From NCBI GenBank assembly GCA_015061525.1, contig SUWK01000014.1, positions 1-48,207 on the forward strand: DNA of 48,207 nt. Reading direction: 5' to 3'. The position numbers and the translations under genes were made by a program. Below are positions 1 through 48,207 of the stretch, one piece after another. The stretch comes from Lentisphaerota bacterium. GTDB lineage: Bacteria > Verrucomicrobiota > Lentisphaeria > Victivallales > Victivallaceae. Below the pieces are notes generated by a model. That model made no database searches and was not told the origin of the DNA. It saw only the letters and a program-made list of their open reading frames with translations. Numbering within the stretch: the first letter of the stretch is position 1; every line of letters begins with the position of its first letter.

Positions 1-119
1 CAAGGCTTCTGGAGTTTGGTGAAGATGTGAAGAAAAGGCTGCGCCTTTTGAGTGAAGTTGCGCTTCGCGCAGAGAAGTGAAGACTTGCGTCTTCGTTGAC
101 CATTTTTTTGCAAAAAAAA
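1..119. repeat. Hairpin array A1 downstream of tRNA-Pro
   Basis: Read on the minus strand, away from the tRNA 3' end, this is a chain of short perfect inverted repeats: GAAGAC-GCAA-GTCTTC, TGCGC-GAA-GCGCA and AAAAGGC-GCA-GCCTTTT, joined by CTTCA-type spacers. A final A/T-rich palindrome (about 106-125) includes the tRNA CCA end in one arm. The same spacer and loop style recurs in arrays at 12163-12508, 17466-17781, 2233-2440 and 35980-36190. Units differ in sequence, so this is not a CRISPR array. The left edge lies outside the window. Confidence 0.7.
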
Positions 120-198
120 TGGTCGGGATAGGGAGATTCGAACTCCCGACCTTTTGTCCCCCAGACAAACGCGCTAAACCAGGCTGCGCTATATCCCG
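120..198 (-). tRNA. tRNA-Pro (anticodon GGG), CCA encoded
   Basis: The minus strand folds as a cloverleaf. The acceptor stem is CGGGATA paired with TATCCCG. The anticodon arm is TTTGT-CTGGGGG-ACAAA, giving anticodon GGG. The T arm carries GTTCGAATC. The discriminator is A and the gene ends in an encoded CCA (120-122). A good sigma70-type promoter lies just upstream. It is the only gene on this side of the divergent ispH fragment, and array A1 starts directly at its 3' end. Confidence 0.95.
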
Positions 199-210
199 AT
201 CATGTTACCT

Positions 211-239
211 AATATACATCCGGATTTTAATTATTTCAA
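211..239 (-). promoter_or_regulatory. Promoter of tRNA-Pro
   Basis: On the minus strand, TTGAAA (234-239) and TATATT (211-216) are separated by 17 nt, and the -10 lies 12 nt before the tRNA 5' end. The -35 half lies inside the block that is duplicated in front of ispH. Confidence 0.6.
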
Positions 240-360
240 GCGGAAAATGTGGAAAAAAATGCATTTGTGGTGTATTTTATAGAATATGAAGATGAAAAGT
301 TACTTTGCCGCTCAAATTTACGGGATGTACAGCGGAGTTCATGCCGCATTGAAAACATGA
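218..360. repeat. Partial duplication of the ispH 5' region (copy at 8493-8636)
   Basis: About 143 bp here match the sequence upstream of and into ispH at 8493-8636. Similarity starts at ATCCGG, continues through TTTTAATTATTTCAAGCGG, and runs to the codon for Thr24 of ispH. After that the two copies diverge completely. It contains the -35 of the tRNA-Pro promoter on one strand and 24 degenerate ispH codons on the other. Confidence 0.85.
286..360 (+). pseudogene. ispH 5' fragment (24 codons)
   Basis: The frame begins MKMKSYFAAQIYGMYSGV and stops with TGA after 24 codons. It matches the first 24 residues of the intact ispH-like gene at 8562 with only a few changes. One change replaces the first iron-sulfur ligand, Cys15, by Tyr (TGC to TAC), and the rest of the gene is missing. 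The fragment converges on the end of the Gfo/Idh gene at 366. It is a relic of a duplication or a recombination scar and is unlikely to make a functional product. Confidence 0.75.
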
Positions 361-365
361 GTTGT

Positions 366-1535
366 TCACTTTACATCCACGACCATGCCGCCGTGTTCCA
401 GAGAATACTGCGCCGCCAATCCGGCAAGTGCGGCGTTCCAACCGGCTTCCGGCGGAACAGACGGTTCACTGATTTCATTGCGGATGAGCCGGATAAATTC
501 GGCACAAATCTGCGGATCAGCTCCGCCGTGACCGATTTCCAGCTGATCTCTGGTCAGACCGTTGAGCATATCAAAGACTGCTGTCGGCTGATCGTTACGG
601 CCGTGACCGCGTTTCCAAAGCTTGACCGTACTTTCGATTTCACTGTTTTCTATACGGCCTTTCGTGCCGATAAAAGTGTAGTTGCGGTGGTAATCCGGTG
701 TAAAATGGCACTCATTGTATGATACTGGGATGCCGTTGTCCAGCAAAAACATACAGGTGTAATTATCCGGTACATTGACCTCTTTGCGGTAAACGCAGTA
801 TTTGCGTTCCGGTTTTGCATCGGTATTCATTGCCGGCATTTGGGACTCAATGCAAGTGTCTTTCAATTCGCAATCAGGACAGGCAAGTTTATTGTCTTTA
901 TCCCCTCCGAATATCTCCAGTCCGCCAAATGCCGAGGCTTTTACCGTATGGTGACCGGTAATGAAGTGGATAACGTCGATATCATGCGAACCTTTCTGCA
1001 GAAGCAAGCTGCCGACATTCTTTTTATCCGCGTGCCAGTCGTGGAAATAATAGATGCTGCCCATCCCGACAAAATGGCGCACCCAAACCGCTTTGATCTC
1101 GCCGATCTCTCCGGCATCGACCAACTCTTTCATTTTGCGCACAAACGGCATATAACGCATATTGAAGCCGATCATCAGTTTTCCCGGATGGCGTTCGGCG
1201 GCTTCGCGGATGGCGTGGCACTCTTCGACAGTGACCGCCAGCGGTTTTTCACAATAGACGAATTTTCCGGCGTCAAGAGCTGCTACGACCATTTCGCCGT
1301 GCAGATAATCCGGAGTGGCAACCACAATACCGTCCAAATCGTCTCTGGTAAGCAAATCACGATAATCTTTGGTTACAAATGCCTCCGGATTGCATCGGGA
1401 AAGGAATTTGTCGATGGAATCCTGTGAAATATCCGCTCCGGCGGCGACAGTGACACCCTCTGCCGGATTATGCCAGTACCGCCACAAACATCCTCTGCCG
1501 TTGACGCCGATTATTCCAAGTCTTACTTCTTTCAT
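366..1535 (-). CDS. Gfo/Idh/MocA family NAD(P)-dependent oxidoreductase
   Basis: A 389-residue cytoplasmic dehydrogenase, probably acting on a sugar or inositol released by the operon's hydrolase. The Rossmann dinucleotide motif GIIGVNGRG is at residues 7-15, and the family EKP motif with its catalytic lysine is at 96-98. A GSHDID segment near 195 matches the C-terminal domain's substrate and catalytic region. An insert holds CPDCELKDTC and a later YC, a cysteine cluster that could bind metal. The ATG at 1535 was chosen because it sits directly before the Rossmann strand; a longer upstream frame adds only unlikely sequence. It is the last gene of a four-gene minus-strand operon, 17 nt after prepilin P1. 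The exact substrate cannot be read from the sequence. Confidence 0.88.
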   Translation of the reverse strand: MKEVRLGIIGVNGRGCLWRYWHNPAEGVTVAAGADISQDSIDKFLSRCNPEAFVTKDYRDLLTRDDLDGIVVATPDYLHGEMVVAALDAGKFVYCEKPLAVTVEECHAIREAAERHPGKLMIGFNMRYMPFVRKMKELVDAGEIGEIKAVWVRHFVGMGSIYYFHDWHADKKNVGSLLLQKGSHDIDVIHFITGHHTVKASAFGGLEIFGGDKDNKLACPDCELKDTCIESQMPAMNTDAKPERKYCVYRKEVNVPDNYTCMFLLDNGIPVSYNECHFTPDYHRNYTFIGTKGRIENSEIESTVKLWKRGHGRNDQPTAVFDMLNGLTRDQLEIGHGGADPQICAEFIRLIRNEISEPSVPPEAGWNAALAGLAAQYSLEHGGMVVDVK

Positions 1536-1552
1536 TATCTCTATCCTGTTTA

Positions 1553-2542
1553 TTAATGAATATCGCCATGCCATAATGTTCCATTCGGTGACAGCGGAAT
1601 GTTTTCCAATTCGGTTCTGGTTTTGTGACCTGCGTGTCCGTCAAAGAATGCCATATTACTGCCTTTTGCATGGGTAGGTTCCAGAGAATAAAGGGTATCG
1701 CCGTTGCGCCGGACTGTAAAACCGGTATCGATTGTACCACGGGAATCGGCAAGAAGCATTACCCCGGAGGTGTTATTGAACAAAGTCATTTTCCGGTAGA
1801 CAAACAAATGACTGTTGCCGAAAATATGCAGTCTGCTGGTTTGGGAAATATTTACCCCGTAGTCCCCCGTACGGCCTTTCGGATTGTGGCGCGGATAATT
1901 GTCTTTATCACAGTAGCCGTAGCTCGGCTGATTTTTGGTTTTCTCCGGCAGCAAAGACGGCATTGACGGACACTCATAGACCTCTTTGGAACTATTGGTA
2001 TAGGTCCAGAACATATCCACCCAGGTCGGTTCAAGTTTCGGTGACCCCTGGGCCGTTTGGGTATATGCGGCTGTGTAGCCGTCGTTGTCGTCGCAATACA
2101 TATTGTGCGCGACGCCGAGCTGTTTTATATTGTTAGTGCATGACGACTGCATACCGCGTTCACGGGCGGAGTTGAGAGCCGGCAGCAGAATCGAAGCAAG
2201 TATCGCGATTATCGCGACGACCACCAATAGCTCGATCAGCGTGAACGCTGATCGAATGAAGCACAGCTCCGCTGTGTGATGCGCAGCGTTGCTGCATGAA
2301 GCGTTTGCCTGCGGCAAACATGAAGCACTTGCTTTGCAAGTATGATGCGGCGTATTTTTGTGAGCGGCACTCTCCGTATGTTTCCGTACACATCCGTACT
2401 GATCCGTACAAATAAAGCGTTTGAAAAAATCACGGCAGAGTTGTGAGGTGACCACCAGAAGTTCGATCAGCGTGAACGCTGATCTGGTGCAGTTGTATTG
2501 TATTGCCGGTTTTGCAGACAAATGCATTCTGTTATTTTTCAT
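1553..2542 (-). CDS. Prepilin-type H-X9-DG protein P1, interrupted by an in-frame hairpin element
   Basis: A 329-residue type II secretion/pilin-like protein. The class III signal motif [11 protein letters not shown] occurs twice, with Phe at residues 23 and 100. Only the second copy continues into the usual hydrophobic helix ([21 protein letters not shown]). The 77 intervening codons are a hairpin array that stays open in frame and encodes a Cys/His-rich peptide. The C-terminus has the typical [12 protein letters not shown] (H-X9-DG). Deleting 231 bp would restore a normal prepilin. The SD is AAGGAA. Its ATG overlaps the LacI stop as ATGA, so translation is probably coupled. Such proteins are thought to be pseudopilins or surface proteins; whether this one is processed at either motif is unknown. 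Confidence 0.85.
2233..2440. repeat. Hairpin element inside prepilin P1
   Basis: Perfect hairpins on the plus strand include CGATCAGCG-TGAA-CGCTGATCG (2233-2254) and CACAGC-TCC-GCTGTG (2262-2276). GCAGC-GTT-GCTGC, GTTTGCC-TGC-GGCAAAC and ACTTGC-TTT-GCAAGT follow, separated by TGAAG/TGATG. Next come four TCCGTA repeats at 2373, 2383, 2393 and 2403, exactly 10 bp apart. The element is nearly identical to the one at 35980-36190 in P3. The left hairpin reuses the codons of the second FTLIE as one arm. Confidence 0.9.
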
Positions 2543-3561
2543 ACTGTTATTCCTTCTTTTTTTACATTGAAATTTATAATCTCTCCATGCAGGAAGATTT
2601 CCACATCATCCGTTCCGCACATATTGTCCAGCAGCAATTTTGCGCATTTATTCATATCAAATTTGGTCGTCGTCACCGGATAAAATGCGTATGCGGCGGC
2701 AATGGAGCAATTCATGCCGCACAGTTTTACCCCGGTTATATTTTGTTCCTGCAAAAATTTTGCTGCTCCGAACGCGTGATAATCCGATACAAAAATTCCT
2801 CCCTGCAATCCGGGATTGCGGCTGATCTCATTTTTCATCAGAGTGTAGCCGTGCAGGAAAAATTCTTGATCCGGATTTTCTGACAGTACTTTACGGCGCG
2901 GCGAACGTACTATGTTTCCGGCGACCAGAGCCCGGTACTTTTCCTGAACGCGTGACAGCGGCAGCACATTTTCATCCATACTGTCTTGAAAAATCCGGAA
3001 ATTGGTGATCCCCTGATCGATAAAATCCATCATATATTGGATATACGCTCCGTTGATGTCGGTTTCGACCCGTCGCGGCGATGCGTCATTGTTCATGCAG
3101 ATGAAATAACGCGAGCGCGACTGCACAAACTCCTGAAGTTTGATATATGCGGTCGGATAACCGATGAAAATATAATATCTGCAGCCTAAATCATCCAGCA
3201 TCCGGATTTGTGACAGCTGTTCAGCTTCACTCATATTGATGTCCAAAACAGAACTGTAGCTGGCAAAGTTGCGCTCTTTCAGCTTTGAACACAAATTCAT
3301 ATAAAGCTGATTGATGTGATGATTGTGCGTGATATATTTCTGTGAAAAGATTATTGCCACGATATTGGTTGCTCTGCCGGTCATAATATTGTATCCCATA
3401 TTTCGGCAATAGCCGAGCCGGGCGGCAGTTTCTTTGATCTCCCGCACTTTAGCTTCCGAACAGAATGTGGCTTTGCCGTTCAGTACTTTGGATACCGTCG
3501 GCAGTGAGAGGTTGACCGCTTTGCAGATATCTTTAAGGGTAACACGTTTAGTTTTGATCAT
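2539..3561 (-). CDS. LacI family transcriptional regulator
   Basis: A 340-residue regulator. The N-terminal LacI-type helix-turn-helix and hinge ([22 protein letters not shown], about residues 8-30) precede a divergent periplasmic-binding-protein-like sensor domain. The ATG at 3561 is preferred because GGAG lies 7 nt upstream and the HTH follows directly; the longer frame overlaps the gene before it. It begins 2 nt after the GH71/99-like gene stops and ends in an ATGA overlap with prepilin P1. The regulator is therefore made from the operon it presumably controls. The effector is unknown, probably a sugar derived from the hydrolase substrate. Confidence 0.9.
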
Positions 3562-3563
3562 AT

Positions 3564-6452
3564 TCACTCCGCAGAATGTTTGAAGCGCAGAGATTTCAAT
3601 TCTCCGTGGAAAAATCTCATGTCCTTGCCGGCGCCGAGGCAATGACCGCCAAATACACAGGGTTTATAGAATACGCCTTGTCTGTCAAACGGATAACTGA
3701 CCGTTTTGCCGTCGACGGTGAATTTGATCGTGGTCAGATCGTAGGAAACGGTGACCTTTGACCATTTGCCGGTGGGGATATTCAAACCGGTGGCAAATTT
3801 TTTATCATCAGAAAGTTCCAGACCGGTTTTCCGGCAGGTGAATTCCGCCTCAAGTTTACCGTCCCGGCGGTAGAGATTCATAAAACCGGAGTGATAGCTT
3901 TTATGCCGGAACAGCACATCGTTGCCGTCGCTGGCGGGACGGATCTCAAACTCCATAGTGAAACTGCCGTATGGCATTACTTCACGCGGAAAATTGATAT
4001 ATTGACCTTTGCCGTCAAAGCTCAACAGATTTTCGCCATTTTCTTTTATCCATACCGGATCCATTTTGCCGCGCTGCGGGTGAGGCAGCAGCAGATTGCG
4101 AGGACGGTTGAATGGTTCTATATAGAGGAAGCCTCCGCCGAGCTGGGCATCGAACCAGGGATCGCAGCTGTTTTTCATCATCGCTCCGGAAGCCGGATCA
4201 AAAATATATTTCAGTTCCGGGATGCGGTCGGCGGCAATCTGCACTGTGACAGCTTTTTTTTCGGCAGCAGACCAGACCGGATGGCTGACTGTTTTTCCTT
4301 TTGCACGGCATGGCATGATCGGGAAACTCCGGTAAATGCGGCCGGATTTGCTGATTGCCCGCAGCTGATAGACCGGGAACGCTTTTTTGCAGCTGACGGT
4401 AGTCTCAAATGCGGCAGATTCAGCATTGAGCGGCACGGGGATATCGACCAGATCCTGTGCGATGTCGATATCCAAACGGGAGTTTTTATCCAGAGTGACG
4501 GCGTACTTTTCCTTCGCTATAAGCTCAGAAACGCTGAATTTGTAATTGGCAATACCGGCGATGTCGATTTCCAGAACCGCATTGGCAGCTTCGCTTTTCG
4601 GCACCGTGATAAAGAACGGATACGGATAGTAGAAGTGGACGAAGTATCGTGGATCATTTACTGTGCCGTTCACTTTGGCTGGATCGGGGTCTTCACTGCG
4701 GTTGCGGAAATGTTCGCGGAAGTATTTCCAGTTTTCAGAATTATGCACCCGGAAAGAAATATTGTGCGTGACCGGTTTGAATGTGGAAAATGATCCGCGG
4801 ATGATGATGTTGTTGTTCGGATCATACAGTTTTTCCCGATCGACCGCATAAAGTTCTTCATCATGGTCGAGAAGTTCGACCTGGGCAAGCGGTTCTGCGG
4901 CTTGCACCTGTGCTTTTACCATATATTTGCCATTGCCAAGTGGTGCAATGTCAAATCCGGCATTAAGAGGCAGAATGTCGCGCAGCGGCTGCATTATTTC
5001 TTTATAGCTGTAGCAGGTATTGGCGAAAATACGGTTGTGATGCATGATGAATTTCTGAGTTTTGCCGTTGACATTCACAGTCAGTTCCGGAACGACAAGC
5101 TGATACTGTGCCAGTACGGTGGTCGGGATCTCGTAAGTAACGGCACACAGCTCATTGTAAACGAATGTTTCCGGGGCAAAGGTTTCGATCACATTGCGGT
5201 CGATGTCATAGAGCCGAAGCTGGACAGTGAATTTCTCCGTGTTTTCTGATTCCGGGATATTGAGTATTTCATAACGCAGAGTATCGCCCAAACGGAGCGT
5301 CTTACGACCGGAAAAGATCACGTTCGGTACGCTCAAATCGGCATCGGGATTGGCGGTCAGCGGATTACCGCGCAGTTTTGCACTGTAATAACGGATCAAA
5401 CGCTGCATAGTCGTGCCGTTATTGACGGTCGGCATAAAGTGGGTATTTTCATTAAATTCATTCCATTCAAAGAAAACGATGATATCCGGATTGAGTTTTA
5501 TCATCTCTTCCATACCCTTGCGGAATGTGGATGTGCCGTACTCGCCGGTATTGTTGCCGGAACGGGCATTCATATAACCTTTGTTGACCCAACCGCCGAG
5601 GTATTTACCTTTGTACTTCGGTTTTTTCAGCAGCTCTTTGATGATAGGAATAATGCAGTCGCGCGTGTAACCGGCATCGGGAATGCGGGTGTAATCTCCA
5701 TCGGTACGCACCGAGATCGTCGGATCAATCATCAGTCCGCCGCAGTTGTCCAGCGTTTTGGCAGTGATGTGGCGCAGCCAGGAGAGTTCTGTCGGCGTCA
5801 GTTTGCCGCGTTTCATGTAATTTACTCTGAACGTGTTGTCATCCAGTTCGCAGAAAAAGATCGGTTCGACTCCGGTTTGTTCTTTCAGATATTTGGTCAG
5901 TTCAGTGAGTTTACCCTCCGGCAAGTAGCTGGTACGATAACCCCAAACCGGGATTTTTCCGTCTACTCTGGTGGTATACGGTGAATTTACCGCCATCCGG
6001 AAAACGTTCAGCAGTTTTGCCACATATTCTTTATCCGGTTTATTTGGCCAGCTCGCTCCGGGGATGTAACCGAAACCTTTGTAGGGGGCAAATTTGTTCA
6101 AAGTCTGCAAGTGTGAACCGTATTGGGCGATTTTGCCGTCACATGCCAGAATAGCGAAACCGTCGATATCGTATTTGCTGATCGTGTCGACTTCTTTGCG
6201 AAAAGAATTTTCATATTGTCCTTTGCCGCGCAGAGAGCTGTCATGAAAAAGCGGGCGTTCGCTGAAATAATGCAGATAATTTTCCACAAGCAAATAACTT
6301 TGGATCTCAGCGTACATCAGTGTTTGCGGAACATTGCGTTCGCGGATTTTACTGCTGATATCACTGCCTTTTTCCACCGAACGGCGCATCGGCAGTGCGG
6401 CGTTGACGCTCATCGCAAGAGTGATCACCGCAAACATGATAAACTTTTTCAT
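3564..6452 (-). CDS. Secreted GH71/GH99-like glycoside hydrolase with C-terminal LamG domain
   Basis: A 962-residue exported protein with a signal peptide (MKKFIMFAVITLAMSVNA). Residues about 40-370 resemble the GH71/GH99-type (beta/alpha)8 barrel: DIDGFAIL near 95, YIPGASWPN near 130, and the acidic motif EWNEFNE at 329-335. A long beta-rich middle region follows. A concanavalin-like/LamG domain occupies about 790-960 (GSFTMEFEIRP, then GKWSKVTVSYD) and probably binds glycan. Such enzymes cut alpha-glucan or alpha-mannan-type chains, but the substrate is not certain. It is the first gene of the operon with LacI, P1 and Gfo/Idh. The SD is a GGGAGAGAG tract. Confidence 0.72.
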   Translation of the reverse strand: MKKFIMFAVITLAMSVNAALPMRRSVEKGSDISSKIRERNVPQTLMYAEIQSYLLVENYLHYFSERPLFHDSSLRGKGQYENSFRKEVDTISKYDIDGFAILACDGKIAQYGSHLQTLNKFAPYKGFGYIPGASWPNKPDKEYVAKLLNVFRMAVNSPYTTRVDGKIPVWGYRTSYLPEGKLTELTKYLKEQTGVEPIFFCELDDNTFRVNYMKRGKLTPTELSWLRHITAKTLDNCGGLMIDPTISVRTDGDYTRIPDAGYTRDCIIPIIKELLKKPKYKGKYLGGWVNKGYMNARSGNNTGEYGTSTFRKGMEEMIKLNPDIIVFFEWNEFNENTHFMPTVNNGTTMQRLIRYYSAKLRGNPLTANPDADLSVPNVIFSGRKTLRLGDTLRYEILNIPESENTEKFTVQLRLYDIDRNVIETFAPETFVYNELCAVTYEIPTTVLAQYQLVVPELTVNVNGKTQKFIMHHNRIFANTCYSYKEIMQPLRDILPLNAGFDIAPLGNGKYMVKAQVQAAEPLAQVELLDHDEELYAVDREKLYDPNNNIIIRGSFSTFKPVTHNISFRVHNSENWKYFREHFRNRSEDPDPAKVNGTVNDPRYFVHFYYPYPFFITVPKSEAANAVLEIDIAGIANYKFSVSELIAKEKYAVTLDKNSRLDIDIAQDLVDIPVPLNAESAAFETTVSCKKAFPVYQLRAISKSGRIYRSFPIMPCRAKGKTVSHPVWSAAEKKAVTVQIAADRIPELKYIFDPASGAMMKNSCDPWFDAQLGGGFLYIEPFNRPRNLLLPHPQRGKMDPVWIKENGENLLSFDGKGQYINFPREVMPYGSFTMEFEIRPASDGNDVLFRHKSYHSGFMNLYRRDGKLEAEFTCRKTGLELSDDKKFATGLNIPTGKWSKVTVSYDLTTIKFTVDGKTVSYPFDRQGVFYKPCVFGGHCLGAGKDMRFFHGELKSLRFKHSAE

Positions 6453-6523
6453 TTTTTCTCTCTCTCCCGATTTTTAATACAGATAAATCTTATGGAAACT
6501 AGTTGCCATCGGTTTGTGCTATT

Positions 6524-6552
6524 AATAGAGCATGGAAAGTATGTAAAGTCAA
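6524..6552 (-). promoter_or_regulatory. Promoter of the 6452-366 operon
   Basis: On the minus strand, TTGACT (6547-6552) and TCTATT (6524-6529) are 17 nt apart, about 70 nt before the first start codon. The divergent gene at 6671 has its own promoter about 55 bp further on. Confidence 0.55.
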
Positions 6553-6604
6553 GCGTTTTTTTTAATGGAATTTGACTTTTTTATGTTTTTTTTTGCTCTG
6601 TATC

Positions 6605-6632
6605 TTGTAAAAAATATATTCGATGGTATATT
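6605..6632 (+). promoter_or_regulatory. Promoter of the 6671 gene
   Basis: TTGTAA (6605-6610) and TATATT (6627-6632) are 16 nt apart. An AAGGAAAA ribosome site lies just before the ATG at 6671. Confidence 0.5.
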
Positions 6633-6670
6633 AGGGCAGTCTCAAACCTGAAAATATTAAGGAAAACAAC

Positions 6671-7321
6671 ATGAAAAAAATCTTTCTTCTTCTCGGTGCT
6701 GCATTGTTTAGCAGTACACTTTATGCGTTCGATTTGAGCGTGGAAACTCCGGGCATCCAGGTGTCATCCGTTCCCGGTGCGAAAATTTCGGAGCATGCTT
6801 TTATCCGCGTCCAACGCCCGGATAGACCGGTTGACGGTATTGTGGCATTGAATGAACAGAAAGAACTTGTTTTCCGTCCGGAACCGGGTAAAAGTTCCGG
6901 TAAAATCGGTGTGCTGCTGCAGTTGCCTGCCAAAGTTTCCCGGGTAAAAATCACCTTTGAAATGAAAGGCGTTAACTTTTTCGTTTCCCGCAAAATGAAA
7001 GAATTCAACCGTTTCATGTTCTACATCGGCGGTGTCAATCTGATGCTGCGCGGTAACGCTTACGGGCTGCGCAATTACGATGTTGACCGCAAAACCTATG
7101 TCCACGCGGTCGATTTCAACAACAATGTCTGGAAAACCGTCACCATCGACATGTTTTGCGGTGCAAAGCCGGTTTACTCTCTCAATGACAAAAAGAATAT
7201 CATTCAGCGAGGTCAGTGTGAGTGGATCAACCGTTTGATTTTTTATTGCGATTTTGTCAATGCCGCTGACGACACCGCGCTTTATATTCGCAATTTGAAA
7301 GTTGAACTTCCTGAAGATTGA
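6671..7321 (+). CDS. Small secreted protein of unknown function
   Basis: A 216-residue protein with a clear signal peptide (MKKIFLLLGAALFSSTLYA). The mature part is rich in alternating hydrophobic and charged residues, as in an all-beta carbohydrate-binding or jelly-roll domain (RVKITFEMKGVNFFVSRK, then ALYIRNLKVELPED). No family motif is recognisable. The SD AAGGAAAA precedes the ATG. It is followed after 7 nt by the metallo-hydrolase gene and is divergent from the GH71/99-like operon, so a role in handling glycans at the envelope is plausible but inferred. Confidence 0.75.
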   Translation: MKKIFLLLGAALFSSTLYAFDLSVETPGIQVSSVPGAKISEHAFIRVQRPDRPVDGIVALNEQKELVFRPEPGKSSGKIGVLLQLPAKVSRVKITFEMKGVNFFVSRKMKEFNRFMFYIGGVNLMLRGNAYGLRNYDVDRKTYVHAVDFNNNVWKTVTIDMFCGAKPVYSLNDKKNIIQRGQCEWINRLIFYCDFVNAADDTALYIRNLKVELPED

Positions 7322-7328
7322 GAAAAAC

Positions 7329-8261
7329 ATGAAGTACTCCGATTTTACTTCCGCTGCCGGATTGCTGGCAAAAAATCCGCCGCGTTTTGCAGCAGACGAA
7401 TCCCGCGAAAAGGCTCTTTTTGCACTGGATAGAATTTTGAGTGAAGCTGATTCCGAAACCATGCCTGCTGTTGGCAGATATTATCGGGAATGCTTTGACC
7501 GGACTCTGGAGGAAGTCGCTGCCTGTACGGACAGAATACCGCGAATTTGGAAAATATACAGTTCCGGCTTTATCATCCGTGACGGCAAACGTATCATCGG
7601 TTTGGATATCAATAACGGCTGTACTCCTCCGACAGGAAGGACAACTGTCAAACTCAAACGTAAACAGGTAAAGGCTCTTGCCGGTATTTTGACCGAGTAC
7701 TATGTTACTCACTCCCATGAGGATCATATCAGTGTGGAGTTGTGCGACGATATGGCGCGTCAGGGAAAATTGATCGTTATGCCTGCTGAAAGTATACGTC
7801 GCTGGATGGTAAAAAACGGCACTCCGGCAGAGAATTTTCACACACCCGGCTGCCGTACTTTTATGAAGTGGCAAGGGACAGCGGAAAAAGGTTTGGCGTG
7901 TGCGATGTATCTTTTCAAATTGAGTAATGGCAAAACCGTCTTTACCCGCGGCGATATTTTTCATAAAGAAGGCTTTGAAGAGTGTCTGGAAAATATCCGG
8001 CTCTGGAAAGAAAATATCGACTATGCTCTGATGTCTTTTTATTTTACCGGCGGCGGGACTCCCCCTGTCGATGCTCTGGAAGCGGAATTCAAATGCCGCT
8101 ATATCCCTTCACACGAGTGGGAATTCAGTCATCGGGTTTTCGGGCTGACTGGCTGCGGTAATACTCAGAGCTATGAGGTATTGCTCCGCGAATTTGCCAA
8201 ACCTTACCGTGATAACCGTGTCCAGTGTCTGTCCTGGGGGGAAAGTATCACGCTGGATTGA
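7329..8261 (+). CDS. Metallo-beta-lactamase-fold hydrolase
   Basis: A 310-residue cytoplasmic protein. The metal site is the HxHxDH motif in YVTHSHEDHIS (about residue 130). Further ligands are likely in TRGDIFH (Asp) and PSHEWEF (His). The family includes lactonases such as UlaG-like L-ascorbate-6-phosphate lactonase, and glyoxalase II. The ATG at 7329 is preferred over an in-frame TTG at 7302 that would overlap the previous gene. It probably forms a two-gene unit with the secreted protein upstream. Substrate unknown; a sugar-lactone or phosphodiester role is a guess. Confidence 0.8.
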   Translation: MKYSDFTSAAGLLAKNPPRFAADESREKALFALDRILSEADSETMPAVGRYYRECFDRTLEEVAACTDRIPRIWKIYSSGFIIRDGKRIIGLDINNGCTPPTGRTTVKLKRKQVKALAGILTEYYVTHSHEDHISVELCDDMARQGKLIVMPAESIRRWMVKNGTPAENFHTPGCRTFMKWQGTAEKGLACAMYLFKLSNGKTVFTRGDIFHKEGFEECLENIRLWKENIDYALMSFYFTGGGTPPVDALEAEFKCRYIPSHEWEFSHRVFGLTGCGNTQSYEVLLREFAKPYRDNRVQCLSWGESITLD

Positions 8262-8561
8262 AGCGGTGTGCCTGGAAGAATTGGTGACGATCCAAATTTT
8301 GTGTAAGCCAGGCAGATATCTTATTTCCCGGTGCCTTCAGTGTTTTGTTCAGCGCACCGCACTGTGCAGCGGTTGTCGCCGGGCGCGCAGTCCGCGTGCG
8401 AATGTACTTTGCGGGCATTTACGTGCGGACAAAGCTGCCGCAGTAAAAGCTGCAGAAAAAATCAGAATACTTGGATTTATGGAACTTTATCAATCCGGCT
8501 TTTAATTATTTCAAGCGGAAAAAGTGGAAAAAATGCATTTGCGGTGTATCATATATAGAAT
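8262..8561. other. Intergenic region before ispH
   Basis: No convincing gene. A short frame ending near 8505 contains an alanine/lysine-rich stretch but has no start signal or recognisable family, so it may be a remnant or chance. The last about 70 bp (from 8493) are the parent copy of the duplicated block at 218-360. No clear SD precedes the ispH ATG in either copy. Confidence 0.5.
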
Positions 8562-9443
8562 ATGAAGATGAAAAGTTACTTTACCGCTCAAATTTACGGG
8601 ATGTGCGGCGGAGTTCATTCCGCATTGAAAACACTTGAAGAATTGCTCAATTCTTCGGGGCAGGGGGTTTTTGTCTTTCATGAGCTGGTTCACAACCGGG
8701 CTGTTACCGATTCTTTCAAGCGAAAAGGTGTCATTTTTGCGGAAAGTATTGATGAGATCCCTTCCGGTTCGCCGCTGGTCATCGGGGCGCATGGAGTTGC
8801 TCCGGATGTAGAGGATAAATTGCGTCAGCGTGCCGGCATCTGCCGTGATGCCACCTGTCCGTTGGTCAAAAAACTCCACCATATTGCCGGATCTCTGACC
8901 GCTGAAGATCAGTTGATAATTTTCGGTAAAGCCGGACACCCGGAGGTCGCCGGAGTAGCCGGGCACTCGGGGGCAGGGGAGTGTTTTCTGATATCTTCTC
9001 CGGAAGAGGCGGCGGCTTTGCCGGAATTGTCCCGCCCGGTGTTTATTTCACAGACCACCGTTGACCACGAAGAGGTTGAAATGGCACTGGAGATATTAAA
9101 ACAGCGTTTCAGCAATCTCCGGGAGTGTTCCGGTATCTGTGATGCTTCGCGGAAACGTCAGCAGGCGGTTCTGGAACTGGCGGCAAAAGTCGATTGTGTC
9201 ATCGTTATCGGTTCCGGGCACAGTTCCAATGCCAAACGGCTGCGGGAGATCGCCCGTCGTGCCGGCTGTGAGGCCTATCTCATCGAAAATGCCGGAGAAT
9301 TGACTCCGCAGATCCTTCAATACTCCCGTATCGGCGTCACCAGCGGGGCAAGTACTCCGCAATTTCTTTTCGACGGAGTCATCTCTGCTCTGGAAGCTGA
9401 CGGTTTTGTTTGCGGAAATACCGAACCCATTCCACATAATTAA
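8562..9443 (+). CDS. ispH: 4-hydroxy-3-methylbut-2-enyl diphosphate reductase (IspH-like)
   Basis: A 293-residue [4Fe-4S] enzyme for the last step of the MEP isoprenoid pathway (HMBPP to IPP and DMAPP). All expected key residues are visible: cluster ligands Cys15, Cys99 and Cys193; substrate ligands His40 (HELVHN), His77 (AHGV), and His126 and Glu128 (GHPEV); and SSN at 221-223 plus GAS near 264. DATCPLV is fully conserved. The N-terminal motif is divergent, IYGMCGGVHSA instead of PRGFCAGVxRA, and GICDASRKRQ replaces the usual DICxATxxRQ. It may therefore be a diverged or second IspH, but it looks catalytically intact. It is alone in its transcription unit and ends at a terminator shared with the convergent araC-type gene. 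A degenerate copy of its 5' end lies at 286-360. Confidence 0.88.
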   Translation: MKMKSYFTAQIYGMCGGVHSALKTLEELLNSSGQGVFVFHELVHNRAVTDSFKRKGVIFAESIDEIPSGSPLVIGAHGVAPDVEDKLRQRAGICRDATCPLVKKLHHIAGSLTAEDQLIIFGKAGHPEVAGVAGHSGAGECFLISSPEEAAALPELSRPVFISQTTVDHEEVEMALEILKQRFSNLRECSGICDASRKRQQAVLELAAKVDCVIVIGSGHSSNAKRLREIARRAGCEAYLIENAGELTPQILQYSRIGVTSGASTPQFLFDGVISALEADGFVCGNTEPIPHN

Positions 9444-9470
9444 AACTGTCCAAATTTTTGGGGTCACATC

Positions 9471-9493
9471 AAAAGGCAGCAGCCCTTTTTTTA
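9471..9493. terminator. Convergent terminator between ispH and the AraC gene
   Basis: AAAAGG (9471-9476) pairs with CCTTTT (9484-9489) and is followed by a T run. It lies between two converging genes and can serve both strands. Confidence 0.5.
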
Positions 9494-9499
9494 TTGTTT

Positions 9500-10306
9500 T
9501 CAGGGGCGGTGTTCGGAGCTTTTTTTGCCTGTGCCGGAGGCGATGACTTTGCCGAGATATGCTCCCGAATTGAAGCCGCAGGCGGAGGCAATGGCGTTAA
9601 GCTGCAGATTGCTTGTTTTAAGTAATTTTACGGCTTTCTGGAGACGGAGATTTTTCAGATAATCTGACGGAGTGACCCCGTAGTGGGTGGCAAAATCCCT
9701 GCTTAACTGCACACGGTTGATGTGGAGGATTTTTGCCAGAGTCTGAATATTGAGTTCAGGATTGGAAAAATCACTTTCCATGATGGAGCGTGCTTCGGAG
9801 AGATAGTTATTTACCGGGCGTTTCTGCTTGACTCCGGCGGCTGCACAGCAGAGGATTTGAAATCCGACGGAGATAAGTTCCAGTCTCTTTTTCAGAGTGC
9901 TTTGTTTGATATCGAGTTCCAGACGGGCGAAGAGTTCTTCGGGGCATTTGCCGCCGTAACTTATTCCCGGTGAAATATTTATTGATTTGAAAAGCGCATC
10001 TGACATATCGCCCTCAATCGTGAACCACCTGTAATGAAAATAATCGTCAAACGGATGATAAAAATGTTTGCTGCCGGATGGATAATACCAGATGTCACCG
10101 GGGCGGACGATGTATTTTTTGTCATCTATATAAAAGACCCCTTTGCCGTCAATGCACCAGAAAAGTTCGCTGAACCATGCTTTATCCCACATGCTGCTGC
10201 TCCGCATTTCGTTGATATTGAAGTGTCCGACTGAACGGATGTAGGCTGAAAGATTATTCGGCAGATGCAATGAAAATTCAAAATCGGCAAATGTTTTCTT
10301 TTTCAT
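9500..10306 (-). CDS. AraC family transcriptional regulator
   Basis: A 268-residue regulator. The N-terminal half is a cupin-like sensor (GVFYIDDKKYIVRPGDIWYYPSG, about residues 55-80). The C-terminal half holds two helix-turn-helix units of the AraC DNA-binding domain: LNIQTLAKILHINRVQLSRDF, then LQLNAIASACGFNSGAYLGKVI. The last part is slightly variant, since the usual FxxxFKxxxGxTPxxYR ending is reduced. It is divergent from the GH2 gene at 10450 and probably controls it. A strong promoter lies 75 bp upstream. The effector is unknown. Confidence 0.88.
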   Translation of the reverse strand: MKKKTFADFEFSLHLPNNLSAYIRSVGHFNINEMRSSSMWDKAWFSELFWCIDGKGVFYIDDKKYIVRPGDIWYYPSGSKHFYHPFDDYFHYRWFTIEGDMSDALFKSINISPGISYGGKCPEELFARLELDIKQSTLKKRLELISVGFQILCCAAAGVKQKRPVNNYLSEARSIMESDFSNPELNIQTLAKILHINRVQLSRDFATHYGVTPSDYLKNLRLQKAVKLLKTSNLQLNAIASACGFNSGAYLGKVIASGTGKKSSEHRP

Positions 10307-10371
10307 AACTATTATCTTTGATACATTATTGCAGTTATTTGTTACAAAATTACCATTGTAAAAATATTGTT

Positions 10372-10410
10372 TATACTTTATAGTATAGCAAAAGACAATA
10401 ATTTTGTCAA
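10372..10410 (-). promoter_or_regulatory. AraC-gene promoter with overlapping palindrome
   Basis: On the minus strand TTGACA (10405-10410) and TATACT (10382-10387) are 17 nt apart. The -10 is one arm of the palindrome TATACT-TTAT-AGTATA (10372-10387), a candidate regulator site in the divergent intergenic region. Confidence 0.6.
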
Positions 10411-10449
10411 GTTAATTTTGTTTAAAAATTGTAAATAAAGGACTTTTAC

Positions 10450-12105
10450 ATGCAAAACACAAATAAAATCCCTTTGGAATCCATGTGGAATTTTTATTTC
10501 TGCAAGAAATCTCTTGCTGAAATTGATGTTACGGAAATATCTTTTAATGACATTGCAGCAGTTCCCGGCTGTTTTGATACAGGTCATCCTTATTTTTTGC
10601 AGCGCGGTACGGGGTGTTATCGTACTTTTGTTGACGTCGGCGGTGAAATCGAACTTTATTCCGAAGGTTTGGGTTTGCGGGCTGATATCTACTGGGATAA
10701 AAAGAAAGTTGCTGAAATCGACGCTCCTTTCTCCAAAAATACTTTCCGCTTTGATGCGGGTTCAGAGGGCAGACATGAACTTATTTTTGCTGTCAACAAT
10801 CAGTTTGATGACGGCAAAGCATCTCTCTGGCGCAGAGATTATGACTTTTATGCTCACGGCGGCATTTACCGTCCTGTCACAATCCGTCGGGCAGAAGCGG
10901 TTTTCGCCCGTGAAATAAAGATTATCACTTCAAATATCGACAATGGCGAAGTTGAAATATCCTGCGTTTTTGACGGGGATATCAAAAATATCAGAGAAGC
11001 TGAAATTATTTTTGATAACTCCTTGACTGTAAATAAATTGCCTTTGACATCGGGGCAGGGGAGCGCAAAATTCAAAGTTCCCGCATTTAAGCTCTGGTCG
11101 CCGGAAAATCCCGCACTTCATCATGCTTCAATCAAAGTCGGAGATGTCGTTTTTGAACGCAATTTCGGCATCCGCAAGGTTGAAGCGAAGAACGGTAAAC
11201 TTTATTTGAACGGCAAAAAACTTACCCTTATCGGTTACAACCGCCACGACGCGCACCCCGACTTCGGTTATGCTGTGCCGACGGCAGTGCTGGTTAAAGA
11301 TTTACAGCTTTTGAAACAGCTCGGCGGCAACTGTTTCCGCGGTTCGCATTATCCGCAGAGTGAGGAATTTCTCGACCTTTGCGACCGTACAGGCGTGATG
11401 ATTTGGGAAGAATCTCTCGGCTGGGGCAACAGAGAATTTTCATTGACAGACCCCGATTTTCAGGAGAAGCAAAAACGCGAAACCCGCAAAGCCGCATTGG
11501 CTTCAATCAATCACCCCTGCATAATTTTGCGCGGATTTCTGAATGAAGCGGGAACTCATCTGGAAACTGCCAAACCGCTGGTTAAAGCATTGGCGGATAT
11601 TCTGCATGAAGTTGACCCTGCAACGCCTGTTACTTTTGCCACTGACAAAGCACAGAAAGATGTATGTCTTGAGTATGTTGATGTCATTTCGTTCAATACT
11701 TATCCCTGCTGGTACAGCGGCAATGAAGATGAGTTTATGAATCATGACGAATTTAAAAGAGTCATGGACGGTCTGGTTGAATTTGCCTCACAGGAACAGT
11801 ATATAAATAAGCCTGTTATTATAAGTGAAGTCGGAGCGGAAGCAATTCCGGGACTTCGCGGCGGTCAGCGTTGGAGTGAAGAGTATCAGGCTGAACTGCA
11901 TGAAGCACTTGTCCGCAGAGTGATTGAAGATGAGCGTTTCAGCGGCACATTTATCTGGCAGTTCTGTGACGCACGCACATTTGCGGGCAGTGCTGCGCAG
12001 ACCAAGGCAGGCAATTTTAACTTCAAGGGCGCACTTGACAGTCACCGTGTCCCCAAAGAAGCGTGGCATAGAGTTTCTCAGGTCTTGAAAGAATATGAAT
12101 TGTAA
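10450..12105 (+). CDS. Glycoside hydrolase family 2 (beta-glucuronidase/galactosidase-like)
   Basis: A 551-residue enzyme with no signal peptide, so probably cytoplasmic. Domains are a GH2 sugar-binding jelly roll (about 1-150), an immunoglobulin-like domain (150-245) and a TIM barrel (245-551). The acid/base is Glu366 in GFLNEAG and the nucleophile is Glu460 in IISEVGAE. The end (NFNFKGALDSHRVPK) is typical of beta-glucuronidase-like members. It is shorter than E. coli UidA or LacZ. The SD AAAGGAC precedes the ATG. A prepilin stub (P4) starts 24 nt downstream, as in other GH-prepilin pairs here. Codon choice looks somewhat more A/T-rich than in neighbouring genes. Confidence 0.88.
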   Translation: MQNTNKIPLESMWNFYFCKKSLAEIDVTEISFNDIAAVPGCFDTGHPYFLQRGTGCYRTFVDVGGEIELYSEGLGLRADIYWDKKKVAEIDAPFSKNTFRFDAGSEGRHELIFAVNNQFDDGKASLWRRDYDFYAHGGIYRPVTIRRAEAVFAREIKIITSNIDNGEVEISCVFDGDIKNIREAEIIFDNSLTVNKLPLTSGQGSAKFKVPAFKLWSPENPALHHASIKVGDVVFERNFGIRKVEAKNGKLYLNGKKLTLIGYNRHDAHPDFGYAVPTAVLVKDLQLLKQLGGNCFRGSHYPQSEEFLDLCDRTGVMIWEESLGWGNREFSLTDPDFQEKQKRETRKAALASINHPCIILRGFLNEAGTHLETAKPLVKALADILHEVDPATPVTFATDKAQKDVCLEYVDVISFNTYPCWYSGNEDEFMNHDEFKRVMDGLVEFASQEQYINKPVIISEVGAEAIPGLRGGQRWSEEYQAELHEALVRRVIEDERFSGTFIWQFCDARTFAGSAAQTKAGNFNFKGALDSHRVPKEAWHRVSQVLKEYEL

Positions 12106-12129
12106 AACCTTAACAGAAAGGATAAAAGC

Positions 12130-12162
12130 ATGAAAAAGAAATTCACACTTATCGAACTTTGA
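12130..12162 (+). pseudogene. Prepilin 5' stub P4 (MKKKFTLIEL then stop)
   Basis: ATG with a good SD (GAAAGGAT) begins MKKKFTLIEL and then hits TGA. This is exactly the start of a prepilin-type protein, cut two codons before the point where inserts interrupt P1, P2 and P3. No continuation of the prepilin ([10 protein letters not shown]9-DG) is found downstream. Instead hairpin array A3 begins directly. Position after the GH2 gene matches the GH-then-prepilin order seen elsewhere in the window. Confidence 0.8.
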
Positions 12163-12508
12163 TTTTAAGGTAAGAGGTACGGAGCGTTTAAGTACCGCAA
12201 GGTGCGCTGTAAGCAGAAACACATCCTCCCGCCGCAGGCGGCAACTTCACCCGTCTTCGCCTTGCTGCGCCGTGGCAAGCAAGTGCAATGGAGTGATAGC
12301 GGAATGAAACGCCTTCACAAGCGAATGAAATAGAGCGTCTTCATCCGCCGTCGCTCTGCGAGCTATGGCGGGACAAGCAAGCACGTCGGAACGGTGTTTT
12401 TGTGAAGAGCGGCTGTCGCCGCGTGAAGATGTGAAGTAGAGCCTGACGGCTCAGTGATGTGAAGACTAGCGTCTTCGTTATTTTTTTGCCCAAAATTTGG
12501 GCAAAAAA
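12163..12508. repeat. Hairpin array A3 between the prepilin stub and a tRNA-His-like 3' end
   Basis: This is a string of inverted repeats such as GCGGC-TGTC-GCCGC, GAGCC-TGAC-GGCTC, GAAGAC-TAGC-GTCTTC and TTTTTTGCCCAAA-AT-TTTGGGCAAAAAA, with TGAAG-type spacers. From about 12380 to 12489 it is almost identical to 17660-17770 downstream of tRNA-His. There is no gene in it. Confidence 0.8.
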
Positions 12509-12582
12509 TGGGGTGGAAGATTTCGTTCCTGTTCCTTGCCCTCATTGCAGAGAGTTCAAAACGCTTTTATGCAAATGCAATT
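12509..12582. other. tRNA-His 3'-end-like fragment and spacer
   Basis: TGGGGTGG at the left edge equals the last bases of tRNA-His (CCACCCCA on the minus strand) and follows array A3, as the real tRNA follows array A4. The next 70 bp do not fold as a tRNA. It may be a remnant tRNA end or an attachment-like duplication; the match is too short to decide. Confidence 0.3.
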
Positions 12583-12711
12583 ATTTGCGAAATTGCGTTT
12601 TTTATAACCTTTTTCCTCAAAAACAGGTACAGTTAATTACCTCTGCACCCGATATTGAAATAACTGCGTGATAATGACCTGTTGCTGATTTTCTATATTT
12701 CTGCAAAGCAG
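12583..12711. repeat. 130-bp direct repeat, left copy
   Basis: Begins ATTTGCGAAATT and ends CTGCAAAGCAG. It matches 17335-17464 in the same orientation with about ten or so differences. The core ACCTCTGCACCCGATATTG is identical. The two copies flank the genes at 12780-17251. The function is not recognised. Confidence 0.9.
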
Positions 12712-12712
12712 C

Positions 12713-12741
12713 TTGACAACGGATCAGAAGTGTGTTATTTT
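12713..12741 (+). promoter_or_regulatory. Promoter of the 12780 gene
   Basis: TTGACA (12713-12718) and TATTTT (12736-12741) with a 17-nt spacer, directly after the left 130-bp repeat. The right copy of the repeat lacks this promoter. Confidence 0.6.
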
Positions 12742-12779
12742 ATGATAAGCAATTATTTATCACAATTACGGGGATTTTT

Positions 12780-14261
12780 ATGCTTAAACGGTTTCTGTTT
12801 GCGTGTCTGACTTTACTGTTTTTTATTTCCGTACCGTGCGAAAGTTTCGCTGCACCGCGAAAAGAATCCCGAAAAGAACGGAGAGAAAGGCGAAAACAGA
12901 AAAAGCGAAATGCTCTCTCCAAAAATCAACCGTCTGGCCGTTTAAATTCGGAAAATCCGAAAAGGACACTCAACGCCCTTTTAACTTCTGTTCAAGCCTC
13001 CAAAGAACTTTCTGATGAACACAAGCAACTTCTCCGATCTTGTTTAATGAACTTATCAAAAACCCCGACAGGACGTTATATTTTCAGTAACATTCCCTAC
13101 AATATCACACTCCACATCATTCATAACCCTGAAGGACAGGGGGCATTGGGAACTTATAACCACGGTCATAGAAAAGCCTGTTTTTCCGACTATCTTCTCA
13201 GACGAGTCTCCGACGCCGATTCAAAAGTAAAAAAACAGGAAGATATTCTCCGATTTACGACAGTTATCGCACATGAACTGACACATGCGACACAAGGACA
13301 TTTACAACTGGGTATTTGTCCGGGGGCTTCTTGTGAGGACTATGCAACTTTAAGAAAATTCAGAGAAGTACACGCCCTTTTGGAAGAACAGTGTGCAGAA
13401 ACAGAACTTTTAAATCTTCCTGATTTTTCTGAGGTTAGAAAAAAACGGGAACAAGCAGGAGAATTGAATGTTTTTCTGAGACGGGCACAGAAACTTCAAA
13501 TCAAAGCCGGTATGTCTCCTGCCAAAGCCCGTCGCTTTGCCCGGACAGAATTTGTACGTTCTTTTTGGAGTAACACTCCCAATACTCCTGTCCGTGTAGG
13601 AGAAGAGATTCTTTACCCGTCTTTTGTCGGTCCGTCTCAACCAACATCAATTCCTTGGAGTATTTCCTATAACAGCAAATCTTTCGGTTATGCCCGTAGA
13701 TTAGGCGAAGATTATTATACCCAAACGAAAGGAACCGATATTCGCCGTGAACTCAACGATACGCTCAAAACTATCGGACTAGATTTAACGGTTGATTTTG
13801 TGATGCAAAAAAAATCCTTTGATTTTGAGAGAGGACGCCTTATCGGGTATCTTGACGGCGTCAAACAACTGGAAATTGATGCACTGGGAAAAAACGGACG
13901 GGTACTCAAACGTTTTGAACAAGGGAAAATATGTTATTTTATGTTTGAAACACGAGACAAAGACGGTTTCCACAAAGACTATTTTTATGACACACGAACG
14001 CCAAGAGCAACCTATACTATTAAAAATGGTCAACTTTCCGGTATTTATCGTGAATATAATAGTCAAGGACAACAAATTTTTGAAATACCGATTAAAGACG
14101 GAAAAGGAAACGGTCAGGGATGGATATTGGAAAACGGACGAAGAGTTCCCAAAGTTTTCAGTAACGGTGTCATTTCGGAACGTACAACACTTATAATGTC
14201 TCCCTATGTCAATAGCAACAAATATTGGCAAGAGCGTTATATGAGAGAAAATAAAAAATGA
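12780..14261 (+). CDS. Secreted basic protein with HExxH (putative metallopeptidase) and MORN-like tail
   Basis: A 493-residue exported protein. The signal peptide (MLKRFLFACLTLLFFISVPCESFA) is followed by a very basic stretch (RKESRKERRERRKQKKR). A zinc-peptidase-like HELTH motif lies near residue 165 (VIAHELTHATQGH), with acidic EEQCAE downstream as a possible third ligand. The C-terminus (TIKNGQLSGIYREYNSQGQ, then GNGQGWILENG) resembles MORN/YwqK-type repeats. The ATG at 12780 is preferred over an upstream in-frame ATG because the signal peptide starts here and GGGGAT precedes it. It overlaps the next gene as ATGA. Composition is A/T-rich compared with its surroundings. The peptidase family is not identified. 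Confidence 0.7.
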   Translation: MLKRFLFACLTLLFFISVPCESFAAPRKESRKERRERRKQKKRNALSKNQPSGRLNSENPKRTLNALLTSVQASKELSDEHKQLLRSCLMNLSKTPTGRYIFSNIPYNITLHIIHNPEGQGALGTYNHGHRKACFSDYLLRRVSDADSKVKKQEDILRFTTVIAHELTHATQGHLQLGICPGASCEDYATLRKFREVHALLEEQCAETELLNLPDFSEVRKKREQAGELNVFLRRAQKLQIKAGMSPAKARRFARTEFVRSFWSNTPNTPVRVGEEILYPSFVGPSQPTSIPWSISYNSKSFGYARRLGEDYYTQTKGTDIRRELNDTLKTIGLDLTVDFVMQKKSFDFERGRLIGYLDGVKQLEIDALGKNGRVLKRFEQGKICYFMFETRDKDGFHKDYFYDTRTPRATYTIKNGQLSGIYREYNSQGQQIFEIPIKDGKGNGQGWILENGRRVPKVFSNGVISERTTLIMSPYVNSNKYWQERYMRENKK

Positions 14262-14740
14262 ATTTTATCAAACGACTTTTATTTGCTTTATTGGCATTGA
14301 CTTGGGTTGTTTCTGTACCGTATGAAGTTTCTGCTGCTCCGAAAAAAGAAACTCGCAAAGAACGCCGGGAACGTCGGAAACGGGAACAGAAGTCAAAGAA
14401 AAAACAGCAGCGGAATAACCAATATAGTAGCTCTTTAGAAGAGTGTCTAGAAAAATCCCAATTGCCGGAAAAAGAAAAATCCTTTCTTGCAGATGCCATC
14501 AAAGAGATAAAAAATACCGCAATCGGGAAAAAAATTATACGATTAATGAATGGAAAATTTGATTTCAAATTTGCATTTAAGGATATGTGGGAATATACCT
14601 GGGGTACCTACGGAGGTGGATATATTTCGCTTAATTCGAAATTTCTGACATATAAAACTCCTGCAAGAAAAGCAGATATAAGCGTACGGTCTCTTACGCC
14701 GCTTCCATATATCATTGATTATTCAAAGTATATTCCGTGA
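14258..14740 (+). CDS. Truncated paralogue of the 12780 protein
   Basis: 160 residues. The signal peptide and basic segment (APKKETRKERRERRKR) are nearly the same as in the upstream gene, and IKNTAIGKK...GTYGGGYISLNSKFL aligns with SKTPTGRYI...GTYNHGHRKACFSDYLL. The frame stops before the region that carries HExxH upstream, so it lacks the putative catalytic part. It may be a decayed copy or a small exported partner. It is translationally coupled to its paralogue by an ATGA overlap. Confidence 0.7.
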   Translation: MNFIKRLLFALLALTWVVSVPYEVSAAPKKETRKERRERRKREQKSKKKQQRNNQYSSSLEECLEKSQLPEKEKSFLADAIKEIKNTAIGKKIIRLMNGKFDFKFAFKDMWEYTWGTYGGGYISLNSKFLTYKTPARKADISVRSLTPLPYIIDYSKYIP

Positions 14741-15098
14741 CGGATTACCGGGATGTATGCTTTGCCGTTGTGAAAGAGCACTCTGTGGGTTACAGCAAAG
14801 GGGATCACGATGCGGCGTTCTTTTATTTCGGTCATTTTTTGCCATAAAATGACTGATTTACAGCCTTGTTTGAGCTGAATTACAGGGCGGAATAATCAAC
14901 ATTACATCAAGCTTTCGCAGAGAAAACCGGTTGTGTTTTACTGTTTTGTGATCACCCGGTTGGAGCAGATCGTTATTGAAGATTTGACAAATCGTTATGC
15001 CAGTGATATATTATTCCATATGGCAAGTTTTATGAAATTTGGGACATTATCTTTTAAGTTACCTTTTGAGGTGTGAATTATGAAAGGATCCCTGCAGT
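14741..15098. other. Intergenic region with possible gene remnant
   Basis: A short open stretch from a GTG at 14737 to about 14847 has coding-like composition but no identifiable family, and is probably a relic. A promoter sits at 14984-15012. A 16-codon open frame at 15080 overlaps the ribosome site of the next gene and could be chance. Confidence 0.4.
14984..15012 (+). promoter_or_regulatory. Promoter of the 15099-17251 genes
   Basis: TTGACA (14984-14989) and TATATT (15007-15012) are separated by 17 nt. This is one of the best consensus matches in the window and lies about 85 nt before the ATG. Confidence 0.65.
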
Positions 15099-16265
15099 AT
15101 GGACACATATCCGGCAAATTATCCCAATGATCCGGTAAAAATAAAATCTTTTTTCTTTCGTTTTCTGAGTCCGCAGAAAAAACTTTATTCACTTACTGTT
15201 TGTGCCGGACGCTCTTATGATGACAAAAATGTTTATCCTGTCTTTTCAGAGGGTGGCAAGGTTGTAAAAAACCGTTTTCTCGTTTTTACATCACAAGATT
15301 ATTGTTATCATGTAAAACGGAATCGCGGGGTCATTGTCAGACAAGATGGAAATTGGTTCTCCGGCACCTTTAATGCCAATAAGAAGCCTATTTCAGGGAT
15401 ATTATGTAGAAATGGTTATCTCACTTTCTATTTCTTGCGGATACCCCTGTTCAACACCGGTGCTTTGATCCGCTGTTTCCTTAGCTATGCAGCCATTTTT
15501 GCCGTGATTTATTTTGTTCTGCCCCAATTAAATGTTTTTAAGGAAAATAATATTTTCGCCAGATTGGGAATGTTGAGACACAAGGCTCCGAAGGTCGTAA
15601 CGGTCGATTATTCAAAACTGGATCCGGATGATCCGGTAGAGCAGTGGCGTCCCAAAAAGGATTTGCCGGGAATACTCGGTGTTTTTATGCAGGAAGCTGT
15701 CGACAAATATGTGCAGGGAAAAGAACTCGCCGCAAAAGGAAAGCACGATGAAGCCGGCAATTTATTTATCGAATCATCCTCCAAAGGCTTTGTCCCGGCT
15801 GATTACCGTTTGGGAATGTATTCATTGAAAGGCAGTCCTGACAAAAAGATACACGCGAATGGGGAAAATGCGAAACTCTTTTTTGCACTTGCCGCCGCCA
15901 AAGGACACGTCCCGTCGCAATTCCGCCTGGCAAAATGTTTCTTGCAGGGAATCGGGACCCAAAAGAGTATGAAGCTGGCAAAATATTGGGGATATAAATC
16001 TGCTGTTGCAGGCTTTGTCCCTGCGCAGCGGCTGCTTGGTATCATGCTGCTTGAAGGGGATCAAAAAAGCAAACAGCAGGCGGTTCAGTGGCTTTTGTGC
16101 GCTGCGTATCAGGGGGATCGTGAAGCGCAATATCAGTTGAGTCAATGTTATCTGACTGGGAATGGAGTTCCGGCAGAGAGGAGAAAATCTCTCTATTGGC
16201 GCCGGTTGAGTCAGAAAAACGGAAATAAAAAAGCTCTGCAAAAAGTAAATAAAACAAAAAAATAG
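15099..16265 (+). CDS. Membrane protein with Sel1-like repeats
   Basis: 388 residues. A hydrophobic segment near 125-150 (SYAAIFAVIYFVLPQL) predicts one membrane span, with no signal peptide. The second half (about 205-380) contains Sel1/TPR-like helical repeats: ADYRLGMYSLKG, SQFRLAKCFLQGIGT, AQRLLGIMLLEG, AQYQLSQCYLTGNGV. These domains usually scaffold protein complexes. The SD AAAGGA lies 10 nt before the ATG. It is followed by two small membrane-protein genes with almost no spacing, so the three probably form an operon and may act together in the envelope. Confidence 0.78.
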   Translation: MDTYPANYPNDPVKIKSFFFRFLSPQKKLYSLTVCAGRSYDDKNVYPVFSEGGKVVKNRFLVFTSQDYCYHVKRNRGVIVRQDGNWFSGTFNANKKPISGILCRNGYLTFYFLRIPLFNTGALIRCFLSYAAIFAVIYFVLPQLNVFKENNIFARLGMLRHKAPKVVTVDYSKLDPDDPVEQWRPKKDLPGILGVFMQEAVDKYVQGKELAAKGKHDEAGNLFIESSSKGFVPADYRLGMYSLKGSPDKKIHANGENAKLFFALAAAKGHVPSQFRLAKCFLQGIGTQKSMKLAKYWGYKSAVAGFVPAQRLLGIMLLEGDQKSKQQAVQWLLCAAYQGDREAQYQLSQCYLTGNGVPAERRKSLYWRRLSQKNGNKKALQKVNKTKK

Positions 16266-16271
16266 GAGAAG

Positions 16272-16628
16272 ATGATGAGCAAAGAACGGAATAAATTTTC
16301 TCTGTTTTTATGGAGTTATATCATTGGTGTAAACGGAATATTGCTGGTTTCGTTCTTCGCCGCCTTTTTCTATTGTTCATTTCAGTTTGTGACACTCTGG
16401 AACAAAAGATCTGATTTCACTTACCTTAAAGTCTCTGAACAAAAAAAAGAAGAGGCTGAAGCTGCAGAAAAGAGGATCCGTCAGCAGGACGAGGCTGTGG
16501 TTGATTCTGATACCTCATATGATCCTAATGACCTCCGGGTTCCGGAAGATATGATGAAAAAAGCAAAAAAACAATTTTTTGAAAAGGGTGCTGCTGATAA
16601 TATCGTTCATAGAAAGGAGATGGAATAA
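16272..16628 (+). CDS. Small membrane protein with coiled-coil tail
   Basis: 118 residues. One strong transmembrane segment (about 10-40, IIGVNGILLVSFFAAFFYC) is followed by a charged, coiled-coil-prone stretch (SEQKKEEAEAAEKRIRQQ) and a polar tail. No known family is recognised. A good SD (AGGAGA) precedes the ATG, and the second Met codon is an alternative start. The stop overlaps the next start by one base (TAATG). Confidence 0.65.
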   Translation: MMSKERNKFSLFLWSYIIGVNGILLVSFFAAFFYCSFQFVTLWNKRSDFTYLKVSEQKKEEAEAAEKRIRQQDEAVVDSDTSYDPNDLRVPEDMMKKAKKQFFEKGAADNIVHRKEME

Positions 16629-17251
16629 TGTTTTCATTTTTAGATCCTTTGCAGATATTGGTATTTGAAATAGATGATTTGATTTTCGGCAGACGTAAAA
16701 TAAATTATTCGCCTGCTAAGCGTATGTTGATACTCCCCTTTATCACCGGTGTTCTGACTGCGTTTTTCTTTGTGATAATGGTTTTCTTTTCCAATGTTCA
16801 CCAGTCCCATGTGCTGTCGATGTGTTACTGTCTGCTGGGAGCTGCCGTGTCGCTGAATCTCATTTTTTACACCCCGCACATCGTCATGCTGCGTAATATT
16901 TTTGCAAAGGTCGGCTATGTGATTTTCTGCGTGACCGTCAGCGGTATTGCTGTGGTGATGACATTTGTGCTGATAGCGTTGATTTTGCTGCTGGCTATCG
17001 TGCTTCTTGCACTGCGGCTGCTGCTGTTTTCCGCCGCAGAAAAATCCTCGGCAGGCGTCGGTTGGTGCAGTGGCGGCGGCGGTGACGGCGGCGGCGGCGG
17101 CAGTTCTTTTGTCAGAAAAGATCAGGATTGTTACGATCTTGATAACGGAGATCGGGTTGAATACAGTCCCATGACAGGAAATTATATCAGCACCAATCCG
17201 CTATTCCCCACCGAATATGCAAAAGATGGCAACGAATTCAGCCAGTTGTAA
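16628..17251 (+). CDS. Multi-span membrane protein with glycine-rich segment
   Basis: 207 residues with about four transmembrane helices between 30 and 135 (for example LPFITGVLTAFFFVIMVFF and VMTFVLIALILLLAIVLLA). A C-S-G4-D-G5-S-S segment follows and then a polar C-terminal tail. The glycine run is encoded by a GGC-rich tract at about 17070-17105. No family assigned. It is the last gene of the 15099-17251 operon and lies directly before the right-hand repeats. Confidence 0.65.
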   Translation: MFSFLDPLQILVFEIDDLIFGRRKINYSPAKRMLILPFITGVLTAFFFVIMVFFSNVHQSHVLSMCYCLLGAAVSLNLIFYTPHIVMLRNIFAKVGYVIFCVTVSGIAVVMTFVLIALILLLAIVLLALRLLLFSAAEKSSAGVGWCSGGGGDGGGGGSSFVRKDQDCYDLDNGDRVEYSPMTGNYISTNPLFPTEYAKDGNEFSQL

Positions 17252-17334
17252 AGCTTCCTTTGGAGAATCACACTTCATAGCGGAATGAAATGGCTTGCCG
17301 CGGCGTAATGAAATGAAGACGGGAGCTGCTTCAT
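17252..17334. other. Array-like sequence before the right 130-bp repeat
   Basis: Contains ATAGCGGAATGAAA and ATGAAATGAAGAC pieces that also occur in array A3 near 12295-12340. No gene. Confidence 0.4.
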
Positions 17335-17464
17335 ATTTGCGAAATTACCGATTTTATGACCTCTTTCCTCAAATATAGGTGCAGTTGATTACCTCTGCAC
17401 CCGATATTGAAATAACTGCGGGATAATGACCTGTTGCTGATTTTTCTATATTTCTGCAAAGCAG
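17335..17464. repeat. 130-bp direct repeat, right copy
   Basis: Same orientation as 12583-12711, with scattered substitutions concentrated in the first third. It separates the 17251 gene end from array A4. Confidence 0.9.
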
Positions 17465-17465
17465 T

Positions 17466-17781
17466 GGCAGAGGTCGCGTGACCTCCTGCAGCGGAGAATT
17501 TAGGGAGATTTTGTGCGGAAAAGTAGATTTTCAAGGCGGCACAGCCAACCTTTAAGCGAAGCGCAGTAAAAAGAAACACCATCCATACTCCCGACAGGGA
17601 GAAAACTTCACGGGCAGCGTAGCTGACCTCTTCACAAGCGGAGCGTCTTAACAAGCAAGTCGGAACGTTTTTAGTGAAGAGCGGCTTCGCCGCGTGAAGA
17701 TGTGAAGTTGAGCCTGACGGCTCAGTGAAGTGAAGACTTGCGTCTTCGTTATTTTTTTGCCTTGAAATCAAGGCAAAAAAA
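17466..17781. repeat. Hairpin array A4 downstream of tRNA-His
   Basis: Inverted repeats include GAGGTC-GCGT-GACCTC, GCGGC-TTC-GCCGC, TGAGCC-TGAC-GGCTCA, GAAGAC-TTGC-GTCTTC and TTTTTTGCCTTGA-AA-TCAAGGCAAAAAA. Spacers are TGAAG-type. The part at 17660-17770 matches array A3, but the last palindrome has different arm bases that still pair. The array abuts the encoded CCA of tRNA-His. Confidence 0.85.
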
Positions 17782-17859
17782 TGGGGTGGTAGACCGGACT
17801 TGAACCGGCGACCTCCTGGGCCACAACCAGGCGCTCTGACCAACTGAGCTACAACCACC
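17782..17859 (-). tRNA. tRNA-His (anticodon GTG), CCA encoded
   Basis: The minus-strand cloverleaf has anticodon arm CCTGG-TTGTGGC-CCAGG (anticodon GTG), T arm GCCGG-TTCAAGT-CCGGT, and D arm GCTC/GAGC. The extra 5' G pairs with discriminator C73, as expected for bacterial tRNA-His, and CCA is encoded (17782-17784). The acceptor stem appears to have one U-U mismatch at pair 6-67. Confidence 0.93.
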
Positions 17860-17878
17860 ATTATGCTTGCTGTTTTAT

Positions 17879-17907
17879 AAAATAGCTCCAAAATCCCCTT
17901 TTTTCAA
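17879..17907 (-). promoter_or_regulatory. Promoter of tRNA-His
   Basis: On the minus strand TTGAAA (17902-17907) and TATTTT (17879-17884) are 17 nt apart. The -10 ends 19 nt before the tRNA 5' end. Confidence 0.55.
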
Positions 17908-18059
17908 GTGATTTTCTCAAAAAAAGCTGAAAGTTGTGAAAAAATATGGAAAAATCCGTATAAAGCACTTGCATTTTTGCCATATGCATGTTCCATTATA
18001 CGCAGAGAGAATACAAGCCGGGTTTTTCAAGCCGGAAAAATGAATTCAGGAGCCAATTG

Positions 18060-18431
18060 ATGAAGTATTATACCGAAGACCACGAGTGGGTCGAGATTAT
18101 CGGAGAAACCGCAATCGTCGGTATTTCGCAGTTCGCCATTGAAGAGTATGGCGAAGTCAGTTCTATTGAACTTCCAGAGGAGGGTGACGACTTTATTATC
18201 GGAGACCGCCTCTGTAATATGGAGACCGACCGGTACTCTGTTGAACTGTGCGCTCCCATCGGCGGTTCAATTTCCAAAGTCAACGAAGCTCTCGAAGATG
18301 AACCTGAATTGCTCACCGAATCTCCGGAAGATAAGGGGTGGATCTGCCGTCTGGTGGATTTCGATGCTTCCGAACTTGACGATATGATGAACGAAGACGA
18401 TTATTACAAGTATCTTGATACTTTGGAATAA
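18060..18431 (+). CDS. Glycine cleavage H-protein-like protein lacking the lipoyl lysine
   Basis: 123 residues. The length and fold match GcvH (TEDHEWVE near the start, AIVGISQFAIEEYGEVSSIELPE, then ALEDEPELLTESPEDKGWICRL). In true GcvH a lysine in ESVKAASD carries lipoate. Here the aligned segment is METDRYSVELCAP with Arg58 (CGG) in the lysine position. It therefore probably cannot be lipoylated, unless a different residue is used. The ATG at 18060 has a strong AGGAG and begins at the conserved N-terminus. HPr follows after 23 nt. No gcvT or gcvP is nearby. Role unknown: an adapted carrier or a regulatory protein. Confidence 0.8.
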   Translation: MKYYTEDHEWVEIIGETAIVGISQFAIEEYGEVSSIELPEEGDDFIIGDRLCNMETDRYSVELCAPIGGSISKVNEALEDEPELLTESPEDKGWICRLVDFDASELDDMMNEDDYYKYLDTLE

Positions 18432-18454
18432 GCATCTTGCCGGGGGGGGGAATC

Positions 18455-18739
18455 ATGCAGGAACGGGTCGTGACCGTCCGGAACAGTGCCGGTATCCACT
18501 GCCGTCCGTCCGGAGTTATTCTTACTGCAATCAAAAATGAGTTTCCGGATCACTGCATCCAGCTGCTGACTGCAGACGGTGAAACTGTTGAAGTTGACAG
18601 TATGCTGGCTCTGATCTCCCTTGCCCTGACCAAAGGAACCTCCGTTACTTTGCAGATCGAGGGGATCGATGAGGAGCGCGCCATCAAACGGATCGGGGAT
18701 CTCTTCGAGTTTGAATTTGACTTTCCTCCCAGAAAATGA
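18455..18739 (+). CDS. HPr-like phosphocarrier protein
   Basis: 94 residues. The phosphorylatable histidine is His15 in SAGIHCRPSG (consensus GIHARPA), and a serine at the HprK site is Ser49 (VDSMLALISLAL). HPr passes phosphate in the PTS or acts as a regulatory protein when Ser-phosphorylated. The ATG at 18455 is preferred over a frame starting at 18437 because the family N-terminus is here. A nine-G run (18442-18450) sits in the ribosome-site position. It lies between the H-protein-like gene and a membrane glycosyltransferase, with which it overlaps (ATGA). No other PTS gene is seen. Confidence 0.85.
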   Translation: MQERVVTVRNSAGIHCRPSGVILTAIKNEFPDHCIQLLTADGETVEVDSMLALISLALTKGTSVTLQIEGIDEERAIKRIGDLFEFEFDFPPRK

Positions 18740-20523
18740 TCAAAAGTTTGGTTGATAAAATAAAATCTTCGCCGGAAAAGTGGATTTTCCGGATTTTGGC
18801 CGCAACAGCTCTGCTGCTGCGGTTCGAATATTTACGGGAGTTCGCCTGTGAGGTACACTTCCCCTTTGCCATCGGTCCGGATGTTCAGGAATATGACGAA
18901 CGGGCGCGGGAGCTGCTCCGGGGGATAATATTTCCTGCGGAACCGGAAATCCATGCTCCGCTCTACAGTTTTTTCCTTGCTTTCTGGTATAAGATCACAA
19001 ATTTTTCCATCGGGGCTGTCCGCGCGGTACAGCTCCTGCTGAATTGGGCGGCATTTGTTGCTTTGGCAGAGTTGATACGCCGGTTATCCAAGTCATGGAA
19101 ATTGGCTTTGATCTTTCTGTTTTTTTCCCTTTTTACTCCGGTGCTGTTCTTTCATCAGGCGGAATTGATTTCAGAATCTCTGCTCGCTCCGCTGCTCGCT
19201 GTTTTTTTCTGGCAGATTTATTTTGCCAAAGATGATCCGCGTGTTTTTTTCAGTGCGGGGATCACTTTGGGCCTTGCCGTTGCAACTCACGGTTTGATGC
19301 TCTTTTTCCTTGCTGCCGAAGCCGGATACTTTGCCGTAAAGAAGCAGTGGAAAAAATTTTTTCTGCTTTCTGCCGGTGCCGGGATTATCATCGCCGGGAT
19401 CATTGTTGTAAAATCTGTCCATTATCAAAAATTCACCCCACTGCAGAGCAACTCATTTTATAATCTCTGGATCGGACACAACCCGGAGGCTTCCGGCGGC
19501 TGTTATCTGCGCTCCGGGCAATGGCGCAAAACTCTGGAACGTGCCAAAGCCGAAGCTGTCGGACGCGGAATTTCAGAAAACCGGCTTTTTGCCGGAAAGA
19601 TTTGGACTTTTTACCTGAATGAACCGGGAAAGCTGCTGATTTTACCAGTCAGGAAACTTTGTCTGCTGCTTGCTCCGGATGAACCGGTTGCCGGGGCAGA
19701 CAGTGAACGGTTGATCCGGCTCACTCCGGTGCAGTGTTGGGGGGCAGGGATGATGGCGGCAGTTCTGCTGTCCGCTCTTGCCGGAATATATTTTGCATGG
19801 CACAGGAAAGAGACGGTATTCATTCACTTCTATTTACTTGCCGGAGCATTGAGTGCCGGTCTGCTGCTGACGGTGGTTTCCGGACGTTACCGGCAGGGGA
19901 TGATGCCGGGAATATTGCTGTTTGCGGCACTGGGGGCGTACCATTTGGGAAAAAAAGTGTGGGTGATCGTCGTTCCTGCGGTGTGTGCCGGAGGTTTGTT
20001 TATCACAGCGGCAGCGACCCTGCCGTGGAGAATTTATCCGGAGGCAAGTTCTATTATCGGAGAAGCGTATTTCCGGCAGAAAAAGTGGGACACCGCATGG
20101 TTGTATTTGAGTTCTGCTTCATCTGAAATCAATGAACCTGAACGCTTTGAAAATATGCTCGGAGCCATCGCCGAAGAGAGAAATGAACTGTTTGAGGCGG
20201 AGTCCCGTTACCGCCGTGCCGTGAACTCGGTACCGGATCATCCGGCGGGGTTTCTCAATCTCGGGCACTTGTATTTTTACCATTTTCCGGAACGGCGCAG
20301 CGAGGCTCTGGAGTTGATTTCTGAAGCGTTGAAACGTGATCCGGCATTGCCGTCAGCTTATGATATGCTGGGGCAGCATGCTGCTCAGCACGGCGATATT
20401 TCCGGAGCATTGGAAAGGTTTGAAACGGCTCTTGCCTATGAGCCGGAAAATGAGTTATACAAGAAAAAAGTTCAAGCGTGCCGGGAAATTCTGGCGCAGA
20501 AAAGAGGAAAAAATGCACTTTGA
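18736..20523 (+). CDS. GT39/ArnT-like membrane glycosyltransferase with C-terminal TPRs
   Basis: 595 residues. About ten hydrophobic segments lie in the first 430 residues. The first loop has GPDVQEYDERARELL, resembling the acidic catalytic loop of PMT/ArnT-type (GT-C) enzymes that use polyprenyl-phosphate sugars. Residues about 440-590 form TPR repeats (AEERNELFEAESRYRRAV; FLNLGHLYFYHFPERRSEAL; LERFETALAYEPEN). It probably glycosylates a protein or lipid on the outer face of the inner membrane. The start overlaps the HPr stop as ATGA. The end overlaps the next gene by 11 bp. Confidence 0.75.
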   Translation: MIKSLVDKIKSSPEKWIFRILAATALLLRFEYLREFACEVHFPFAIGPDVQEYDERARELLRGIIFPAEPEIHAPLYSFFLAFWYKITNFSIGAVRAVQLLLNWAAFVALAELIRRLSKSWKLALIFLFFSLFTPVLFFHQAELISESLLAPLLAVFFWQIYFAKDDPRVFFSAGITLGLAVATHGLMLFFLAAEAGYFAVKKQWKKFFLLSAGAGIIIAGIIVVKSVHYQKFTPLQSNSFYNLWIGHNPEASGGCYLRSGQWRKTLERAKAEAVGRGISENRLFAGKIWTFYLNEPGKLLILPVRKLCLLLAPDEPVAGADSERLIRLTPVQCWGAGMMAAVLLSALAGIYFAWHRKETVFIHFYLLAGALSAGLLLTVVSGRYRQGMMPGILLFAALGAYHLGKKVWVIVVPAVCAGGLFITAAATLPWRIYPEASSIIGEAYFRQKKWDTAWLYLSSASSEINEPERFENMLGAIAEERNELFEAESRYRRAVNSVPDHPAGFLNLGHLYFYHFPERRSEALELISEALKRDPALPSAYDMLGQHAAQHGDISGALERFETALAYEPENELYKKKVQACREILAQKRGKNAL

Positions 20524-20869
20524 TACACTTGTTATTGCCAAAACTGTCGGTCTTTTGATCCTGTCCAACTGCTTTATGACTTATGCGTGGTACGGACATC
20601 TGAAAAATCTCGGTTCCAAGCCGCTGATCGTAGCGGTGCTTATCAGTTGGGGCATCGCCTTTTTTGAGTACCTCATTCAGGTGCCGGCGAACCGTATCGG
20701 TCATGAGGGTAATATTTCACTTGCACAGCTGAAGATCATGCAGGAGGTGATTTCTCTGTCGGTTTTCGTGCCGTTCAGTGTATTGTTCATAGGGGAACAA
20801 TTGCGCTGGAATTTCCTCTTTGCCGGGTTGTGTATGGTCGGTGCCGTCTTCTTCATTTTCAAAGGATGA
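20513..20869 (+). CDS. DUF486 (DMT-like) small membrane protein
   Basis: 118 residues, four predicted membrane spans. It matches the DUF486 pattern: FMTYAWYGHLK, then WGIAFFEYLIQVPANRIGH, then LAQLKIMQEVISL, ending in a last span. The family belongs to the drug/metabolite transporter fold and has no settled function. The SD AGAGGA lies within the end of the glycosyltransferase gene, so the two are probably co-transcribed. Confidence 0.85.
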   Translation: MHFDTLVIAKTVGLLILSNCFMTYAWYGHLKNLGSKPLIVAVLISWGIAFFEYLIQVPANRIGHEGNISLAQLKIMQEVISLSVFVPFSVLFIGEQLRWNFLFAGLCMVGAVFFIFKG

Positions 20870-20914
20870 TACGTCAGGAAGTAATTAAAAACTGAAAAAT
20901 CATACGATTGTTCC

Positions 20915-20943
20915 TTGTATTTAAGTTGTTTCAGTGATATATT
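20915..20943 (+). promoter_or_regulatory. Promoter of the LacI gene at 20999
   Basis: TTGTAT (20915-20920) and TATATT (20938-20943) are 17 nt apart. Confidence 0.55.
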
Positions 20944-20960
20944 ATTTTTTATAAAGTTGG

Positions 20961-20972
20961 TTCAACGTTGAA
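20961..20972. promoter_or_regulatory. LacI-type operator TTCAACGTTGAA
   Basis: A perfect 12-bp palindrome with the central CG typical of LacI/GalR operators. It lies 17 bp downstream of the -10 and 26 bp before the start codon. It is well placed for autorepression. Confidence 0.65.
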
Positions 20973-20998
20973 TCAAATAGTGATAAGGAACAGTTCTC

Positions 20999-21988
20999 AT
21001 GGTCACTTTGAAAGACATTGCCAATCGGCTTGGAGTATCTATCCGCACGGTATCTCATGCAGTCAATAACAGCGGGCGTCTTTCAGATAAGACCCGCAAG
21101 CTGATTTTGGAAACTGTGGCGGAGATGGGGTATTTCCCTGATGCAGCCGCCCGTTCGCTGGTGACTCACAAAAGCCGTCTGATCGGAGTTATGGTGCCGT
21201 TTCTGTCCACCAGTTTCTACGGAGCGATCATCAGCGGTCTGGAGGAGGTTGCCAGACGTTATAACTATACGCTGCTTCTGCTCAATCCGCCGTCAGATGA
21301 TGAAGATTATCTGCAGGTGTGCTATTCAATGATGCAGCGCAAAGTTGACGGTATGATCCTCTATCCGTCGCCGTTGATACGTAAAGCACAGGAGTTTATC
21401 CGCCGGAGCAACGTACCGGTCGTTCAGTTGATGGACTTTGCTCCGGAACTCGGTGAGGTGTCGGTAAAAGTGGAAAACTTTCTGTCCGCCGCAGAAGCGG
21501 TCAGAGAGTTTTACCGTACCGGCTGCCGGAATATCGCTATGATCTCTCATAACAGCAACTCTCCGGAGGTCGCGGAGCGGCACCGGGGATTTCTTGCCGC
21601 AATGGATGAACTTATGCCCGGATGTGAACCGGTGACGCTTGAAAGCGAGGTATCTATCGAAGCTGCTTATTCAGCGGCTGAAAAACTGTTGACGGAGCAT
21701 CCGGAAACTGATGCCGTTTTTGCAGCCAGTGATTTCGCTGCTCTGGGTGTGGCCAAAGCTGCACTGGAACGCGGCAGAAAGATCCCCGAGGATCTTTCTA
21801 TTATTGGTTTTGACAATCTTGATATTGCCGCCGAGCAGCTGCTTTATCCCTTTTCCACCATCGCCCAGCCCAAAGAGGAGATCGGCAGATGCGCCGGAGA
21901 GATGATTTTGAAACTGATCGAGGGAAAAAAGGTGGAGTCGCAAGTACTTCCCGCCCCTCTTATTATACGTAACACGACCCGAAAATAA
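20999..21988 (+). CDS. LacI family transcriptional regulator
   Basis: 329 residues. The N-terminal HTH and hinge (VTLKDIANRLGVSIRTVSHAVNNSG, residues 2-26) is followed by a standard LacI/GalR sugar-sensing domain (SRLIGVMVPFLSTSFYGAI, then DAVFAASDFAALGVAKAAL, then LSIIGFDNLDIAAE). It is 15 nt ahead of a DUF4434 gene and in line with the DUF4838 protein and prepilin P2. It very likely regulates this cluster, as well as itself through the palindrome upstream. Confidence 0.93.
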   Translation: MVTLKDIANRLGVSIRTVSHAVNNSGRLSDKTRKLILETVAEMGYFPDAAARSLVTHKSRLIGVMVPFLSTSFYGAIISGLEEVARRYNYTLLLLNPPSDDEDYLQVCYSMMQRKVDGMILYPSPLIRKAQEFIRRSNVPVVQLMDFAPELGEVSVKVENFLSAAEAVREFYRTGCRNIAMISHNSNSPEVAERHRGFLAAMDELMPGCEPVTLESEVSIEAAYSAAEKLLTEHPETDAVFAASDFAALGVAKAALERGRKIPEDLSIIGFDNLDIAAEQLLYPFSTIAQPKEEIGRCAGEMILKLIEGKKVESQVLPAPLIIRNTTRK

Positions 21989-22003
21989 GGAGATATATAA
22001 AGA

Positions 22004-22930
22004 ATGTTGAAAATTACCGGAACTTTTCTGGATGAAATAAGCTGGGATATCCCGCATCACAATTGGGGTGAAAAGGAGTGGGATCGTGATTTTCAGAGTA
22101 TGAAAGCCATCGGCATTGACACTGTGATCATGATCCGCTGCGGACTGCGCAAATATCTGACTTATCCATCAGAGGTGTTGATGAAACGGGAAAATTGTCT
22201 GCAGCCGTACAGCGATTTGGTGGATATGTTTCTCACGCTGGCGGAAAAGTATGATATGGCGTTTTATTTCGGCACTTACGATGCTGCCAGGCCCATAGAA
22301 AGTGTCAACTTCCAGTGGGAAGTGGATACGAATAAAATGGTCATTGAAGAGGCGTGGCAGCGTTACGGGCACCGCAAGGCTTTCAAAGGTTGGTATTTAA
22401 GCACGGAAATTTCCCACAAGACCGGCAATGTTGCAGAGACTTATGCTGCCATCGGCAGTTTCTGTAAAGCGGTTTCAGGCAATCTGCCGGTGTTGATTTC
22501 CCCATTTATCCACGGAGTGAAAGCCTTTGCTGACCAGGGGATAAAGTCGGAATCCATCGCTCTTGAACAGCACGAAAAAGAGTGGGATGAAATTTTTGAC
22601 TGCATCAAAGGATCCGTGGACAGCATCGCCTTTCAGGATGGTCATGTAGAACTTCAGGAGCTTGAAGATTATCTGCGGATAAATATGGCTCTTGCCCGTA
22701 AATACGATCTTGAGTGTTGGACGAATTGCGAAACCTTTGACCGGGATATGCCGATCCGTTTTCTGCCGGTCAAATGGGAAAAAATGTGGCACAAACTCCG
22801 TGCTGCCGAAGCCGTTGGCATCGAAAAAGCGATCACCTTTGAATTTTCCCATTTCATGAGTCCGAATTCAGCTTATGTACAGGCACACGGTCTTTATGAC
22901 CGTTACCGTGAATATGCAAAATTGATCTGA
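22004..22930 (+). CDS. DUF4434 domain protein
   Basis: 308 residues without a signal peptide. It begins ITGTFLDEISWDIPHHNWG and continues WDRDFQSMKAIGIDTVIMIRCG, a pattern I associate with DUF4434, a predicted TIM-barrel glycoside-hydrolase-like family. An acidic residue in LSTEISH (about 130) may be catalytic. Placed between a LacI regulator and a DUF4838 protein, it probably acts on an oligosaccharide taken into the cell. The activity is not established. Confidence 0.8.
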   Translation: MLKITGTFLDEISWDIPHHNWGEKEWDRDFQSMKAIGIDTVIMIRCGLRKYLTYPSEVLMKRENCLQPYSDLVDMFLTLAEKYDMAFYFGTYDAARPIESVNFQWEVDTNKMVIEEAWQRYGHRKAFKGWYLSTEISHKTGNVAETYAAIGSFCKAVSGNLPVLISPFIHGVKAFADQGIKSESIALEQHEKEWDEIFDCIKGSVDSIAFQDGHVELQELEDYLRINMALARKYDLECWTNCETFDRDMPIRFLPVKWEKMWHKLRAAEAVGIEKAITFEFSHFMSPNSAYVQAHGLYDRYREYAKLI

Positions 22931-22952
22931 TAACCCTGAAAGGAAAATTATT

Positions 22953-25370
22953 ATGCAATTGAAAAGTTGTCTGCTGACTGTTTTTCTGGCGGCATTCATG
23001 GCACTTAACGCCATGGATCTGCTTAAAAACGGACAGTACCAGGTCAAGGCAGTGGTCATTGCGCCGGACGCCACCAGAACGGAACTTCATGCCGCCAATG
23101 AATTACGTCTGCATATGGCTAAAGTTGCGAAATCCCCGATGCCGGAACTTCTGAAAGATGACGGCAAACTGCCGGAAGGCAAGTTCATCTATCTCGGCAA
23201 AGCAGCTGCCAAACGGGTCACTCTGCCGGAAAAGATGGTGAAAAGCTACGGAGAGATCCATGTGAAAGACGGCAATATCTACATCTGCGGTAAAGATGAT
23301 GCCGGCAACTGGCAGTGGGATATTTCACAGGGAACGCTTTTTGCGGTCTATGAATTCATCGAAAAACATCTCGGTGTCCGCTGGTTGTGGCCCGGTGATC
23401 TGGGAACGTTTATTCCGGTAAAGACCGATCTCGTTGTGCCGGAAGGCAAAACAGCCGTCAAACCGCGTCTTGCCGCCAGCAGATGGCGGGTCCCCAACTC
23501 GCGTCACGGCTGGAAAAGTGCCGATTCAGCTTTCCGTTTTCAAGCCAATCAGAAATTGTTTTTGAAACGTCACCGTTTTTCATGGGATTTCTCCTATCAG
23601 CACGGTCACGCTTTTACAGGGTATTTCCGTCAGTACGGCAAAACTCATCCGGAGTTTTTCAACATGCTCCCGGACGGCAGCCGCCGTCCCAATCCCTACG
23701 GTACTACCAAAGGTATCGAGTCGCTGGTGTCCATGTGCGCCACCAGCAAACCGCTGGCCAAAGAGATCGTCCGTATTTGGGCGGCGCAGCCCAAACGCGG
23801 CAAAGTCATCAACGTCAATGAAAACGATACTGCCGGCAGCTGTGTCTGCGATGATTGTCTGAAAGCTGATAATGCTTCAGCTGCTCCCGCTGCCCGTCGT
23901 GCGATGGCGGAAAAGCTTTTCAAACAGCAGGATCCGGTCTGGGTGAATGCACTGGGATCTGTGAGCGACCGTTACTGCCAGTTTTATTTGAATGTTCAGA
24001 AAGAAGCGGAAAAAATCGATCCGGAGGCAATCATTTTCGGTCTGGCGTACGCCAACTACAGTGCGGCTCCGGTCGGCAATGTGAAACTCAACGACCGTAT
24101 CATTCTGCGTTATTGCCCGCAGATCATGTATCCGTGGAGCGACAAAGCGGTCGAGCAATTCAAACAGGAGTGGAAAGGCTGGTCGGATGCGGGAGCAAAG
24201 CTGCTTTTCCGTCCGAATTTCACCAGTGACGGTCAGGCATTTCCGGTGCAATATCACCGCGAATATTATGAGGTGTTCAATTTCGCCGTTGCCAATGGCA
24301 TGATCGGCAGCGATCTGGATTCCTGTACCGGTAACTGGTCATCACAAGCATTGGTGAATTTTATCGTTGCTCAGACCAACCACGACGGTGCTTCTTCTGT
24401 GGAAAAATTGGAAGATGAGTTCTATCAGGCATTCGGTGCGGCAAAAGGTCTGGTCAAAGAGTATTTTGATTACATCACCAAAGTTACGATGAAATCCGGC
24501 TACAAGAGTCCTTTCAAAGGAGACACCATTGAGGGCGGGGTTCTCTTTTTGGATATGCTGTTGGTGGCAGACGGATTATTCACTGAAGAGGTGATGGCCA
24601 AAAGTTACTCACTGCTGCGCCGCGCCCAGCGGGTCAAAGGTTTGACCCGGGATGAAAGCTATCGTATCATCTTTCTGCTTGCCGGTCTTGACAACGTGAA
24701 AATGATGATCGAAGCGCAGAATGAGTTCCGTAAATATCAGGCCGGCGGTGATATAGCACCATTTGCCAAGGCGGTGGAAAAGTTGGATAAGTTCCGTAAT
24801 TCGGTGGAGTTTCTCGGCGGTATAAACATCGGAGTGCTGCAGTATCTGGAAGGCCGTCACTGGCCATCGCGGGAGATGCTGAAACTCTATGCCAAAGACG
24901 CACAGAAGATGGAAAACTGGAAGATCCGTTTCGATCCCTCGGAAATCGGTTTGAAACGGCAGTGGTTCGCCGATAATGCCGATTGGAGCGATGCCGGGGA
25001 CATTACCACTGACGGCCCTTGGGAAAAACAGCCTTTCGGTATGAAGTGGAAACAGGAACACGGCAAAGATTTCAAAGGTGTCGGCTGGTACAGAACAAGT
25101 TTCGATTTCAATAAAGACCTCTCCAAAGAGTATGAATTCATCTTTATTGCTGTTGACGGCAGTGCGACATTCTATCTGAATGGTCAGAAAATCGGATTCC
25201 GGCCGTACCCGTATCAGGGCGATGTGAATTCGTGGAGATACTCGTTCAAAATGGCGATCCCCGCAGGACTGCTCAAAAATGGAAAAAATATCCTGACTGT
25301 ACGTATTGATAAACGCAAGGGTGTATCCGGTATTTGGAAACCGGTTTTCATTGCTCCGAAAGATAAATAA
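22953..25370 (+). CDS. Secreted DUF4838 protein with C-terminal sugar-binding-like domain
   Basis: 805 residues, signal peptide MQLKSCLLTVFLAAFMALNA. The N-terminus (RTELHAANELRLHMAKV, then GTLFAVYEFIEKHLGVRWLWPGD) resembles the GH67/GH20-type N-terminal domain. The middle (about 190-480) is DUF4838-like, with CVCDDCLK near 295 as a typical cysteine motif. The C-terminus (WYRTSFDF, then SATFYLNGQKIG) is a GH2-type jelly roll. It probably works on glycans outside the cytoplasm. Prepilin P2 follows after 21 nt. Confidence 0.8.
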   Translation: MQLKSCLLTVFLAAFMALNAMDLLKNGQYQVKAVVIAPDATRTELHAANELRLHMAKVAKSPMPELLKDDGKLPEGKFIYLGKAAAKRVTLPEKMVKSYGEIHVKDGNIYICGKDDAGNWQWDISQGTLFAVYEFIEKHLGVRWLWPGDLGTFIPVKTDLVVPEGKTAVKPRLAASRWRVPNSRHGWKSADSAFRFQANQKLFLKRHRFSWDFSYQHGHAFTGYFRQYGKTHPEFFNMLPDGSRRPNPYGTTKGIESLVSMCATSKPLAKEIVRIWAAQPKRGKVINVNENDTAGSCVCDDCLKADNASAAPAARRAMAEKLFKQQDPVWVNALGSVSDRYCQFYLNVQKEAEKIDPEAIIFGLAYANYSAAPVGNVKLNDRIILRYCPQIMYPWSDKAVEQFKQEWKGWSDAGAKLLFRPNFTSDGQAFPVQYHREYYEVFNFAVANGMIGSDLDSCTGNWSSQALVNFIVAQTNHDGASSVEKLEDEFYQAFGAAKGLVKEYFDYITKVTMKSGYKSPFKGDTIEGGVLFLDMLLVADGLFTEEVMAKSYSLLRRAQRVKGLTRDESYRIIFLLAGLDNVKMMIEAQNEFRKYQAGGDIAPFAKAVEKLDKFRNSVEFLGGINIGVLQYLEGRHWPSREMLKLYAKDAQKMENWKIRFDPSEIGLKRQWFADNADWSDAGDITTDGPWEKQPFGMKWKQEHGKDFKGVGWYRTSFDFNKDLSKEYEFIFIAVDGSATFYLNGQKIGFRPYPYQGDVNSWRYSFKMAIPAGLLKNGKNILTVRIDKRKGVSGIWKPVFIAPKDK

Positions 25371-25391
25371 TTTAAGAAAGGAAAAGAGATC

Positions 25392-26309
25392 ATGTTTCAG
25401 AAAAATCAACTCCGGTATACCGGAGTGAAGCAACGCTTCACTCTTATTGAACTCCTCGTAAGTACTGTTATCTCATCATGGCATTTTTTTGCACAAAAAA
25501 GTGCGGTTGCAACTCAACAAAGAAGTCCGCTTTTTTTGAAAGAGAAAGGGGGCGCGGGGGAAAGGGAAAACTTTTTTTCCCGTGAAAAAAAGTTTTCCTT
25601 GTCCCCCGCACACTCATTCACTTTGATCGAATTGCTCGTTGTTATCGCGATCATCGCGATCCTGGCGGCGATACTGCTTCCGGCATTGAACAGTGCGCGT
25701 GAACGCGGCCGTACTGCCAGCTGCATCAGTAATCTCCGTCAGATCGGTACCGCTTCAGCGATGTATACCGATGACAATAACGGCTATTTTGTGGAGTTCC
25801 AGCCCAAATATTTCCGCGGCAACAGCCTGTTGTTTCTCAAGTGGATGCATTCTCTTGATGCCTACACTCCGATGATCGAATTTGTCAGTACCAGCGACTA
25901 TGCCAAATGTCTGGATATTCTGCAGTGTCCCTCTGACCCGAATTTTAACGATGCCTACAACATCGGCAACGACAAAAAAGGTGCGGAAGACAGTCCATCT
26001 TATGGGTACAACTACAAACTCTGTTCGATTGCGGACTCACTGATCTTCAAGTATGACCGGGTAAAATCCCCTTCCAAAAAGCTGATGTTCGCTGATTCTC
26101 TGCACAAAAATTACGGCGACCTCAAATCCACTTCTCCGGCGTGTAAACTGCAGAATCCGAAAGATCTCGCCGGACGCCACAACAACAGTGCCAACATTCT
26201 GGTCGTTGCCGGTCATGTCACCAATGTTGCCGGCAGTGAACTGGATACCATCCGCAACAGCGAAGGCGGTGACAACAGTGCTTATCTGTATCCGGGATTT
26301 GATATCTGA
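25392..26309 (+). CDS. Prepilin-type protein P2, interrupted by a different in-frame insert
   Basis: 305 residues. FTLIELLV occurs twice (Phe16 and Phe76). Between them is a 60-codon insert ([19 protein letters not shown] among others) unrelated in sequence to the P1/P3 element. The second copy leads into the full helix [22 protein letters not shown]. The C-terminus has [15 protein letters not shown], an H-X9-DG motif in which Asp is Ala. The SD is AGGAAAAGAG. It is the last gene after the DUF4838 gene, followed by a strong terminator. Deletion of 180 bp would give a standard prepilin. Confidence 0.85.
25460..25616. repeat. Palindrome-rich insert in prepilin P2
   Basis: The main feature is a perfect 15-bp inverted repeat with a 4-nt loop (25565-25579 with 25584-25598). 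It is extended by an outer GCGGGGG/CCCCCGC stem (25554-25560 with 25603-25609). A smaller GCAC-AAAAAA-GTGC lies near the left end. The insert keeps the frame open and is bounded by the two FTLIELLV copies. Confidence 0.8.
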
Positions 26310-26337
26310 TCAGAGCCGGATCCGGTAAAACTATTAC

Positions 26338-26368
26338 GGGGCAGCTGCAAAATTTTTGCAGCTGCCCC
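26338..26368. terminator. Strong bidirectional terminator-like hairpin
   Basis: GGGGCAGCTGCAAAA pairs perfectly with TTTTGCAGCTGCCCC. It lies between the convergent prepilin P2 and HAD genes. Confidence 0.75.
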
Positions 26369-26392
26369 GGTTGCTGTTTGGAATATATCCGG

Positions 26393-27106
26393 TCATCCGG
26401 CAAGAAATCTGACCGCTTCCGGCAATTCGCGGAAGTTGTATATTATGTAGTCCGGTTCGATCCCGCAGAACTCATGGTCGCCCTGATTGGAACGGAAAAA
26501 TACTGTTTTCATTCCGAGTTGTCCGGCTCCGTAAATATCCCGGTAAAGATCATTGCCGACAAATATCACTTCATCCGGCCGCACCCGGAGTTTTTTCAAT
26601 GCCGCCTGAAACAGCCGGGGATCGGGTTTGCGGAAACCGTAATCACTGGAAATTATCATCGGTGAAAAGAAATCATCCAACCCGCAGGCACGCATTTCCG
26701 GAAGTGCCCAGAGCTTCTGACCGTCAGAAACTGCTGCCATCCGGTAACTTTTGCGGAGCATTTCCAGTACCTCTGTTACTCCCTCATATGGATGCAGCCG
26801 GTATCTGCCGGCCGCCCGGAAAACGAGTGCCGCAGTTTCCGGCAATTGCGGCAGCGGGGGAAGACCGTGTTCCTCGATCAATCCGGCAAAGAGTTTCACC
26901 ACATCAAACTCCGGGAACTTTTCGCCGCGTGACTCTTTCTGGAGGCGCATTTTTTCAAAATATTCCTCTTTGAATTTTTCTGCTGTCACTCTGATACCGT
27001 AATAATCCAGAAAATTTACCGTTGTGCGCCAGACTGTTTCATCGCTTTCGCTGGTGCAAATATCGATAACAGTACCATTCATATCAAAGAGCAGTGCTTT
27101 TATCAT
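26393..27106 (-). CDS. HAD family hydrolase
   Basis: 237 residues. Motif I is FDMNGT with nucleophile Asp8 and Asn10 where most phosphatases have Asp. Motif II is AVSDGQ, motif III the Lys in FRKPDP, and motif IV VGNDLYRD. The cap is alpha-helical, as in phosphoglycolate-phosphatase-type members. Asn at the general-acid position is unusual and may change activity. It lies 18 nt after the APH-like kinase gene and is probably co-transcribed with it. Confidence 0.87.
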   Translation of the reverse strand: MIKALLFDMNGTVIDICTSESDETVWRTTVNFLDYYGIRVTAEKFKEEYFEKMRLQKESRGEKFPEFDVVKLFAGLIEEHGLPPLPQLPETAALVFRAAGRYRLHPYEGVTEVLEMLRKSYRMAAVSDGQKLWALPEMRACGLDDFFSPMIISSDYGFRKPDPRLFQAALKKLRVRPDEVIFVGNDLYRDIYGAGQLGMKTVFFRSNQGDHEFCGIEPDYIIYNFRELPEAVRFLAG

Positions 27107-27124
27107 AATATGAAAACTCCTTTA

Positions 27125-28111
27125 TTATCTTTGCAGTGTCAATTCAGCTTCCCGGATCAATTTCCGGCGGTATTCATATCCCAGACAACCATTTCTGGCG
27201 ATCCGCAGCAGGGTGAAACCCATATAAAACGGTACTCTGGCAGTGATCGCTGCAAATGCCGCGTCACGATCGGGAAAATGACGGCAATATTCCCGCAGAA
27301 AGTGACTGATAAACGGTTCAGCAGCATATTTGTTGCCGGTGTGCCGGAGGAAGAAGTGCTGCAATTCCCCGGCGATCATACCGGTATCAAAGAGCCTGTC
27401 GCTCCGGCGCATCCGTTCCAGATCAAAGGTCATCACATAACTGCCGTCACCGAAACAGAAATTTGCCGGAGTGGCATCGCCGTGTACCAATACCTCCTGA
27501 TCCTGATACATCAGCGGGTCATGCCGGTAACTCTCACATAATTGATGCAGACGCTGTTCTTCATGACCGTGCAGTATGATATCATTCAATTGAGTGATGA
27601 AATGTTCAAGATGGTCGCAGACTTTATGGAAATCCACCATTACCGGGCGGGCGGAACGGTTGTGTACCGTTGCCAGAAAGTTTCCGAGGGCACTTAGTTT
27701 ATCCCGCAATTTTCCTTCACCTCTCTGATATACAGCTTCCAGTATCACCTGGTCAAAAAGTTCTCCTGCACAATACTCCGTTACCAGCAGATTTCCCAGT
27801 TCTTCACTGTATCCCAACGGACGGGCGGCATAGTGATTTTCACCGAGATAGCGGCGGAATTCAGTGATGTTGCTGTATTCGCGCAGCATTCTGTTTCTGG
27901 CGCGGGACAGATCACTTTCACCTGCAGAAAAAAATTTGCCAACCGCCTTTACCCCGCTTGCCCGGTCTTCATAAATGTATACGGCATGAGAGGAACTGCT
28001 GCCGTACACCCGGAAGCCCCGGTTGCCGGAGGCTCCAAGCTGCGGCATGATCTGCATACACAAATAGCCGTAAAGCGGATCATGCCGCGATAAATGTCCG
28101 AGGTATTTCAC
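27125..28111 (-). CDS. APH-like phosphotransferase/kinase
   Basis: 328 residues. The kinase signature is LVHGDATPANFCFGD (catalytic Asp and metal-binding Asn, about residue 210), followed by TFDLERM with the second metal-binding Asp. The N-terminal lobe is less clear. The family phosphorylates small hydroxyl substrates (sugars, choline, aminoglycosides). The start is GTG at 28111, with AGGAGA about 13 nt upstream. With the HAD gene it forms a two-gene operon that may phosphorylate and dephosphorylate a metabolite. Substrate unknown. Confidence 0.82.
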   Translation of the reverse strand: MKYLGHLSRHDPLYGYLCMQIMPQLGASGNRGFRVYGSSSSHAVYIYEDRASGVKAVGKFFSAGESDLSRARNRMLREYSNITEFRRYLGENHYAARPLGYSEELGNLLVTEYCAGELFDQVILEAVYQRGEGKLRDKLSALGNFLATVHNRSARPVMVDFHKVCDHLEHFITQLNDIILHGHEEQRLHQLCESYRHDPLMYQDQEVLVHGDATPANFCFGDGSYVMTFDLERMRRSDRLFDTGMIAGELQHFFLRHTGNKYAAEPFISHFLREYCRHFPDRDAAFAAITARVPFYMGFTLLRIARNGCLGYEYRRKLIREAELTLQR

Positions 28112-28518
28112 AAGACCATCTTCTCCTGTTGCAGTTCATATAAAACACAATAAGTTTTTCAGTGGTAAAATCAATCTTATGCAGAATTTTTTTTACGACA
28201 TTTATTATGGATCATCTGCCGCAGAGTCGGATGGGTATATCCGAGGGGTCGCAGGGCAACAGCATGTCAGATGCCGATTTGATCCGCTTCTGCAGTACAT
28301 GTGACGGATACACCGAAAAATATAATACGTTTACGTTTTATATTTTAAGATGAAAACAATTTCCGGTACAGATTTGATACAAAAACGTATTCTTTATTTT
28401 GCCCAAGTGGATGAAAAGAACATTTTTTTTGTAAAAAGGTTTTTTTTACAGTTGCTTTTGTGTAAAATGTATGGTATAATATAAGAAGAACCCCCAAACC
28501 ATAAAAGGAGTTTGAATC
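28112..28518. other. Divergent intergenic region with possible structured segment
   Basis: Holds the promoter of the 28519 gene. At 28209-28285 nested inverted repeats are present: GGATCA with TGATCC enclosing TCGGAT-ATCCGA and GCAT-GTCAG-ATGC. This could be a structured RNA, but I do not recognise a known class, and it lies upstream of the identified promoter. Confidence 0.4.
28452..28480 (+). promoter_or_regulatory. Promoter of the aminotransferase gene
   Basis: TTGCTT (28452-28457) and a perfect TATAAT (28475-28480) with a 17-nt spacer, 38 nt before the ATG. Confidence 0.7.
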
Positions 28519-29868
28519 ATGGCTATTGACAAAAAACACTACACCGGCGGAGATACCGAGGGCGGTATCACCAGCAGTTACGCCACAGCTGACGGCGTGA
28601 AACTTAAAGTTCCCTATTCCTTCATGGGCAGTATCTACGACGAAGCCGAGGAACAGGCTGCGTTGGCGGCTATGAAACAGGATTCTCTGACCATGGGTCC
28701 CAAAACCCAGGAGTTCCAGACCAAGTTCGCTGCCAAACACGGCGCAAAGCACGCTCTGGCATGCAGCAACTGCACCACCGGTATGATGGTTGCCACTCAG
28801 ATTTTTGATATCGGCAAAGGCGATGAAGTCATCGTTACGCCGAATACCTTTGTTGCGACCTGTCTGCCGATCCTCAAAGAGGGTGCAACTCCGGTTTTCG
28901 CTGATATCGACGAAAAAACCTTCAACCTTGATCCCGAAGATGTCGCCAGAAAGATCACCAGCAAGACCAAAGCGATCTATGTCGTTCACTACGCCGGTCA
29001 GATGGTTGATATGGATCCCATCATGGAACTGGCTGAAAAACACGGTCTGTACGTTCTGGAAGACTGCGCCCATGCCACCGGTTCTGCCTACAAAGGCAAG
29101 ATGGCCGGTTCTATCGGTGATATCGGCTGTTTCTCTTTCCACTCATTGAAAAACATCACCACCTGCGGCGAAGGCGGTATGATCACCACCAATAATGACG
29201 AATTTGCCAAAGGTATCATGGGGCTGCGCTGCATGAGCAACCAGCCGTGGAGCTGGAACGACGTGCTGGAAGATCCGAACAAACCCGAGTGGAAGTTCGG
29301 CAGCCGCATCACCTGCACCAAGAGCCCCGACCTTCTCGAATACTGGCTGCCCGCCCACTTTGACGTCCGTCCGTGGCTCGGCAAACACTGGGGCAACAAC
29401 TACCGCATGAACGAAATCCAGGCTGCTGTCGGCTGCTGCCAGCTGGACAAACTGGATATGCTCATCAACAAACGCCGTGAACTGGCTCACAAGATCACCG
29501 AAGGCATCAGCGATATCAAAGGTATCGAAGCGGTCTACGAAGATCCCAACTGCTACCACAGCTATCACCTCTACACCGTCTGCGTCAACGAGAAAGAACT
29601 CGGCGGCAGCCGTGACGAATTCATGCGCGTCCTCTATGAAGAAGAAGGCGTTCAGGGCATCCTGCACTACCAGCCGACTTTCCACTTCACCGGACTCAAA
29701 AACCTCGGTTACGATCCGGATCAGTGCCCGAAAGCCAGCGACTTCTTCTACAAACGCGAGCTGAACATCCCGATGCACCCGCGCTTGACCGAGCAGAACA
29801 TCGTCGATACCATCGAAGGTATCAAGAATGCCGCTGCCAAAGTTCGCAAACGGCACAACAAAGCGTAA
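28519..29868 (+). CDS. DegT/DnrJ/EryC1/StrS family PLP-dependent aminotransferase
   Basis: 449 residues. The PLP-binding lysine is Lys211 in SFHSLKNITTCGEGG. The phosphate and ring contacts fit (NCTTG near 85, EDCAHATG at 181-188). Such enzymes aminate keto-sugars in nucleotide-sugar pathways for surface glycans. It is longer than typical (about 370-400) because of an N-terminal extension and an insert near 235-265. The SD is AAAGGAG with a strong promoter. Third positions strongly favour C and G, suggesting high expression. It is monocistronic with its own terminator. Confidence 0.93.
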   Translation: MAIDKKHYTGGDTEGGITSSYATADGVKLKVPYSFMGSIYDEAEEQAALAAMKQDSLTMGPKTQEFQTKFAAKHGAKHALACSNCTTGMMVATQIFDIGKGDEVIVTPNTFVATCLPILKEGATPVFADIDEKTFNLDPEDVARKITSKTKAIYVVHYAGQMVDMDPIMELAEKHGLYVLEDCAHATGSAYKGKMAGSIGDIGCFSFHSLKNITTCGEGGMITTNNDEFAKGIMGLRCMSNQPWSWNDVLEDPNKPEWKFGSRITCTKSPDLLEYWLPAHFDVRPWLGKHWGNNYRMNEIQAAVGCCQLDKLDMLINKRRELAHKITEGISDIKGIEAVYEDPNCYHSYHLYTVCVNEKELGGSRDEFMRVLYEEEGVQGILHYQPTFHFTGLKNLGYDPDQCPKASDFFYKRELNIPMHPRLTEQNIVDTIEGIKNAAAKVRKRHNKA

Positions 29869-29890
29869 GTCACACGCTTTTGGAAAAATT

Positions 29891-29931
29891 AAAAATCCGC
29901 AGTCTGCATTGCGCAGACTGCGGATTTTTTT
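29891..29931. terminator. Bidirectional terminator
   Basis: AAAAATCCGCAGTCTGC pairs perfectly with GCAGACTGCGGATTTTT around an ATTGC loop, with T runs on both strands. It separates two convergent genes. Confidence 0.9.
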
Positions 29932-29964
29932 GCAGAGATCAAAGTTTTTCCTGATTTGACAGAT

Positions 29965-32190
29965 TCAGGAATTTTTGCTGTTCCTCTGACAGATGCGGAC
30001 TCCGTACAACCGGGCAAACTCATCACCCTGTGAAGCAAGCAGCGTGATCTGCACTTTTCCGGTGGTGATGCTTTTTTTCAGATCAAATCTGCGGAAACGG
30101 CTGAAGTTGTCCTTTTCCTCAAGCAGCGGAACCATCATGCCGTCCTGCTCATATTCCACCTTGAAATCACGGATACATTCCGGCGGTATTTTCATAGTGC
30201 GGTAACGGTCCAGATTGGTATCAAAAGTCAGATCTATCCGGTCAAAGGAAACTGCCTCATCCCATTGCAGAGTAACTGTACGGGGGAATCCGGCCTCCGC
30301 GATCCAGATATTCGGTTTCCCGGCTGCCGGACGCCCGCAGTCATTGTGCAGATTTTCCGCATCATACAACCGCTGTGACGGAGTAATATTGAATACCATA
30401 TTGTTGAAATTATGGTAACAGCCGTCAGCTTTGCGGAAAATTCCCGGCAAATGAATGGTCGATGTGGCAAAAGAAACCTTTTCCACCGGATCAAGGATGA
30501 AGATGTACTGTCCCGGTTCAAGATCACTCAAGTTGAACTTGAATCTCACAATATGTCCCTGCCCGGGCAGGATATCCGCAACGGCAACGGCAAGATCGCT
30601 GCCATTCTCATCTTTCCGCATTCGGGCAGTCAAAGTCTGCGGCTGACCGGATGCGTTGTCCATCAGCAATCCGACACTTTCCAACTCCCTGCCGGACAAA
30701 ATAAAATATTGCCCCTTTCTGCGGTCATCCGGTGCTGTATCACAGGGATCAAGACCGGATTTCGGTTCCCAGGTAAGCAGTTCACTGCCGTCGGCTTTCA
30801 TCATTTTCAAAGTCAGTGATGAGTCAGCTGACAGATGAGCCGTATGTACCAGATCATCCGGTATCCGTACGGGACGGCGGGGGATCGCATGATCGTTTTT
30901 CTGCAGCAGTATCAGCAGTTCATCCAGATGTTTTGCGTAAATTTCCCGCGGTGAACAGTGATATTTTTTCAGCAGAGCCGCCGCCGTGCCGACCGCCTGC
31001 GCGCATACCGCACAGGTTGCCATCACCCGGGTGGTTCCCAGTGCGACATGGGAAACGCTGATGTTGCGTCCTGCCATCATCAGATTGCTGACGTTGCGCG
31101 AATAAAGACACCGGAAAGGTATTCCGTAAAGCGGCGGGAAAAAGAATGGCGGCAGACTGCCGGGATGTCCGTGATAAAAGATACCTTCCGGCGGATGGAT
31201 ATCTATCGGCCAGCCGCCGTAAGCGACAGTATCCGGGAACTCCCTGTCATCCATGATATCATTCTGATTGAGGATGATATCACCAAGCATCCGCCGGGAC
31301 TCGCGTTTACCGCAAATCGGGGATATCCAGGTGATGACATGATTTTCCGCATGATGGTCCCCGCCGTTTTTTACATGATCCCAAATGCCGTAGAGGATAT
31401 TCCTCAATGTGGTGTAAATCTTTTCGTTATCCCGGATCGTATCCAATTCTCCGCCGTACTCCATCCACCAGTAACCGTAATTCAAATCAGAATGATCCCG
31501 GAAAGGCAGATCATCATCGGATTCAAAGCGGAACGCTCCGGCTGGAGCTTTGAAAGAGACCGGGTGACCGGCATCGACCGCCTTGAAGGCGATGGAACTG
31601 CCCATCGTTTTGCTGTCCGGCTGATCCGGGGCAAGTGATTCATTGAATTCCTCTTTGCCCTCTCTGCCCATGCGGTAATCCGCTCCGGCAGCGGCAAAGA
31701 AACCGTCACCGCTGGCATCAAGAAAATTATCGGCATAAATGGTGTAATTGATCTCACTGTTGAGCATCCGGGCGGTAAACGACCGTATCCGGTCCCCATC
31801 CATATCCACGCTCAAAGCCTCTGTATTCATCAACAGAGTTATATTTGCCTCTTTTTCCACGGCTTCGCGCAACACCTGACTCCAGCAGGCATGATAACCA
31901 TTGGCGAAATGCCACGCATTACTGTTTTTAAGCTCCTCAATGATACCGCATTCGCGGGCGTTGCGATGGGTATAGTTGTAGGCTCCGTTGACAAAACTGC
32001 CGTTGCCTTCACCGTATTCCACACTGGAAACTCCCCCCAGAACCGGGCGGTTCTGAACCAGTACCGTTTTCACGCCTTCCCGGGCAGCTGCGATCGCAGC
32101 GGTCACACCGGCAACTCCGCCGCCGACGACAGCGAAATCACAATGCAGCTCTTCATTGAAATCCGGATGATTGACATTATCCTTATACAT
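29965..32190 (-). CDS. FAD-dependent oxidoreductase (FAD_oxidored-like)
   Basis: 741 residues. The FAD-binding Rossmann motif VVGGGVAGVTAAIAA is near residues 21-35. The FLDASGDG and MMAGRNISVSHVALGT segments belong to the same family. The last about 250 residues look like an added beta-sandwich domain. The ATG at 32190 is preferred because GGAG lies 7 nt upstream; an in-frame ATG at 32202 overlaps the previous stop. It is the last gene of the 40454 operon, and such enzymes often accompany glycoside-hydrolase clusters. The substrate is unknown. Confidence 0.85.
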   Translation of the reverse strand: MYKDNVNHPDFNEELHCDFAVVGGGVAGVTAAIAAAREGVKTVLVQNRPVLGGVSSVEYGEGNGSFVNGAYNYTHRNARECGIIEELKNSNAWHFANGYHACWSQVLREAVEKEANITLLMNTEALSVDMDGDRIRSFTARMLNSEINYTIYADNFLDASGDGFFAAAGADYRMGREGKEEFNESLAPDQPDSKTMGSSIAFKAVDAGHPVSFKAPAGAFRFESDDDLPFRDHSDLNYGYWWMEYGGELDTIRDNEKIYTTLRNILYGIWDHVKNGGDHHAENHVITWISPICGKRESRRMLGDIILNQNDIMDDREFPDTVAYGGWPIDIHPPEGIFYHGHPGSLPPFFFPPLYGIPFRCLYSRNVSNLMMAGRNISVSHVALGTTRVMATCAVCAQAVGTAAALLKKYHCSPREIYAKHLDELLILLQKNDHAIPRRPVRIPDDLVHTAHLSADSSLTLKMMKADGSELLTWEPKSGLDPCDTAPDDRRKGQYFILSGRELESVGLLMDNASGQPQTLTARMRKDENGSDLAVAVADILPGQGHIVRFKFNLSDLEPGQYIFILDPVEKVSFATSTIHLPGIFRKADGCYHNFNNMVFNITPSQRLYDAENLHNDCGRPAAGKPNIWIAEAGFPRTVTLQWDEAVSFDRIDLTFDTNLDRYRTMKIPPECIRDFKVEYEQDGMMVPLLEEKDNFSRFRRFDLKKSITTGKVQITLLASQGDEFARLYGVRICQRNSKNS

Positions 32191-32201
32191 AACACACTCC
32201 A

Positions 32202-35200
32202 TTACTGTTTTTCAACCGCTTCAATGACAGACAGTGTCACATCTCCGATCAAACCATAATCTGCCGGCGGCGTCCAGCGGTCCCCGTAGGAACGCTGAAG
32301 AATATTTCCGAGCGAACCGGCAACTTTCAGAATTATTTCGTTCTCTCCATGCCGCAGAATATCCCCCGGCAATTCAAACTCCCGCGGTCCCCATGCTTTC
32401 GCACCGGCACAGTACCGGTTGACCGTCACGGAAACCGTCCCGCGAACTGCGGAAATACGCAGTACCGCCCGTTTGGGGAGTTGGTTCAGAAAGAATTTCT
32501 GCCGGTACACTCCGGTTCCGGCGAAAAAGGGAAATCCCTGACTGTTCCACGCAAGTTGAGTATTGATTTTTTCCGGCAGAGCCGTCAAACTCCCGCCCTT
32601 TACTCCGAATGAACCGCTCAAAACCACTGTCATCGGATATTTATCCACCATTTTGAACTCATAATAGCCGGTAACTCCCCTGCCAGGTGAAAACCATGCC
32701 GATGTACGGACTTTGACAAAAAAACGGTTTTCCCCGATCCGGCAGTGCGCGGCACACGGATAGATCCGGTTATGCTGATCCCACAATGCCGTATTTCCGG
32801 CACATCTGACAGCTTTGCCATTGACATAAACGCTTACACAATCAGGGTTATCCGCGATCAACGTCAGATCGCCGGGAATATTTTCCAGATGGAAATTTCC
32901 GGCAAGCCAGTAAAATCCGCTCTCTTCCGGCGATAGACCGATCGGAGATTTCCCGCCCCTGACCGGCAGCCATTTATCCGCGTGACTGTTATCTTTTTCC
33001 GGAGTACTGCAATACCACTTTTCAGCTTCGCCGGTATCAAACGGATCAAGCCGCAATACGCAATCCGGCAGAAAATGATTTGCCGGTTCCGGTGAAAAAT
33101 CCCACCGGCTGTCCAACGCGATTTCTGCAGATTTTTCCGGCACATCCGCCGGAACAGGATCGACATCCGCCGGAATATTTATTGCCAAAAGCATGGATTG
33201 ATCTTCTTCAAGAACGATATCCGATTCATTCATTCCGGCATTGCGCCGCTGTGCGAGCCGTTTAACAGTACCGTTTTCCGGAGAAACCTGCATGATTTCC
33301 CCATCAAAAGAGTGTCGTAAAGTCAATTTGCAGCTGCCGGGCAGCTGATTGGCGACCAGCAATATCCGGGAGTTGCCGAGCTTTCTCATTGAAGTAACCA
33401 CCCGGCTGCTGTCATCGCCGTCAAGTGTCCAATTTCCGGTGATGTTCTCTCTGACTTCCCGGAGCAGACGCTCTTCAAATCCGTCGTCAAGCGGAACAAC
33501 GGTAAAACCGCTGCTGCGTACTGCATATTTCTCACCCTTTTCCGGCAGAATGTACTGCACATCTTTGCCGGCGGCGATAACTTTCCCTCCGGCGGCGGCA
33601 AACTCCTGCAGTTTGGCAAACACCTGCTCATCAACGACTGTACTTTGCGGCAGTATCAGCACCCGGATCTGACCGCCGGGTATCTCCAGTGCCCCGTCGC
33701 GTATCACGCTCTCTTTCAACACATACTCCCAAATGTATTCAAAGTCGATATGATTTTTCAACAGCACATTGCCGCTCCGGTTGACTGCTTCGGTCAAATC
33801 TCCGTCACCAGAGATATTTTCCTGAATATCCGCCGGAGTCAAAACCAGCTGGGTGGTATGCGGAAAAAGCACCGCCGTCTGTGCGTCAGGATATCCGAAT
33901 GAAGCAAAAGCCGACAATCGCGCGGAACAGTCATTGAAAAGATGGTAATATTTCCACCACGGTTGAGTGAAATGTTTCCCGGTGATCCGGCTGCGGAAAT
34001 CGCTCACAGTATAACTTAAAGAGTTATCATTGATGAAATTTATTCCGGCAGCTGCCAGATAATCATTTATCAATTTCTGCTCCTGCATATCCCCGTGCCA
34101 TGACCGCACACCGAATGCTTCGCACATCACCCGTCCGGCTCCGGTGTAACGGGCGGTCGAGGACGCCCGTTTTACCGTAAGAATAAGATTCTGTACAGCT
34201 TCCGGTCCGGCCCCGTACCAGGGGGATGCCGGATCGGAAAAATACGGGGTCTGCGCACCGAGCAGATCACACCCCGGAACACTCATGTGACGGACGATCG
34301 CCTGAATATCACCTTGAGAAACCAGCATGTTGCGCTGAAAACACATCTCTTCCGGAGCAGTATGCCCGGTCAGCAGAACGTTTCTTTCACTGCACCATTT
34401 TTCCAGACGGCAAATAAAGTTGGCGGTAAAAAGTTCCGTGACCAGATTCCAGTAATCCCGGCGCACTTCCACGCTGTTTTCCAGATCAAAAAATATCTCC
34501 GGCAGACGCGGTTCCAGAGAATAACCGTACTTTTCCCGGAAACACCGGAACAGATTTTTTGTCCACGGTATTGAGTGCCCGTCACAGCGGTTCGGGCGCG
34601 GTTCATCGCAGAAAAAACCTTTGATGGTCTTTCCGAAATCTCCGGCAAATCTCCGGTAATACTCTCCGTAAATACATCCCATCCATGCTTCAACAGCGTC
34701 TCCATCAAGCAAATCGACAGTTCCGCGCTGCTGACGGTTCCATGCCACCGCCGTGCTGTTCAGAGATACTTCGTCGTAAAAAACTTTGACGATCAATATG
34801 ATACAGCCGTTTTCACTTCTGTCGTTGCGCCAGCGGTATTCCTCATTCAACGTTATCTGCTGAACTTTACCGGAATCACTGCGAAATCCGATATGTACGG
34901 TATCCGAAGCCGGGTCGTGCCGGTAAACCTCCCCGGCACCCAACGGTATCCGGCGACACTGAAGCTGCTGCATCCGACAGTGCGGATAACGCTGCATCGC
35001 CAAGCCGCCGGCACTGCCGCTTGGCCAGCTCAAATCATCGTATATCCATACTTTCATTCCGAGTTTTTCACACTCGCGGAGTGTAAACTCCACATATTCC
35101 CACCAGCTTTCCTGCAGAAAGACCGGATACTCCAATGCGTAACACGGAAAGATGAAAAACTCCCGGATGTGCTGGTCATACATCAGCTTCAGCTGACGGG

Positions 35201-35288
35201 ACATCTCCGGTTTCTGCATATTTCCTGTCCATGACCACCACGGGATCGGATAATATTCAGAAACCGGCTCAACGATACTTTTCAGCAT
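32202..35288 (-). CDS. GH106-like glycoside hydrolase
   Basis: 1028 residues with no signal peptide. The N-terminal PIPWWSWTGNMQKPEMSRQL, then KVWIYDDLSWPSG, resemble the GH106 (alpha-L-rhamnosidase) barrel start. FFCDEPRP (about 225) offers candidate catalytic acids. GGQIRVLILPQSTVV with GGKVIAAGK suggests a glutamine-amidotransferase-like subdomain. The C-terminal third has GH2-type jelly-roll features (CVSVYVNGKAVR; GVYRQKFFLNQLPKRAVL). It is 17 nt after prepilin P3. It may remove rhamnose or a similar sugar, but the exact family is less certain. Confidence 0.72.
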   Translation of the reverse strand: MLKSIVEPVSEYYPIPWWSWTGNMQKPEMSRQLKLMYDQHIREFFIFPCYALEYPVFLQESWWEYVEFTLRECEKLGMKVWIYDDLSWPSGSAGGLAMQRYPHCRMQQLQCRRIPLGAGEVYRHDPASDTVHIGFRSDSGKVQQITLNEEYRWRNDRSENGCIILIVKVFYDEVSLNSTAVAWNRQQRGTVDLLDGDAVEAWMGCIYGEYYRRFAGDFGKTIKGFFCDEPRPNRCDGHSIPWTKNLFRCFREKYGYSLEPRLPEIFFDLENSVEVRRDYWNLVTELFTANFICRLEKWCSERNVLLTGHTAPEEMCFQRNMLVSQGDIQAIVRHMSVPGCDLLGAQTPYFSDPASPWYGAGPEAVQNLILTVKRASSTARYTGAGRVMCEAFGVRSWHGDMQEQKLINDYLAAAGINFINDNSLSYTVSDFRSRITGKHFTQPWWKYYHLFNDCSARLSAFASFGYPDAQTAVLFPHTTQLVLTPADIQENISGDGDLTEAVNRSGNVLLKNHIDFEYIWEYVLKESVIRDGALEIPGGQIRVLILPQSTVVDEQVFAKLQEFAAAGGKVIAAGKDVQYILPEKGEKYAVRSSGFTVVPLDDGFEERLLREVRENITGNWTLDGDDSSRVVTSMRKLGNSRILLVANQLPGSCKLTLRHSFDGEIMQVSPENGTVKRLAQRRNAGMNESDIVLEEDQSMLLAINIPADVDPVPADVPEKSAEIALDSRWDFSPEPANHFLPDCVLRLDPFDTGEAEKWYCSTPEKDNSHADKWLPVRGGKSPIGLSPEESGFYWLAGNFHLENIPGDLTLIADNPDCVSVYVNGKAVRCAGNTALWDQHNRIYPCAAHCRIGENRFFVKVRTSAWFSPGRGVTGYYEFKMVDKYPMTVVLSGSFGVKGGSLTALPEKINTQLAWNSQGFPFFAGTGVYRQKFFLNQLPKRAVLRISAVRGTVSVTVNRYCAGAKAWGPREFELPGDILRHGENEIILKVAGSLGNILQRSYGDRWTPPADYGLIGDVTLSVIEAVEKQ

Positions 35289-35305
35289 AGAACTGTTGCT
35301 CGCAT

Positions 35306-36265
35306 TTACTTCCCGTCAAAGTGATTATACGGCAGATATTGCGCGCTGGTCGATGCCCCGTAGGTAAAAGGCGGATACAGATACGGATTGTCAGCAGTGG
35401 TATAACCTGAACCGGAAGAAGCACTCACCGTGACTCCCTGCGCTGCCACATGCCCGTCTGCCCAGGCGAGATTGACCGCTTTGTTGTGACGGGCATCGAG
35501 ATATCCGTACTGATTGCTGGTATCAAACACCGGGTACAGCATAAAGTATCCGGTTCCCATATTGCCGCCGCGGTAAGTATCGGCAAGCATGATCGTCGCA
35601 GACGGCTGTGCCACTTCGCTCTCTTTGAGCGGCTTGCCGAGGTTGAGGAAGTTGTAGCCGTAATGCGCCTTGTATTCGTCACCGGCATTGACAATTTCCT
35701 CCGTCGCAAATGACGGGCAATGCAGCAGCGCACGATCGCTCATATAACCGTTGATTATCAATTCACGATAGAAGTTCAAACTCTGGTGATTACTGGCTCC
35801 CTGACGGAAATACGGGATGAACCAGCCGTCAAAATCATTGCGGTAACCGGTCATTGTAAGTCCCAGCTGTTTCAGATTGTTGATACAGCTGGCAGCCCTG
35901 CCGCGCTCGCGGGCAGAGTTGAGTGCCGGGAGCAGGATCGCCGCTAAAATAGCGATGATCGCAATGACCACCAATAGTTCGATCAGCGTGAACGCTGATC
36001 GAGTGAAGCACGGCTCCGCCGTGTGAAGCGCAGCGTTGCTGCATGAAGCGTTTGCCTGCGGCAAACATGAAGCACTTGCTTTGCAAGTATGATGCGGCGT
36101 ATTTTTGAGAGCGGCACTCTCCGTATGTTTCCGTACACATCCGTACTGATCCGTACAAATAAAGCCTCTGAAAAAATGACGGCAGTGTTGTGCGATGACC
36201 ACGAGCAGTTCGATAAGAGTAAAACTCCTGCGGTTTTCTCCACCATTTTGTAAAGATTTCTTCAT
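35306..36265 (-). CDS. Prepilin-type H-X9-DG protein P3, interrupted by an in-frame hairpin element
   Basis: 319 residues. FTLIELLVV occurs at Phe15 and again at Phe92. The 77 codons between are the same element as in P1 ([17 protein letters not shown] with a few changes). The second copy continues into [21 protein letters not shown], and the C-terminus has [15 protein letters not shown] (H-X9-DG). The 5' sequences before the first motif are unrelated in P1 and P3, so the inserts arose separately or were exchanged between genes. It lies between the 1384-residue GH42-like gene and the GH106-like gene in one operon. The protein may be a pseudopilin whose processing site is duplicated. Confidence 0.87.
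35980..36190. repeat. Hairpin element inside prepilin P3
   Basis: Hairpins on the plus strand are CGATCAGCG-TGAA-CGCTGATCG (35980-36001), CACGGC-TCC-GCCGTG (36009-36023), GCAGC-GTT-GCTGC (36030-36042), GTTTGCC-TGC-GGCAAAC (36050-36066) and ACTTGC-TTT-GCAAGT (36074-36088). Spacers are TGAAG. TCCGTA repeats are at 36120, 36130, 36140 and 36150. The P1 copy differs in only a handful of bases. One difference swaps an A-T for a G-C pair in the second hairpin. Confidence 0.92.
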
Positions 36266-36299
36266 TCTGTTTTTTCCTTTTTGTTTTTTGTTAAAGAAA

Positions 36300-39200
36300 T
36301 CAATAACTCAACTTCAATACCACCGTCTCATCATCATCTGCTTCGACGGTGATAACATCACTGTTTTCTGCAACAACTTTTTCCCGGAACACATCATATA
36401 CCTGCGCAGCTTTTTCCGGAAGTCTGACTGTCTTTCTGCCGCCGTTGCGGGAGTGGACCGCCAGATAATTGCCGTCGGTATAAACGTAATCAAAGTTGTT
36501 GTTGACAAAAATATGCACTCCGGCAGCCATGAAAATATTCCGCAGGAATTCCGGCGGCAGACGGTGAAGCGCACAGTAGACCGCCGTGTGTCCGGCATTT
36601 TTTTTCACCGCCAGTGCCGCAGAGCCGTCGGGGAACTTACCGAGGACGACCGCCTGCGGATCATCCACACTGAAAACCGGGATATCCGGGTGACAGTTGT
36701 TCATCTCGCGCTGTCCGAAGATCGTGTTCCTGATACCTTTGAGGAAAGGATGTTTGCTGACACCGACATGGATCTGACGGGGCATCTTGTCATTTTTCAG
36801 TTGTTTGACTTTGAAGCCGGTGACCTGTTCGATGGATTTTCCGCTCAAGGTACTGTTTTTATCCAGAAAACCGCTGCCCCAGAACCAGATGATGGTACTG
36901 TTGTTCTTTTTCAGTTTATTTTCGATCGCTTTGCGGATATCGGCGGGAATATGATATGCCTCATAGACGATATACACTTTGTACTGTCCGGCAGGGAATT
37001 TTTCCGACAGGATATCTTCCAGATAATATTCATCATATCCGGTCCCCAGTCTGCCCATGACGGATGAACGGAACCGGCGCAATTCCGCCAGATATTTGAA
37101 AAATGTCCACCTTTCCCCGGCTCCGTCAAAATTACCGAGATAAAGATTTGATCCGGCACAGAAAAGGAAGCAGACCTGATTTTTCCATCTGGCTCCGCGT
37201 TTGATGGTATCAAAGTTGATAGCGGCAAGTTTTCCCATGGTATCCAGCAGACCGGAGTTATTGAACCAGCCGGGGTAAAATTCATAGTAATGATTGGTGG
37301 AACCTGCCATATAAAGCTGTATGGCGTTCTTTTTGAAATACTCCTCTGTCCCTTTGAGGGTGTGCGGAGTGAGGAAAAGCCGCATATCTCCGGTAAGATA
37401 GGTGCGCAGATCCAGCTCTTCACGGCAAAGTTTGTTCCGCATGGAAAGGGAGTTGGTCAAACTGCCGTGCACCGTGGGAACTCCCAGTTGGCGCGTATAG
37501 TAATCAACCGGATTGGCGAAAATATCCAGTGATTCCAGACCATATACCTCCGGCCCCATGCCGGTCACGGTCTTTTGCGTACCGAAAGAATAGGTCAGAC
37601 TGGCACTTTCCGGTTTGTAAGTCCACACCAGAGCCCGGTTGCCGGAGGATTCCTTGACGGCACGGGTAACATCCCTTAAAATATTGAACGTACAGCGGTA
37701 ATAGGTTTCATTGTAGTCCGCGACCTGCCGGTTTACGAAAAATTTTGTCCGCATATCATAATCCGGGATTTTTGCGGTGTCAAAGGTGACGGAGGGATTT
37801 CCCCACGCTTTCTGCAGCTGTTTCACGTCATTATTATATTTGACCTGCAAATCTTTACGGAATGCTTCCAGCATGACCGGACTGTAATCCCCCATGCCGT
37901 CACGGCGCATGTAGCCGCCTTCAAGTTCCCAGCTCAGCCACTGTCCGTCAAAGGCGGCAGTCAGACCGTAACCGATGATCCTTTGGGCGAAGGGGGTGTT
38001 TTCCAGATGGGATATCACTTTCCGGGTATATTCGATCATCATCTGACGGTACACCGGTGATGCCGCTGACGGAGCAAAAAATCCGTTCGGAGTCCGTTTC
38101 AGAGTTTTCAAATCTTTATAAGCTATACAATATCTGCCATTGGTAACGTACAGTTTGTTGCCGTGGGAGGTCGTTACCACATGATCCTGCATATCTTCAC
38201 CCCATCCGATGGGCATCCCAACCGGAATGGTAATGAAAAAATAACTCTCCGGATCATCTTTCAACAGCTGCATGGCATCGTAGATGAGTTTATCAGTGCC
38301 GGAAAAGTCAAATTTTCCCTCCGGAGTCCTGATCCGGTCTCCGTGAGGAGTTGCCGCTCCATAGGAGTCAATGGCGAACTGGTGGATTTTTATATTGTTG
38401 CGATTGAGTTTCGGGATATCGGTAAAATCCGGGAAATAAAGCAGATAATTCACCGGAGAGATGGGTTTGCCATTGACCGCGATGGTCTTCTTGCCTTTTA
38501 TGTCAACGATTTTGGCAACCGGTTTGCTGACCGGCATGGCAAAACCGGCACAATGCACTTTGCCGAGGTCGATCTTCTGCAGCAGTATATCTGTGCCGTT
38601 GGAAGTGAACTTGTATTCATCCAGGCACAATGTCAGATCAAATTCCCCTTCCGGCAGATACATGGTGGAGGCATTGACGGTCAATTTGCCGTTTTCGACT
38701 TTTATGACCGATCCCGGCAGATTGCAGTCGAAACGCATTTCCCCGCGGGTGAACAGCAGTTTGCCGACGGTATCGTTGGCTTCAAACGGTTTGATATCAT
38801 GTTTTTCGGTAAATTTGCCGGTCAGCTCCACAGTAAAAGGACGGTCATTGAAAAACTTCCGTTCAAATTTGATATCATCCAGGGCAAAAGTATGACGCGG
38901 ACCGATATAATTTTTACCGTTGCGGAAGTCACTTTCCGAGGAGTCGCCGATTTCGACCGCATTACGCCATGAGGAGTCATCAAACTCTGCGGTATTCCAG
39001 TTTTCCGGAACCGTATCAAAAACTTTCACCGTCTTATCCGAACAGATGAAACCGCTTTTCCCGTTGATATCGCTCCAGTAAAAGTTGAATGCGACTTTGG
39101 CTCCGCCGGTGGTGTTGACCCCCTGAATGGCGATCACGTTCTTTCCCGGCTTCAATGAATCGGCGATGTCGTAAGTAACCGGCGTGAAGTATGATGCTCC

Positions 39201-40454
39201 GCCGTAGAACTTTCCGTTGACGTTGAGGTTCACGCGGTTGTGACCGAACATCCTGATCCTTGCCTCTTTCACCGGGGCATCCAGTTGGAATGTCCGCCGG
39301 AAATAACGGGTCTTTCCCTCTGCGAGATTACCATTGGGCAGAACATCCCATATTTTATATCCCTGCCACCGGCTGTTATAAATACCGGCATCTGCATTGA
39401 TATTATAATCAGATTTTACGGTTGCCCTGGCGATCTCCAGAAAACCGTCAATATTCTCCCCGCCGAAACACAATTCCACGATACCGCACGCTTCCGGAAG
39501 CTGAAAAGGGATCTCCAGATGTTTTTTGTCAACGGCGATATCCCGGGTGATTTCCGACAGCAGCTGTCCGGATGAACGCCGGAACCGGATCTTTGTCAGA
39601 AGTTTGCCGCCGTCAGCTTTTGCTGAGTAATCCAGAAGCAGCTTATATTCCGACAGCGGCAGCAGTTCAGTAATGCCGACGGTGACAGAACCGCTGCTTT
39701 TTCCGGTGTAAGTCAATTTAAGTTTATTCCCGGAGACAACGGAGTGGGAAAAACCTTTTTCACTGCCGGAAAATGAGATGTTTTTGCTCCGTCTCACCAC
39801 CATTTTGTCCACATTGGCAAAATCCGCACGGAAAACAGTGCGGTCAGCGGCGGCGGTATTTTCCCGGATTCTGATATCATCTATATTCAGACGGAATTTT
39901 CCGCATGACCCTTCCAGATGGAATTTGACTTTGGCAACATTTTTCGGCGGACGGAACTTGATATAGACCTCCTGCCAGTTCTGCGTGGGAATGTCAAAAA
40001 TATTGACCGCATCTTTCATGTTTCTGTCCACCCGCTGCATCGCAGGAGACCGGAAAAACTGCCATGCGATATTGTTGCCTTTACTGTCTGTACCGATAAG
40101 GTACGGATGGATATAACCTTTGTCAATGCTTTCAAGTTTGTACCGGAATGTCAGAATGTACTCTTTATCTGAAGATACGCCGGTAAGTTTGTCCGCGTGC
40201 TGTTCCACCACGATGCTGCTGTTGAAATCATTCTTTTCCACGCGCAGAGAGCTTTTGCCGGAGAAAAAGTTGACTTTATCCATTTCAGCAGAGCAATACG
40301 GCGAACTTTTATAGACTTTCCAACCGTCGCAGAAACCATCTTTGCCGGAAATTTCGAAATCTCCGTTGTAAAGATGTTTCGTTTCCGTTCCGGAAACTGC
40401 GGCAGTGATGGCAATCAGCATCATTGCGGCAATATAAAACTTCGGTCGCAGCAT
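36300..40454 (-). CDS. Large secreted GH42-like protein with carbohydrate-binding domains
   Basis: 1384 residues, signal peptide [22 protein letters not shown]. The N-terminal jelly roll ([21 protein letters not shown]) is CBM4/9-like. The middle (about 360-520) resembles a GH2 sugar-binding domain ([19 protein letters not shown]). A GH42-like barrel covers about 640-1080 ([23 protein letters not shown]). A trimerization/amidotransferase-like domain follows ([13 protein letters not shown]). The ATG at 40454 is preferred because AAGGAAA lies 10 nt upstream; an in-frame ATG at 40475 contains that site. It leads the operon with P3, GH106-like and FAD genes. It probably attacks beta-galactoside-type glycans, but the catalytic acids are not certain. 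Confidence 0.75.
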
Positions 40455-40529
40455 ACAGTAAATTTTCCTTTCCATGATTTAAGAGTTCTTATTTTACCGT
40501 CATCGTTTCATTTTGCCGGAGGCACTTCA

Positions 40530-40557
40530 AAGATTTTCAAAACTGCTTGAAAATCTT
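40530..40557. repeat. 11-bp inverted repeat upstream of the 40454 operon
   Basis: AAGATTTTCAA and TTGAAAATCTT with a 6-nt loop, perfect arms. It lies 75-105 bp before the start codon in the 214-bp gap after the GntR gene. It may be an operator, or a terminator for neither strand in particular, since no T run follows. Confidence 0.5.
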
Positions 40558-40668
40558 CTTGAATATCTGCACACAGAACATCATCAAACTGCCGGCACCG
40601 TCATTGCCAATGAGCTTTGCCATCATCGTTGATGATTTTCATATTTTTTACAAATCCGGGGATATGAT

Positions 40669-41811
40669 CTATTTTTCCGCCGGATGGAACACTGTCGGGA
40701 TAAGAGTATCCATCTGATTCACCGGCACCGAGTTGCGGCAGCCGGCGGTTATCATATTCACGGCAGCACAACCGCTTTCAAAATAGGGATGACGGATCTC
40801 CGAAAAACATTTATTCTCATAGACTTTACCGTAACAGATGATCTCCAGATCATCCGGCACACGGATCTTAAGCGAACTGGCGGCAAGATGCACCGCTTCA
40901 CCGGTCCGCCAGTCAGAGCAGAAAACTGCCTGCGGCCGGACACTCTGACGCAATACTTTATGAAAATGTTCCATGATAAGGTCGTTATCCGGGGTGATGA
41001 TGCTCCATTCCGGCGGATTTGCCTGCGCCAGTTCTTTCATTATCTCAAACCGTGTCATCGTCTGCAGCTGGAAATTTTTACGCACCGGTATACCGTTTGC
41101 TGCCACAGCAAAGCTGGTGAATTTGCGCTTCTGCAGATAATCCAGAGCCTGCGAAAAACCCGATTGCAAATCCACTTGCACCAGACCGAGATGCTCCCGG
41201 AAACGATTATAACCGGAAATAAATATCTGCGGTATATCAGTATGCGACAACAGCAGTTCAAAGGCATTATCGTGGCAGTGACCGCTGCTTTCACCCAGAT
41301 ATATCAGACCGTCAAGACGACCGACCATCTGTTCCACCCATCCGGAAAGCCGCTGAAGCTCATCATCGTGTTCCGGCAGCGGTACGATCATACCGGCAAT
41401 ACCGGAATCAGCCGCAGTATCCATGATACCGGCAACGACTTCCAGTGCCGGTCGATGGCAGAATTGCAGCAGTTCCTCCATCCTGTCCGGCAGCACGATC
41501 CCGATCGTCATCAGCTGACGCCGGCTCAGACTTTCAGCAAATTCCGGAGAAACGGTAAAGGTCCTGCCGCCGGGTGTACGCATGATAACACGCTCACTTT
41601 CCAGTGTCGCATAGGCTTTGCGAACCGTATCGCGGTTTAATTGCAATGCTGTAGCCAGAGTCAATATCGGCGGCAGAATGATCCCGGCTCCGGCATTGCG
41701 CTGACGCAATTCACGCATGATGGAATCACTCAACTGCGTGTGCAGCGGCATCGGTGAATTTTCATCAATGTGCGGATGCAAATCAAAAATATCTTTACGG
41801 AATCCGGTCAT
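40669..41811 (-). CDS. GntR-type HTH fused to LacI-like sensor (transcriptional regulator)
   Basis: 380 residues. The N-terminal winged helix is GntR-like (PLHTQLSDSIMRELRQR, then ALQLNRDTVRKAYATLESERVI). The remainder is a LacI/GalR periplasmic-binding-like sensor (TIGIVLPDRMEELLQ, then GRLDGLIYLGES, then PDDLEIICYG), as in AraR-type regulators. The ATG at 41811 has GGAGG 5 nt upstream; longer frames lack such a site. It is divergent from the GH110-GH1 cluster and probably represses both itself and the cluster. Confidence 0.92.
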   Translation of the reverse strand: MTGFRKDIFDLHPHIDENSPMPLHTQLSDSIMRELRQRNAGAGIILPPILTLATALQLNRDTVRKAYATLESERVIMRTPGGRTFTVSPEFAESLSRRQLMTIGIVLPDRMEELLQFCHRPALEVVAGIMDTAADSGIAGMIVPLPEHDDELQRLSGWVEQMVGRLDGLIYLGESSGHCHDNAFELLLSHTDIPQIFISGYNRFREHLGLVQVDLQSGFSQALDYLQKRKFTSFAVAANGIPVRKNFQLQTMTRFEIMKELAQANPPEWSIITPDNDLIMEHFHKVLRQSVRPQAVFCSDWRTGEAVHLAASSLKIRVPDDLEIICYGKVYENKCFSEIRHPYFESGCAAVNMITAGCRNSVPVNQMDTLIPTVFHPAEK

Positions 41812-41830
41812 TAAAGCCTCCATTGCCCGG

Positions 41831-41873
41831 TTATTGTACGGCATAATATACAATAACAAAATAATGTTGTCAA
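41831..41873 (-). promoter_or_regulatory. GntR-gene promoter overlapped by a palindromic operator
   Basis: On the minus strand TTGACA (41868-41873) and TATATT (41845-41850) are 17 nt apart. The perfect inverted repeat TTATTGTA-10 nt-TACAATAA (41831-41856) covers the -10. This is a likely autorepression operator. Confidence 0.7.
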
Positions 41874-41928
41874 GAGCCGGGCGGTCAAATTTCTGCATTT
41901 TTTTGTAAAATATTTTGTCAATAACAAG

Positions 41929-41957
41929 TTGACTTTATCCCGACAGTTCTGTATATT
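41929..41957 (+). promoter_or_regulatory. Promoter of the 41990-47931 cluster
   Basis: TTGACT (41929-41934) and TATATT (41952-41957) with a 17-nt spacer. A half-site CAATAACA, shared with the GntR operator, lies just before the -35 (41920-41927). Confidence 0.65.
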
Positions 41958-41989
41958 AAACGGAAACATATTCAAAAAAAGGACAAAAG

Positions 41990-43657
41990 ATGAGTTGTTT
42001 CACTGATTTTCTACAGAATGGCATCCCGGCTTCTGAAGCACTGCAAAAAGCGGTCTCTGCAGCGGTGAATGGTGACAGAAAACTGGTGTTCCCGCCGGGG
42101 GAATATCACTTCTATCCGGAGTATTGTCCGCAGAAATACTGTTACTTTTCCAATAATGATGAGGGGGTAAAAAACATTGCCATACTGCTGGAATCGGTGG
42201 ATGACTTCACCGTCAGCGGCAACGGAGCTCTGCTGATCTTTCACGGCAGGATCTCTCCTTTATGCGCCTTCAACTGCCGCAATCTGACGGTGGAGGGAGT
42301 TCAGATCGATTTTGCCGATTCGTTCGTTTCCGATGCCGATCTGATTTCACGGGAAAACGGCGTGGCGTGGTTCAAATTTTTCGGTCCGCACAAAGTTGAG
42401 AACGGCAAAATCATTTTTACGGATGATTTCTACGACAATTTGAGCGGCAGACTGCCTTTCATCAGTTATGACCGCAACACCCGGGAAGTGATCTTTGATC
42501 CGGGTACAGTTACCGTACCCAACAGCGGCATTTTGTATAAAGACGGGCTGGTCGGCGTGCCGGATCACTTTGACAAAGTGAAAACTGATGCATTTTTAGT
42601 CAAACATGAGTTGCGGCTTTGTCCGGGAATGGTTTTTGATCACTGCCGGGATGTTCTGGTGAAAAATACAGCTCTCTATCACGCCGCCGGAATGGGATTC
42701 CTCGTGCAGTGCTGTGAAAACTGTACCATCGACTCCTCGGTAGTCGCTCCGCGCAATCGCCGCGCTTCGGTTTCCGATGATGCTCTGCACATGACCGACT
42801 GTCGGGGCAAGCTGAAAGTGAGCAACTGTCAGCTTTCAGGTACGCTGGATGATTCGATCAATGTTCATGGAGTTTTCCGGAAACTTAAAAAACGTATCCC
42901 CGGCGGCAAGATGTACTATCTGGAAGCCGGTCACTATCAGCAGCAGGGGGTATTCGATGTCCGCCCCGGCGACCATCTGGAACTGCGCAACCGGGAAAAC
43001 GGCGTTCCCTATGCCACACTTGAACTTACCGGAGTGTGTTCTTGCAACAAGGGGTTCGTGATCCTGGACTTTGATGAAAGTCAGCTGCCGGAGTGTTTCG
43101 TTGAGGGCGACCCCGGCTGGATATTGGAAACACAGGCTGATTTGGAAGTGACCGGTACGACCTGCCGTCCGCTCAATGCGCGTGGTGTTCTGGCGTCGGG
43201 TTTGAGAAATGTGCTGATTTCCGGATGTCACTTTCACACGGCAAGTGCCGGGGTATTTATTTCCGGAGATTACAGTTTCTGGTATGAATCCGGCCCCGTG
43301 GCTCATGCGGTCATAGAAAACAACTTCTTTGACAACTGCAACTATGCTGTCCGGGGTGCGACCAGAGAGCCGCTGGCGGTTTTCCCGGAGCTGCGTTCTT
43401 TGCAGGAAAACTTCTACTACCACGGTGAGATCATCGTCCGCAATAACCGTTTCCGTGCCGCCAAACGGCAGCTTGTTTCCATGATGTCGGTAAGCAAAGC
43501 GGTGGTGGAAAACAATACGTTTGAATCTGACGATACTTATGAGTTCAAGTTCCTCTCCAAAGACGGGTACTTTTTCACTGATGAAAATTCACCGATGGCG
43601 GCATTTTTGCACTGCGGGGAAATTAAACTTGACAACAATACAAATTTCGACTGCTGA
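41990..43657 (+). CDS. GH110-like alpha-1,3-galactosidase (parallel beta-helix)
   Basis: 555 residues, no signal peptide. The sequence is a right-handed beta-helix with many short strands (NCRNLTVEGVQIDF; NVLISGCHFHTASAGVFIS). Candidate catalytic aspartates are Asp263/264 (SDDALHMTDCRG) and Asp287/288 (LDDSINVHG), matching the acidic pairs I recall for GH110. These enzymes remove terminal alpha-1,3-galactose, as on blood-group B or mucin glycans. It is the first gene of the cluster with a metallophosphoesterase, GH1 and an esterase. The SD is AAGGAC. Family assignment is by motif memory, not alignment. Confidence 0.75.
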   Translation: MSCFTDFLQNGIPASEALQKAVSAAVNGDRKLVFPPGEYHFYPEYCPQKYCYFSNNDEGVKNIAILLESVDDFTVSGNGALLIFHGRISPLCAFNCRNLTVEGVQIDFADSFVSDADLISRENGVAWFKFFGPHKVENGKIIFTDDFYDNLSGRLPFISYDRNTREVIFDPGTVTVPNSGILYKDGLVGVPDHFDKVKTDAFLVKHELRLCPGMVFDHCRDVLVKNTALYHAAGMGFLVQCCENCTIDSSVVAPRNRRASVSDDALHMTDCRGKLKVSNCQLSGTLDDSINVHGVFRKLKKRIPGGKMYYLEAGHYQQQGVFDVRPGDHLELRNRENGVPYATLELTGVCSCNKGFVILDFDESQLPECFVEGDPGWILETQADLEVTGTTCRPLNARGVLASGLRNVLISGCHFHTASAGVFISGDYSFWYESGPVAHAVIENNFFDNCNYAVRGATREPLAVFPELRSLQENFYYHGEIIVRNNRFRAAKRQLVSMMSVSKAVVENNTFESDDTYEFKFLSKDGYFFTDENSPMAAFLHCGEIKLDNNTNFDC

Positions 43658-43684
43658 AAAAAATCTGCCGGAGGAAAACTGAAT

Positions 43685-45481
43685 ATGAAAAAGCTGTTTT
43701 GCATTGCAGGAGTATTATTGTTTTCAAGCATCATTGCTGCTGTTGAGCTGCCGGAAAAATGGGAAGTAAATTTCCTCAAATGCAGTGAAAAAACATTTCT
43801 CAAAGGAGTTGAGATCAGCAATGATCCGCAGCTGCTCAAACTTTCAGAAAAAGTTGTAAACCTTGACGATATTGCCCGGGGCAATGACAGTGCCGCATTG
43901 CGCTGCTTTATTAATTCTGATAAAGAGCAGACGATATGGCTGGGTATCGGCTGCAAAGTTTTTTCACTGGCTTTAAATGGGCAGATGATCTATGATTTCC
44001 GCCAGTACGGTCTGGGCAATGATACTGAAAATGTCGGCGTCCTTGACCATAAAATACCTCTGAAACTTCACCCCGGACGCAATGAGCTGCTTTTGAATAC
44101 CCGCCGTACTCATTGGAAACTTGATTACTGCTACGGCAAAAACCGGAATATCCGCTGGGATCTGGCAGTTAAAATATTGCACGATTATCAACCCGTCAAA
44201 GCCGCACTGGCGCATCCGGAACTGGTGCTGCGTCCGGACAAGGACAGCGTGATGTTCAGTTTTGTCACTTCCGAAATAATCCCTGCCGGTGTCGATTACC
44301 GTAAAAAAGGCGATAGTACATGGCTGCGGGAGTATGATACCGTCGGAGACCTGATTCTGCGCGAACAGAGCCGTATCCACCGTGTCCGGATCAGCGGCAT
44401 TGCCGATTGGGGCGATATAGAGTACCGTCTGGTGCTGCTGGAACCGCCCGCCGGGCGGGACGGCTTCCGCAAGCCGCTGTGGGCATCGAGGATCTATAAA
44501 GAGGTCTATACCCCGGTAAAAACTCTGCACAATCCCAATCGCACAGAGTTCTCGTTTCTGCTCTTCGGCGATACGCAGTTATCTATTTCCGAAGGATATA
44601 AAACCGTGACTCAAAGGATGGCGGCCATCAATAAATTGAAGAATATCCCGGAATTCAAACAAGCGGATTTTTATGTGCATATCGGAGATATGGACAGCGT
44701 TTCCCACTCTGCGGAAAAAGTTCTGCTGGAATCATTGTTCAATGCTTTTGCTCCGCTGCCGGATGAAAAGCAAAAAGCATGGGTCACTGTTCACGGCAAC
44801 CACGAAACCAATGGTATTGCCGCCGAAAACTGGTACGATCATTTTACGATGCCCGGTGAAAAAGGATACTATTCATTTCAGCTTGGGGAAGTATTTTTTA
44901 TTGTGCTTGACTGCGGTGATATATCCGCTCGCGGAAAACTTGATGCTTTCAACGGGCCGCTTCTGGACATGGAAAAACTTTTCCGCAAACAGACTCAATG
45001 GCTGAAAAAAATCCGGCAGTCAGAACAATTCCGGAACGCCGGATTCCGGGTGGTGTTGTCACATACCGAACCGCAGATTGCAGGTGGGCTGATGAATGAC
45101 AGTGTCCGGAAACTCACAGCTGAACTGCTGGCAGATGACAGCGATGAAAACCGTATCCACCTCTGGATCGGCGGGCATGTCCACCGTTATTGGCGAGCCG
45201 CCCGGGGGGATTCTTCAATAATCAGCCGCCGGCAATATGCTAAAGTTCCGGCAGTTGCATCGGCACCGGTAAACTGGGTGACAGTGGATGGTCCGAAAGG
45301 AGATTCCTCCAAGCCGATTTTCAGTTACCTTGCCGTAAAATGTACGCCGGAAAAGCTGCATGTAAAAGCCATTGATGAAAACGGCATGAAATTTGATGAG
45401 TTCACCGTTGATACCAAAGGTACACTCAAAGAAATTTACCGGGATGAAACCCTGAAAAAACATCCGCTGAAAAACAAATAA
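43685..45481 (+). CDS. Secreted calcineurin-like metallophosphoesterase
   Basis: 598 residues, signal peptide MKKLFCIAGVLLFSSIIAA. The N-terminal about 280 residues are beta-rich (glycan-binding or purple-acid-phosphatase-like). The phosphoesterase core has all five motifs: GDTQ (Asp296), GDMD (Asp335), GNHE (Asn372-His373), SH (His460) and GHVH (His498, His500). Motif I is DxQ rather than DxH. It may dephosphorylate glycans or other extracytoplasmic substrates. It is 27 nt after the GH110-like gene and 17 nt before GH1. Confidence 0.87.
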   Translation: MKKLFCIAGVLLFSSIIAAVELPEKWEVNFLKCSEKTFLKGVEISNDPQLLKLSEKVVNLDDIARGNDSAALRCFINSDKEQTIWLGIGCKVFSLALNGQMIYDFRQYGLGNDTENVGVLDHKIPLKLHPGRNELLLNTRRTHWKLDYCYGKNRNIRWDLAVKILHDYQPVKAALAHPELVLRPDKDSVMFSFVTSEIIPAGVDYRKKGDSTWLREYDTVGDLILREQSRIHRVRISGIADWGDIEYRLVLLEPPAGRDGFRKPLWASRIYKEVYTPVKTLHNPNRTEFSFLLFGDTQLSISEGYKTVTQRMAAINKLKNIPEFKQADFYVHIGDMDSVSHSAEKVLLESLFNAFAPLPDEKQKAWVTVHGNHETNGIAAENWYDHFTMPGEKGYYSFQLGEVFFIVLDCGDISARGKLDAFNGPLLDMEKLFRKQTQWLKKIRQSEQFRNAGFRVVLSHTEPQIAGGLMNDSVRKLTAELLADDSDENRIHLWIGGHVHRYWRAARGDSSIISRRQYAKVPAVASAPVNWVTVDGPKGDSSKPIFSYLAVKCTPEKLHVKAIDENGMKFDEFTVDTKGTLKEIYRDETLKKHPLKNK

Positions 45482-45498
45482 TCTGAAAGGATCAATAT

Positions 45499-46827
45499 AT
45501 GCTCAATCTTCATAAAATGCCGGAATTTACTTTCCCGGAAAACTTCCTCTGGGGCAGCGGTTCAGCCGCCCATCAGATCGAGGGAAACAATGTCAACAAC
45601 CAGTGGTGGCACATGGAACAATCAGGAAACAATCCATCCATCCACGCTCCTTCCGGCAAAGCGTGCAACAGCTGGCAGATGCTTGATGATGATATCCGGC
45701 TGCTCAAAGAGCTTGGCCATCAGGCGTACCGTTTCTCGGTGGAGTGGAGCCGTATTGAGCCGCGTCATGGGGAGTATGATCAGGCGGCTCTTGACCGTTA
45801 CATCGGGTTTCTGCAAAAACTTCGTGCCAATGGAATACACACATCAGTAACGCTTTTACACTTTACCCACCCCCAATGGTTTGAGGAACTCGGCGGTTTT
45901 ACCAAAGAGGAGAATATCCGTTATTTCACCGGGTTCCTCACCTTTGCTGTACCGCAGTTGGCTCCATATACCGATTCTTGGACGGTGGTCAATGAGATCA
46001 ACCTCGGATCGACCGCCTTTGATGCTCTGGTAAAACGCAAAGTTCTGCTCAAAGCCTTTGCTTACGGTTCAGCTGTGGTAAAAAGTTTTTCCGCAGCACC
46101 GGTTTCGGCGGCACACGCGCTGATCCCGTGTTATCCGTTGCGGGTGCATGATCCGCTGGATACGGCGGCAGCGCATTTGAACAACTGGGTGACTAATGAA
46201 TACTTTTTCCACGGAGTCCGTACCGGTGAGATCATTCTGCCGCAGATGGATGTTGAATATGTACCGGAACTGAAAAATTCCTGTGATTTCTGGGCGGTAA
46301 ACTATTATCACCGGCGCAAAGTTGATGCCCGCAAGGCCAACATGGCGGCGGACAAGATGTATTTCAACAACTTCCGCATGTGTCTGGATTATCCGGCTGA
46401 CCGGGAATTTTGTCCGGAAGTTTTCGTCGATGCGATGGCGAAACTGACCGATAAACCAATTTGGATCACCGAAAATGGTGTCTGTACTGATACGGATGAG
46501 TTCCGGACAATTTATCTGATGCTGCAGCTTGAGGCGATGCGGACTGCTATGGAACTTTACAGCGCGGATATCCGTGCATACTTCCACTGGTCGCTGCTGG
46601 ATAACTATGAGTGGGGCACTTACGATATGCGTTTCGGTTTGGCATCGGTGGATAAAAAAACATTTGTCCGCACCCCAAAACCGAGTGCGTATTTTTATAA
46701 AGATGTGATCCGCGCCAACGGCATGTCAGGAGAACTTTTTGCGAAACACACTCCGGCTCTGCCGCATTTTGAAATGATGGATATGACTCAACCCAAAAAA
46801 CAGCTTTCCCAGGAAACACAGGCGTAA
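45499..46827 (+). CDS. GH1 beta-glycosidase
   Basis: 442 residues, cytoplasmic (no signal peptide). GH1 hallmarks are FLWGSGSAAHQIEG near the start, YRFSVEWSRIEP, the acid/base Glu166 in VVNEIN (usual TxNEP) and the nucleophile Glu325 in WITENG. YFHWSLLDNYEW is also diagnostic. It releases beta-linked glucose, galactose or similar from oligosaccharides. The C-terminal about 40 residues are less conserved. It is co-transcribed with its neighbours and followed after 18 nt by the SGNH esterase. Confidence 0.93.
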   Translation: MLNLHKMPEFTFPENFLWGSGSAAHQIEGNNVNNQWWHMEQSGNNPSIHAPSGKACNSWQMLDDDIRLLKELGHQAYRFSVEWSRIEPRHGEYDQAALDRYIGFLQKLRANGIHTSVTLLHFTHPQWFEELGGFTKEENIRYFTGFLTFAVPQLAPYTDSWTVVNEINLGSTAFDALVKRKVLLKAFAYGSAVVKSFSAAPVSAAHALIPCYPLRVHDPLDTAAAHLNNWVTNEYFFHGVRTGEIILPQMDVEYVPELKNSCDFWAVNYYHRRKVDARKANMAADKMYFNNFRMCLDYPADREFCPEVFVDAMAKLTDKPIWITENGVCTDTDEFRTIYLMLQLEAMRTAMELYSADIRAYFHWSLLDNYEWGTYDMRFGLASVDKKTFVRTPKPSAYFYKDVIRANGMSGELFAKHTPALPHFEMMDMTQPKKQLSQETQA

Positions 46828-46845
46828 ATACGTAAGGAAATAAAA

Positions 46846-47931
46846 ATGGACATCTGCAAAATCGACAAAAATTTTTCAGCACAGCCGGTGGATGAAAACG
46901 GTTTTCTTTTCCGCAAAGCACAGGAAGCTCCTTTTCTGCTTGAGGGGTTGGGTTGGTATGAAGCCAACGGCAGAAAACTTTACCGTCTGCCGGAAAATCT
47001 GACTGAAAAAGAGGTCAATGCCGGAGCTTTGGGATTGTCATGGCATACGGCGGGAGTCTGCGTGCGGTTCCGGTCGGATTCTCCGGAGATCATGCTTCGT
47101 GCCACCACCTTTGACGGCTGTGATATGGGGCATATGACCCGTGCCGGCAGTATGGGATTTGACTCGTATTACCGTTACCGCGGCAGCAAGTATCTTTATA
47201 ACAAAACGATCATGCCCGGTCCGGGACAATGCGAATTGCTTGCCCCCATTGGAGTCAACCCGGAAAAGAAGATGTTTGAGTGGATCATCAACTTTCCGCT
47301 TTACGGAGGAGTGAAATCCGTGGAGATCGGTTTGAAATCCGGTTCCCGTATCGCTCCGCCCAAACCGCACAAAACTGAAAAACCGGTTCTTTTCTACGGT
47401 TCATCCATCACCCAGGGCGGCTGTGCTTCGCGCCCCGGAAACGTCTATACCTCCATGCTCTGCCGCGCGGTGGATGCTGAACAGATCAACCTCGGTTTTT
47501 CCGGCAGCGGCAAAGGTGAGATCGCCATTGCCCGGGCGATCGCTTCACTGGATCTGGCTGCATTCGTTTTTGACTACGATCACAACGCTCCGGATGCGGC
47601 GCATCTTGCCGCTACCCACGAACCGTTTTTCAAAGAGATCCGCAAAGCTCATCCGGATCTGCCGGTGATATTCATGTCAAAGTGCAATTTCCCCTACATT
47701 GCAGCAAAAGATATAGAGATCCACAGTTTCCGGCGCGATATCATTCGACAGACATATCAGAATGCAGTCGATGCCGGGGATAAAAATGTATACTTTATTG
47801 ACGGAGAAGAACTTTTCGGTAAAGACCTGCGTGACTGCTGCACCGTTGACGGCTGCCACCCCAATGACTTCGGCTTTTACCGGATGTATGCCCGGGTATT
47901 GCCGGTGCTGAAACAGGCTCTGAAAAAGTAA
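46846..47931 (+). CDS. SGNH/GDSL esterase with N-terminal beta domain
   Basis: 361 residues. Residues 1-175 form a GxDLY-like beta domain (GLGWYEANGRKLYRLP). The esterase starts at PVLFYGSSITQGG with nucleophile Ser187, and the Asp-His pair is in VDGCHPND near 335. Such proteins deacetylate sugars. There is no signal peptide. It is the last gene of the cluster. It may remove acetyl groups from the oligosaccharide before or after GH1 action. Confidence 0.87.
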   Translation: MDICKIDKNFSAQPVDENGFLFRKAQEAPFLLEGLGWYEANGRKLYRLPENLTEKEVNAGALGLSWHTAGVCVRFRSDSPEIMLRATTFDGCDMGHMTRAGSMGFDSYYRYRGSKYLYNKTIMPGPGQCELLAPIGVNPEKKMFEWIINFPLYGGVKSVEIGLKSGSRIAPPKPHKTEKPVLFYGSSITQGGCASRPGNVYTSMLCRAVDAEQINLGFSGSGKGEIAIARAIASLDLAAFVFDYDHNAPDAAHLAATHEPFFKEIRKAHPDLPVIFMSKCNFPYIAAKDIEIHSFRRDIIRQTYQNAVDAGDKNVYFIDGEELFGKDLRDCCTVDGCHPNDFGFYRMYARVLPVLKQALKK

Positions 47932-48207
47932 AGCTCTGTTCCCAATATAGGTTGACAACATATTGCGCACACAAGTTGTGGAGGGTGTTACTCTATTGAG
48001 TTTTTTTGCAAAACTTTCTTTCTTGTGAAAGAAACATTCACGCGGGTGTTACTCCACAGGGGTTTTGCAAAGCTTTTTTCAAAAGCGTCGATCAAGCCGC
48101 GACAGCGGAGCGGCGCGACAGTTCACTTTCTTTGCCAAGCTTTCTTTCTTGCGAAAGAAAGCGGAGAGGGGCGGGACACTGCGTTTCCCTCCCCTCAAAC
48201 TCCCCTC
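47932..48207. repeat. Palindrome-rich tract A7 at the window edge
   Basis: No gene. It has TTTCTTTC-TTGT-GAAAGAAA and CTTTCTTTC-TTGC-GAAAGAAAG inverted repeats, a GCCGC/GCGGC pair near 48095-48115, GTTTT-TTTGC-AAAAC, and GGTGTTACTC twice (about 47988 and 48046). It resembles the P2 insert in its C/T-rich and G-rich parts more than the CTTCA arrays. It continues beyond the window. Confidence 0.5.

Follow-up and report, generated by a model that had tools for sequence, protein, structure and literature searches.

Prepilin signal codons as a probable attachment site of large serine recombinase elements and of motif-restoring modules in a Lentisphaerota genome

Prepilin-type genes of a Lentisphaerota bacterium carry short, stop-free modules inside the codons of their FTLIELLVV signal, and these modules are probably non-autonomous, motif-restoring derivatives of large serine recombinase (LSR) elements that use the DNA of this signal as their chromosomal attachment site (attB). 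The modules occupy a fixed codon position, orthologues of occupied genes are empty in related genomes, full LSR elements are found at the same GT dinucleotide of the motif, the left arm of one module family (module A) is similar to an LSR element end, and one LSR element lies in a motif that was itself brought in by a module. From these sequence relations we infer that the modules are moved by an LSR.

The DNA analysed, hereafter the window, is a stretch of 48,207 nucleotides (contig SUWK01000014.1, forward strand) from an assembly referred to as G000 (2.83 Mb, 122 contigs, 89.6% complete), and three of its prepilin genes are occupied. The first, P1 (1553..2542, minus strand), is an open frame of 329 aa in which the F of FTLIELLVV falls at residues 23 and 100, with 77 stop-free codons between them, and PF07963 matches residues 98-120, i.e., the second motif. 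A sequence-only reading of the window had pointed to the duplicated FTLIELLVV and the stop-free hairpin stretch in P1; both are confirmed, and the recurrence of the stretch as 19 pieces in the genome means that it is not a product of chance. The in-frame insert likewise stood, while its extent had to be redrawn, since position 2542 is the start codon of the gene and the module runs from 2453 down to 2223. In the direction of the gene, P1 has a left motif (FTLIELLV codons, 2454..2476, minus strand, GT core at 2454-2455), which in A copies generally is host-spelled, followed by the 231 bp of module A (2223..2453, minus strand), which start just past the left GT and include the right GT. The left end of the module is a recombinase-type attachment arm (2420..2453, minus strand), identical at 30 of 34 nt to one LSR element end of G000, the other end of that element being less close. 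Its body has CTTCA-spaced hairpins, as read from the sequence (2246..2345, minus strand), and its right end is a module-carried motif (2223..2245, minus strand, GT core at 2223-2224). Two hairpins of the module, at 2232-2255 and 2303-2319, have stems of at least 7. The left and right motif DNAs of P1 are 91% identical over 35 nt, which is atypical of A copies. The host leader and motif of P1 (2454-2487) also contain a hairpin, GATCAGCGTTCACGCTGATC, that is common to the right end of the module and unlike other aligned A copies; perhaps this sharing reflects an earlier module or gene conversion.

The second occupied gene (25392..26309, plus strand, 305 aa) carries a module B of 180 bp (25460..25639, plus strand), which includes a large hairpin and its own FTLIELLV. 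The third (35306..36265, minus strand, 319 aa) carries variant 2 of module A, also 231 bp (35970..36200, minus strand). At Rfam gathering scores the window holds just two tRNAs. The hairpin array had been taken for the whole element; it proved to be one component of the module, arrays like it are also present outside prepilin genes, and the body of module B is different at the same codons. Intergenic arrays of unlike hairpins spaced by CTTCA/TGAAG are seen at 1-122 and 17540-17790 of the window and in two other fetched loci (L027, 2940-3430; L046, 1-780), those of L027 and L046 being tandem repeats. Prepilin leaders in G000 are a further site of hairpins: 17 of 77 (e.g., window 25423-25443) have a perfect one (stem of at least 7) whose 3' arm lies over the FT codons, against a mean of 0.19 and a maximum of 2 with shuffled leaders and a mean of 8.2 and a maximum of 14 with swapped motif starts (500 trials each). 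By eye, this leader hairpin is kept with changed letters in orthologues of other species.

A search of G000 with the module A stretch gave 27 matches, comprising 19 pieces of module A and short matches. Ten of the pieces are complete (two of them in the window, with the query counted), identity over all 19 ranges from 82 to 100%, mostly 93-97%, and the other nine are cut by contig ends, internally deleted or fused to another module. Since the contig-end pieces (four left parts, two right) may be halves, the number of copies of module A is 17 to 19. The FTLIELLV codon pattern itself has 124 exact places in G000 (60 forward, 64 reverse), compared with 0 for a reversed control. Around 100 listed places out of the 124, plus the module copies, 78 motif clusters were built, which therefore represent less than the whole genome. 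Two to four motifs are present in 28 of them, 34 are without a module, and 16 have a module beside a single motif. Fourteen of these last are cut by a contig end, one (C118) is cut by the end of the stretch fetched, and in C2 the module lies within the contig and its left motif was not recognised. Module A measures 231 bp; module B is 180 or 183 bp, with two hairpin variants and longer forms of 309-342 bp, and rarer types exist too. Up to three modules are stacked per gene, as in the B-A-B arrangement at C85:9554. Further module types with other left arms occur in L027 (C113:40565-40898) and L077 (C33:15916); the C33 module has an arm similar to one end of the G000 LSR element (score 14, shuffle p about 0.0005).

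Among the 78 clusters built from the places listed, 34 of 35 motif spacings are multiples of three and all 34 are stop-free. These 35 spacings, of 16 distinct lengths in all, are not independent owing to shared ancestry; the 270 spacing at C33 includes a run of N, and the exception to frame is a spacing of 181 at C66. The module of C71, cut by a contig end, is also out of frame. Across 13 copies of module A, variable columns are distributed over the three codon positions as 9, 11 and 8, i.e., with no codon-position bias: the module body keeps the frame, yet no constraint on its peptide is seen. Frame retention is what would be expected if the inserts were old prepilin protein domains duplicated along with their genes, a reading that we regard as scarcely credible: it is contradicted by empty orthologues, by the same module appearing in different prepilins within and between species, by different modules stacked in one gene, and by the even spread of variable columns just given.

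The empty sites are as follows. The P1 orthologue in another genome of the genus, G012, is 59% identical and has no insert at its start. The genes on either side of it correspond to those flanking P1: on one side a LacI-type regulator, with 257 of 333 residues identical, and on the other a GFO/IDH/MocA oxidoreductase, with 369 of 389. The module B gene has no insert in three genomes, namely G023 (81% identity, with the upstream gene shared), G021 (76%) and G006 (74%), where the spelling of the motif is close to that of the left motif in G000. For the 35306-36265 gene, no orthologue was found in the genus at E 1e-40. This comparison of occupied and empty sites, which the sequence-only reading had proposed, bears out its view of an insertion that keeps the frame, leaves a motif at its far end and behaves as a mobile or recombining unit. 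With orthologues of two genes empty, the insert is not shared by all relatives, and the old-domain reading was rejected.

Module A is spread through the genus. Matches occur in 27 of 34 genomes, many of them short hairpins, and 15 of the 33 genomes other than G000 have a module A stretch of at least 100 nt at 94% or more. All 17 loci with long matches that were inspected (L030-L044, L057, L058) have a prepilin motif at the module end. Of ten A loci of other species, nine yielded a usable host protein; their best matches to the fetched G000 prepilins are at most 35% over at least 76 aa, apart from one of 65% over 26 aa. The A copies of other species thus reside in genes without a close counterpart among the G000 prepilins fetched.

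Full LSR elements are found at the same place in the motif. In G000 (contig C18), a 6,026-bp element splits a prepilin gene that has a long B module, at that module's own motif. A 587-aa LSR with PF00239 (residues 4-51 only) and PF07508 lies beside the left end of the element, whose ends are inverted repeats around GT. The element also encodes a small serine recombinase (PF00239, HTH_7; L028 3660-4244) and a homologue of Staphylococcal nuclease (PF00565; L028 6653-7156). In G144, a 5.73-Mb single-contig genome of the same class, two different prepilin genes contain two identical 1,895-bp blocks; the identity begins and ends with the GT of the first Val codon, beyond which the host DNA differs. 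The block ends read AGGTTCCT and AGGAACC, with GT on both sides, and a single long protein was recognised within the block, an LSR (PF00239, PF07508 and a zinc ribbon just under the cut-off). When the flanks are joined across the elements, an open in-frame prepilin results in all three cases. The full elements in G000 and G144 share the 2-bp core between both ends, with the arms as inverted repeats, and on this sequence pattern we assign them to the large serine recombinase mobile elements, with recombination activity predicted. TP901-1-type serine integrases likewise combine PF00239 and PF07508 and have inverted repeats around a 2-bp core; by tblastn, the G144 LSR is 25% identical to the TP901-1 integrase over 65% of the query.

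Recombinases of this kind extend beyond the two genomes. Searched across the family, the G000 LSR has matches in 28 of 78 genomes, many of them weak, the better ones often adjoining prepilin genes cut between V and IAII. With an LSR profile, 17 of the 288 genomes searched in the phylum yielded relatives at E 1e-30, and no close relative of the G000 LSR was seen in the other 33 genomes of the genus, many of which are incomplete. A scan of genome contigs added one distant Omnitrophota locus. IMG/VR gave no match with P0002 and four loci with the LSR profile; the closest of these, L220, is 35% identical and belongs to a viral contig of 21 kb, the fetched part of which has no prepilin motif. Against the PDB, the profile had no match at 1e-5.

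Broken prepilin ends were present in the fetched stretch at 23 of 50 LSR loci, in 15 of which 50 a junction is found 72 to 152 bp from the start of the LSR. A tree of the loci that were long enough (47 rows) contains a clade of 24 (SH-aLRT 99) in which 21 have a broken prepilin nearby, compared with 1 of the other 23 rows, this last (L215) being on a very long branch. The broken-prepilin label requires 5 changes on the tree against a shuffled mean of 16.0, none of 500 shuffles being as low, a figure that is helped by near-copies such as the two LSRs of G144. In L136 and L140 the broken prepilin is near the LSR, not flush with it, and in L156 and L203 the distance is 0.9 and 1.2 kb; L203 has two marks, one of which is an intact prepilin misread as broken by the rule used. 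In three clade members (L201, L134, L139) no broken prepilin turned up within the stretches searched. A previous tree, with 30 rows, gave a similar division, with nine junctions and two nearby cases among 16 and 0 of 14 outside. Within the clade, PF00239 and PF07508 are found in 12 of 12 aligned members and the zinc ribbon in 7 of 12; Y7, R9 and S11 are invariant in the LSRs. An LSR outside the prepilin clade (L171, near 10265) appears by eye to lie within a gene that has a GPPGT motif, interrupting it.

The module junctions point to the same dinucleotide. Module A begins after the GT of the left first-Val codon and ends with the GT of the right one, and all copies with a readable junction in the alignment are at one motif of prepilin genes. 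The 16 A copies with a readable left motif have 16 different spellings of it (23-mers), in a tally made without C28a, whose variant arm is outside the pattern. In contrast, 12 right motifs fall into four near-identical spellings, TTYACRCTGATCGARCTATTGGT; a 13th row is the window's own left motif, whose leader matches the module end, and is not counted among them. Varied left motifs and near-uniform right ones led us to reject a target-site duplication. All 21 copies of module B scored have A directly after the left GT. After the right GT (n = 30) the base is G in 9, C in 9, T in 8 and A in 4, resembling the 34 module-free genes (C 11, G 11, T 8, A 4). Among the A copies, 6 of 16 have a base other than the expected G after GT; the 17th copy, C28a, has G. 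Upstream of GT, some B right motifs are spelled as in the host, an outcome that a crossover of 2 bp would not produce by itself.

These junctions would be accounted for if the attB of the LSR were the prepilin signal codons, with the GT of the first Val codon as the crossover core, which is exactly where the full elements split prepilin genes. Module A has an element-type arm on the left, followed by a stop-free body and its own FTLIELLV ending in GT. An LSR would move modules in trans, a circular module junction (motif-GT-arm) presumably recombining with a motif-GT site that is empty. Once inserted, the module would have the host motif on its left and its own motif on the right, in frame. The gene would still encode a prepilin, now with a long leader, and the motif brought in would be a landing site again. 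The frame would be kept by selection for a working pilin, and the second motif is probably the one that is cleaved. Recombination of motif-GT-arm with an empty motif predicts a host motif on the left, a module motif on the right and a rebuilt landing site, which matches what is observed.

Several observations go against a simple form of this mechanism. The textbook reaction joins attP with attB, and the modules, with one arm and, at the right end, half an attB with no arm, do not fit it. The variable base after GT and the host-like tails of some B right motifs count in the same direction, as do the rarity of this LSR in the genus and the absence of a B-arm LSR among the fetched loci: in 89 LSR-side loci (duplicates included), the best match to the module B arm has 12 mismatches of 34, the B module beside the G000 element excepted, and the module A arm has at least 11 mismatches everywhere except in G000's own element. 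With the LSR ends of G000, the B arm shows a weak likeness (p about 0.01 and 0.06, single-letter shuffles). The three clade members in which no broken prepilin was seen, the two loci whose broken gene is not flush with the LSR, and the unbiased codon positions of the module body also weigh against the proposed explanation.

The main rival remains homologous recombination between motifs, by which modules would spread among prepilin genes by recombination or gene conversion through the shared motif DNA, the LSR having created the first module only. We think this unlikely, although it deserves weight: the 124 exact motif copies offer the homology, some B right motifs look like host-module mosaics, the base after GT varies in A copies, and an LSR of the prepilin-cutting type is undetected in most module-bearing genomes of the genus. 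The change from host to module sequence, however, falls at GT or beside it, with A as the next base on the left of all 21 B copies scored and left motifs host-spelled throughout in the 16 A copies. In a motif of about 25 bp with synonymous differences between genes, crossovers arising from homology would be expected to vary more along the motif. LSR-driven movement is the reading that we favour.

Other known repeats and elements resemble the modules in part. A Rickettsia palindromic element is a palindromic repeat whose insertion points vary among genes that are unrelated, and it shares with the modules a stop-free, palindrome-rich sequence placed in frame inside coding genes. The modules differ in having a single insertion point, a recombinase-type end and their own copy of the target motif, and each is a mosaic of arm, array and motif. 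The suggestion that Rickettsia elements are the nearest analogue was therefore set aside in view of the one fixed dinucleotide and the match of the A left end to an LSR element end. In REP/RAYT mobile units, a tagged hairpin is served by a Y1 transposase. Such units and REP/BIME sequences are like the modules in being non-autonomous, short-tagged hairpins, whereas here an array combines hairpins of differing sequence and the unit does not end in hairpins. That the TGAAG/CTTCA hairpins are the mobile unit, moved by a Y1 (RAYT-type) transposase, is very improbable in our assessment: CTTCA-spaced hairpins do occur inside and outside prepilin genes and the genome has one Y1_Tnp match, yet module B follows the same GT without a CTTCA array, and module ends are an arm and a motif, not tagged hairpins. 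This candidate was rejected after a PF01797 search, which returned a single Y1_Tnp gene with no visible hairpin array beside it.

Integron gene cassettes are also small and stack at an attachment site that is repeated; here the target is spread over many genes and the recombinase is a serine, not a tyrosine, enzyme. A site-specific integrase usually has a single attachment site or a few of them. In this genome the site would be a codon motif common to a large gene family, which would give one recombinase many landing pads. Compared with known serine integrase elements, what differs is a target formed by the protein-signal codon motif of a large paralogous family, together with 1.9-kb copies in which only an LSR is recognised and LSR-less modules that leave the gene readable. 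According to Durrant et al. 2022 (PMC10083194), multi-targeting LSRs are those in which one recombinase type enters several genes, with repeated sequences at several sites as a possible cause, and multi-targeting was linked there to relaxed specificity and DUF4368. The present case differs in having one conserved motif, and the word "pilin" occurs 0 times in the main text of that paper. The literature searched, with subscription papers outside its coverage, contained no account of the prepilin motif as an attachment site or of motif-restoring modules. LSR elements are well known and multi-target LSRs have been described; within the sources covered, the proposed attachment at the prepilin motif and the motif-restoring modules appear to be new.

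More tentatively, a recombinase clade may have adopted as its attachment site the conserved codon motif of a protein signal, of which this genome has about a hundred copies, and spawned frame-compatible half-attB cassettes that rebuild both gene and site, giving integron-like stacks in pilin-like leader peptides and possibly a switchable leader. The modules represent a route by which foreign DNA enters highly constrained codons and leaves the gene readable. If the proposed explanation is true, the target of these recombinases would be natural, repeated and long, and the modules would explain the long N-terminal extensions of prepilin-type proteins in this group.
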